Positions 1 through 36,548 of a DNA stretch of 36,548 bases are shown here, piece by piece. Position 1 is the stretch's first letter. Every line of letters begins with the position of its first letter. The notes below the pieces were generated by a model. The model saw only the letters and a list, made by a program, of their open reading frames with translations. It was not told the DNA's origin and searched no databases. Origin of the DNA: an uncultured Bacteroidota bacterium. Lineage in GTDB: Bacteria > Bacteroidota > Bacteroidia > Chitinophagales > Chitinophagaceae. The stretch spans positions 1 through 36,548 of the forward strand of contig CAIVKC010000026.1 in assembly GCA_903906365.1 (NCBI GenBank), read 5' to 3'. Both the position numbers and the translations under genes were made by a program.

Positions 1-220
1 AATTGATATCATATAAATAATTTAAGGCATTGTACTGAAGGCCTAATCAGGAAAGGTCCATTCAAAAAAAAATCCCTCGTTTATTAAACTTATGGAAGCC
101 TCCATCTGTATATATTACTATCCCAGGTCTTTATGACCGCACCTATCTCCCTTCCGGCTGAAAATAATTTAGAAACATCCATCTGATATCCTCCCAGGAC
201 AAGTTCTAAATCTATTTTTT

Positions 221-835
221 ATGCAAAGGATGCTTACCTTCCTACTGGTCATTTTCATGCTCTACAGTTGTACTAAAGTCAATTCCCTGCCTTCCGATCA
301 AACCAAAACGGCCGTCGTCAGCTATTCAGTCACCCGCAGCACCGACGGCAATTCCTATGATACATTCTATTTCCCGCCCTTTGATTCCACGCTGGGGAAG
401 CTCTACGGCGTCAGCCTGTCCATGGTAATAACCACCGTACATTTTTCCTTTACCCTTGAAAACCACGAGGACAGTACCTTTCGTTATTTGGTCGTTCTCG
501 GAAGAAAGGACTTCCTGAGCCTGGGGGGCAACCAGAACCTAAGAGTGGATTCCCAGACCCTTGCATTGAACTATACGCTGGGGCCTTCTGACAATCAGCC
601 CGGCCTTGGAGCTGACTATATTGCGGTCAGCCAGTTGGAAATACTGCACGCCCTGACATTTTCGGACAGTATCCCCTATGCCCAGCTGTTCAATTCGGAA
701 GGAAATGTAGCGGTTTATCACCAGTCCTCCACTTTTGGCTATACCCTAAACGGGGTCAGGTTTACCCTCAGGGGTTCGGCCTCCGACCAGCTGGTCATGA
801 CGCTTCAATACCATTACCTGGCCAAGGCCGGCTGA
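221..835 (+). CDS. Hypothetical lipoprotein
   Basis: The product is 204 residues long and I do not recognise its family. The N-terminus has a short basic start, a hydrophobic stretch and the lipobox LYSC with Cys17, so it is probably a lipoprotein processed by signal peptidase II and held in the outer or inner membrane. The rest is rich in Ser, Thr, Val and aromatic residues with alternating hydrophobic positions, which suggests an all-beta domain. There is a second in-frame ATG three codons downstream; the first was chosen because it gives the better signal sequence. It lies 119 bases upstream of nhaA on the same strand, but nothing in the sequence links the two in function. The start of the window (1-220) holds no gene that I can see. 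Confidence 0.7.
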   Translation: MQRMLTFLLVIFMLYSCTKVNSLPSDQTKTAVVSYSVTRSTDGNSYDTFYFPPFDSTLGKLYGVSLSMVITTVHFSFTLENHEDSTFRYLVVLGRKDFLSLGGNQNLRVDSQTLALNYTLGPSDNQPGLGADYIAVSQLEILHALTFSDSIPYAQLFNSEGNVAVYHQSSTFGYTLNGVRFTLRGSASDQLVMTLQYHYLAKAG

Positions 836-954
836 GCCGGGGCGACCCATTTTATCCGGAAAAAGCAGGCAGTTTTTTCGGGCATTAAACCGCTGCGGGG
901 AGTCTGCCGGAATTAACCACTAAAAAAATAAGGGGATTTCAATAATTTGGTGCC

Positions 955-2133
955 ATGATAGCAGCCAAAAAAACATCCTTGTTTTCCGAATTTTTTGAAA
1001 GTGAAAAGACAGGCGGGATCCTGCTGATCCTCGCTACAGCCGTATCGCTGCTGCTGGCCAATTCGCCATGGGGTGAATCCTATACACATTTTTGGCACCG
1101 GACGGCAGACTGGTCTTGGGGGCAGATCCATCTCAAGCTGAGCGTGGAGGAATGGATCAATGACGGGCTGATGGCCATATTCTTTCTGATGGTCGGCCTT
1201 GAAATTGAACGGGAACTCTATATCGGAGAACTGGCGGATTTTAAAAAGGCCCTGTTGCCCGTCCTGGCTGCCATTGGCGGAATGGCCCTGCCCGCCGGTT
1301 TCCATTTTTATTTCAATCATGGACAGCCTACCCAATCGGGCATTGGTATCCCCATGGCCACCGATATTGCCTTTGCCCTGGGTATTTTATCGCTGCTGGG
1401 CAACAGGGTACCCCTTTCGCTCAAAATTTTCCTTTCTGCCGTGGCCATCATCGATGACCTCGGGGCCGTTATCATCATCGCACTTTTTTATACCAAATCC
1501 ATTTCCTTCCTATACCTGTCTGCTTCCCTGGTAATATTCCTTTGCCTGCTGCTGATGAACAAACTCAAAGTGCAGGGACTTCTCTATTATATCCTGCCTG
1601 GAATAATCATGTGGTATTGTATGCTCCAGTCAGGCGTGCATGCCACCATCAGTGGCATTCTGCTGGCTTTTAGCATTCCATTTTCCCGGCAGGAAGGTAA
1701 GAACCCCTCTGAAAAGCTGCAGCATACCCTGCACAAACCCGTCGCCTTTCTTATCTTACCCCTATTTGCCATGGCTAATACCGGCATACTTCTGTCGGGC
1801 AACCTGCTGCACCAGCTGACCAACTCCAACAGCCTGGGTATTCTATTGGGCCTGGCTGCCGGAAAACCCATCGGCATCCTGCTGGTCTGCCTGCTGGCTA
1901 TTTCGCTCAAAGTCTGCTGCATGCCCGATGGCATGAATTGGAACCACCTCTGCGGACTGGGCATCCTGGCCGGCATCGGATTTACCATGTCCATCTTTAT
2001 TTCCAATATGGCCTTTAGTGACCCCGGCCTCATCGGGGCTTCCAAAATCGCGGTGCTGGCGGCTTCCCTTTTTTGCAGCCTGCTGGGACTGCTCGTATTG
2101 CAGCGGTCCGGCCGGCAACCCGGAAGGTCCTGA
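955..2133 (+). CDS. nhaA: Na+/H+ antiporter NhaA
   Basis: This is a 392-residue inner-membrane sodium/proton antiporter that expels Na+ in exchange for protons and serves pH and salt homeostasis. The N-terminal helix carries the family pattern GGILLILATAVSLLLANS (residues 20-37). The central ion-binding region is intact: ATD with Asp137, and the pair Asp167-Asp168 in AVAIIDDLGA, equivalent to Asp133 and Asp163/164 of the E. coli protein. The length matches the family (about 390). The ATG at 955 begins directly before the conserved FFESEKTGG motif. It stands alone, with a lipoprotein gene upstream and a large peptidase gene 193 bases downstream. I see no NhaR-type regulator nearby. Confidence 0.96.
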   Translation: MIAAKKTSLFSEFFESEKTGGILLILATAVSLLLANSPWGESYTHFWHRTADWSWGQIHLKLSVEEWINDGLMAIFFLMVGLEIERELYIGELADFKKALLPVLAAIGGMALPAGFHFYFNHGQPTQSGIGIPMATDIAFALGILSLLGNRVPLSLKIFLSAVAIIDDLGAVIIIALFYTKSISFLYLSASLVIFLCLLLMNKLKVQGLLYYILPGIIMWYCMLQSGVHATISGILLAFSIPFSRQEGKNPSEKLQHTLHKPVAFLILPLFAMANTGILLSGNLLHQLTNSNSLGILLGLAAGKPIGILLVCLLAISLKVCCMPDGMNWNHLCGLGILAGIGFTMSIFISNMAFSDPGLIGASKIAVLAASLFCSLLGLLVLQRSGRQPGRS

Positions 2134-2326
2134 GCCCGGCGGCGGCCAAGAACGCCTGCCCGGCTGAAATAATTCCCCGGAAAACCCGTTTATTGGGATT
2201 ACAGCACCCCCTCAGGGGAAAGCTGCCTAATTGAATGCTGACACTGCCCTGGGAGCTTCTTGGAATAAAAGATGGCTGTCCAACAAAATAAAAGGTCGGA
2301 TCCCCGGGAACAAAACTGCCTGTTTG

Positions 2327-5300
2327 ATGAAAAATATGTACTTCCTCTTGCTGATTGGTTCGGTCCTGGTCGCTGCTCAATTGTCTGCCCAGCAGGTGCC
2401 CCCTGTGATACGCTTTAAGAACGGTGATTTCGCGGCGGCCCGTAACCCCCAAAAAGGGAGGGAACTGGCATCCCAGCTTAGGCTTACCCGTTTTGAAAAA
2501 AAATATTACCCGCTGATTCATTTCAGTACCCTTCCCGGCGACCAGCAAAAAAAGGAACTGGCTGCCGGCGGAATTAAACTCTATGACTATTATCCCGGCA
2601 ATGCATACCTGGCGGAGGTATCCGACAGCCTGTCCTCGGATATGGCCCGGAAATACCATATCAACGGGGTATATCCTGTCTCCAGGCAGTTCAAATTATC
2701 GGCGGCCCTGCTTGAACATTTGGCCAACTCCAGCCCCATTTCTTCCAAACTCCTGTCTGTGAGTTTTTTTGGCAGCATCAGCAAGCAACGCGTGGGGGAA
2801 GAAATCACCCGCCTGGGCGGACAGCTGGTTTCCACCAAAATCCAGCCTGACCATGCCCTCTTCATCAACGCCCCTGCCGGAGCCCTGGTAAAAATCGCCG
2901 CACTGCCTTTTATCACCGCCATCACTGAACAGTCCCTGCAGGACGTTCCCTTAAATTATAATAACCATGCGGCCTACAGCCTGGATGCGCTTTGTGAAAT
3001 AACCGGGAGAAACCTGTTTGGCAAAAACGTAACAGTGGGCGTAGGCGATGATTCGGATCCTTCCACCCATATTGATTTTGCAGGAAGACTGATTAACCGC
3101 ACGCCGGCCCCGCCCAATGTTCACGGCAGTCATACCACCGGCACTACGGGGGGCGGCGGCATCCTGAATCCCATGTATCGGGGAATGGCCCCGAAATCCA
3201 CCCTGATCAGCCAGTATTACAGCGATATCCTGGTCAATGCGGAGACCTATATCCATGATTATAATATGGTGCTCACCAATAATTCCTATTATTCCGGTAA
3301 TGCCGGTTGTGCCGGGGAAGGACAATATGATGTACTGAGTAATTACGTGGATGCCCAGCAAAATGCACATACCAGCCTGCTGGATGTATTTGCATCCGGA
3401 AATGACGGTTCTCTTACCTGCCAGCCATATCCGGCTTATTTCGGCACCGTAAAATCCGGGTACCAGTGCGGGAAAAACGTTCTGACCGTGGGAGCCGATA
3501 CCAATACCAACCATATCATCTGGCATTATTCCAGCCGCGGGCCTGTGGCAGACGGACGCATCAAACCCGAGATCATTGCGGGAGGTGTGGGGATCATATC
3601 CACCTATGCATACAATATTTATGGTTCTGATAACGGAACCTCCATGGCCTGTCCGACGGTAACGGGAACCCTGGCCCTGCTCTATGAACGTTACCGTCAG
3701 TTGCATGGCGGCGCTGATCCTGCCGCTTCCCTGATCAAGGCCGTAGCCTGCAATGGTGCCGATGACCTGGGTAATCCAGGGCCGGACTATACCTATGGAT
3801 TCGGAAGAATCAATGCGCGCACAGCCGTGGAAGCCCTTGAAAAAAACCAATATTTTACCGGCACCCTCTCCGACGGTGGGAACAGCAGCTTTTCCCTCAG
3901 CACTGTTCCTGCCGGGGCCTACCAGGTTAAAATCATGCTCTATTGGTCAGATCCGGCAGCGGCCCCCAATGCCGGGGCTGCGCTGGTGAACGACCTGGAC
4001 CTGACTGTTACCGGATCGGATGGAGTTCCCCACCACCCGCTGATATTGAATCCGGCTGCAGGCCACGTGAATGACCCTGCCACAGAAGGGGTGGATCATA
4101 TCAACAATATTGAACAGGTGGTCATCAGTAATCCCCCTGCCGGAAACCTGGCCATCACGGTAAATGGCACCCATATCCCTTCCGGACCGCAGGATTTCGT
4201 AGTGGTTTACCAGGTCATCACCCCTTCGGTGGTGGTGGAATATCCATTTGGCAGCGAAACCTGGGTGCCAGCTCAGACCGAAAAGATAAGATGGAATGCC
4301 TATGGCGGTTCGGGAAACGGATTTACCATAGAATATTCCGGTGATCAGGGAATGAGTTGGTCCCTGCTGAGTAATTCGGTGGCTGACTCCTTGCGCTCAT
4401 TTGCCTGGACCCTTCCGCCTGCACCCACCACCCAGGGACTAATCCGGGTAACCAGGAACAATGCAGGACTCAGCGGAACATCTCACAGCCCCTTTACCAT
4501 CCTTGGGCAGCCGGTTATTACCCTTACCAAACCCTGCCAGGGATATGCCCAGCTGACCTGGAATGCCATACCGGGTGCGGGCAGTTACCAGATTATGAAG
4601 CTCCATGTGGACAGTATGCAGGCAATTGCCTCCACCACCGATACCAGCTTTTTGCTTCAGGGCCTGAACCGGGACAGCACCTACTGGCTCACGGTACGTG
4701 CCGTGCTGGGCAATACCCCCGGCAGAAGGGCGGTGGCCGCCAGCATTATTCCCAACAGCGGACCATGTACGCTTTTTTCCAATGATTTTATGACCGATTC
4801 CCTGGTTTCCCCGGTCAATGGCCGCCAATACACGTCCAGTTCCCTGGGCAGCAGTACCCACCTGAACGTGGAATTGAAAAACGGGGGCAGCCTGCCATCT
4901 TCCGCTCCATTCCAGGTTTCATTCCAGGTAAACGGCGGCCCCGTGGTCTCAGAAAGCAGTGCTTCGGTGGTAGCGGCCGGGGCATCCTATGTCTATCAGT
5001 TCAATACCCCCTACGATTTTTCTGCCCCGGGAAGCTACCAACTCAAAATCTGGGTGGATTACCCCGGGGATACCCTGCATGCCAATGATACCCTGCTGGC
5101 CACCGTCCGTCAGCTGAGCAACGATACCCTGCTGTTGAATCCTTCCTTCCGGGAAGGATTTGAGAGCGCTTCACCGGCCTCCTACGGCAACGGCCAGGTA
5201 GGGCTTGGGGGACTGGACAGGTTTGATTTCCGGGCCAGTGACGGATTTGGCCGTTTAAGAACATTTGTCAATACAGGTTTTGCCAGATCCGGGCAGCGCT

Positions 5301-7639
5301 GCGGCACCCTGGACCGTAACAGCTACTCCAGCAGCGCTTCGGCAGACAGCCTGGTGGGTACCTTCAATTTATCCAATTGTCTTCCCACCGACCAGATCTG
5401 GCTGGATTTCTACTATAAAAACCAGGGCATCAATTTTACCCTCCCCGGCAACCAGGTCTGGATCAGGGGAAATGACCAGGCTGCCTGGATACCGGTACTG
5501 AACCTGTCTACTGACCCCTCGCTGATCGGACAGTACCAGCCCTCCGGCGCCATCGATGTAACGGGTCTGCTCGCCTCTGCCCAGCCCTCCCAGCAGGTTA
5601 GCAGCAGTTTTCAGGTTAAATTCGGTGAACAGGGATATACCTCCTCCAATTCTGTAATACCAGACGGAACGCTGGATAACGGGTATTCCTTTGATGACCT
5701 GACCATTTCACGGCCCACAAATGACTTAGGCCTCATTGCCCTGGTTACTCCCGGGCTTTCCAATATTTGCGGGCTCGGAAATGCCGAGGTGATCAGCGTA
5801 AAAGTCAGGAACTATAGTAAAAACACCCTCAGCAATATACCCGTCAGCTACGCGATCAATGGACAGGTGGTCAATGAGACCATCTCTTCCCTGCAGGGGC
5901 TTGACTCCCTGGTCTACACATTCACCCGGAAGGCCGATCTGAGTGCTTATGGCGGATATACCATCCGGGCTTGGGTGAGTTACCCGGGCGACAATTATCC
6001 CAACAATGACAGCCTGCCAGCCATTCGATTCCAGACAACGCCCGTCATCGCCAGCTTCCCCTACCTGGAAGGTTTTGAAAACAGCAACGGCTACTGGTTT
6101 ACCAATGGCATCAACGATTCCTGGCAATGGGGTATTCCGAACAAAACCATCATCAACCATGCTGCCAACGGAACCAGGGCATGGGTAACCAACCTGAATG
6201 GAAATTATAATAACAATGAAATGTCCTACCTGTATTCCCCCTGCTTTGACCTGAGCAGCCTGCAGGCACCGGTGTTTTCCTTCAGCCATATTTTCCAGAC
6301 GGAAGATGACTGTGACTGCGATTACCACTGGGTGGAATATAGCCTCAATGATTCTGTCTGGATCAAACTGGGCGCAGTGGCGGGAGGAACCAACTGGTAC
6401 GACAACAGCACCCGGCAGTCATGGCAGCATTCTGATACCCTCTGGCATGTGTCCAGCTATGATGTGCCAAGCCATTCCTCCAAAGTAAGGTTCCGTATTG
6501 TGATGAGCAGCGACCCGGCCACCAATTATGAAGGAATTGGCATTGATGATATCCATATTTTCGATAAGGCCCCTGTTTACAATGGCCCTTCCCTGGATGG
6601 GGGGCTTACCCAAAACCTGTCCGGTTCAGCCTGGGTGGATTTCGCTTCAGGGGGAACCCTGGTGGCTTCCATAAACCCCAACGGACAGAACCTTGGAAGT
6701 ACCGCGGTCCGGGTATTCAGGAATGATTCCCTATCTGTGAGACATACCCTTAACCAGTATTACCTGGACAGAAATATCGTCATACAGCCTGCTGTTCAGC
6801 CAACCGACAGCGTTTCGGTCAGGTTCTATTTCACCGATTCGGAAGCCCTGCGGCTGATCCAGGCCACTGGCTGTACATCCTGCAGTTCCCTGCACGATGC
6901 CTACCAGTCTGGCATTACCCAATACAGCCTGGCCCCTTCGGAGGAAGACAGCACACTGGCCAATAATATGCATGGAATCTATGGATTTATCCTGCCCCAT
7001 CAGCAGGTCAGCGTCATACCGCATGACAATGGTTACTATGCGGAATTCAAAGTAGCCCGCTTTTCGGAATTCTGGATCAATGGAGGAGGGATTACCCAGG
7101 ACCAGTCGCTGGGTACGGTCTTACAAACCTTTACGGCTACCCTGGTGGATTCCAGCGCCCTGTTGCAATGGAGCACCCTCCATCAGAGTGGTTTGGACAG
7201 TTTCGTGATTGAAAAAAGCACGGACAGTGTTGTCTTCATCAGGCTATCGGCAGTGGCGGCCTTACAATCAGGCGGAGACGTCCTGTCCTACCAATACAGG
7301 GACACCTCCCTGTCAAAAGGGGTAAACTATTACCGCTTAATCATACTCCATAAGGACAGCAGCATACAGTATTCCCCGGTACGATGGGTATTGTATAATC
7401 CCCAGCAGTTTATAAAAGGGATCTACCCCAATCCGGTGACCAAAGGCACCCTTTATATTAATACGTCCGGCAATTGCAACAGCGTTGAAGTGATGGATGT
7501 CTCCGGAAGGGTGATCAGGTCGATACGCACGGCAGGGACCCAGCAGACCATTTCCATGGCAGGGCTGAGTAAGGGTATCTATCTGGTGGTCGTACTTACA
7601 GATAGCGGCCGGCAGGTGGCTAAAATTCTGGTGGAATAA
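2327..7639 (+). CDS. Secreted S8 (subtilisin-like) peptidase with T9SS sorting domain
   Basis: This gene encodes a giant secreted subtilase of 1770 residues. The frame is open from a TTG at 2231, but the ATG at 2327 is preferred because it begins a clear signal peptide (MKNMYFLLLIGSVLVAAQLSAQ). The S8 domain has the Asp in VGVGDDSD (Asp241), the His in HGSHTTGT (His266), the oxyanion Asn in ASGNDG (Asn359) and the Ser in GTSMACP (Ser439). The Asp motif is not the usual DTG/DSG. After the protease come beta-sandwich modules: an Ig-like domain, an FN3-like domain, two CARDB-like segments with jelly-roll/MAM-like segments between them. The last 75 or so residues (from GIYPNPV to AKILVE) are a type A Por secretion domain. 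The protein is thus predicted to cross the outer membrane by the type IX system and be released or anchored on the surface. Its substrate cannot be read from sequence. Confidence 0.93.
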   Translation: MKNMYFLLLIGSVLVAAQLSAQQVPPVIRFKNGDFAAARNPQKGRELASQLRLTRFEKKYYPLIHFSTLPGDQQKKELAAGGIKLYDYYPGNAYLAEVSDSLSSDMARKYHINGVYPVSRQFKLSAALLEHLANSSPISSKLLSVSFFGSISKQRVGEEITRLGGQLVSTKIQPDHALFINAPAGALVKIAALPFITAITEQSLQDVPLNYNNHAAYSLDALCEITGRNLFGKNVTVGVGDDSDPSTHIDFAGRLINRTPAPPNVHGSHTTGTTGGGGILNPMYRGMAPKSTLISQYYSDILVNAETYIHDYNMVLTNNSYYSGNAGCAGEGQYDVLSNYVDAQQNAHTSLLDVFASGNDGSLTCQPYPAYFGTVKSGYQCGKNVLTVGADTNTNHIIWHYSSRGPVADGRIKPEIIAGGVGIISTYAYNIYGSDNGTSMACPTVTGTLALLYERYRQLHGGADPAASLIKAVACNGADDLGNPGPDYTYGFGRINARTAVEALEKNQYFTGTLSDGGNSSFSLSTVPAGAYQVKIMLYWSDPAAAPNAGAALVNDLDLTVTGSDGVPHHPLILNPAAGHVNDPATEGVDHINNIEQVVISNPPAGNLAITVNGTHIPSGPQDFVVVYQVITPSVVVEYPFGSETWVPAQTEKIRWNAYGGSGNGFTIEYSGDQGMSWSLLSNSVADSLRSFAWTLPPAPTTQGLIRVTRNNAGLSGTSHSPFTILGQPVITLTKPCQGYAQLTWNAIPGAGSYQIMKLHVDSMQAIASTTDTSFLLQGLNRDSTYWLTVRAVLGNTPGRRAVAASIIPNSGPCTLFSNDFMTDSLVSPVNGRQYTSSSLGSSTHLNVELKNGGSLPSSAPFQVSFQVNGGPVVSESSASVVAAGASYVYQFNTPYDFSAPGSYQLKIWVDYPGDTLHANDTLLATVRQLSNDTLLLNPSFREGFESASPASYGNGQVGLGGLDRFDFRASDGFGRLRTFVNTGFARSGQRCGTLDRNSYSSSASADSLVGTFNLSNCLPTDQIWLDFYYKNQGINFTLPGNQVWIRGNDQAAWIPVLNLSTDPSLIGQYQPSGAIDVTGLLASAQPSQQVSSSFQVKFGEQGYTSSNSVIPDGTLDNGYSFDDLTISRPTNDLGLIALVTPGLSNICGLGNAEVISVKVRNYSKNTLSNIPVSYAINGQVVNETISSLQGLDSLVYTFTRKADLSAYGGYTIRAWVSYPGDNYPNNDSLPAIRFQTTPVIASFPYLEGFENSNGYWFTNGINDSWQWGIPNKTIINHAANGTRAWVTNLNGNYNNNEMSYLYSPCFDLSSLQAPVFSFSHIFQTEDDCDCDYHWVEYSLNDSVWIKLGAVAGGTNWYDNSTRQSWQHSDTLWHVSSYDVPSHSSKVRFRIVMSSDPATNYEGIGIDDIHIFDKAPVYNGPSLDGGLTQNLSGSAWVDFASGGTLVASINPNGQNLGSTAVRVFRNDSLSVRHTLNQYYLDRNIVIQPAVQPTDSVSVRFYFTDSEALRLIQATGCTSCSSLHDAYQSGITQYSLAPSEEDSTLANNMHGIYGFILPHQQVSVIPHDNGYYAEFKVARFSEFWINGGGITQDQSLGTVLQTFTATLVDSSALLQWSTLHQSGLDSFVIEKSTDSVVFIRLSAVAALQSGGDVLSYQYRDTSLSKGVNYYRLIILHKDSSIQYSPVRWVLYNPQQFIKGIYPNPVTKGTLYINTSGNCNSVEVMDVSGRVIRSIRTAGTQQTISMAGLSKGIYLVVVLTDSGRQVAKILVE

Positions 7640-7671
7640 ATTTGAACAGGCGGGATGAATACGAAAAGGGT

Positions 7672-7702
7672 AAAAAGAAAGCCCTCCTGGGAACAGGACG
7701 GC
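7672..7702 (-). terminator. Rho-independent terminator of the 62-residue lipoprotein gene
   Basis: On the minus strand a hairpin with arms GCCGTCCTG and CAGGAGGGC (one mismatch, TTCC loop) is followed by TTTCTTTTT. It lies about 30 bases after the stop of the gene that ends at 7735. The plus strand lacks a T-run, so it serves the minus-strand gene. Confidence 0.7.
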
Positions 7703-7734
7703 CTCTAACGATTGCTTGCCATATGAAAAAAAAC

Positions 7735-7923
7735 TTACTTCTTAATTGCAGAGTCTAATTTCTTAGCAGTGCTATCAACTTTCTTTGCTGCTGAATCAAC
7801 AATAACCTTTGCAGAATCAACAACGGCTTTAGCAGTAGAATCAGGAGATTTAGTTTCTGTGCTTGCGTTGTTTGTGCATGCTGCGAATGAGCCAATAGCC
7901 AATACTAATAAGACCTTTTTCAT
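7735..7923 (-). CDS. Small lipoprotein with heptad repeats (Braun lipoprotein-like layout)
   Basis: The 62-residue product starts with MKKVLLVLAIGSFAAC, a lipoprotein signal with Cys16, leaving a mature protein of about 47 residues. From residue 28 the sequence repeats with a spacing of 8, 7, 7 and 7 residues between Asp-Ser pairs, in units such as VDSAAKK, VDSTAKK and LDSAIKK, and it ends in Lys-Lys. Val/Leu and Ala fall in the a and d positions, so a short helical coiled coil is expected. The layout (small lipoprotein, coiled coil, C-terminal lysine) resembles Braun's Lpp of gammaproteobacteria, but no sequence relation is claimed. The gene is isolated between convergent and divergent neighbours and has its own terminator. 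Function unknown; similar short Lys/Asp/Ala-rich lipoproteins may have a purely structural role. Confidence 0.75.
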   Translation of the reverse strand: MKKVLLVLAIGSFAACTNNASTETKSPDSTAKAVVDSAKVIVDSAAKKVDSTAKKLDSAIKK

Positions 7924-8128
7924 GTGAGAATTTTTTTTGTTTGTTATGAATAGTTTAGGATTAATACGATATTGTGCAAAAAGTAACCCTTGATCAAAAA
8001 GATTTTCATATATTTTTTAGATTAATATATAAACGCGCGTTTATTAGCGTAAAATCCCCAATTTTGAAAATAATTGCTGCTGTTTTGGGTTACGAATATT
8101 TAATTTCGGTATTAAATAAAGCATCAGT

Positions 8129-8698
8129 TTGAAGACAGGAACCAACGAACAAGATTTATTAAAGGGGTTGGCAAACAATGATAAACTGGCCGTCGAGACC
8201 ATTTATAAACAACATTATAATATGGTGCAGACGCTGATTATCAGTAATAACGGAAGCCCAGAGGATGCAAAGGATATTTTTCAGGAGGCCATGATTGTCC
8301 TTTATGAAAAAGCCAAATCGGGTGTTTTTGAACTGAATTGCCTGCTGAAAACGTATTTATATTCAGTATGTCGTCGCCTTTGGCTTAAAAGGCTTTCCCA
8401 GATGCAGCGCACGGTAGCTGAAGTGGAAAACATGGAGGATGTCGTAGCTGTTGAAGAACAGCTCGAATGGCATGAGCAGCAAAATGCCGATTTCCATTTG
8501 ATGGAAAAAGCCATGCAAAGCCTGGGTGAACCTTGCAGGAGTCTGTTGGAGGCTTATTATCTGCAAAAAAAGAGCATGGTGGAGATTGCCGGCAATTTCG
8601 GGTACACCAATGCCGATAATGCGAAGAACCAAAAATACAAATGCCTGATGAGGCTCAAGAAGCTATTCTTTGACCAATATAATAATACGCAAGGATAA
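8129..8698 (+). CDS. ECF-type RNA polymerase sigma factor
   Basis: The 189-residue product has the two-domain plan of an extracytoplasmic-function sigma factor. Region 2 spans roughly residues 25-92 and includes DAKDIFQEAMIVLYEKA, the core-binding and promoter-melting part. Region 4 spans roughly 127-180 with a helix-turn-helix around SMVEIAGNFGYTNADNAKNQ, which would read the -35-type element. The start is a TTG: the next ATG (Met32) would cut into region 2, and the residues after the TTG (LLKGLANNDK) match the usual ECF N-terminus. The stop codon overlaps the start of the next gene (TAATG), so the two are translationally coupled. The neighbour is its likely membrane regulator. No obvious self-type promoter was found in the 205-base upstream gap. 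Confidence 0.92.
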   Translation: MKTGTNEQDLLKGLANNDKLAVETIYKQHYNMVQTLIISNNGSPEDAKDIFQEAMIVLYEKAKSGVFELNCLLKTYLYSVCRRLWLKRLSQMQRTVAEVENMEDVVAVEEQLEWHEQQNADFHLMEKAMQSLGEPCRSLLEAYYLQKKSMVEIAGNFGYTNADNAKNQKYKCLMRLKKLFFDQYNNTQG

Positions 8699-9795
8699 TG
8701 GAGGACATTGTAATGTTGGATGCTATTGAAAGATATATCCGGGGTGAAATGCTACCGGAGGAAAGGGTGTTTTTTGAACAACTCCGGAAAACCAATGCGG
8801 TGGTCGATCAAATGGTGGTGGAACACACCGTATTGCTCAACCAGCTCAATAAATTCGGGGAAAGGAAGGAATATACCCATACCCTGCAGGATGTACATAC
8901 CCTTTTGTTTGAATCCGGGGAAATTAAAAAGCCGGCGCCGGCAAAAATTCTGGTCCTCTGGAAAAAGTACAAACGGGTGATCGCCGTGGCGGCCTGCATT
9001 GCCGGCATCACGGCCCTGAGTATCAGCGGCCTGATCGCCTATTTTACCCCCAAGCCCAATGTTTCCGAAATAGCCCAGCTCCGCCAGGAACTCAGTAAGG
9101 TTAAAAATATTGCCAGGCAAACCGAAGCGGCCATAGATAAATTCAAAAACAGTCCCTCCATCCGGCCTGTGGCACCCGGCAAATTTGGTGGTACCGGGTT
9201 TCTCATAGATTCCCGTGGGTTTCTGGCAACCAGTGCCCATGTCGTGAGTAAGGCCGACTCCGTTTATGTAGTCAACAACAAGGGGGAATATTTCAAGGCT
9301 TCTACCATTTACCTCAATGACACCACCGATATAGCCGTTTTGAAAATCCAGGACGACCGGTTTCAGGGGTCCAGATCACTGCCTTACGGTATACGCAAAT
9401 CCTCCGCTGACCTGGGGGAGGAAATCTTCACGCTGGGCTTTCCGCGCAATGAAATCGTATATGGTAAAGGATACCTGAGTGCCTACACGGGTTACAACGG
9501 GGATACCATGTCCTACCAGATTGCCATTTCCGCCAATCCGGGCAATTCCGGTGGTCCGATCTTTAATCAAAACGGGGAAGTGATTGGCGTACTGAGCGGC
9601 AAGCAGATTACTGTGGAAGGGGTGGTTTTTTCCTCCAAATCCAAGAACATCTTTAGGGCGGTAGAAGAAATTAAAAAGGACAGCACGCCCAATAATGCCA
9701 TCAAGCTTTCCAACAGTTCCCTGGTTAAGGGTCTTGACCGCGTGGAACAACTCAAAAAAATCGAAGACTGCATTTTTCTGGTAAAAAGTTATTAA
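8698..9795 (+). CDS. Membrane-anchored HtrA-like serine protease with anti-sigma-like N-terminus
   Basis: The 365-residue protein has three parts. Residues 1-75 form a helical cytoplasmic segment (AIERYIRGEMLPEERVFF) that resembles the N-terminal sigma-binding part of FecR-type anti-sigma factors; it has no zinc-finger cysteines. Residues about 92-116 are a single membrane helix after the basic KKYKR, and 121-150 look like a short coiled coil. Residues 160-330 are a trypsin-fold S1C protease with His181 (SAHVV), Asp211 (TTDIAVLKI) and Ser284 (GNSGGP). No PDZ domain follows; the protein ends soon after the protease. It starts inside the stop of the ECF sigma gene (TAATG); a second ATG at 8713 has a GGAGG eight bases upstream and could also be used. 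The inference is that the N-terminus holds the sigma factor and the periplasmic protease senses or executes the release signal. Confidence 0.88.
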   Translation: MEDIVMLDAIERYIRGEMLPEERVFFEQLRKTNAVVDQMVVEHTVLLNQLNKFGERKEYTHTLQDVHTLLFESGEIKKPAPAKILVLWKKYKRVIAVAACIAGITALSISGLIAYFTPKPNVSEIAQLRQELSKVKNIARQTEAAIDKFKNSPSIRPVAPGKFGGTGFLIDSRGFLATSAHVVSKADSVYVVNNKGEYFKASTIYLNDTTDIAVLKIQDDRFQGSRSLPYGIRKSSADLGEEIFTLGFPRNEIVYGKGYLSAYTGYNGDTMSYQIAISANPGNSGGPIFNQNGEVIGVLSGKQITVEGVVFSSKSKNIFRAVEEIKKDSTPNNAIKLSNSSLVKGLDRVEQLKKIEDCIFLVKSY

Positions 9796-9815
9796 CTTAT
9801 TTCCCTATAACGAAG

Positions 9816-9848
9816 GCCTTGGAGCTGCAAAGCGAAAAGGCTTTCTTT
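9816..9848 (+). terminator. Probable terminator after the sigma/protease operon
   Basis: GCCTT and AAGGC form the outer stem and GCT/AGC an inner one, followed by TTTCTTT. It lies about 20 bases after the protease stop codon. The stem is short, so confidence is moderate. Confidence 0.55.
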
Positions 9849-9880
9849 ATGCCCTGGTGGGAAGGAAAACAGGTTTTGAA

Positions 9881-10783
9881 CTATTTCCAGAGATTGGATG
9901 GATACTGACCCGAACTGATCAGTTCGTTGAGGCTTTTTTGAACACCGGGCGCATCTTCTTTATAAGTAACCCCAAACCACTGGGCAGAAGTAGGTATCAC
10001 CTTAATGGCCCCCCGGCCTTCGTGAATGAAACGGTCCCCGATAATGGGAATGAAGAATTCCGCCTTGAGATTATGGCTGTTTTCGGCCAGAAATTCGGCA
10101 AAAATCCGTTGAATGAAGGCAAAAACGCTTGGATCAAAGCACCAGAAATTCATCGATACTTTTGAATCGGAAGGCACTTCAAACTTATCATCCCCTTCCT
10201 CATAGGTTATTTTGCCGGCCTCATCCCGGTATATCTTGGTCCTCTCGGCAATGGAAACCAGGTTATCCTGGGCATCCACCTGGCAAACCCCCCGGCTGAC
10301 GGATCCGTTTTCGGAAAGTGTTTTGGTAAGTTCATACCCTATGATGGAGTGGAGGCTTTCACTTACCTGTGTTGTCAGGAACCGGTATGCTTTCTCAAAA
10401 GCGTCCCTACCGTAAAAATCATCTGCATTGATCACCGCAAAGGGTTCACCAATAGCATCTTTTGCACAAAGGACGGCATGGGCTGTCCCCCAGGGTTTGG
10501 TCCGCTCTGCAGGGACCTGGAACCCATCGACAAAAGAATGCAGGTCCTGATAAACATAATCCGTGGCAATCTTCCCGGCCAGCTTTGGTTCAAATATCTC
10601 CTTGAAATCGGCCGCAAAGTCCTTTCTTATGATAAAAACCACTTTTTTAAAACCAGACCGCATGGCATCATATATAGAATAATCCATAATGGTTTCTCCA
10701 CTGGGCCCGAACCCCTGAATTTGTTTCATACTGCCATACCTGGAGGCCATGCCGGCTGCCAAAATCAAAAGAGTTGGTTCCAT
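9881..10783 (-). CDS. NTP-transferase family nucleotidyltransferase
   Basis: The product is a 300-residue cytoplasmic nucleotidyltransferase of the sugar-phosphate nucleotidylyltransferase type. The glycine-rich NTP-binding loop LAAGMASRYGS lies at residues 8-18, and NADDF near residue 119 is the metal-binding Asp motif. WGTAHAVL is the base- and sugar-contact region seen in this superfamily. An upstream ATG (10813) would add ten polar residues in front of the first beta strand, so the internal ATG at 10783 is preferred. It stands alone and is divergent from the PLP enzyme gene, so the sugar phosphate it uses cannot be deduced from context. Activation of a sugar or sugar-like phosphate with UTP, CTP or GTP is expected. 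Confidence 0.88.
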   Translation of the reverse strand: MEPTLLILAAGMASRYGSMKQIQGFGPSGETIMDYSIYDAMRSGFKKVVFIIRKDFAADFKEIFEPKLAGKIATDYVYQDLHSFVDGFQVPAERTKPWGTAHAVLCAKDAIGEPFAVINADDFYGRDAFEKAYRFLTTQVSESLHSIIGYELTKTLSENGSVSRGVCQVDAQDNLVSIAERTKIYRDEAGKITYEEGDDKFEVPSDSKVSMNFWCFDPSVFAFIQRIFAEFLAENSHNLKAEFFIPIIGDRFIHEGRGAIKVIPTSAQWFGVTYKEDAPGVQKSLNELISSGQYPSNLWK

Positions 10784-10850
10784 TATCTTATTTTTATCAT
10801 TTTTAGAAGTCACGAAAATATAAAATAATGAACGGAAAAGCGACAGTTTT

Positions 10851-11780
10851 ATGTTATTGAACGGCCAAATACTGCCGGTCGATGAATCTAAAGTCAGTTT
10901 GGATGAATTAATTTTTCCTTCCCTGCAAGCCGCCCGTATACAGGCCCATGTGCTGAGGCTGGATAAAATTCATCCGGTCATCTCAGGAAATAAATGGTTC
11001 AAATTAAAATATCACCTGCTCAGGGCTGCGGCCGGCAATTACCGTGGCATCCTGACCTGGGGAGGCGCCTATTCCAATCACCTGGTCGCCGCTGCCTGCG
11101 CCGCTGCCAGGGCAGGCATTCCGATAACGGGCATCGTGCGCGGGGAGCGTCCTGTCACCCTTTCCCACACATTGCTTGCAGCACAAAAATACGGCATGGA
11201 CCTGCTCTTTACTAGTAGGGAAAATTACCGGCGCAGACAGGATCCCGCCTATCTGCAGGTATTGGCCGGAGAGTACCCCGATACATTAATGGTTCCGGAG
11301 GGAGGCGGCGGACCGGAGGGTATCCGTGGTTGTCAGGAAATACTTTCCCTGACCGACACCCGCTCTTTTACCGATATCATTTGTGCCGCGGGAACGGGCA
11401 CCATGTTTTGCGGGTTGCTGCAGGCAAGCCTGGTACACCAGCGGATGACCGGAATCTGCGTTTTGAAAGGCCTGGAGGGTTCTGATTATGAAAAGGACCG
11501 GATGCCAGGACAGAATTCCCGGGGCGGTAATTACCGGATATTCCATGATTACCACCAGGGCGGATATGCTAAAAAAAATCCGGACCTGATTGACTTCATG
11601 AACAACCTGTACACAAACTGCGGGATACCTTCTGATTTTGTGTATACCGCCAAAATGTTTTATGGCACCCTCGACCTGGTCCAAAAAGGATACTTTACCG
11701 CCAATAGCAGGTTGCTGATCATTCACAGCGGGGGCCTGCAGGGAAATGAGTCCCTTTCCCCGGGAACCCTCTTATTTTAG
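10851..11780 (+). CDS. PLP-dependent enzyme, ACC deaminase / D-cysteine desulfhydrase family
   Basis: This 309-residue protein belongs to fold type II PLP enzymes. SGNKWFKLKY contains the lysine that would form the Schiff base (Lys48, aligned with Lys51 of Pseudomonas ACC deaminase), and GGAYSNHLVAAA (residues 71-82) is the loop that binds the substrate carboxylate. PEGGGGPEG and AAGTGTMFCG (from about residue 180) match the phosphate-binding part. Members act on 1-aminocyclopropane-1-carboxylate, D-cysteine or related amino acids; sequence alone does not separate these, and Bacteroidota members are rarely proven ACC deaminases. The gene is 67 bases from the divergent nucleotidyltransferase gene and 64 bases before the next gene. 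Confidence 0.88.
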   Translation: MLLNGQILPVDESKVSLDELIFPSLQAARIQAHVLRLDKIHPVISGNKWFKLKYHLLRAAAGNYRGILTWGGAYSNHLVAAACAAARAGIPITGIVRGERPVTLSHTLLAAQKYGMDLLFTSRENYRRRQDPAYLQVLAGEYPDTLMVPEGGGGPEGIRGCQEILSLTDTRSFTDIICAAGTGTMFCGLLQASLVHQRMTGICVLKGLEGSDYEKDRMPGQNSRGGNYRIFHDYHQGGYAKKNPDLIDFMNNLYTNCGIPSDFVYTAKMFYGTLDLVQKGYFTANSRLLIIHSGGLQGNESLSPGTLLF

Positions 11781-11844
11781 GCGGTATTTACCTATTTTGT
11801 ACCCTATATTTACATCCTTAAAACAAGATTAAAGATTCCCTATA

Positions 11845-12774
11845 GTGAACAAGTACCGGATTTTAGGTTTTCTGATGGTGATGCAGGCGATATGTTGCAA
11901 GATGGTGTCGGCCCAGGATACCCTTCCCCGATTTACCCTGTCTTCCAGGTCCAATGGGAAAGTACTCATCAGTTGGCATAATAATTTTGAACAAATCACC
12001 CAGATCAGTATACAGCGTTCCGCGGACAGCCTGAAAAATTTCACTACCCTGCTGAGCGTACCCGACCCAACCATACCTGAAAACGGGTTTGTCGATGCCA
12101 AAGCACCCCGGCTGAATATGTATTACCGGCTTTTCATCGTGCTTGACAACGGGAAATACCTGTTTTCAAAATCCCAGCGCTCCCGCATTGATTCAAATAT
12201 GCTGGCCCCCCCCAAACTGGCCGCCAAAGAAGCCGTTGATCCCGATCTGCCAAGGGCCGATAACCAGCGCATCACCTATCTGCCTGCTGCCGACAGGAAA
12301 AACCTGAAGATTGCCGCCCCCGGGAAAATTTCAGATGCTCCCAAAATAATTGTGTCCCATACCATTTACATCCTGGGAAGGGATTCGCTGCTGGGAAGCA
12401 TTTCTTCGGTGAACCTGGTAAGATTCCGGGACTCGGTCATCAAAAAAACCAGGGATACGCTGGTGTTTATAAACGCTGATACGATTCTGGTCAAAACATT
12501 TATACCCAGGGAAGTATACCGTGTGTCCAGTTACGTATTTACATCAAAGGACGGTAACGTCACCATATCCCTGCCTGACGCCGAAAAAAAGAAATACATG
12601 GTGAAGTTCCTCGAACAGGATCTGTCACCCATACTGGAGGTGAAGGAGATCAGGAAACCCATCCTGATTGTAGACAAAACCAATTTCATCCATGCCGGTT
12701 GGTTCCGTTTTGAATTGTATGAGGAAGGAAAACTCAAGGAAAAGAACAAACTGTTCATCCCAAAGGATTTTTGA
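11845..12774 (+). CDS. Secreted hypothetical protein with FN3-like domain
   Basis: The 309-residue product has a signal peptide (MNKYRILGFLMVMQAICCKMVSAQ) and so is exported to the periplasm or surface. Residues about 30-110 (FTLSSRSNGKVLISW ... MYYRLFIVLDNGKYLFS) look like a fibronectin type III-like fold of the sort often seen in Bacteroidota surface proteins. The remainder is Lys/Asp/Val rich and I do not recognise it. It has no T9SS sorting domain. The start is GTG, chosen because the next in-frame ATG (11875) would shorten the signal sequence; both are possible. A TATATTTA sequence at 11805-11812 resembles a -7 box. It converges on lipB. Confidence 0.7.
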   Translation: MNKYRILGFLMVMQAICCKMVSAQDTLPRFTLSSRSNGKVLISWHNNFEQITQISIQRSADSLKNFTTLLSVPDPTIPENGFVDAKAPRLNMYYRLFIVLDNGKYLFSKSQRSRIDSNMLAPPKLAAKEAVDPDLPRADNQRITYLPAADRKNLKIAAPGKISDAPKIIVSHTIYILGRDSLLGSISSVNLVRFRDSVIKKTRDTLVFINADTILVKTFIPREVYRVSSYVFTSKDGNVTISLPDAEKKKYMVKFLEQDLSPILEVKEIRKPILIVDKTNFIHAGWFRFELYEEGKLKEKNKLFIPKDF

Positions 12775-12834
12775 GGAAACCTGCCGGTCAACAGGAATAA
12801 GGCTGAAATTTTCGGATTTGGCGGCTAGGCCATT

Positions 12835-13593
12835 TCAAATTAGGGCGGTGGAGAGACTGCAGTCAAAAACAACTTCAAACTGATTTTTGATCCTGTTTTT
12901 TACATCTTCCATATCCCATTTTCGGCCCGTTTCCAACTCCAGTGAGCTGACCTGTTTGTTTCTTATGCCGCAGGGAATAATATCGTTAAAATAGGAAAGG
13001 TCCGTATTTACATTGAAGGCCAGTCCATGCATGGTGATCCACCGGCTGCACCTTACCCCCATGGCACAAATCTTTCGTTCCTTACCCGGAAGCCGGGCAT
13101 CCAGCCAAACCCCGGTCTGCCCTAGGGACCGCTCGCCTTGCAGGCCATAATCAGCCATGACCCTGATAATGACTTCTTCCAGGTTGCGGAGATATTTGCC
13201 AATATCTGTGTAGAATTTTTCCAGGTCCAAAACAGGGTAAGCCACGATCTGGCCCGGGCCATGGAAGGTAATGTCCCCGCCCCGGTTGGTACGAAAAAAC
13301 TCAATACCCCTGGCTTCCATGGTTTTTTCATCAATGAGGATATGCTCAGGATGGCCGCTCTTGCCCAGTGTATAGACGGGAGGATGCTCCACCATCAGCA
13401 GGTAATGCGTGGTGCCGGCTAAGGCCTGTTGCGGATCCGGCCATCCGGGGGGAGGGTCATCGGCAACGAGAGGTGCCGCTACGCCGGTCATCAGGGATTT
13501 GGCACGCAGATTTTGCTGCAGCAGCCTTTCCTGATAATCCCAGGCCTGCCGATAACTCATGGTTCCCAGGTCTTTAAAAACAACGGTTTGCAT
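12835..13593 (-). CDS. lipB: Octanoyl-[ACP]:protein N-octanoyltransferase LipB
   Basis: LipB moves the octanoyl group from acyl carrier protein to lipoyl domains of 2-oxoacid dehydrogenases and GcvH, the first step of lipoate synthesis. The product is 252 residues from this ATG (254 from the ATG at 13599). The signature RGGDITFHGPGQ is present, as are the catalytic Lys174 (KICAMGVR) and the acyl-carrying Cys208 (IIPCGIRN). Residues about 34-60 form a Pro/Ala-rich insert before the first core strand (YLLMVEHPPVYTLG) that is longer than in E. coli LipB. The ATG at 13593 starts with MQTVVFKDLG, like other Bacteroidota LipB proteins. No lipA lies in the window. It is divergent from rluD with 57-63 bases between them. 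Confidence 0.95.
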   Translation of the reverse strand: MQTVVFKDLGTMSYRQAWDYQERLLQQNLRAKSLMTGVAAPLVADDPPPGWPDPQQALAGTTHYLLMVEHPPVYTLGKSGHPEHILIDEKTMEARGIEFFRTNRGGDITFHGPGQIVAYPVLDLEKFYTDIGKYLRNLEEVIIRVMADYGLQGERSLGQTGVWLDARLPGKERKICAMGVRCSRWITMHGLAFNVNTDLSYFNDIIPCGIRNKQVSSLELETGRKWDMEDVKNRIKNQFEVVFDCSLSTALI

Positions 13594-13606
13594 TGCCATA
13601 CGGACG

Positions 13607-13614
13607 CAAATTTA
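13607..13614 (-). promoter_or_regulatory. Candidate lipB promoter, -7 box
   Basis: On the minus strand TAAATTTG matches the Bacteroidota -7 consensus TAnnTTTG exactly. Transcription would begin close to 13603, leaving about 4-10 bases before the lipB start. No clear TTTG is seen in the -33 position. Confidence 0.5.
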
Positions 13615-13643
13615 AATACAAAGCCCCACTTATCTTATTTTTG
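13611..13643 (+). promoter_or_regulatory. Candidate promoter of the RluD-type gene
   Basis: TATTTTTG at 13636-13643 matches the -7 consensus TAnnTTTG exactly, and TTTA at 13611-13614, 21 bases upstream, is a possible -33 box. The leader would be about 10 bases. The -33 box overlaps the divergent lipB -7 box. Confidence 0.55.
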
Positions 13644-13656
13644 CACAAAATAGACC

Positions 13657-14715
13657 ATGGACAAGGCACTTATTGCGGATGACGAAATGGACGAACTGGC
13701 CGAAGGCTCCGAAGAACTCTTTGAACGGATCAACCTGATAGTGGACAAGGGGCAGCAGCCGCTGCGTATTGACAAATTTCTGGTACAACGAATAGAAAAT
13801 GCCTCCCGAAATAAAGTGCAGCAGTCCATTGAAGCGGGGCGGGTTCTGGTGAACGGCAAAACCATCCAGGCCAATTATAAAATACGGCCTCTTGATGAAA
13901 TCATCGTATACTCCGATAAGGAAATTCATACAGAAGGCATTATTCCGGAAAAAATGCCACTTTCCATTTTCTATGAGGATGAACAGGTGATGATCATCAA
14001 TAAACCACCCGGACTCGTAGTCCACCCGGCCAGTGGTAATTATACGGGGACCCTGGTAAATGGCGTTGCGTATTACCTGCAACAAAAAAACAACCTGATC
14101 ACCGAAGAAAATCTTCCAAGATTCGGACTCGTACACCGCATTGATAAAAACACCAGCGGACTCATGGTACTGGCAAAGACCCCAAAAGCAGTTACCAGCC
14201 TGGCCAAGCAATTCTTCGACCATACCATACACCGACAATACCTTGCCCTGGTTTGGGGTGATCTGGCCCAAGACAGCGGTACCATTGTGGCCCACGTGGG
14301 AAGACACCGCCGGTTCAGGAAGCTTTTTGACGCCTATCCGGAGGGTGAATACGGAAAAGAAGCCATAACACATTATAAAGTGCTCGAGCGGTTTGGTTAT
14401 GTCACGCTCGTACAGTGCGTGCTGGAAACAGGACGTACGCACCAAATCCGGGTCCATATGCAGCATATCGGACATCCCCTGTTCAACGATGCCACCTACG
14501 GGGGAGATAAAATTGTTAAAGGAACTGTGTTCAGCAAATACAAGCAGTTCGTAGAGAACTGTTTTGAAATTTGTCCCAGGCAGGCCCTCCATGCCAAAAC
14601 CATCGGTTTTGTCCATCCCTCCACCGGAAAAGACATGCTTTTTGAAAGTGAGCTGCCAGCAGATATATCAGGGCTCATTGCCAAATGGAGGGGATATGTA
14701 TCCGGTAAAATGTAG
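13657..14715 (+). CDS. RluA/RluD-family 23S rRNA pseudouridine synthase
   Basis: The 352-residue product converts uridines of 23S rRNA to pseudouridine. Residues about 36-85 are an S4 RNA-binding domain (LRIDKFLVQRIENASRNKVQQSIEAG trimmed at its start and end here), and the catalytic domain follows from about 100, with INKPPGLVVHPA and the motif HRIDKNTSGL containing the catalytic Asp163. Later motifs GRTHQIR and GHPLFNDATYGG are intact. This order and the length fit RluD, which modifies helix 69 (positions 1911, 1915 and 1917 in E. coli), but Bacteroidota carry several RluA-type paralogues and target sites cannot be fixed from sequence. The first ATG is used, about 14 bases after a promoter-like TATTTTTG. 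Confidence 0.92.
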   Translation: MDKALIADDEMDELAEGSEELFERINLIVDKGQQPLRIDKFLVQRIENASRNKVQQSIEAGRVLVNGKTIQANYKIRPLDEIIVYSDKEIHTEGIIPEKMPLSIFYEDEQVMIINKPPGLVVHPASGNYTGTLVNGVAYYLQQKNNLITEENLPRFGLVHRIDKNTSGLMVLAKTPKAVTSLAKQFFDHTIHRQYLALVWGDLAQDSGTIVAHVGRHRRFRKLFDAYPEGEYGKEAITHYKVLERFGYVTLVQCVLETGRTHQIRVHMQHIGHPLFNDATYGGDKIVKGTVFSKYKQFVENCFEICPRQALHAKTIGFVHPSTGKDMLFESELPADISGLIAKWRGYVSGKM

Positions 14716-14822
14716 TTGGGTTAAAGCCCCCTTCCCCTCAAAGGTCTATCAACACCTTTATAGAATGTGCCCGGATGAAGGCAGGGTAAATCGATCAGAT
14801 AACCTGGGCCAACTCCTTTGAA

Positions 14823-15725
14823 TTAGTCCCCGGCCGCATGGCCGCGCCATAACCGGTGAATTGTTTGCAATCCCAGGGGGCGGTAAAGGATAAATTTTGA
14901 AATATCATACCAAAGACCCGGATGAAGATATAATTGTTGCTTTTTTATCCATAGCCATTTGTTTTTCAGGGAAATCTTTTCCTTCTTTAAAAAATCCAAC
15001 CATGTTCCTACGATTTCCAGTTCATGGTTACCCATGGCCACTTCATTAGTCTTTCTGGGAAGAGGGCAATGTTGCTTTTCGTGAAAGATGATTGCTTCCT
15101 TAACCCAGTTATTTCCATAATCCCCGCCGGAGGTGATATGTATGATGTCAATGTCCAGCGTAACCATTACTTTACATTCCAGTGAGCTTCTCAGTGAAAA
15201 ATCAATATCATAGAAATGGAAACCCTTGAGCAATTGATCCCCGAATTTCACCCTTTCCCAGAGGGACTTTCTACATGCCATAAATACCCCATCCACACAA
15301 ATGACTTCCTGCAAACGAGCGGTGCCGCCAGGTTGCTGAACCAATTTATGGTCTTTCCCCTGAATCCTATGTGTTATGTTGTAGCAGTCCAGTTCAGGAT
15401 TACCCGTAAACCAGCCTGAATAGGCGGCTGACTTATATTTTCCTCCGGCAATTCCTATAACCCCGGTATCCGGGTTGCTTTCGAATAGATTAACAAGAAC
15501 CTTTCCCCAACTGAGGGTTTGCAAGAGTATATCCTCATGCAGAAAACACAGCAAAGGGAATCTGGCCCTGGCTGCCATACTGTTATACATTTCGCACAAA
15601 CCCCGCTGTTCCTTTCGGTTGTCCCATACCAGCAATTCGTATTCCACTCCAATGGTGGTTGCTAAGGAGTTTTGGAGCTGTAACAACAAATCCGGATTGA
15701 CTGAACATACCACGACAGTTATCAT
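14823..15725 (-). CDS. Glycosyltransferase (GT2-like, PF13712 type)
   Basis: This 300-residue cytoplasmic protein has the N-terminal strand MITVVVCSVNP, typical of GT-A fold glycosyltransferases of the Glyco_tranf_2_5 type. The expected nucleotide-sugar and metal site is LCFLHEDILL (HED in place of DxD), followed by GVIGIAGGKY, VDGVFMACRKSLWE and FHFYDIDFSLR, the acceptor-side motifs of this group. HITSGG after the last strand matches the family's usual closing motif. Family members add sugars to surface polysaccharide or O-antigen, but the donor and acceptor are unknown here. It is divergent from the FkbM methyltransferase gene (69 bases apart), and both may act on the same cell-surface glycan. 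There is no polymerase or flippase gene in the window. Confidence 0.85.
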   Translation of the reverse strand: MITVVVCSVNPDLLLQLQNSLATTIGVEYELLVWDNRKEQRGLCEMYNSMAARARFPLLCFLHEDILLQTLSWGKVLVNLFESNPDTGVIGIAGGKYKSAAYSGWFTGNPELDCYNITHRIQGKDHKLVQQPGGTARLQEVICVDGVFMACRKSLWERVKFGDQLLKGFHFYDIDFSLRSSLECKVMVTLDIDIIHITSGGDYGNNWVKEAIIFHEKQHCPLPRKTNEVAMGNHELEIVGTWLDFLKKEKISLKNKWLWIKKQQLYLHPGLWYDISKFILYRPLGLQTIHRLWRGHAAGD

Positions 15726-15794
15726 AAATCTTAAAAGTAAATTCAGATGATTTCAACTAATTCGTAATTTGCAAACTTCAAGAAATAAAACTAC

Positions 15795-16625
15795 ATGGAA
15801 AATAATTCCCTTGCGAAAAATATTTCAAAAGGCATCCGCGGCCGGCTGCGTTTCCTGTCGGAAAACCCATACAGAAAAGTCAATGTCAACTGGCTTACCC
15901 TCAAATATTATAAACACCTGCCGCCCGGAAAACTCAGAACACATCGCCTATTCGGCCAATTGCTCTATTTCTACAGTGCGACCGAATTGCTGCATGGTTT
16001 TGAGGAAATATTCATACAGGAAATCTACAAACAATCGCTCGGGGAAAAACCATATATTCTGGATTGCGGCGCCAATATTGGCTTAAGTGTCATTTACCTC
16101 AAACATCAGTTTCCAGATGCCGAAATAGTTGCTTTCGAACCTGATGAAAAGAATTTTGATTTGCTGTCGCGAAATATTAAATCGTTTGGATATACCGGAA
16201 TTACGCTGTGCAAGGAAGCTGTATGGAAAGAACAAACCATCCTCCATTTTTCCAATGAGGGATCCATGTCCAGCAAGATCCAAACAGGCCAGCATAATGG
16301 CACGGTATCGGTACCGGCCATTCGTCTGAAAGACCGGATAAACCGGCCAATTGACTTCCTTAAAATAGATATTGAAGGGGCTGAATACGAAGTGCTCCGC
16401 GATATTGCCAATGATTTACATTTTGTAAACAACCTTTTCCTGGAATATCATGGAAGCTTCGCGCAAAACCGGGAATTAACGGAATTGTTCAATATCATAC
16501 AGAGCTGCGGGTTTAATTATTATATTAAAGAGGCCACATCCGTGTATGCAACACCCTTTTACCGGAAGCCAAGGCCCGGTATGTCTTACGATGTTCAATT
16601 AAATATTTTCTGTTTCAGGCAATAG
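15795..16625 (+). CDS. FkbM-family methyltransferase
   Basis: This 276-residue protein is a class I S-adenosylmethionine-dependent methyltransferase. Motif I is ILDCGANIGLSVIYL (residues 88-102), the acidic end of the second strand is in AFEPDEKNF, and the FkbM signature FLKIDIEGAEYEVL lies near residues 189-203. FkbM proteins methylate hydroxyl groups of polyketides or, in many Gram-negative bacteria, sugars of surface glycans; the glycosyltransferase next door supports the second. The first 60 residues form a helical extension. The gene ends just before a 370-base stretch with a decayed-looking frame on the other strand. Confidence 0.88.
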   Translation: MENNSLAKNISKGIRGRLRFLSENPYRKVNVNWLTLKYYKHLPPGKLRTHRLFGQLLYFYSATELLHGFEEIFIQEIYKQSLGEKPYILDCGANIGLSVIYLKHQFPDAEIVAFEPDEKNFDLLSRNIKSFGYTGITLCKEAVWKEQTILHFSNEGSMSSKIQTGQHNGTVSVPAIRLKDRINRPIDFLKIDIEGAEYEVLRDIANDLHFVNNLFLEYHGSFAQNRELTELFNIIQSCGFNYYIKEATSVYATPFYRKPRPGMSYDVQLNIFCFRQ

Positions 16626-16628
16626 ATA

Positions 16629-16916
16629 TCAGCCTTTGCGAGCGGTCACTGCCGCATGGCTGGCATGTCGCGGCCATTTTGATCGCTGTATTAAACAAAT
16701 AAAACTGCCTGGAACCATCCTCTGCCTGGCGGTGATCATTGCCTTCGCTTTCCGTGCCCGAGCTATATCCCAATCATCCGTTACAAATCCAGTAGCAGCC
16801 CCGGCAACAATGTAATCAGGCAAACTTTCAATGGGTCGCATACCTTCCTTGAATTGGAAGAAATATGCACGATTTTCCGGTTCCTTACTCCATTTTTGGG
16901 GAACTCTTCTTGCTAT
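16629..16916 (-). pseudogene. Unassigned open frame, possibly the remnant of a gene
   Basis: The minus strand is open from just after a TGA (16917-16919) to a TGA at 16629-16631. The translation is protein-like, including PQKWSKEPENRAYFFQFKEG, then MRPIESLPDYIVAGAATG and VTDDWDIARARKAKAM. The only ATG is at 16841, giving 70 residues, yet the protein-like sequence begins about 25 codons earlier with no start codon. This suggests a gene that has lost its 5' end, or a frameshift near 16917. I do not recognise the family. It is the only thing I see in the 370-base gap between the FkbM and TylF methyltransferase genes. Confidence 0.3.
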
Positions 16917-16995
16917 TCAAATAAATAAGGGCCGGAAAACATGGCCCAGGATCAGACTGAACAAACAGGGGGAGCGTTTGTAGTAAGGGGAACCA

Positions 16996-17676
16996 TCATT
17001 TAGCAATGATGGCCGTACCGGCCAGGTCCGGTAAAGGGACGAAATTAATCTGCATTTCACCGCAAAACTGTTCCACCGCTTTTCTGGCCCCTTTATAATG
17101 ATCGTTGTTGAAGTCGTGGATGAAAATATATCCCCCTTTGACCAGGATGGGATAAAAATACCGAAGCCCGTTATAAACGGGCTCGTAGAGATCCGTATCG
17201 ATGCTGACAAAAACGAAGGCTTCCTGCAGATCTTTTGCGGAATCCGGGAAAAAACCCTGAACGGGCCTACACTTTTCAGGGTAGGGCATTGATTCCATGA
17301 CCGCTTCTACGGAGGTATCCGAAAAATCCTGGGTCCCGGAAGTTAATCCCCTGTCCTTTTCAAGGTTAACATCCCGCTGGTCAAAACCGGCAAAGGTATC
17401 AAAGAGATAAAAAGTTCTGTCTTTAAAATAATGATTGATATATCGGGCAAATTTGCCTTTGTAAACGCCCAATTCAGCTACATGGCCCTTTATACCACGG
17501 CGGTTGATTTCATGGCTGACCAGTTCCAGGGAGGAGAGCCTGATATAGTCAAAATAATTCCTGTCAATGTCCCGGTCCCTTTCCAAATATACCAGGGAGC
17601 TGCTTACAATAACCTTATTTTTCTGCAGGTATTTGCCTAACACAAAATTCAGTCCCTTGGCGATTGCTTTTACCAT
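16996..17676 (-). CDS. TylF/MycF-type class I methyltransferase
   Basis: The 226-residue product belongs to the TylF family of SAM- and metal-dependent O-methyltransferases, which act on sugars of macrolides such as tylosin or on surface glycans. Motif I is HVAELGVYKGKFA (residues about 65-77), then LFDTFAGFDQR, with the metal/acceptor region SIDTDLYEP and GGYIFIHDFNN. The ATG at 17676 is preferred; the frame is open for 27 further codons upstream to an ATG at 17757, but those residues (Gly/Pro/Ala rich) do not resemble the family. It lies 140 bases downstream of mqnA on the same strand. With the GT2-like and FkbM genes it forms a loose glycan-modification patch. Confidence 0.86.
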   Translation of the reverse strand: MVKAIAKGLNFVLGKYLQKNKVIVSSSLVYLERDRDIDRNYFDYIRLSSLELVSHEINRRGIKGHVAELGVYKGKFARYINHYFKDRTFYLFDTFAGFDQRDVNLEKDRGLTSGTQDFSDTSVEAVMESMPYPEKCRPVQGFFPDSAKDLQEAFVFVSIDTDLYEPVYNGLRYFYPILVKGGYIFIHDFNNDHYKGARKAVEQFCGEMQINFVPLPDLAGTAIIAK

Positions 17677-17816
17677 ATTGCAATTTATTTTAAAATCCGG
17701 TAAACCCACTGGGATTATCCTGGCTGGCAGGCCAAGAGCCGGGCCGAATCCGGCCATAAGGGTATCGTATGTTCAGCCGTTTCCAACCTCCCAAATGCGG
17801 CAAATCCCTGCATGCG

Positions 17817-18566
17817 CTACAGGTTAAACCCCGCTATTTTTTGAAGGAACAAAGCGAGTCCCTCCCTTTTGCGGTCATCGAGTTCATAGCGGATATTGAC
17901 GGTATAATACTGTTCCAGGTCAAATGCACTGTAATGCTGTTCCTTCAGTACCGGACCCAGGTCATGGACCCCTACCCCGTTGGCCTGGTTAAACCTGCCT
18001 ACAAAGGATTCGGGAAGCACTTTATTGCTGACCCAGGCTGCGAAAACAAAAGGAAGACCGGTCATGATATTCCAGTATTCACCCAGATCATAAATATAGG
18101 AGGAGGTGTTGCGCTGTTCCAGGGCCCTGTCCCCTATGACTACCCCTGCCGTTGAACCGCCGATCAGGTGGCGGAAGTCTTCCTGGGCATCGACCCATTC
18201 AGGTTCAATTTTCCAGTAATCCCTTAACAGGACCCGGGCCAGCTGCACAGAAGTCCGGCTCTGGTAATCAAGCAGCACCTGTTTTACCTGGTCAATCGGC
18301 ACCTCACTGAACAGGCATACGGATGCCACTTTCCCTTCACAGCCAATGCAGTAGTTGGTGTAGATATGATATTCCTTCATTAGGGGAATGACCGCCACCG
18401 GCACCAATCCGATGTCAATTTCATCATGCAGGAGCATGGAAGCGATCTTTGAAGGGTAATCCATATACAGATCAATCTCTTGCATCAAATCGGTATGCTG
18501 GATTCCATAGAGCAATGGTTTGGTATTCAGGTAGCTTACTGCCCCTACACGTATTTTTCTGTCCAA
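17817..18566 (-). CDS. mqnA: Chorismate dehydratase MqnA (futalosine pathway of menaquinone synthesis)
   Basis: MqnA removes water from chorismate to give 3-[(1-carboxyvinyl)oxy]benzoate, the first step of the futalosine route to menaquinone. The N-terminus IRVGAVSYLNTKPLLYG is the hallmark of the family, and LHDEIDIGLVPVAVIP and GGSTAGVVIGDRAL follow in order. The TTG at 18566 gives MDRKIRVGAV and a 249-residue protein of normal length. The frame is open further upstream to ATGs at 18647 and 18671, but the added residues form an unrelated hydrophobic stretch, those starts overlap purB, and a promoter-like TACTTTTG lies between them and the TTG. The other futalosine genes are not in the window. 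Confidence 0.92.
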   Translation of the reverse strand: MDRKIRVGAVSYLNTKPLLYGIQHTDLMQEIDLYMDYPSKIASMLLHDEIDIGLVPVAVIPLMKEYHIYTNYCIGCEGKVASVCLFSEVPIDQVKQVLLDYQSRTSVQLARVLLRDYWKIEPEWVDAQEDFRHLIGGSTAGVVIGDRALEQRNTSSYIYDLGEYWNIMTGLPFVFAAWVSNKVLPESFVGRFNQANGVGVHDLGPVLKEQHYSAFDLEQYYTVNIRYELDDRKREGLALFLQKIAGFNL

Positions 18567-18593
18567 TTCCTTTGTATTAATTAATTTTGGCAG

Positions 18594-18624
18594 CAAAAGT
18601 ACGGCGGGGAAGGCTAAGAACAAT
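18594..18624 (-). promoter_or_regulatory. Candidate mqnA promoter
   Basis: On the minus strand ATTG (18621-18624) is followed after 19 bases by TACTTTTG (18594-18601), an exact TAnnTTTG box. The predicted transcript would start near 18590, about 24 bases before the TTG, and could not include the more distal ATGs. Confidence 0.6.
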
Positions 18625-18645
18625 ACCTGTCTATAAATCAAATTC

Positions 18646-19989
18646 ATGGAATTAAACCAACTTACTGCCATCTCACCTATCGATGGACGTTACCGAAACC
18701 AACTTTCGCACCTTGCAGACTATTTTTCAGAATACGCCCTGATCAGGTACCGCGTACTGGTCGAAGTAGAATATTTCCTGTTTCTCTCGCAAAAAAGAAT
18801 GTTTTCCCTCCCTGCGGCCACAAAAAAACACCTGCTGGCTGTAGCAGAAAACTTCAACATTGAGGATGCACAGCTGATCAAGGACACAGAAAAGATTACC
18901 AACCACGACGTAAAAGCCGTTGAGTATTTTCTTAAGACAAAACTCGACGAAGTGGATGCGGGGTCGCTCAAGGAATGGGTGCACTTTGGCCTTACCTCTC
19001 AGGACATCAACAACACAGCCATTCCGCTGCTCTGGAAACATGCTATGGAATTTGAATACCTGCCTGCCCTGCTGAATCTGAACCGCCAGTTGAAGCTGCT
19101 GTGCGAACAATGGAATGGAATTTCCATGCTTGCCCGCACACATGGACAGCCGGCCAGCCCGACAAAACTGGGTAAAGAAATCATGGTTTTTGTAGAAAGA
19201 ATTGAAAACCAGGCCGAACTGCTTATCCAGATTCCATTTTCGGCCAAGTTTGGGGGTGCTACCGGAAATTTCAATGCCCATTATGTAGCATTTCCCAAAA
19301 AGGACTGGACCAAGTTGGGTAACGAATTTGTAGAAGGAACACTGGGCCTCCAGCGCCAGCAGTATACCACCCAGATTGAGCATTATGATAATCTGGCTGC
19401 CCATTTTGACAACCTGAAAAGACTCAACAATATTCTGATAGATTTCTGCAGGGACGTATGGACCTATGTCTCCATGGATTATTTTAAGCAAAAAACCAAA
19501 AAGGGCGAAGTGGGTTCCTCTGCCATGCCCCATAAGGTAAACCCGATTGATTTTGAGAATGCCGAAGGCAACCTGGGTGTAGCCAATGCTCTTTTTGAAC
19601 ATTTCTCCTCCAAATTACCCATATCCAGGTTACAGCGTGACCTCACGGATTCAACCGTGCTCAGAAATATCGGAGTGCCTTTTGCCCACACCATCCTTGC
19701 CATGAAGTCAATTGAAAAGGGATTGGACAAACTCGTACTCAATGAAGAAAAGCTGAAGCTGGATCTGGAAAACAACTGGGCTGTGGTGGCAGAAGCCATA
19801 CAGACCGTTCTGAGGCGGGAGAACTATCCCAAGCCCTACGAGGCCCTCAAGGATCTGACCAGGGGTAAGTCGGTTATCAACAAGCAATCCATCCATCAGT
19901 TCATTGATGGACTCAAAATTTCGGTAGGCCTGAAAAAAGAATTAAAGAAAATAACCCCACACAACTATACGGGCATCCCGGTGAGGTAA
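18646..19989 (+). CDS. purB: Adenylosuccinate lyase PurB
   Basis: PurB catalyses two steps of purine synthesis: cleavage of SAICAR to AICAR and of adenylosuccinate to AMP, both with loss of fumarate. The 447-residue product starts MELNQLTAISPIDGRY, the usual start of the E. coli-type enzyme. ARTHGQPASPTKLGKE (near residue 165) carries a catalytic His, and the superfamily signature SSAMPHKVNPIDFENAE (from about residue 290) contains the mobile catalytic Ser loop. It is complete and cytoplasmic. It is divergent from mqnA, whose promoter lies in the 79 bases between the two, and ends 12 bases before the convergent acetyltransferase gene. Confidence 0.97.
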   Translation: MELNQLTAISPIDGRYRNQLSHLADYFSEYALIRYRVLVEVEYFLFLSQKRMFSLPAATKKHLLAVAENFNIEDAQLIKDTEKITNHDVKAVEYFLKTKLDEVDAGSLKEWVHFGLTSQDINNTAIPLLWKHAMEFEYLPALLNLNRQLKLLCEQWNGISMLARTHGQPASPTKLGKEIMVFVERIENQAELLIQIPFSAKFGGATGNFNAHYVAFPKKDWTKLGNEFVEGTLGLQRQQYTTQIEHYDNLAAHFDNLKRLNNILIDFCRDVWTYVSMDYFKQKTKKGEVGSSAMPHKVNPIDFENAEGNLGVANALFEHFSSKLPISRLQRDLTDSTVLRNIGVPFAHTILAMKSIEKGLDKLVLNEEKLKLDLENNWAVVAEAIQTVLRRENYPKPYEALKDLTRGKSVINKQSIHQFIDGLKISVGLKKELKKITPHNYTGIPVR

Positions 19990-20001
19990 GCGGAGTGAGC
20001 C

Positions 20002-21012
20002 CTATTTAACCGCTATTTTCCACCACAGCATATGGCCCTTTTTGAAAAAGGGCTGAAAACGGTTTTTCTCCACTACCCGGATGGAGGCCCTGTTGTTTTC
20101 TTCGGTTTCGGCAAGAATAAAATAGACTTCCGGTCTGGACCGGGCCCATTGGATGATTGCTCCCACGGCCTCTGTCATAAATCCCTGTCCACGCCTGGAA
20201 GGCATGGTTCCATAACCAATTTCAATCTCCCCGGATTTGTCGGGCGGGCCCTTGAAACCGAGTTCGGCCACAATCTGACGGGAGGATTTTTCAATGACCA
20301 GCCAGAAGGTATGAAAAAGATAGTTATCCAGTTTTGACCTCTTCATTTTAGGCAGCGCAATGAGATTGACCATATCACGCACTTGCGGTGATACGGTCCG
20401 TTGGTTTTGACCAAGGGCCCATTGCTTTTCAAATTTGTCCCCTCCCTCCAGGTACAGGGCCAGCTGGGGAACACTGAGGGGAACCAGAACCAGCCGATCG
20501 GTTTCCAGGAGCGATGCATTAATTCTGGTAAACCTCCGCAGGACATTCTTTTCCTCCGCATAATCGGACATCCTTTCAAATCCGCATTTTAAGAGCACCT
20601 TTTGGGAGGCTACATTGTCAGGATGTGTAATGGCCACCACCGATGCAATCAATAACCTTTCAAAAGCGTATTGAAGCCCTCCGGTCAATACTTCCACGGC
20701 AAATCCCCTGCCCCAGTATTCACTAAAAAAAGCGTAACCAATCTCCACGCTGCCTTCCAGTTTTTCCGAAGGCTTAAGCATAAATGAACCTATGAACCTG
20801 GAACTGGTCTTTTCGATGACAGCCCATCTCCCGAACTGGGGGAAACCCTGATAATACTGGATATTCTGTTGTAAAAAATCATAAGCCTGATCCCAGTCCT
20901 GGGGAGGCCGGATATAACGCATGACCTGCTCATTGCTGTTGAACTGGTAGAATTCTTCAAGGTCATCCCTGGTAAGCTGGCGAACCAATAGACGGGATGT
21001 TTCGAAGATCAT
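20002..21012 (-). CDS. Tandem GNAT acetyltransferase (two RimJ/RimL-like domains)
   Basis: The 336-residue protein contains two GNAT domains in one chain. Domain 1 (about 1-165) starts FETSRLLVRQLTRDDLEEF and has the acetyl-CoA loop YWGRGFAVEVL; domain 2 (about 168-336) starts LLETDRLVLVPLS and has RRGQGFMTEAV. Each also has the Asn-x-x-Ser segment (DNVASQKVLLKCGFER; NRASIRVVEKNRF) of RimJ/RimL-type enzymes. Such enzymes acetylate N-termini of ribosomal proteins or small amines. It follows prfC with only 5 bases between them, so the two are co-transcribed, which is compatible with a substrate in the translation apparatus. The tandem arrangement could reflect one active and one regulatory domain. 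Confidence 0.88.
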   Translation of the reverse strand: MIFETSRLLVRQLTRDDLEEFYQFNSNEQVMRYIRPPQDWDQAYDFLQQNIQYYQGFPQFGRWAVIEKTSSRFIGSFMLKPSEKLEGSVEIGYAFFSEYWGRGFAVEVLTGGLQYAFERLLIASVVAITHPDNVASQKVLLKCGFERMSDYAEEKNVLRRFTRINASLLETDRLVLVPLSVPQLALYLEGGDKFEKQWALGQNQRTVSPQVRDMVNLIALPKMKRSKLDNYLFHTFWLVIEKSSRQIVAELGFKGPPDKSGEIEIGYGTMPSRRGQGFMTEAVGAIIQWARSRPEVYFILAETEENNRASIRVVEKNRFQPFFKKGHMLWWKIAVK

Positions 21013-21017
21013 AGGGT

Positions 21018-22604
21018 TTATTTGTGAATTTCGGAAGTAAAATGAAATTCAATAGCCGGGTTATTTGTCCTTTCCGTATTTAAAAACCATTCGCTCTGAG
21101 CCAGATAAACCAGGTGCCCGTCCTTATCCTCAGCAATATTGGCATGTTTGAAACGGATGAATTCTTCCAGTTTTTTGGGGTCGGCACTGGTTATCCAGCA
21201 GGCTTTATAAAATGGCAGGGCATTAAACTGAACGGAGGCGCTGTATTCATGCAACAGGCGATACTGGATCACTTCAAACTGCAATTCACCCACACACCCT
21301 ATTATTTTCTTATTCCCTCCGAACTGGGTAAACAATTGGGCAACCCCCTCATCTGTGAGCTGAAGAAGCCCTTTTTCCAATTGTTTGGTTTTCATTGGAT
21401 CCTTATTGACAACTTCTTTGAAGATTTCCGGGGAAAAGGAAGGGATGCCAGTGAAATAAAAATCTTCCCCTTCTGTCAGTGTATCGCCTATTTTAAAATT
21501 GCCCGTATCAAACAGGCCAATAACATCCCCCGGATAGGCCGATTCAATGACGTCTTTGTCACGGGCCAGAAAGCTGTAGGGATTGGAGAAGCGCACTTCC
21601 CGGTCCAGCCTGACATGGTGGAAATATTTATTTCTTTCAAATTTTCCGCTGCAAACCCGTAAAAAGGCAATTCTATCCCGGTGTTTGGGGTCGAGATTGG
21701 CATGTATCTTAAATATGAACCCGCTAAAATTATCTTCTTCAACGTCCAGGTGACGGGTAGATGTTTCCCTGCTTTGGGGTCTTGGTGCAATCCTGATAAA
21801 GGTATCGAGCATCTCCCTGACTCCGAAATTATTGATCGCACTTCCAAAGAATACGGGGGCCACTTTCCCGGCCAGGTATTCCTCGACGTTTAACTGACCA
21901 TGAACCCCATCCACCAATTCCACGTCCTCCCGCAGGGCGGCGGCATCTTTTTCACCCAGTTTTTCATCCAGCACCGGACTTTCCAGATCATCGATCTTAA
22001 CGGTATCCTCGTCGGCAGCTTTGGTATTGGCAGTAAACAGTACGAGACTTTTGTCAAATAGGTTATAAACCCCTTTGAAGTCCTTTCCGCTGTTGATGGG
22101 CCAGGCCATGGGATGAAGGGGCAGGTGCAGTTCTTTTTCAATTTCTTCCAGCAGGTCAAACCGGTTCTTGCCATCCCGGTCCATCTTATTAATAAATACG
22201 ATGACCGGTGTATTTCTCATGCGGCAGACTTCCATCAGCCTGCGTGTCTGCGCCTCTACCCCGTTTACAGAGTCGATGACCAGGATTACACTGTCAACTG
22301 CGGTCAGGGTGCGATAGGTATCTTCTGCAAAATCCTTATGGCCGGGAGTGTCCAGTAAATTGATCAATACGCCCTTATACTCAAAACTCATCACCGAGGT
22401 GGCCACGGAAATACCACGCTGGCGCTCAATTTCCATAAAATCGCTGGTCGCGTGTTTTTTGATTTTGTTGCTTTTAACGGCTCCGGCTGTCTGAATGGCA
22501 CCCCCGAAAAGCAGTAATTTCTCGGTAAGTGTGGTTTTACCGGCATCCGGGTGGGATATGATGGCAAAAGTCCTGCGCTTATTGATTTCGTTTGTATATT
22601 TCAT
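21018..22604 (-). CDS. prfC: Peptide chain release factor 3
   Basis: RF3 is the GTPase that removes RF1 or RF2 from the ribosome after peptide release. The 528-residue product matches the E. coli protein along its length. The P-loop is SHPDAGKT (residues 17-24), switch II contains DTPGH (85-89), and NKMD (139-142) reads guanine. The effector region [12 protein letters not shown] is also intact. The ATG at 22604 ([12 protein letters not shown]) matches the family start; an ATG four codons upstream is less likely. It is the first gene of a two-gene unit with the tandem GNAT gene, with a TACCTTTG box about 90 bases upstream. Confidence 0.96.
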
Positions 22605-22695
22605 AATAGTTATCAATTCTCAAAGGTGGCTGATTCGCCATTTGACCAGGCAGTTTTAACCGGGTCTTGGTCAGGCCATACCTAATTTAAGGCGG

Positions 22696-22710
22696 CAAAG
22701 GTACACTTTG
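22696..22710. promoter_or_regulatory. Symmetric promoter-like element between prfC and the DUF2252 gene
   Basis: CAAAG-GTACA-CTTTG is a perfect inverted repeat. On the minus strand it contains TACCTTTG, an exact -7 consensus for prfC (leader about 88 bases). On the plus strand it gives TACACTTTG, one base longer than the consensus, reading toward the DUF2252 gene. No convincing -33 box is seen on either side. Confidence 0.45.
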
Positions 22711-22828
22711 GCCTTGATTTTTCTTGGAAGATCCTTCCCGGCAGTATATCGGCCCAGGCCATAATATGTTTTTATGGGAATCCTTTGCTCCGGCAGGTTT
22801 TTAAAGATATGTTAACAAGTATTGAGTT

Positions 22829-24121
22829 TTGCTAATCTGGTTAAACTTGATTTACTTTAAGATCATAAATTCATCTCCCTTGCCCACCATTGCCGAAAGA
22901 ATCAAGCTTTTCAACAGCGACCGGCTTGCCCGGTATACCCCTCTTAAATATGAGATGATGGCAGAAAGCGCTTTTCGGTTTTTCCGTGGAAGTTGCCATC
23001 TTTTTTATGAAGATCTGGGGAAATCAGATGCGTTCACCCAGCACCCCGTTACCTGGATCTGCGGCGATCTCCACCTGGAAAATTTTGGAAGCTTCAAAGG
23101 AAATAACCGACTGGTTTACTTTGACTTAAATGATTTCGACGAGTCCCTTCTGGCGCCTCTTACCTGGGAAATTGCCAGGATGGTGACCAGTATTTTTATC
23201 GGATTTGAATCCCTGCACATCAACCGGGGCGAAGCACTCCAGATTGTAAAGGCATTCCTCAGGGCCTATGCCTTTACCCTGGGGAAAGGCAAAGCCCAAT
23301 ATGTAGAGCCTGAGACTGCCTCTGGGATTGTAAAATCTTTTCTGGACAAAATCACTGACCGCAAACAAAAGACCTTACTGGCCCAGTATGCCATCATAAA
23401 GAATAAAACCAAGCACGCTGCTTTCCGAACCGGAAAGCCCAGACTCTTTGAAATAGATGCCAGGGAGAAAAAGGAACTGGCCCTTGAAATGACCCGCTGG
23501 ATGAAAATCAACCACCAGAAACACTATGCTTTCCGGGTAATTGATGTAAACTTTCGCATCGCCGGTACGGGCAGTGTAGGTGTGAAAAGATATGTGTTCC
23601 TGGTTCAAAGTACCATAAACCCCAAAAAATTCATGCTGATCGATATGAAGCAGGCAAAGCCCTCTTCGGTAGCCCCCTACATAAAGGTCCTGCAACCGGC
23701 ATGGGTTTCCGAAGCAGAAAGGGTGGTTTCCATACAGGATCGGATGCAAAGTACCCCCCCTGCCCTGCTTGGAACACTGACCTATAAGGGCGATAGCTAT
23801 GTGGTAAAAGAACTCCAACCCACTGCTGACAAAATTGATTTCCTGGTAATAAAAGACAGGTACGCGGATATCCGGCAGATAATCGGGGAGATGGGAATGT
23901 TAACCGCCTCGGCACAACTGAGGAGTTCAGGCAGGCAGGGATCAGCCATAGCGGATGAACTCATAGCATTTGGCAACGACACCCACTGGCAGCAGGATAT
24001 CATCAAATACGCACAGCACTATTCCAGCCAGGTCAAAAGGGACTACCAATCCTTCCTTAGGGTATATAACAAAGGCGGATTTTCTCAAAAAACCGGCATT
24101 CCCCACCCAAAAGCCTCCTAA
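22829..24121 (+). CDS. DUF2252 family protein (kinase-fold-like)
   Basis: This 430-residue protein belongs to the DUF2252 family, which is thought to share the fold of aminoglycoside phosphotransferases and other small-molecule kinases. The motif ICGDLHLENFG (residues 77-87) matches the catalytic loop pattern HGDxxxxN, with Asp80 as candidate base and Asn85 as metal ligand, and FDLNDFDE (98-105) is in the place of the metal-binding DFG. The N-terminal YTPLKYEMMAESAFRFFRG is the family's usual entry motif. No ATG exists before this motif, so the start is non-ATG: TTG at 22829 is given, with TTGs at 22847 and 22880 as alternatives. The substrate is unknown. It is monocistronic, ending at a strong terminator. 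Confidence 0.87.
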   Translation: MLIWLNLIYFKIINSSPLPTIAERIKLFNSDRLARYTPLKYEMMAESAFRFFRGSCHLFYEDLGKSDAFTQHPVTWICGDLHLENFGSFKGNNRLVYFDLNDFDESLLAPLTWEIARMVTSIFIGFESLHINRGEALQIVKAFLRAYAFTLGKGKAQYVEPETASGIVKSFLDKITDRKQKTLLAQYAIIKNKTKHAAFRTGKPRLFEIDAREKKELALEMTRWMKINHQKHYAFRVIDVNFRIAGTGSVGVKRYVFLVQSTINPKKFMLIDMKQAKPSSVAPYIKVLQPAWVSEAERVVSIQDRMQSTPPALLGTLTYKGDSYVVKELQPTADKIDFLVIKDRYADIRQIIGEMGMLTASAQLRSSGRQGSAIADELIAFGNDTHWQQDIIKYAQHYSSQVKRDYQSFLRVYNKGGFSQKTGIPHPKAS

Positions 24122-24152
24122 GTTCCTGGAGGCCGGCCCCGGTGGCAATATC

Positions 24153-24189
24153 CAAAAAGAAATGGTGCAACTGCATGCACCATTCTTTT
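24153..24189. terminator. Bidirectional Rho-independent terminator
   Basis: ATGGTGCA (24162-24169) and TGCACCAT (24176-24183) form a perfect 8-bp stem with a 6-base loop, flanked by AAAAAGAA on the left and TCTTTT on the right. It works in both directions and sits 30-70 bases after the DUF2252 stop and about 170 bases past the convergent serine hydrolase stop. Confidence 0.8.
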
Positions 24190-24329
24190 AACCGAAACCT
24201 ATAACTAAGGGCAGGGGATTAATTATCAATACAGTTGAACAAAAAGGTGGACTCATTTTTCCTTTTACTACCCGGTATCAATCCCTGGTTAGGCCACCGG
24301 GTCACACTGTACCAAAAGCGCCCTTCATT

Positions 24330-24349
24330 AAAATACCCCGGCCACCGGG
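24330..24349 (-). terminator. Possible terminator of the serine hydrolase gene
   Basis: On the minus strand CCCGG-TGG-CCGGG is followed by GTATTTT, ten bases after the stop codon. The T-run is short, so it could be only a hairpin ahead of the stronger bidirectional terminator. Confidence 0.45.
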
Positions 24350-24358
24350 CAGGCAGGC

Positions 24359-25795
24359 TTAAAACAGATCATATCCCGGCCAAACACTGGTAGAGGATTG
24401 GGCCGACCAGAAAATATTATCCAGGTCAGCCGCAAAATTTGTATTCAGGCTCCTGGTATTGGTTAGTATTACAAAATTGAAATTTCCCTGGGAAACCGTT
24501 CTTGCATCCTCGGTAGCCGTGCCGGGAAGACTTCCCAGATGCCACCAGTTGTTGGCACTGTTTACAGACCATCCGCAGGCATAATTGGGGTTGGGAACAG
24601 AGCCTGCCGTCATCAGGGAGATGGCATTGGATGAAATAATATCCGTTTTTGAAGGAAACCCATCCACATGAACGATCACACGGGCCATATCCGTAGCAGT
24701 GGCCAGCCATCCTCCATGCGCGTCCATCCTGGAAATATTATAGATGTACGGATTTTCGCCTCCCTGCCCATAATATTTCACCTCATTGGTAATCCGGTCC
24801 GCCAGCGTATTACCCGCGATGGTCATATCCGAAATACCCGAAGGTTGCAGCACAAGCGACTGAACAGCCTGTTGGTAAGAAACACCGGTGATTTTTTCAA
24901 TTACCCTTCCCAGTACACAATAGCCAAAATTGGAATAGGCATAGGCCGTTCCCGGCACATTGTCCAAGGGACGGTTGTCCAACACCCATCCTATCAGCTG
25001 CCGGGCGGTCATGGTAGGATTGGTAAACATGGGATCCGTGCCGTCATTGGGCCATCCCCCGGAGGTATGGTGCAACAGTTCGTCTACGGTAATATCAGTT
25101 ATGTGCGGACTGTAGGGCGGGGTTCCAAAATCGGTACCCAGGATGGCCCCAGCACCAAATACTTTATCACTGGTATGTATTTTTCCCTGGTCGAGGAGTT
25201 TCATAATGGCTATGGATGTAAGCTGTTTGGATACACTGGCCAGACGGTAGAGATTATTGTTGGCTGCAGCCTGGTTATTTTCCACATCCGCCTTTCCATA
25301 TGATTTGACATAAACCAGTTTTTCATTTTTTGTAATTGCCAGGGACAGCCCTGGAATATTATAATTCGTCATAATAGTATTGACTACCTGATCAACCGTG
25401 GAGATATCCGTGGTCAGATTTACGGAGTAGCTCTGCTGGCTGCCATCTTCAGCTGTAACCACATAAGTAACGGGCCCCGAGAAATCAACCGCCGTCGCCG
25501 AACTGGTCTGGGTAATACCATTGACTGTGACTGAAGCCTTGTCAGATACCGAAAACGATGCCTTCAGGGATGTCCTGGGGGTACCCGGTGGCAGGAACAA
25601 ATGGATGGCTGCCCCGGAAATTGAGGCATCGGCATCAATACTTATTGCCGGATTATCTGCCTTAAGAATGTTAAAGCCTGTCAAACTTTTTGCGCTCGAT
25701 TTTGCAACCGCGGGCGTAGTACTGCTTTTAGAACAGGATACAAGAATGTAAATGAACACCATGCAAGTGCTATAAAAATTCATCCCTTTCATCAT
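24359..25795 (-). CDS. Serine hydrolase lipoprotein (beta-lactamase class C / PBP4* family)
   Basis: This 478-residue protein begins with a lipoprotein signal ending in LVSC (Cys21), so it is anchored in the cell envelope. Residues about 35-128 form a beta-sandwich of the DUF5018-like type that often precedes envelope enzymes in Bacteroidota (ITQTSSATAVDFSGPVTY, then EDGSQQSYSVNL). The catalytic domain has Ser187-x-x-Lys190 (SVSK), Tyr287-Ser-Asn (YSN) and His419-Leu-Gly (HLG), the three motifs of class C-like serine hydrolases. Such proteins act as D-aminopeptidases, esterases or muramyl-peptide enzymes; antibiotic hydrolysis should not be assumed. The first ATG (25795) is used; others at codons 2 and 5 are possible. 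An exact TAnnTTTG promoter box lies just upstream. Confidence 0.9.
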   Translation of the reverse strand: MMKGMNFYSTCMVFIYILVSCSKSSTTPAVAKSSAKSLTGFNILKADNPAISIDADASISGAAIHLFLPPGTPRTSLKASFSVSDKASVTVNGITQTSSATAVDFSGPVTYVVTAEDGSQQSYSVNLTTDISTVDQVVNTIMTNYNIPGLSLAITKNEKLVYVKSYGKADVENNQAAANNNLYRLASVSKQLTSIAIMKLLDQGKIHTSDKVFGAGAILGTDFGTPPYSPHITDITVDELLHHTSGGWPNDGTDPMFTNPTMTARQLIGWVLDNRPLDNVPGTAYAYSNFGYCVLGRVIEKITGVSYQQAVQSLVLQPSGISDMTIAGNTLADRITNEVKYYGQGGENPYIYNISRMDAHGGWLATATDMARVIVHVDGFPSKTDIISSNAISLMTAGSVPNPNYACGWSVNSANNWWHLGSLPGTATEDARTVSQGNFNFVILTNTRSLNTNFAADLDNIFWSAQSSTSVWPGYDLF

Positions 25796-25817
25796 TTGTT
25801 AGTAATGGTTCAAAGTT

Positions 25818-25849
25818 CAAAGGTATCGGACTCCGTTAACGCTGTCAAT
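25818..25849 (-). promoter_or_regulatory. Candidate promoter of the serine hydrolase gene
   Basis: On the minus strand ATTG (25846-25849), 20 bases, then TACCTTTG (25818-25825), an exact -7 consensus. The leader would be about 19 bases. The -7 box is identical to that of prfC. Confidence 0.6.
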
Positions 25850-26840
25850 AACACTTATGGGGTATTTTATCTTTGAACCGGAACTTGGATTTGCAGCCTG
25901 GGCAGGAATTTGTCCGAATGAAAGAATGGAAAATTTTGCAAGCAAGGGTGTATACCCAGTTGGTTATCAAGGTCCTTTATCTGCTACCGGTCGGGCCTGG
26001 AAAGACTGATCAAAACATACAGGTAATCCTTTAAAACCATTATTGAATAGGCATGCCATCAGCCACCTGGCTTTCGGGACGAATAACTGATTATACTTGA
26101 CAACAGGCAGGTATCCGGATTCCTGTTCCAGCGTAGGTTCCTGCGATTTTTTGCCCTATCCATCCGGGCAATCCTTGCCGAGATTGCCGATCAGCTTCCT
26201 TAAATCGGCATTGCATGCACCGGAATTCATGGCTTCCAATGCCCGGCATGAAGTCCAAGCCAGTTTGGAATTTTTTTTGTAAACCACACCAGAAACTGGA
26301 AAAGATTTTCACCGCAGATGTAGTGCTCCCAATGGCCTTATCCAGTTATGCGTTCCTGATACCTAACAAAAAAAGTACATGGTCTATCTTAGATGCAAGT
26401 ATAAATCGGAGCAGTTGCCCGGGAATCAATTGGTTCAATTACGCAAGTAGTTCCTTGTATCGATCCATGCCAACCGGGCTATGGCGTGGACATACATTAT
26501 ACCGGAAAACGGGGATATCCTTTTTTAGGAAATTCTAGCTGCCTGAGTTTAGACCCAAAATCAAGTGCCTGCCTTTCCGTAGACTGCCTTCCCCTTGTTA
26601 TCGCCCCTGGTCTGCGGGACCAATCCAAATACCCATCATGCGCCCCTGTTAGATTTAATATTGGCACAACCCCTGAACGGGCTTCTCATTCATTAAGACG
26701 CAAGCGGCCTGTAGCAAACCATGTGACAGGCAGACCTGGTTTTATGGGTTCCAATCAGAACATACTGATTTTTCAGAGAACCACTTTTTACCCAAGCGTG
26801 TAATTCCAATGGACAGTGGTTTTTAGAAATTCAACAGGAA
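25850..26840. other. About 1 kb with no convincing gene
   Basis: Between the serine hydrolase promoter and the small frame after the M14 gene I see no supportable gene. A 50-codon frame (25857-26009, plus strand) and two overlapping 105-107-codon frames (26215-26538 and 26486-26803, plus strand) are open, but their translations are rich in Ser, Pro, Cys and Arg with no recognisable motif, and the minus strand is broken by stops in all frames. AACCACT (26779-26785) and AGTGGTT (26815-26821) form a weak hairpin. The stretch may be decayed coding DNA or a long untranslated region. Confidence 0.4.
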
Positions 26841-26984
26841 TTACCTGATTTCCACCCGGCACCATTCCAACGCCTGCCAAGGAGTAAAGAAGATTTTTGC
26901 CGGGCCGGACCCTTCATCCGTAGAATACACCAATGTAACCTCCTTTTGCCGGTCGCACCCTTTGCCCCTCAGACCAAAAATCAA
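26841..26984 (-). CDS. Possible small gene overlapping the M14 stop codon (47 codons)
   Basis: A minus-strand frame begins with TTG sharing bases with the TGA stop of the M14 peptidase gene (TTGA) and runs for 47 codons. The translation contains LRGKGCDRQKEVTLVYSTDE and then AKIFFTPWQALEWCRVEIR, which looks like real protein, with codons similar to the neighbours. I do not recognise a family. Overlap of this kind implies translational coupling to the peptidase. It could instead be the tail of a decayed gene fused by chance. No start other than TTG (or ATT four bases on) is available. Confidence 0.4.
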   Translation of the reverse strand: MIFGLRGKGCDRQKEVTLVYSTDEGSGPAKIFFTPWQALEWCRVEIR

Positions 26985-29764
26985 TGAGGCATGGCTCCTT
27001 GATAGAGCTGGTTAAACAGCAGCTTGAAGGTACCATGGGTCTGCGCGCGGAAAGTTATCTCAGGACCAAATACCCAAAGGCTGCCCTTGCCAACAGTGGC
27101 TTCAAATGCGGTGACCCCGTTCTTCAGGTAGTCTTGTCCCCAGGCCCAGCCACTGCGCAGCGGCTTATTGGTTGAAAACCAGGCTATAGGCTTCACCGTT
27201 CCTTTGGATACCCCATCGGGATTGATATAAAATACGGGGCTGCCATCAAAATAGACATCCGTCTGCGCATACATGCCCCAGGCTGATTTATTGAGCGTAT
27301 CCAAACTCACGCGCAGAATACTGCCCGGGATGTAGTATTTTTCGCCGGGCAGTTTACGCTCCTTAGCGTTCACCATTTCCATCAGCGCATTGCGTACCGG
27401 TAGTTCGAGCTGATAGGCGAGGTTGGCACTGGAACCAATGGTCACCACATGGCCGCCCTCTTCCAAAAAGCTGTGAATAGCAGGAACGGATTTTTCCCGC
27501 GTGATGTGCCCGGTCATCTTGCGGAAAACCACCGGTATATCCTCGTCTTTTACCTCAGGTCTGCCTTTGGGCTGCTTTACTCCGGCCTCAGCCGGTGCCG
27601 GGATCGCCCCATCGACAAAGATGATCACATCGTATTTATCTTTCAGCCCGCCAGCATCGATGTCTTTGGGATATACAATGTCCACCCCGAAATGAAACTG
27701 CTCCATCAGCCACCTGATCCAGCCGGAGGCAATGGATCCCCCATAGTTATCATAGAGCGCAATACGCGCCGGATGTATCGCGATTAGGTCTGTGGGCTTT
27801 GCAGATACTCCAGATGCGTTTATACCCGCCCGTTCCATGGCTTTAAGGATGTCCGCCCTGGACGCTGCTGAGGCCTGGATATAAAATGACCCGGCCGGCA
27901 TACCCGTTTCCCGGTGCTGGCCGATTATTCTGAATACAGGCACTCCATGGTGAAGCAGGTCGTTGACAACCAGGAAGGAGGCGTTGGCGCGTACGTCCAA
28001 CAGATACCCTTTTGGCCGTTCACTGCCTGAGGTCATCCCCTGCACCGATTGCAGTTCTCCATAGGCGATCCTTTCAAAGGGGCCGTCAAATCCTTCCAGA
28101 ATCCGGTCAAAACGGATTCCCATGAGATAAGCCAGTGTCCAGCCTGCCGCATCATAGGGGGGTACCGGCGGCCCACCGGGGTATAGGAAATCATTGGGAT
28201 GGTCCTGGGGCTCAAACATATCCAGTACATGCGGACGGAAAGCCTGGTTAGTCTTAACGATATAGGAACCCGATGGATACTTCCTGCCATTCACCACAAA
28301 GGGTGCTGTAGACCTGCTTACAACAATTCCTGTCCGGATCAGCGCATTGACAAACCTGACAGCCGTTGGAAAATCTGGCTGGTCAGAGGGAATTACATAA
28401 CCCCTGGGGTCTCGCAGTGCCGGATTTTTCATGACCGAATCAAACATACTGACAGGCATTCCCGTGGACTCCCCTTCTGCATTCAGCGAGTCTGTGCCAA
28501 ATTCCTTTTTGTTCCTGGTGGATTCCCTGTAAATTCGGTTGATCTCCGCTATTTTACCCGGTGAAAGGGTCCAATAGTCCTGCTCACCCCTAGCTATGGA
28601 ATTTTTGCCCATCCTGTAGATGTTAAACAGCAATTGATCCCGGTAACGTACCGCATAATCCAATACGGCATAATTGAGCGAGACAGAATAGTCAATAGAC
28701 TGACGGAAATACCATTTCCTGGGTGTCACCGGATTCGGAGTAGACCCGCTGGGCAGGAGCCGCTCCGGGACCAGGGGAATGGCAGAGGGTGTTGGGCTGC
28801 CTATTATTTCTGTCAGTAACCCAATCATATTGTGAAAATAGGTGGTCGTTCTGAGGCCCCCATTATACCAGGTGGAAAAGGTGGATCCGTTTCTTTCCGT
28901 GTAACCAGGTTTGCCCTCCGCATTTAACCGGTTGCTCATGGCAGCCCCCACCGCATCCAGACTGGTAATAATCATCGGATCGAATACATAGTTAAAGGGA
29001 TCCCTGTAAGGAGGCCCGGCCAGCACTGAGCCTGCAGGGCCCGCCTGGTGATGGTTATACATGATCTGGGGCAACCACTCAATAAATAATTGCCGCCCGA
29101 TGTTTTGGGTCTCCTTGAGGTTGAGCATGTAAAAATCCCGGTTATTATCATGGCCGGCGTATTTTTCATACAATACGGGCAAATGCTCCAAACTCCTTTT
29201 CTCGGGCACAGAATCGCGCATGTACCAGTTGGACACCAGTTCCTGGCCATCCGGATTGGCATGAGTCAGTAATATGATTACATGATCCAGTATGGCCATG
29301 GTTTCAGGATCTTCCCGGCTTACCAGCTGGTAGGCGGTTTCAATGAGCTGGTGTGTTCCCACCGTTTCGGTAGAATGAAGCCCTCCGTCAATCCATACAA
29401 CTGCTTTTCCCTCGGCGGCCAGCTGTCGAGCCTGCTCATCGGTGAGGTTTTCCGCATGAGCCAGCTGCCTGGATATCTGCTGGTACTTTTCCAGGTTCCT
29501 GATATTATCCGGAGATGAAACAACCATCATCAATTGGGTCCTGCCCTCCTCGGTTTTACCGATGTCAACTAATTTCACCCGTGCCGAAGCCGCAGCCAGT
29601 TTACTGAAATAAGCGGCCGTCTGGCTATAGGTGGCAAGCTGGTAATTTTCCCCAATGGCAAAGCCGAAATGTTCTTTGGGGGAAGGAATCTTCTGGGAAA
29701 AAGAAACCTTTATACCCATGGACATAATAATTACAACAGAAAAAACAGATTTAAGCAGTGTCAT
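26981..29764 (-). CDS. Secreted M14-family zinc carboxypeptidase
   Basis: The 927-residue product has a signal peptide (up to about residue 23, ending SFSQ), so it is exported. The M14 domain covers about 40-330. Zinc is bound by His130 and Glu133 in GGLHSTE and by a later His in MYNHHQAG (238 or 239); HANPDGQ (168-174), the HDNNRDF substrate-binding segment and the likely catalytic Glu319 (LLTEI) are present. The last 350 or so residues include a GATase1/beta-galactosidase-like alpha/beta region (DVIIFVDGAIPAP, EEGGHVVTIGSSANLAYQLE), as in other long Bacteroidota M14 peptidases. The ATG at 29764 is preferred to one 14 codons upstream because it begins the signal peptide. The substrate is unknown. 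Confidence 0.92.
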   Translation of the reverse strand: MTLLKSVFSVVIIMSMGIKVSFSQKIPSPKEHFGFAIGENYQLATYSQTAAYFSKLAAASARVKLVDIGKTEEGRTQLMMVVSSPDNIRNLEKYQQISRQLAHAENLTDEQARQLAAEGKAVVWIDGGLHSTETVGTHQLIETAYQLVSREDPETMAILDHVIILLTHANPDGQELVSNWYMRDSVPEKRSLEHLPVLYEKYAGHDNNRDFYMLNLKETQNIGRQLFIEWLPQIMYNHHQAGPAGSVLAGPPYRDPFNYVFDPMIITSLDAVGAAMSNRLNAEGKPGYTERNGSTFSTWYNGGLRTTTYFHNMIGLLTEIIGSPTPSAIPLVPERLLPSGSTPNPVTPRKWYFRQSIDYSVSLNYAVLDYAVRYRDQLLFNIYRMGKNSIARGEQDYWTLSPGKIAEINRIYRESTRNKKEFGTDSLNAEGESTGMPVSMFDSVMKNPALRDPRGYVIPSDQPDFPTAVRFVNALIRTGIVVSRSTAPFVVNGRKYPSGSYIVKTNQAFRPHVLDMFEPQDHPNDFLYPGGPPVPPYDAAGWTLAYLMGIRFDRILEGFDGPFERIAYGELQSVQGMTSGSERPKGYLLDVRANASFLVVNDLLHHGVPVFRIIGQHRETGMPAGSFYIQASAASRADILKAMERAGINASGVSAKPTDLIAIHPARIALYDNYGGSIASGWIRWLMEQFHFGVDIVYPKDIDAGGLKDKYDVIIFVDGAIPAPAEAGVKQPKGRPEVKDEDIPVVFRKMTGHITREKSVPAIHSFLEEGGHVVTIGSSANLAYQLELPVRNALMEMVNAKERKLPGEKYYIPGSILRVSLDTLNKSAWGMYAQTDVYFDGSPVFYINPDGVSKGTVKPIAWFSTNKPLRSGWAWGQDYLKNGVTAFEATVGKGSLWVFGPEITFRAQTHGTFKLLFNQLYQGAMPH

Positions 29765-30019
29765 CTTGGATGGTTTTATGGGAGGATGGTATTGACCAGG
29801 CGTCAACAGGTTCCGACCATGAATATATTATTTTGTATCTATATTTCTGCTCCTGCAAAAAAAATCGCCGTAAATAATATCTGCATGATATCCGCGAATC
29901 ATTCCCTGAGTTCAACCAGGTGGGAAATCATCCCAATTGCCCTGAACAGCATCCGGTAACGGGATATTATTCTATATTGCCGGGGTAATTACCATTATAA
30001 CCGGCTAAATGATTGAATA

Positions 30020-31057
30020 ATGAAACATGTTATGATTGCGGGACTGCTGATCCTCTGTGCGGCCCTCACAGGAGCGGGTCAGGGTGTCGGGGACACCGCT
30101 GCAAAGGGGGTAACCCGGGAGGTGAACGCAGATACAATCCGATCCGGCAATCCCCTTTTTCCTGGCTGGTATGCAGATCCGGAGGCCAGGATTTTCCAGG
30201 ACCGCTACTGGATTTACCCCACTTATTCTGCCCCCTATGATGAGCAGGTTTTTATGGATGCGTTTTGTTCCTCGGACCTGATCCATTGGACCAAACATCC
30301 CCATATTTTGGACACCATGCATATTAAATGGGCCAGGCGAGCCCTGTGGGCTCCCTCTATTGTGGAAAAAAAAGGGAAGTACTACCTGTTTTTTGGCGCC
30401 AATGACATTCAGCATGATCATCAGAGGGGCGGAATAGGTGTCGCCGTGGCAGATAATCCGGCGGGTCCATTTAGGGATTACCTGGGCAAACCCCTGATTG
30501 ATTCCTTTTACCATGGGGCCCAGCCAATTGACCAGTTTGTCTTTTTGGACAAGGATGGGCAGTATTATATGACCTACGGTGGGTGGGGGCATTGTAATAT
30601 AGCGAAGCTGAACAGTGATTTTACGGGGTTCCTTCCTTTTGAAGACGGAAGCCTATTTCGGGAAATCACCCCGGAAGGTTATGTAGAGGGTTCTTTCATG
30701 ATTTTAAAGGACGGCAAATATTATTTGATGTGGTCGGAAGGAGGCTGGACGGGTCCTGATTACTCGGTAGCCTATGCAATGTCCGATAATCCTTTCGGCC
30801 CATTTCACCGCATCGGTAAAATCCTCCAGCAGGATTCCCTGGTGGCAACAGGTGCCGGCCATCATTCCATCTTGCACGTTCCGGGGACGGATAAATGGTA
30901 TATTGTTTATCACAGAAGGCCGCTGGGCGACCATGATGGCAATCACCGGGTCACCTGCATAGATGCGCTCCTTTTTGATGAAAAGGGATTGATAAAACCG
31001 GTTCGCATCACCAGGGAAGGCGTTGAAAAATTTCCCCTGACGGGGCGCAATCCATAG
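30020..31057 (+). CDS. Glycoside hydrolase family 43 protein
   Basis: This 345-residue secreted enzyme has a signal peptide (MKHVMIAGLLILCAALTGAG) and a five-bladed beta-propeller of family GH43. The three catalytic acids can be assigned: Asp53 in YADPEAR (base), Asp171 in QPIDQF (pKa modulator) and Glu223 in VEGSFM (acid). GH43 enzymes remove arabinose, xylose or galactose from plant polysaccharides (arabinofuranosidase, xylosidase, arabinanase); the exact activity is not readable here. No CBM or sorting domain follows. It is divergent from the M14 gene and opens a carbohydrate region that ends with the alpha-L-fucosidase gene. No SusC/SusD pair is in the window. Confidence 0.92.
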   Translation: MKHVMIAGLLILCAALTGAGQGVGDTAAKGVTREVNADTIRSGNPLFPGWYADPEARIFQDRYWIYPTYSAPYDEQVFMDAFCSSDLIHWTKHPHILDTMHIKWARRALWAPSIVEKKGKYYLFFGANDIQHDHQRGGIGVAVADNPAGPFRDYLGKPLIDSFYHGAQPIDQFVFLDKDGQYYMTYGGWGHCNIAKLNSDFTGFLPFEDGSLFREITPEGYVEGSFMILKDGKYYLMWSEGGWTGPDYSVAYAMSDNPFGPFHRIGKILQQDSLVATGAGHHSILHVPGTDKWYIVYHRRPLGDHDGNHRVTCIDALLFDEKGLIKPVRITREGVEKFPLTGRNP

Positions 31058-31537
31058 AACGGGGGCCTTTGCAGGAGGGTTTGGGCTGACCCGGAGGGGT
31101 TGCCTGAAAACATATCCCGATTCGGTATCTGATCGATTCTGGCTACTCCTTTCCCGGATAGGGGAAAAGACAGGCTGACCTTTGAGGCCATGATCCCTGT
31201 ATTAGCCAGGTTGCCTGTAGCAATGGATCATATACTCCTGATGATGGGGATCTGACCATTTTTCACTGGGTATAACCGATATGGTTTGGTCTGCCCCTCT
31301 TATTGGGTGGCGGACCTGCCGGAAGGCCAACCCTGCCCAGAAAACGCCTGCCAGCTGCTTTATTGGCTTCAACTCAAGTAAGGATCAACAGGTAAATACC
31401 TTTGCATGGCTGTCCCTGCGGGTCGTCTACTGTTCATAGATGGAAATTTAGGAGATAAGCTCCATTCCATCCAGTCACCAGACCGAAATGACAAAGGGGG
31501 TCGCACCTTTTTTTCCTAGGAAACTACCGCCCGAAGC
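31058..31537. other. Intergenic region after the GH43 gene
   Basis: I see no supportable gene. A plus-strand frame without a start (31256-31381) translates to protein-like residues such as FFTGYNRYGLVCPSYWVADL and may be a remnant. TTTCCC and GGGAAA near 31150-31165 could pair but no T-run follows. Confidence 0.4.
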
Positions 31538-31654
31538 GACTGTTTTTAATGAGAATTTTTGGGTTTCAAGCACTTCGTTCAGGCTCAAAAGCAGCGGGAG
31601 CCAGGAATTTCCGAGGAGCCAGGAGCGGATATACCGCAAGCCTGAAAAACAGTC
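31538..31654. repeat. Nested inverted-repeat element
   Basis: GACTGTTTTT (31538-31547) is repeated as AAAAACAGTC (31645-31654), and inside them TTCAGGCT (31578-31585) pairs with AGCCTGAA (31639-31646). The central part holds GGAGCCAGGA twice, eight bases apart. The whole could fold as one long hairpin with a side bulge on its left arm. It resembles a REP-type or small non-autonomous element, or a structured RNA; copies elsewhere in the genome would decide. No reading frame fits it. Confidence 0.5.
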
Positions 31655-31723
31655 AGGGAGCACAAAAACCTGCGGGAAGGTTTAACAGGTAAGAAAGGGC
31701 AAGCCGCTCCTATTGTTATAGGA

Positions 31724-32680
31724 TCAGGCAGTGGCCCTCGCCCTTTCCTGAATGAAGGAAACGGAGAGCGTTCCTGTTTTACGGGAAGTGACAATATTAT
31801 TCACGAAGTACCGGTATACCTTGCGGGAGATTTCCTGCCTGACTTTTCTTTTATTCAGGGTCCGGCCCCGGTATTTGGATTTGATCAGGGAAATATCCTT
31901 ATTTCGAATGGGTAATGCCAGATAATAGTCACCCGAAGAAATCCGGGTTGTCTCGAAGGTTTTCCAGAAGCTGTCATAGCATTTCTGAAAATTGGTGGTT
32001 GCTGCACAAAAGCCAATCTGGTTATGCGCGCTGACTCCAAGCAGGGTTTTTATCCCCAGCGACATGGCGATCCCCTCAAGGGTTGAAATCAACAGGGTTG
32101 GGGGTGTATTGTCATTGAAATATTTGGCACTCCGTGTTATGGTATCCAGTTCTCCTTTAGCCCCCTGGATGCGGGAAACATAAATGATCTGTTCATCCAG
32201 TAATCCGAAACTATCACCGGGACAAAATGTAAATGCCCGCGTATATAAGGTATCGCCGTTCATTTTGAAGGAAAGGGAAAGGGAGCCCTCATTTTCAAAG
32301 GGTGTGGTGCTGGCCAGGACAATTTCAAATAATTGGGATTGGCGTACTTCCTTCCAGCATACTACCCCCGATTTGAAAACCTGATCAATGGCATGCAGAG
32401 GGAACCTTTTTTGGAGGTAAGCATAATGATTGGTCAATATTTTTAATTTACTGCGGGTACCGATGGAAAAAGACAGGTACTTGAACAGGTATATGAAGGA
32501 TATTTTTGGCGTGAGGAACCCAAAAGAATACATGGGTCTGAGGATTTTTGAAAGCCGGATATGCCCGCCGAGGAAAAAGAAAATCATGAGCCCCTTGAGG
32601 AAATAGCCGGGTAAGGTAGCAACCGGCCTGTTGATATTGGACAATAATACCTTCCTTGCGTTGCTGATGATTGAATACAT
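31724..32680 (-). CDS. DUF535 family protein (VirK/YbjX-like)
   Basis: The product is 318 residues from the ATG at 32680 (337 from a TTG at 32737). It matches DUF535, the family of Shigella VirK and Salmonella/E. coli YbjX: YLQKRFP near the start of the domain, GSLSLSFKMNGDTLYTRAF, IYVSRIQGAKGELDTIT, LLISTLEGIAMSLGIKTLLGVS and the later KCYDSFWKTF, ending with a basic stretch (SKYRGRTLNKRKVRQEI). The biochemical function is unknown; in enterobacteria members are linked to resistance to antimicrobial peptides and to virulence-factor export. The family is mostly known from proteobacteria, so its presence here suggests transfer. It is alone between the GH43 and dehydrogenase genes, on the same strand as the latter but 237 bases downstream. 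Confidence 0.82.
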   Translation of the reverse strand: MYSIISNARKVLLSNINRPVATLPGYFLKGLMIFFFLGGHIRLSKILRPMYSFGFLTPKISFIYLFKYLSFSIGTRSKLKILTNHYAYLQKRFPLHAIDQVFKSGVVCWKEVRQSQLFEIVLASTTPFENEGSLSLSFKMNGDTLYTRAFTFCPGDSFGLLDEQIIYVSRIQGAKGELDTITRSAKYFNDNTPPTLLISTLEGIAMSLGIKTLLGVSAHNQIGFCAATTNFQKCYDSFWKTFETTRISSGDYYLALPIRNKDISLIKSKYRGRTLNKRKVRQEISRKVYRYFVNNIVTSRKTGTLSVSFIQERARATA

Positions 32681-32917
32681 CAAAAACCGTTTTAAATTGG
32701 ATGATTGGATTTTAAGGAATAACCGCAAGCCCCTCAAGCTTTTACAGTATATTTCCGTAGATTAAACGGGGCAGTTGCTGTTTTATTGTAGGTGTTTTTC
32801 TATAAATATTAGGGAATAACCCCTGCAGGGTCAGTTGGCCTCCTCTGGGAAGACAGTGGCAGAAAACCGGGAGCGCATGGATTCACCCCGGCCATGACAG
32901 GTGGCCGGCGCCAGCCA

Positions 32918-33934
32918 TTACAGGGTAATCATAACTTTTATGATACCTGCTGCCGGCGGAAGCCAGCTGGAAAAAGAATGGCTGACCTCGTGGAAAGGAA
33001 CATGGTGGGTGATATAGGTTTCAGGCTGGACATGACCAGCCTTGATGGCACGCATCACCAGCTGAAAATCCTCCCTGGTCGCATTACGGCTGCTCATGAG
33101 GGTGGATTCCCTTTTATGAAATTCCGGGTGACTGAAGCTGAATGGCTCCTTTTGCAACCCAATCAGCACATAACGTCCCCCGTGGGAAAGGTACCGGAGG
33201 GCATGGTTGATCGCACCCAGGTTGCCTGTCGCGTCAATGACTACAGTGCAGCCGTCCCCTCCAGTGATCTCATCGATGCGTGCAGGGACATCCTCATCGC
33301 GGGCGTGGATGACATGAGGTATCTGAAGCCGGTCCTTGCAGAACTGAAGTCTTTCATTATTGACATCAAGGGCAATCACCCTGCCTCCGGCAATTCTGGC
33401 AAATTCCATCGTCCCCAATCCGATGGCACCGGCACCGACCACCAGCACGAATTCATCGGGTTGAACTGCCGCCCGACGGATTCCATGGGCGCCAATGGCC
33501 AGGGGTTCCACCAGGGCGAGTTCCTCATATCCCAGTCCCTGGCTATGCAACAGGGAATAAGAGGGTACGGAAAGGTATTCGGTGAGGGCTCCGTCACTAT
33601 GGACCCCGCAAACGTTTATCTGCACACAGCAATTGGGTTTGCCATTCCGGCAGGCAATGCAATGCCCACAATTAAAATAGGGAATGATGGTAACTTTTTC
33701 ACCAGGTACAAATCCGGGCGCGCCGTCTGCATCAATGAGATCGCCCGATAATTCATGACCCAGAATCCTAGGATAGGAAAAATAAGGCTGGGTTCCCTCA
33801 AAAGCGTGTAGATCCGTTCCACAAACCCCTACTCTTTTTATTTTGATGATGGCCTGACCTTTTGCAAGCTGCGGGGCTGCCATATGCCTATATTGCAATT
33901 CGCCCGGTTTAAGGCATACCAACGATTCCATCAT
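32918..33934 (-). CDS. Zinc-dependent medium-chain dehydrogenase
   Basis: The 338-residue product is a zinc-containing alcohol/polyol dehydrogenase (MDR superfamily). Catalytic zinc ligands are Cys38 (GVCGTD), His60-Glu61 (GHE) and Glu143; structural zinc is bound by Cys89, Cys92, Cys95 and Cys103. The Rossmann fold starts with VVGAGAIGLG, and Asp190 at the end of the second strand favours NAD+ over NADP+. Its ATG overlaps the fucosidase TGA (ATGA), so the two are translationally coupled. Oxidation of L-fucose or a fucose-derived alcohol is therefore a fair inference, but related enzymes act on threonine, sorbitol and other polyols. L-Fucose permease and aldolase genes are not in view. Confidence 0.92.
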   Translation of the reverse strand: MMESLVCLKPGELQYRHMAAPQLAKGQAIIKIKRVGVCGTDLHAFEGTQPYFSYPRILGHELSGDLIDADGAPGFVPGEKVTIIPYFNCGHCIACRNGKPNCCVQINVCGVHSDGALTEYLSVPSYSLLHSQGLGYEELALVEPLAIGAHGIRRAAVQPDEFVLVVGAGAIGLGTMEFARIAGGRVIALDVNNERLQFCKDRLQIPHVIHARDEDVPARIDEITGGDGCTVVIDATGNLGAINHALRYLSHGGRYVLIGLQKEPFSFSHPEFHKRESTLMSSRNATREDFQLVMRAIKAGHVQPETYITHHVPFHEVSHSFSSWLPPAAGIIKVMITL

Positions 33935-35388
33935 GATTTCTTTTTAAAGGTGATCTTAAAGGCTGCTGCATGCTCTGCCGGATAATTACTGGCAGGATGG
34001 ATAATCAACCCTTCCTTTTTTTGTGCCCAGCCGACCGGCTCCTGGCTTCCCAGCAGGGTAATGGACTGAATGATTCCGTTACCCGATGTTTGTCCCAGGG
34101 ATTTGATTATTATTTTTTCCTGCGGCAGGCCCAGCATAATGGCATATAGGGTGTCTCCCCGGGTCGTAAATCGGACATCACTGGCCGTAAAGGGAATTTT
34201 CTGGTCGGCAAAGGAACCGCTGGCCGATTCGGTGGGACCTTCACCAAAGAGCTTCCATGGTCTTGTGCCATAGATGGCTTCACCATTTATGGATAGCCAC
34301 CTGCCTGTTCCCAGCAGGACGTCGGTTTCCTCCTGGGTGATGGTGCCGTCTGAGCGGGGACCGATATTCAACAGCAGGTTACCATTTTTGCTGACAATAT
34401 CAATGAGATTGGTAATGACATAATTGGCAGTCTTAAAATGATTGGTCCTGGTAAAGCCCCAGGAATCGTTCCCGATTGCATCATCTGTCTGCCAGGGCAG
34501 TGCCCGGATGCCGCCCAGTTTTCCCCGCTCCAAATCCAGGACGGCAGCTGATTCCGGAAAAGACAGGTTCTTATAATTGAGAACAACCCCCTTGTTCCAT
34601 TCCAGGCCCTTATTGTAATAGAAGGAGGCAAATGATTTTCGATAAGGATCCATGGCGGGCTGTTCAATCCACCAGTCAAACCAGAACAGCTGGGGCTTGT
34701 ATTTGTTAACCAGTTCCGTGCACCTCAGGAGCCAGTCATTCATATATTCAGGGGAAGGCGTTTCTGATTCTTCCCGGGCCGGTCCATAAAAATCAGCGTA
34801 TTTGGGATCAATCACATCCGAATCAAAGGTACGCCCCCCGTTTAGAAACCACCAGTGCTCAATCCGGTGTGATGACAGCCCGAAAATGAGTCCATGCCTG
34901 GCTAAGGCCTCGGACAACAGCCCAATGATATCCTTATGGGGGCCCATTTCAACGGCATTCCATTTGGAAAGGGCGGTTCCATACATCGCAAAACCGTCAT
35001 GGTGTTCTGCAACCGGTACCACATATTTAGCCCCGGACTGCTTAAAAAGTTCCGCCCATGCATCTGCATTGAATTGCTCAGCCCGGAACATCGGAATGAA
35101 ATCTTTGTATCCGAATTTATTTTGTGGACCAAAGTGCTGAATATGGTATTTAAATTCATCAGACCCCTGTATGTACATCTGCCTGGGATACCATTCACTT
35201 CCAAATGCCGGAACGCTATAAACGCCCCAGTGGATAAATATGCCAAATTTGGCATCCCTGAACCATTCCGGCGTCTGGTAGGTCTTCAGGGATTCCCAGT
35301 TGGCCTGGTATCTCTCTGTCTGGGTCCGGCCGGTTAAAAAAAACAGGCTTAGAACCAGGGCTGGCAGCAGGCTTAGATATCTTTTCAT
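33931..35388 (-). CDS. Alpha-L-fucosidase, family GH29
   Basis: This 485-residue exported enzyme removes terminal L-fucose from glycans by a retaining mechanism. A signal peptide covers about residues 1-22. The GH29 hallmarks are FGIFIHWG (48-55), AEHHDGFAM (127-135) and the nucleophile Asp238 in LFWFDWWIEQ; the acid/base residue varies within the family and is not assigned. NGNLLLNIGPRSDG is also present. It is the first gene of a two-gene unit with the MDR dehydrogenase. A candidate promoter (TTTG, 17 bases, TAGTTTTT) lies about 30-55 bases upstream. Location is likely periplasmic or surface. Confidence 0.94.
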   Translation of the reverse strand: MKRYLSLLPALVLSLFFLTGRTQTERYQANWESLKTYQTPEWFRDAKFGIFIHWGVYSVPAFGSEWYPRQMYIQGSDEFKYHIQHFGPQNKFGYKDFIPMFRAEQFNADAWAELFKQSGAKYVVPVAEHHDGFAMYGTALSKWNAVEMGPHKDIIGLLSEALARHGLIFGLSSHRIEHWWFLNGGRTFDSDVIDPKYADFYGPAREESETPSPEYMNDWLLRCTELVNKYKPQLFWFDWWIEQPAMDPYRKSFASFYYNKGLEWNKGVVLNYKNLSFPESAAVLDLERGKLGGIRALPWQTDDAIGNDSWGFTRTNHFKTANYVITNLIDIVSKNGNLLLNIGPRSDGTITQEETDVLLGTGRWLSINGEAIYGTRPWKLFGEGPTESASGSFADQKIPFTASDVRFTTRGDTLYAIMLGLPQEKIIIKSLGQTSGNGIIQSITLLGSQEPVGWAQKKEGLIIHPASNYPAEHAAAFKITFKKKS

Positions 35389-35417
35389 ATGTAATCATTC
35401 ATTATTTGCTAAATGTA

Positions 35418-35446
35418 AAAAACTATCTTCAATTCCTGGGCACAAA
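35418..35446 (-). promoter_or_regulatory. Possible promoter of the fucosidase operon
   Basis: On the minus strand TTTG (35443-35446) and TAGTTTTT (35418-35425) are separated by 17 bases; the consensus spacing is 19-21 and the last base of the -7 box differs, so the call is tentative. Confidence 0.35.
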
Positions 35447-35604
35447 CTTAAAGGAGGTTCATTGGCGCGCAGTAATTCAACCCTGGCCCATTTTGGGCAT
35501 AACTTGACAGCCATGGTATATTCACCTTACCTTACAGCGGCAAACGTTGTCAAAAATAATTACTTAAAAGGGGGTTCATCTTGTAGCGTTCCTTCAAGAA
35601 ATGA

Positions 35605-36012
35605 ATGATCATGTTAATCCTCAGAATACAAATACGATTTCAAACTGCTGGAATCGGTTGTAAACGCATCATACCAGCTAAAAAAAGAGATGAAAAAAAC
35701 CCGCTATGGACCGGAAAGGACAATGTCTTTAATCCAAACCTGTTTTGTGGATGGCATGCTGGCAAGTGGGAATCGGACTTTTTTCCCAGGATGTTATCAC
35801 TCAAAGCGAATAGTGACCCTTATGTCGTTTTCAAGCGGTTCTTAAAATTTCTATCCCTGGCTGAAGGGAAACGGGATTTGATTGAATTACTCGAAAATGC
35901 CCTTGTCACCATCAGCTTTTGGGTCGCCGGAATAGAAGCTAATTCACTTCATAGCAATACACCTCACCAAATTGGAAGGGGCCGTTCATCTAACCGACAT
36001 ATGGTAAATTAA
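35605..36012 (+). CDS. Hypothetical protein (doubtful)
   Basis: A 135-codon frame begins with ATGATCATG and ends in TAA. Residues about 35-110 look protein-like (NPNLFCGWHAGKWESDFFP, FKRFLKFLSLAEGKRDLIEL), whereas the first 30 and last 25 residues do not. I do not recognise a family. It could be a real small gene or a remnant of a larger one. It is divergent from the fucosidase gene with 216 bases between them and stands at the edge of an AT-rich tail. Confidence 0.3.
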   Translation: MIMLILRIQIRFQTAGIGCKRIIPAKKRDEKNPLWTGKDNVFNPNLFCGWHAGKWESDFFPRMLSLKANSDPYVVFKRFLKFLSLAEGKRDLIELLENALVTISFWVAGIEANSLHSNTPHQIGRGRSSNRHMVN

Positions 36013-36255
36013 TCACATTGGCGGCAGCATTAAGAACTGGCAAAATGAAAAACAGCGAAATTAACGCCCGTGATTTAGCCATATACGATCCAACCAGAAA
36101 GCAGTAAATTTGTATTGTTAAGTTCTATTTGCTTCGCCACCAAAATTTACCCGCAAATTACTGGCAAAAAATGATCAAAGACCGCATGTAATACCTTCTA
36201 AATAATTGATTATGAAATAACAAGATTGACGAACTATGAAGTTATCCAGATCGAA
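36013..36255. other. AT-rich tail without a clear gene
   Basis: No supportable gene is seen. A 20-codon frame (36045-36107) and an isolated TAAATTTG box (36105-36112, plus strand) are present, but neither has a partner. The region is markedly more AT-rich than the rest of the window. Confidence 0.4.
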
Positions 36256-36327
36256 CATAACCCAAAATATTCAACTAATTGGTCATAAGCATTTATCATA
36301 ACCCAAATAATGTCTAAAATGGGTTAT
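36256..36327. repeat. Direct and inverted copies of CATAACCCAAA
   Basis: CATAACCCAAA occurs at 36256-36266 and 36297-36307, and the inverse TGGGTTAT at 36320-36327, so ATAACCCA (36298-36305) can pair with it over a 14-base loop. It could be an operator, a recombination site or a chance repeat in AT-rich DNA. Confidence 0.4.
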
Positions 36328-36412
36328 ATCTATTCCAAATAACCTAAATGTTGGACTTCCTGGAAAAAACGGTGATATTGGTATTCAAATATTTTTATAA
36401 TATGGTTTCATT

Positions 36413-36548
36413 AGTGTCTCGTTAAAACAATAAGCAGTTCTTTGAAAGTCTTGATGTGCTTGTATTTCAGGCGATTTTAGGTGCGTGACGATTTGAAATT
36501 GCCAAAATCATAACTTTCTGAAAATCAGCGAGTTTATGAATCAGGGTA
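36413..36548. mobile_element. Possible left end of a mobile element cut by the window edge
   Basis: From TAGTGTCTCGTTAAAACA onward the sequence changes character and reads like the untranslated leader of a Bacteroidota insertion sequence. No transposase codons are reached before the window ends, and the other end is not available, so the call is a guess. Confidence 0.25.

Follow-up and report, generated by a model that had tools for sequence, protein, structure and literature searches.

A conserved ECF sigma factor–protease unit of Chitinophagaceae and a candidate anti-sigma factor carrying its own HtrA-fold protease

Why should a membrane-bound protease be encoded in overlap with the gene for an ECF sigma factor? 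The question is raised by two genes in the window, the 36,548-nt stretch of DNA analysed here. In the portion of PMC7406223 on which we draw, class I anti-sigma domains adjoin only 6% of Bacteroidetes ECF sigma factors versus 32% when every phylum is counted, a gap that leads its authors to ask if Bacteroidetes rely mainly on other modes. The answer that we favour, with a probability of about 0.7, is that the two genes form an autoregulated, self-contained envelope-stress circuit, in which the second protein would be an anti-sigma factor equipped with its own protease. The genes are the following:

8129..8698, + strand: gene of the ECF sigma factor (189 aa from a TTG start, stop codon included; passes the cut-offs of Sigma70_r2 and TIGR02937)
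8698..9795, + strand: anti-sigma-like, membrane, and protease gene (365 aa, ATG start, stop included)

A sequence-only reading had proposed that an ECF sigma factor is coupled here to a one-chain membrane protease and that the genes overlap by TAATG. Both ORFs were found as claimed, and at their junction (GGATAATGGAG) the TAA and the ATG share one base (8698). The sigma protein matches Pfam PF04542 (Sigma70_r2; 31.3 bits, cut-off 24) and NCBIfam TIGR02937 (67.4 bits, cut-off 42.9; match covering residues 21-178), and scores 12.4 bits against sigma-70 region 4 (Pfam PF04545), under the cut-off of 24.1.

The gene order is conserved. Of the 150 best-listed homologues in the family Chitinophagaceae, 148 are immediately preceded by the sigma gene (30/30 in one part of the set and 118/120 in the other), and the remaining two lie 6 and 20 nt from a contig end; the 150 loci are the matches listed, all of them examined, with lower-scoring matches outside the count. 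Order kept this consistently excludes chance as its cause. At least one related protease is present in 193 of the 195 family genomes sampled, a figure that counts ordinary HtrA proteins too. The named collection gave 80 loci, and 77 remained after three ordinary proteases of other phyla were left out; the sigma gene is upstream of the protease-family gene in 74 of these 77, and the other three are cut by contig ends. Genera with the unit include Niastella, Sediminibacterium, Lacibacter, Pedobacter, Mucilaginibacter, Sphingobacterium, Parapedobacter, and Hymenobacter. A full-length protease match (profile start at position 26 or before) is found in 39 of 247 class genomes, with a sigma gene adjoining in 38; the lone exception (L279) sits one base before a contig end. 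In the phylum sample (247 genomes), seven matching genomes lie outside the class, and they match only from position 83 or later. The family, named-collection, and class sets overlap, and their counts are not additive. The survey thus reveals a conserved unit, and in all three sets of loci homologues of the protease lie mostly beside sigma genes. The unit is compact and near-universal in Chitinophagaceae and occurs also in Sphingobacteriaceae and Hymenobacter; its carriers are soil and freshwater relatives of Bacteroides. At this locus, the nearest named relatives are Flavihumibacter and other Chitinophagaceae, at 63% and less, which points to a member of that family as the likely source.

AlphaFold2 (73 aligned sequences) models the 365-aa protein with a mean pLDDT of 89.1 and a pTM of 0.58. 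In particular, the model contains helices at residues 2-15, 20-32, 34-72, 83-116, and 122-151, a weak link at 152-160, protease strands within 163-314, a helix at 348-358, and a strand at 359-364. The parts of the protein are encoded as follows:

8698..8937, + strand: helical domain, residues 1-80, proposed anti-sigma domain, cytoplasmic (block pLDDT 85-97; HMM; hhalign)
8974..9048, + strand: membrane helix, residues 93-117, within predicted helix 83-116 (hydropathy, AlphaFold2)
9061..9150, + strand: periplasmic helix, residues 122-151, probable coil or stalk (AlphaFold2)
9184..9678, + strand: HtrA-fold serine protease domain, residues 163-327 (Trypsin_2, Foldseek, PDB sequences)
9238..9240, + strand: codon of His181 (identical in 233/233)
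9328..9330, + strand: codon of Asp211 (identical in 233/233)
9547..9549, + strand: codon of Ser284, the nucleophile (identical in 233/233)
9739..9789, + strand: C-terminal helix and strand, residues 348-364, conserved (block pLDDT 95-98; alignments)

Hydropathy peaks in the 19-residue windows starting at residues 94-96, right behind the basic segment KKYKR. This peak, together with predicted helix 83-116, confirms the single membrane helix that had been proposed, and we infer that the N-terminus lies on the cytoplasmic side.

Beyond the gene pair itself, the locus contains a mirrored pair of promoter-like motifs and a divergent lipoprotein gene:

8087..8114, + strand: motif GGGTTAC-N15-GTATTA before the sigma gene (sequence patterns)
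7962..7989, - strand: mirrored copy of the motif, ahead of the divergent lipoprotein gene (sequence patterns)
7735..7923, - strand: small divergent lipoprotein gene, 62 aa, rich in DS repeats (ORF; NF050142)

The motif has the general form GGGTTAC-N15/16-GTATTA. The whole 4.66 Mb genome contains only two exact copies, those at 8087-8114 (+) and 7962-7989 (-), and two copies with one mismatch, both inside genes; a reversed control pattern gave zero exact matches in the same genome. At least one exact match is present in 123 of 146 family genomes. On the sigma strand, 227 of 232 upstream regions contain GGTTAC, in most cases 30-50 nt ahead of the start codon; GTAT follows after a spacing of 15 or 16 nt at 206 of 239 sites, and the mirrored site is found in 203 regions. 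When GTA is required 14-16 nt after GGTTAC, the motif is present on the sigma side in 204 regions, on the mirror side in 177, and on both sides in 163. This form occurs 388 times in 61,480 nt of upstream DNA versus 28 times in 745,349 nt elsewhere in 77 loci, and is thus about 170 times denser upstream of sigma genes than in the rest of those loci.

The putative promoter is unlike the Bacteroidota housekeeping promoter, given as TAnnTTTG in the relevant part of PMC9723704, and consists of two boxes, as would suit an ECF sigma factor. Because the motif precedes the sigma factor's own gene, there is good reason to expect that the free sigma factor recognises GGGTTAC-N15/16-GTATTA and thereby switches on both its own operon and the lipoprotein gene. 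The sigma-side motif ends 15 nt ahead of the TTG start (8114-8129), and in most relatives the motif lies 30-50 nt ahead of the start, so that transcripts of the sigma gene probably have little or no leader. Twenty motif places away from the sigma locus in family genomes, hand-picked for a T-rich look, were also considered. The next ORF encodes a 96-aa protein in six (L421, L422, L426, L428, L429, L433), an exported protein of roughly 140 aa in six (L423, L425, L430, L431, L432, L434), and a small lipoprotein in four; in two it encodes a divergent branch of the sigma factor, and two are unclear. The single 96-aa protein scanned, that of L429, passes the cut-off of AMPK1_CBM, a family that fits oddly into an envelope regulon. 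The window's genome contains only a weak homologue of the 96-aa protein (18%, E 9.6e-4) and two relatives of the roughly 140-aa exported protein, which are not preceded by the motif, so that these places serve as leads only.

The small lipoprotein is itself a regular companion of the unit. Judged from the ORF only, 212 of 230 loci have a small lipoprotein gene versus 43 of 1540 random windows. Where a mirrored motif is present, 175 of 177 loci contain an ORF that encodes 52-91 aa, and each of these 175 products has a lipobox-like cysteine. The 62-aa protein of the window scores 51.7 bits against NF050142 (PG1828 family), just over the cut-off of 50; among seven other divergent lipoproteins scanned, six fall below the cut-off and one has no match. 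In the class, 27 loci with the NF050142 family were found, and this sigma gene lies beside it in only five (three genomes, including the window's). We make no claim of an old link to PG1827/PG1828 of Porphyromonas gingivalis, as had been suggested by the neighbouring locus numbers of an ECF sigma factor (SigH) and the lipoprotein that gives NF050142 its name. Two class genomes have two tandem PG1828-like lipoprotein genes beside the sigma unit (L398/G398, C3:289995-290800; G483, C11:38896-39411). Upstream of the lipoprotein gene in the window, positions 2231-7639 encode an 1802-aa exported protein, with a GTSMACP motif that we take to be subtilase-like and a C-terminal end that presumably resembles a type IX secretion sorting domain.

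The protease domain belongs to the HtrA fold. Trypsin_2 is matched at residues 165-298 (81.9 bits, cut-off 27.6), a Foldseek search with the protease model returned HhoA, DegS, and HtrA1 as best hits (E about 1e-12; 943 PDB chains at E<=0.001), and PDB sequence matches comprise MucD, DegS, and HTRA1. The match to the DegS model TIGR02038 (57.2 bits) lies under its cut-off of 422.95. No PDZ family was found in the 365-aa protein or its 73 aligned homologues. His181, Asp211, Gly282, Ser284, and Gly285 are identical in 233/233 aligned homologues, and residue 283 is Asn in 221, Gln in 10, and Ser in 2. The complete S1C triad without a PDZ domain, as first read from the letters, is therefore borne out. 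Judged by this conservation, the protease is kept active across the homologues, since its triad is invariant and a dead sensor domain would not stay so conserved. The C-terminal helix and strand are likewise conserved throughout, and they also end the proteases of a related family (L135-L141), secreted proteins of 405-538 aa with other N-terminal parts, without the anti-sigma-like domain, and with no sigma gene in the fetched stretch. Because these secreted proteases carry the tail and not the N-terminal domain, the tail belongs to the protease module.

In the circuit that we propose, the 365-aa protein would hold the sigma factor at the membrane, and envelope trouble would activate the periplasmic protease domain. 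As the protease has no PDZ domain to inhibit it, a trigger other than PDZ must be supposed; perhaps a stray protein or lipoprotein binds to it, or its oligomer is altered. The activated domain would then cut near the membrane, in the protein itself or in a neighbour, and the sigma factor would be set free as the cytoplasmic piece is either degraded or released. Free sigma factor would give more sigma factor, holder, and lipoprotein, and fresh holder would end the response. Cutting is the preferred but weakest part of the circuit: self-cleavage is plausible, and we put forward only tentatively that the protease domain senses envelope trouble and frees the sigma factor by such a cut.

The main rival to self-cutting is that the protein is an anti-sigma factor whose protease is a mere output, which trims or degrades other periplasmic proteins, while a separate protease or a conformational signal frees the sigma factor; making more of the protein would then both repair the envelope and shut the response off. 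DegP-like proteases are known outputs of the RpoE system (as outlined in part of PMC8103513), the same protease and tail module occurs in secreted proteins without a sigma link, and, with no PDZ domain, there is no known DegS-type activation. A purely periplasmic enzyme, however, would need no one-to-one tie to a sigma factor, and all full-length homologues that could be tested retain the fusion. We regard the output reading as possible but somewhat unlikely.

A more specific form of the self-cutting circuit is doubtful. Here, one chain would comprise anti-sigma domain, sensor, and site-1 protease and would cut itself or an oligomer partner. Its C-terminal strand would complete the protease barrel through a circular permutation, which would place that strand at the C-terminus, and not at the usual N-terminus, and would let the catalytic barrel follow the membrane stalk without a break. 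The co-regulated divergent lipoprotein would serve as a feedback ligand that reports on lipoprotein traffic. In the model, the C-terminal helix and strand resemble the helix and first strand of canonical HtrA, and by our assignment the first barrel has five strands, in sequence order, and the second has six. Moving the tail columns ahead of the protease made hhalign matches to DegP-like and shorter HtrA-like profiles neither longer nor better, 56 of 100 column shuffles equalled or exceeded the tail alone in hhalign, and intra-protein couplings singled out no one partner strand for the C-terminal strand.

The self-contained circuit further depends on what the N-terminal domain does. The domain shows the layout of a class I anti-sigma factor, namely an N-terminal helical domain encoded by a gene adjoining an ECF gene. 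It had been described as FecR-like and helical; the helical part stands, as residues 1-80 are helical in the AlphaFold2 model, and the FecR-like part does not. No anti-sigma or FecR family matched the 365-aa protein at E up to 1 (Pfam, NCBIfam) or its 73 homologues at E up to 0.01 (Pfam), and a FecR or DUF4880 match was found in neither. An HMM of residues 1-80, however, finds the domain beside other sigma factors. It was run, with rows unselected, on the full set of 568 ORFs from 20 loci of related sigma genes that lack the protease partner (picks from the upper part of the list, not strictly its top 20, with two lower ones from family genomes), and it matched the gene after the sigma gene in 15 of the 20, at E 5.3e-5 or lower and at best 1.8e-9; the other five loci gave nothing better than 0.65. 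The genes after these related sigma factors encode membrane proteins with differing periplasmic parts. In hhalign, the N-terminal domain aligned with the 15 neighbours over 70 columns with a probability of 98.6, versus at most 6.8 for nine other protein windows and five sigma windows, and scored 78.5, versus at most 14.1 in 50 column shuffles; these 15 partners were chosen by eye, and the HMM run on all ORFs repeats the comparison without choosing. By these profile matches, the N-terminal domain is a module that moves between proteins but stays coupled to ECF sigma genes, and its occurrence after other Bacteroidota ECF sigma factors with varied periplasmic parts is the behaviour expected of an anti-sigma domain.

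A predicted complex gives a mixed picture. The sigma factor and the N-terminal domain, folded as one chain, reached a pTM of 0.76, with about 42 residues under pLDDT 50, so that their arrangement is predicted with some confidence. The fused-model sigma factor superimposed poorly on AlgU-MucA, BldN-RsbN, and sigmaE-RseA (target TM 0.41-0.47, rmsd 10.6-13.8 Å). Mean-field DCA between sigma factor and N-terminal domain (233 pairs, effective number 160) gave a top pair with a z of 6.7; the patch near sigma residue 26 and residue 66 scored 135, versus 104-135 in four shuffled pairings, and residues 93-172 scored higher (169). The N-terminal domain very probably holds the ECF sigma factor on the cytoplasmic side of the inner membrane.

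It is quite unlikely that the N-terminal domain instead activates or delivers the sigma factor, in the manner of the FecR N-terminus. That the domain matches no catalogued class I anti-sigma family would suit such a role, as would the precedent of E. coli FecR, of which the first 59 residues are needed for ECF activity (from a section of PMC7406223), but the domain has no FecR family match either, and where related modules are joined to different periplasmic parts, the proteins resemble simple sigma holders anchored in the membrane. That the protease gene is a mere co-transcribed target, with N-terminal helices unrelated to the sigma factor, is very improbable. In its favour, the coevolution patch is no stronger than in shuffled pairings, and sigma binding is only what we infer; against it, the module follows other ECF sigma factors with unrelated periplasmic parts in 15 of 20 loci. 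For the anti-sigma circuit, the sigma-holder role and autoregulation are well supported.

The sigma-protease unit falls outside class I anti-sigma models and would bring together a sigma factor, a holder that is also a protease, a promoter that can be recognised by its motif, and a single evident target; one chain may thus unite sensing, cutting, and gene control. It makes testable whether holder and site-1 protease can share a chain, what signal a protease of this kind detects in the absence of a PDZ domain, and what the small lipoprotein does, and its motif offers a candidate promoter for reading ECF regulons in a poorly studied group. We recognised no description of a fusion between an anti-sigma domain and an S1C protease in the portions of the literature searched; these do not include the ECF reclassification (doi 10.1093/nar/gkaa1229), which may list it.

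Several known systems share parts of this design. FecR-type regulators likewise have an N-terminal helical domain, one membrane helix, and a periplasmic part, encoded after an ECF sigma gene, but here a protease replaces the FecR periplasmic part, and no TonB-dependent receptor gene lies beside the genes in the window. MarP-type S1C proteases, the second-best NCBIfam match of the protease domain (68.5 bits, far under the cut-off of 250), are likewise membrane-tethered with the protease on the C-terminal side, whereas the 365-aa protein has a single membrane helix and an anti-sigma-like domain. The system of Dma anti-sigma factors and Das sigma factors (ECF21) of Bacteroides thetaiotaomicron, also from Bacteroidota, pairs an ECF gene with an adjacent gene whose product combines a membrane helix with a domain at its N-terminus that binds the sigma factor; Dma proteins, in the part of PMC13088901 that describes them, continue in a long disordered stretch that reaches the outer membrane, whereas the 365-aa protein ends in a protease, its AlphaFold2 model showing coil and protease after the membrane helix and no disordered stretch or outer-membrane part of the Dma type. 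BlaR1 is a single membrane protein that both senses and cuts and so governs transcription (per the relevant passage of PMC7593790), but it is a metalloprotease that acts in the cytoplasm on a repressor, with no sigma system. RpoE/RseA/DegS of E. coli and AlgU/MucA/AlgW share with the unit an ECF sigma factor, a membrane-bound cytoplasmic holder, and a periplasmic HtrA-fold sensor protease, and in the RseA/DegS type the holder and the protease are separate and DegS has a PDZ domain (both points from portions of PMC7593790 and PMC8103513). The 365-aa protein differs in being one chain, in having no PDZ domain, and in its conserved C-terminal helix and strand; in the proposed circuit, one chain would do the work of both RseA and DegS, with further steps, such as an intramembrane cut, possible.
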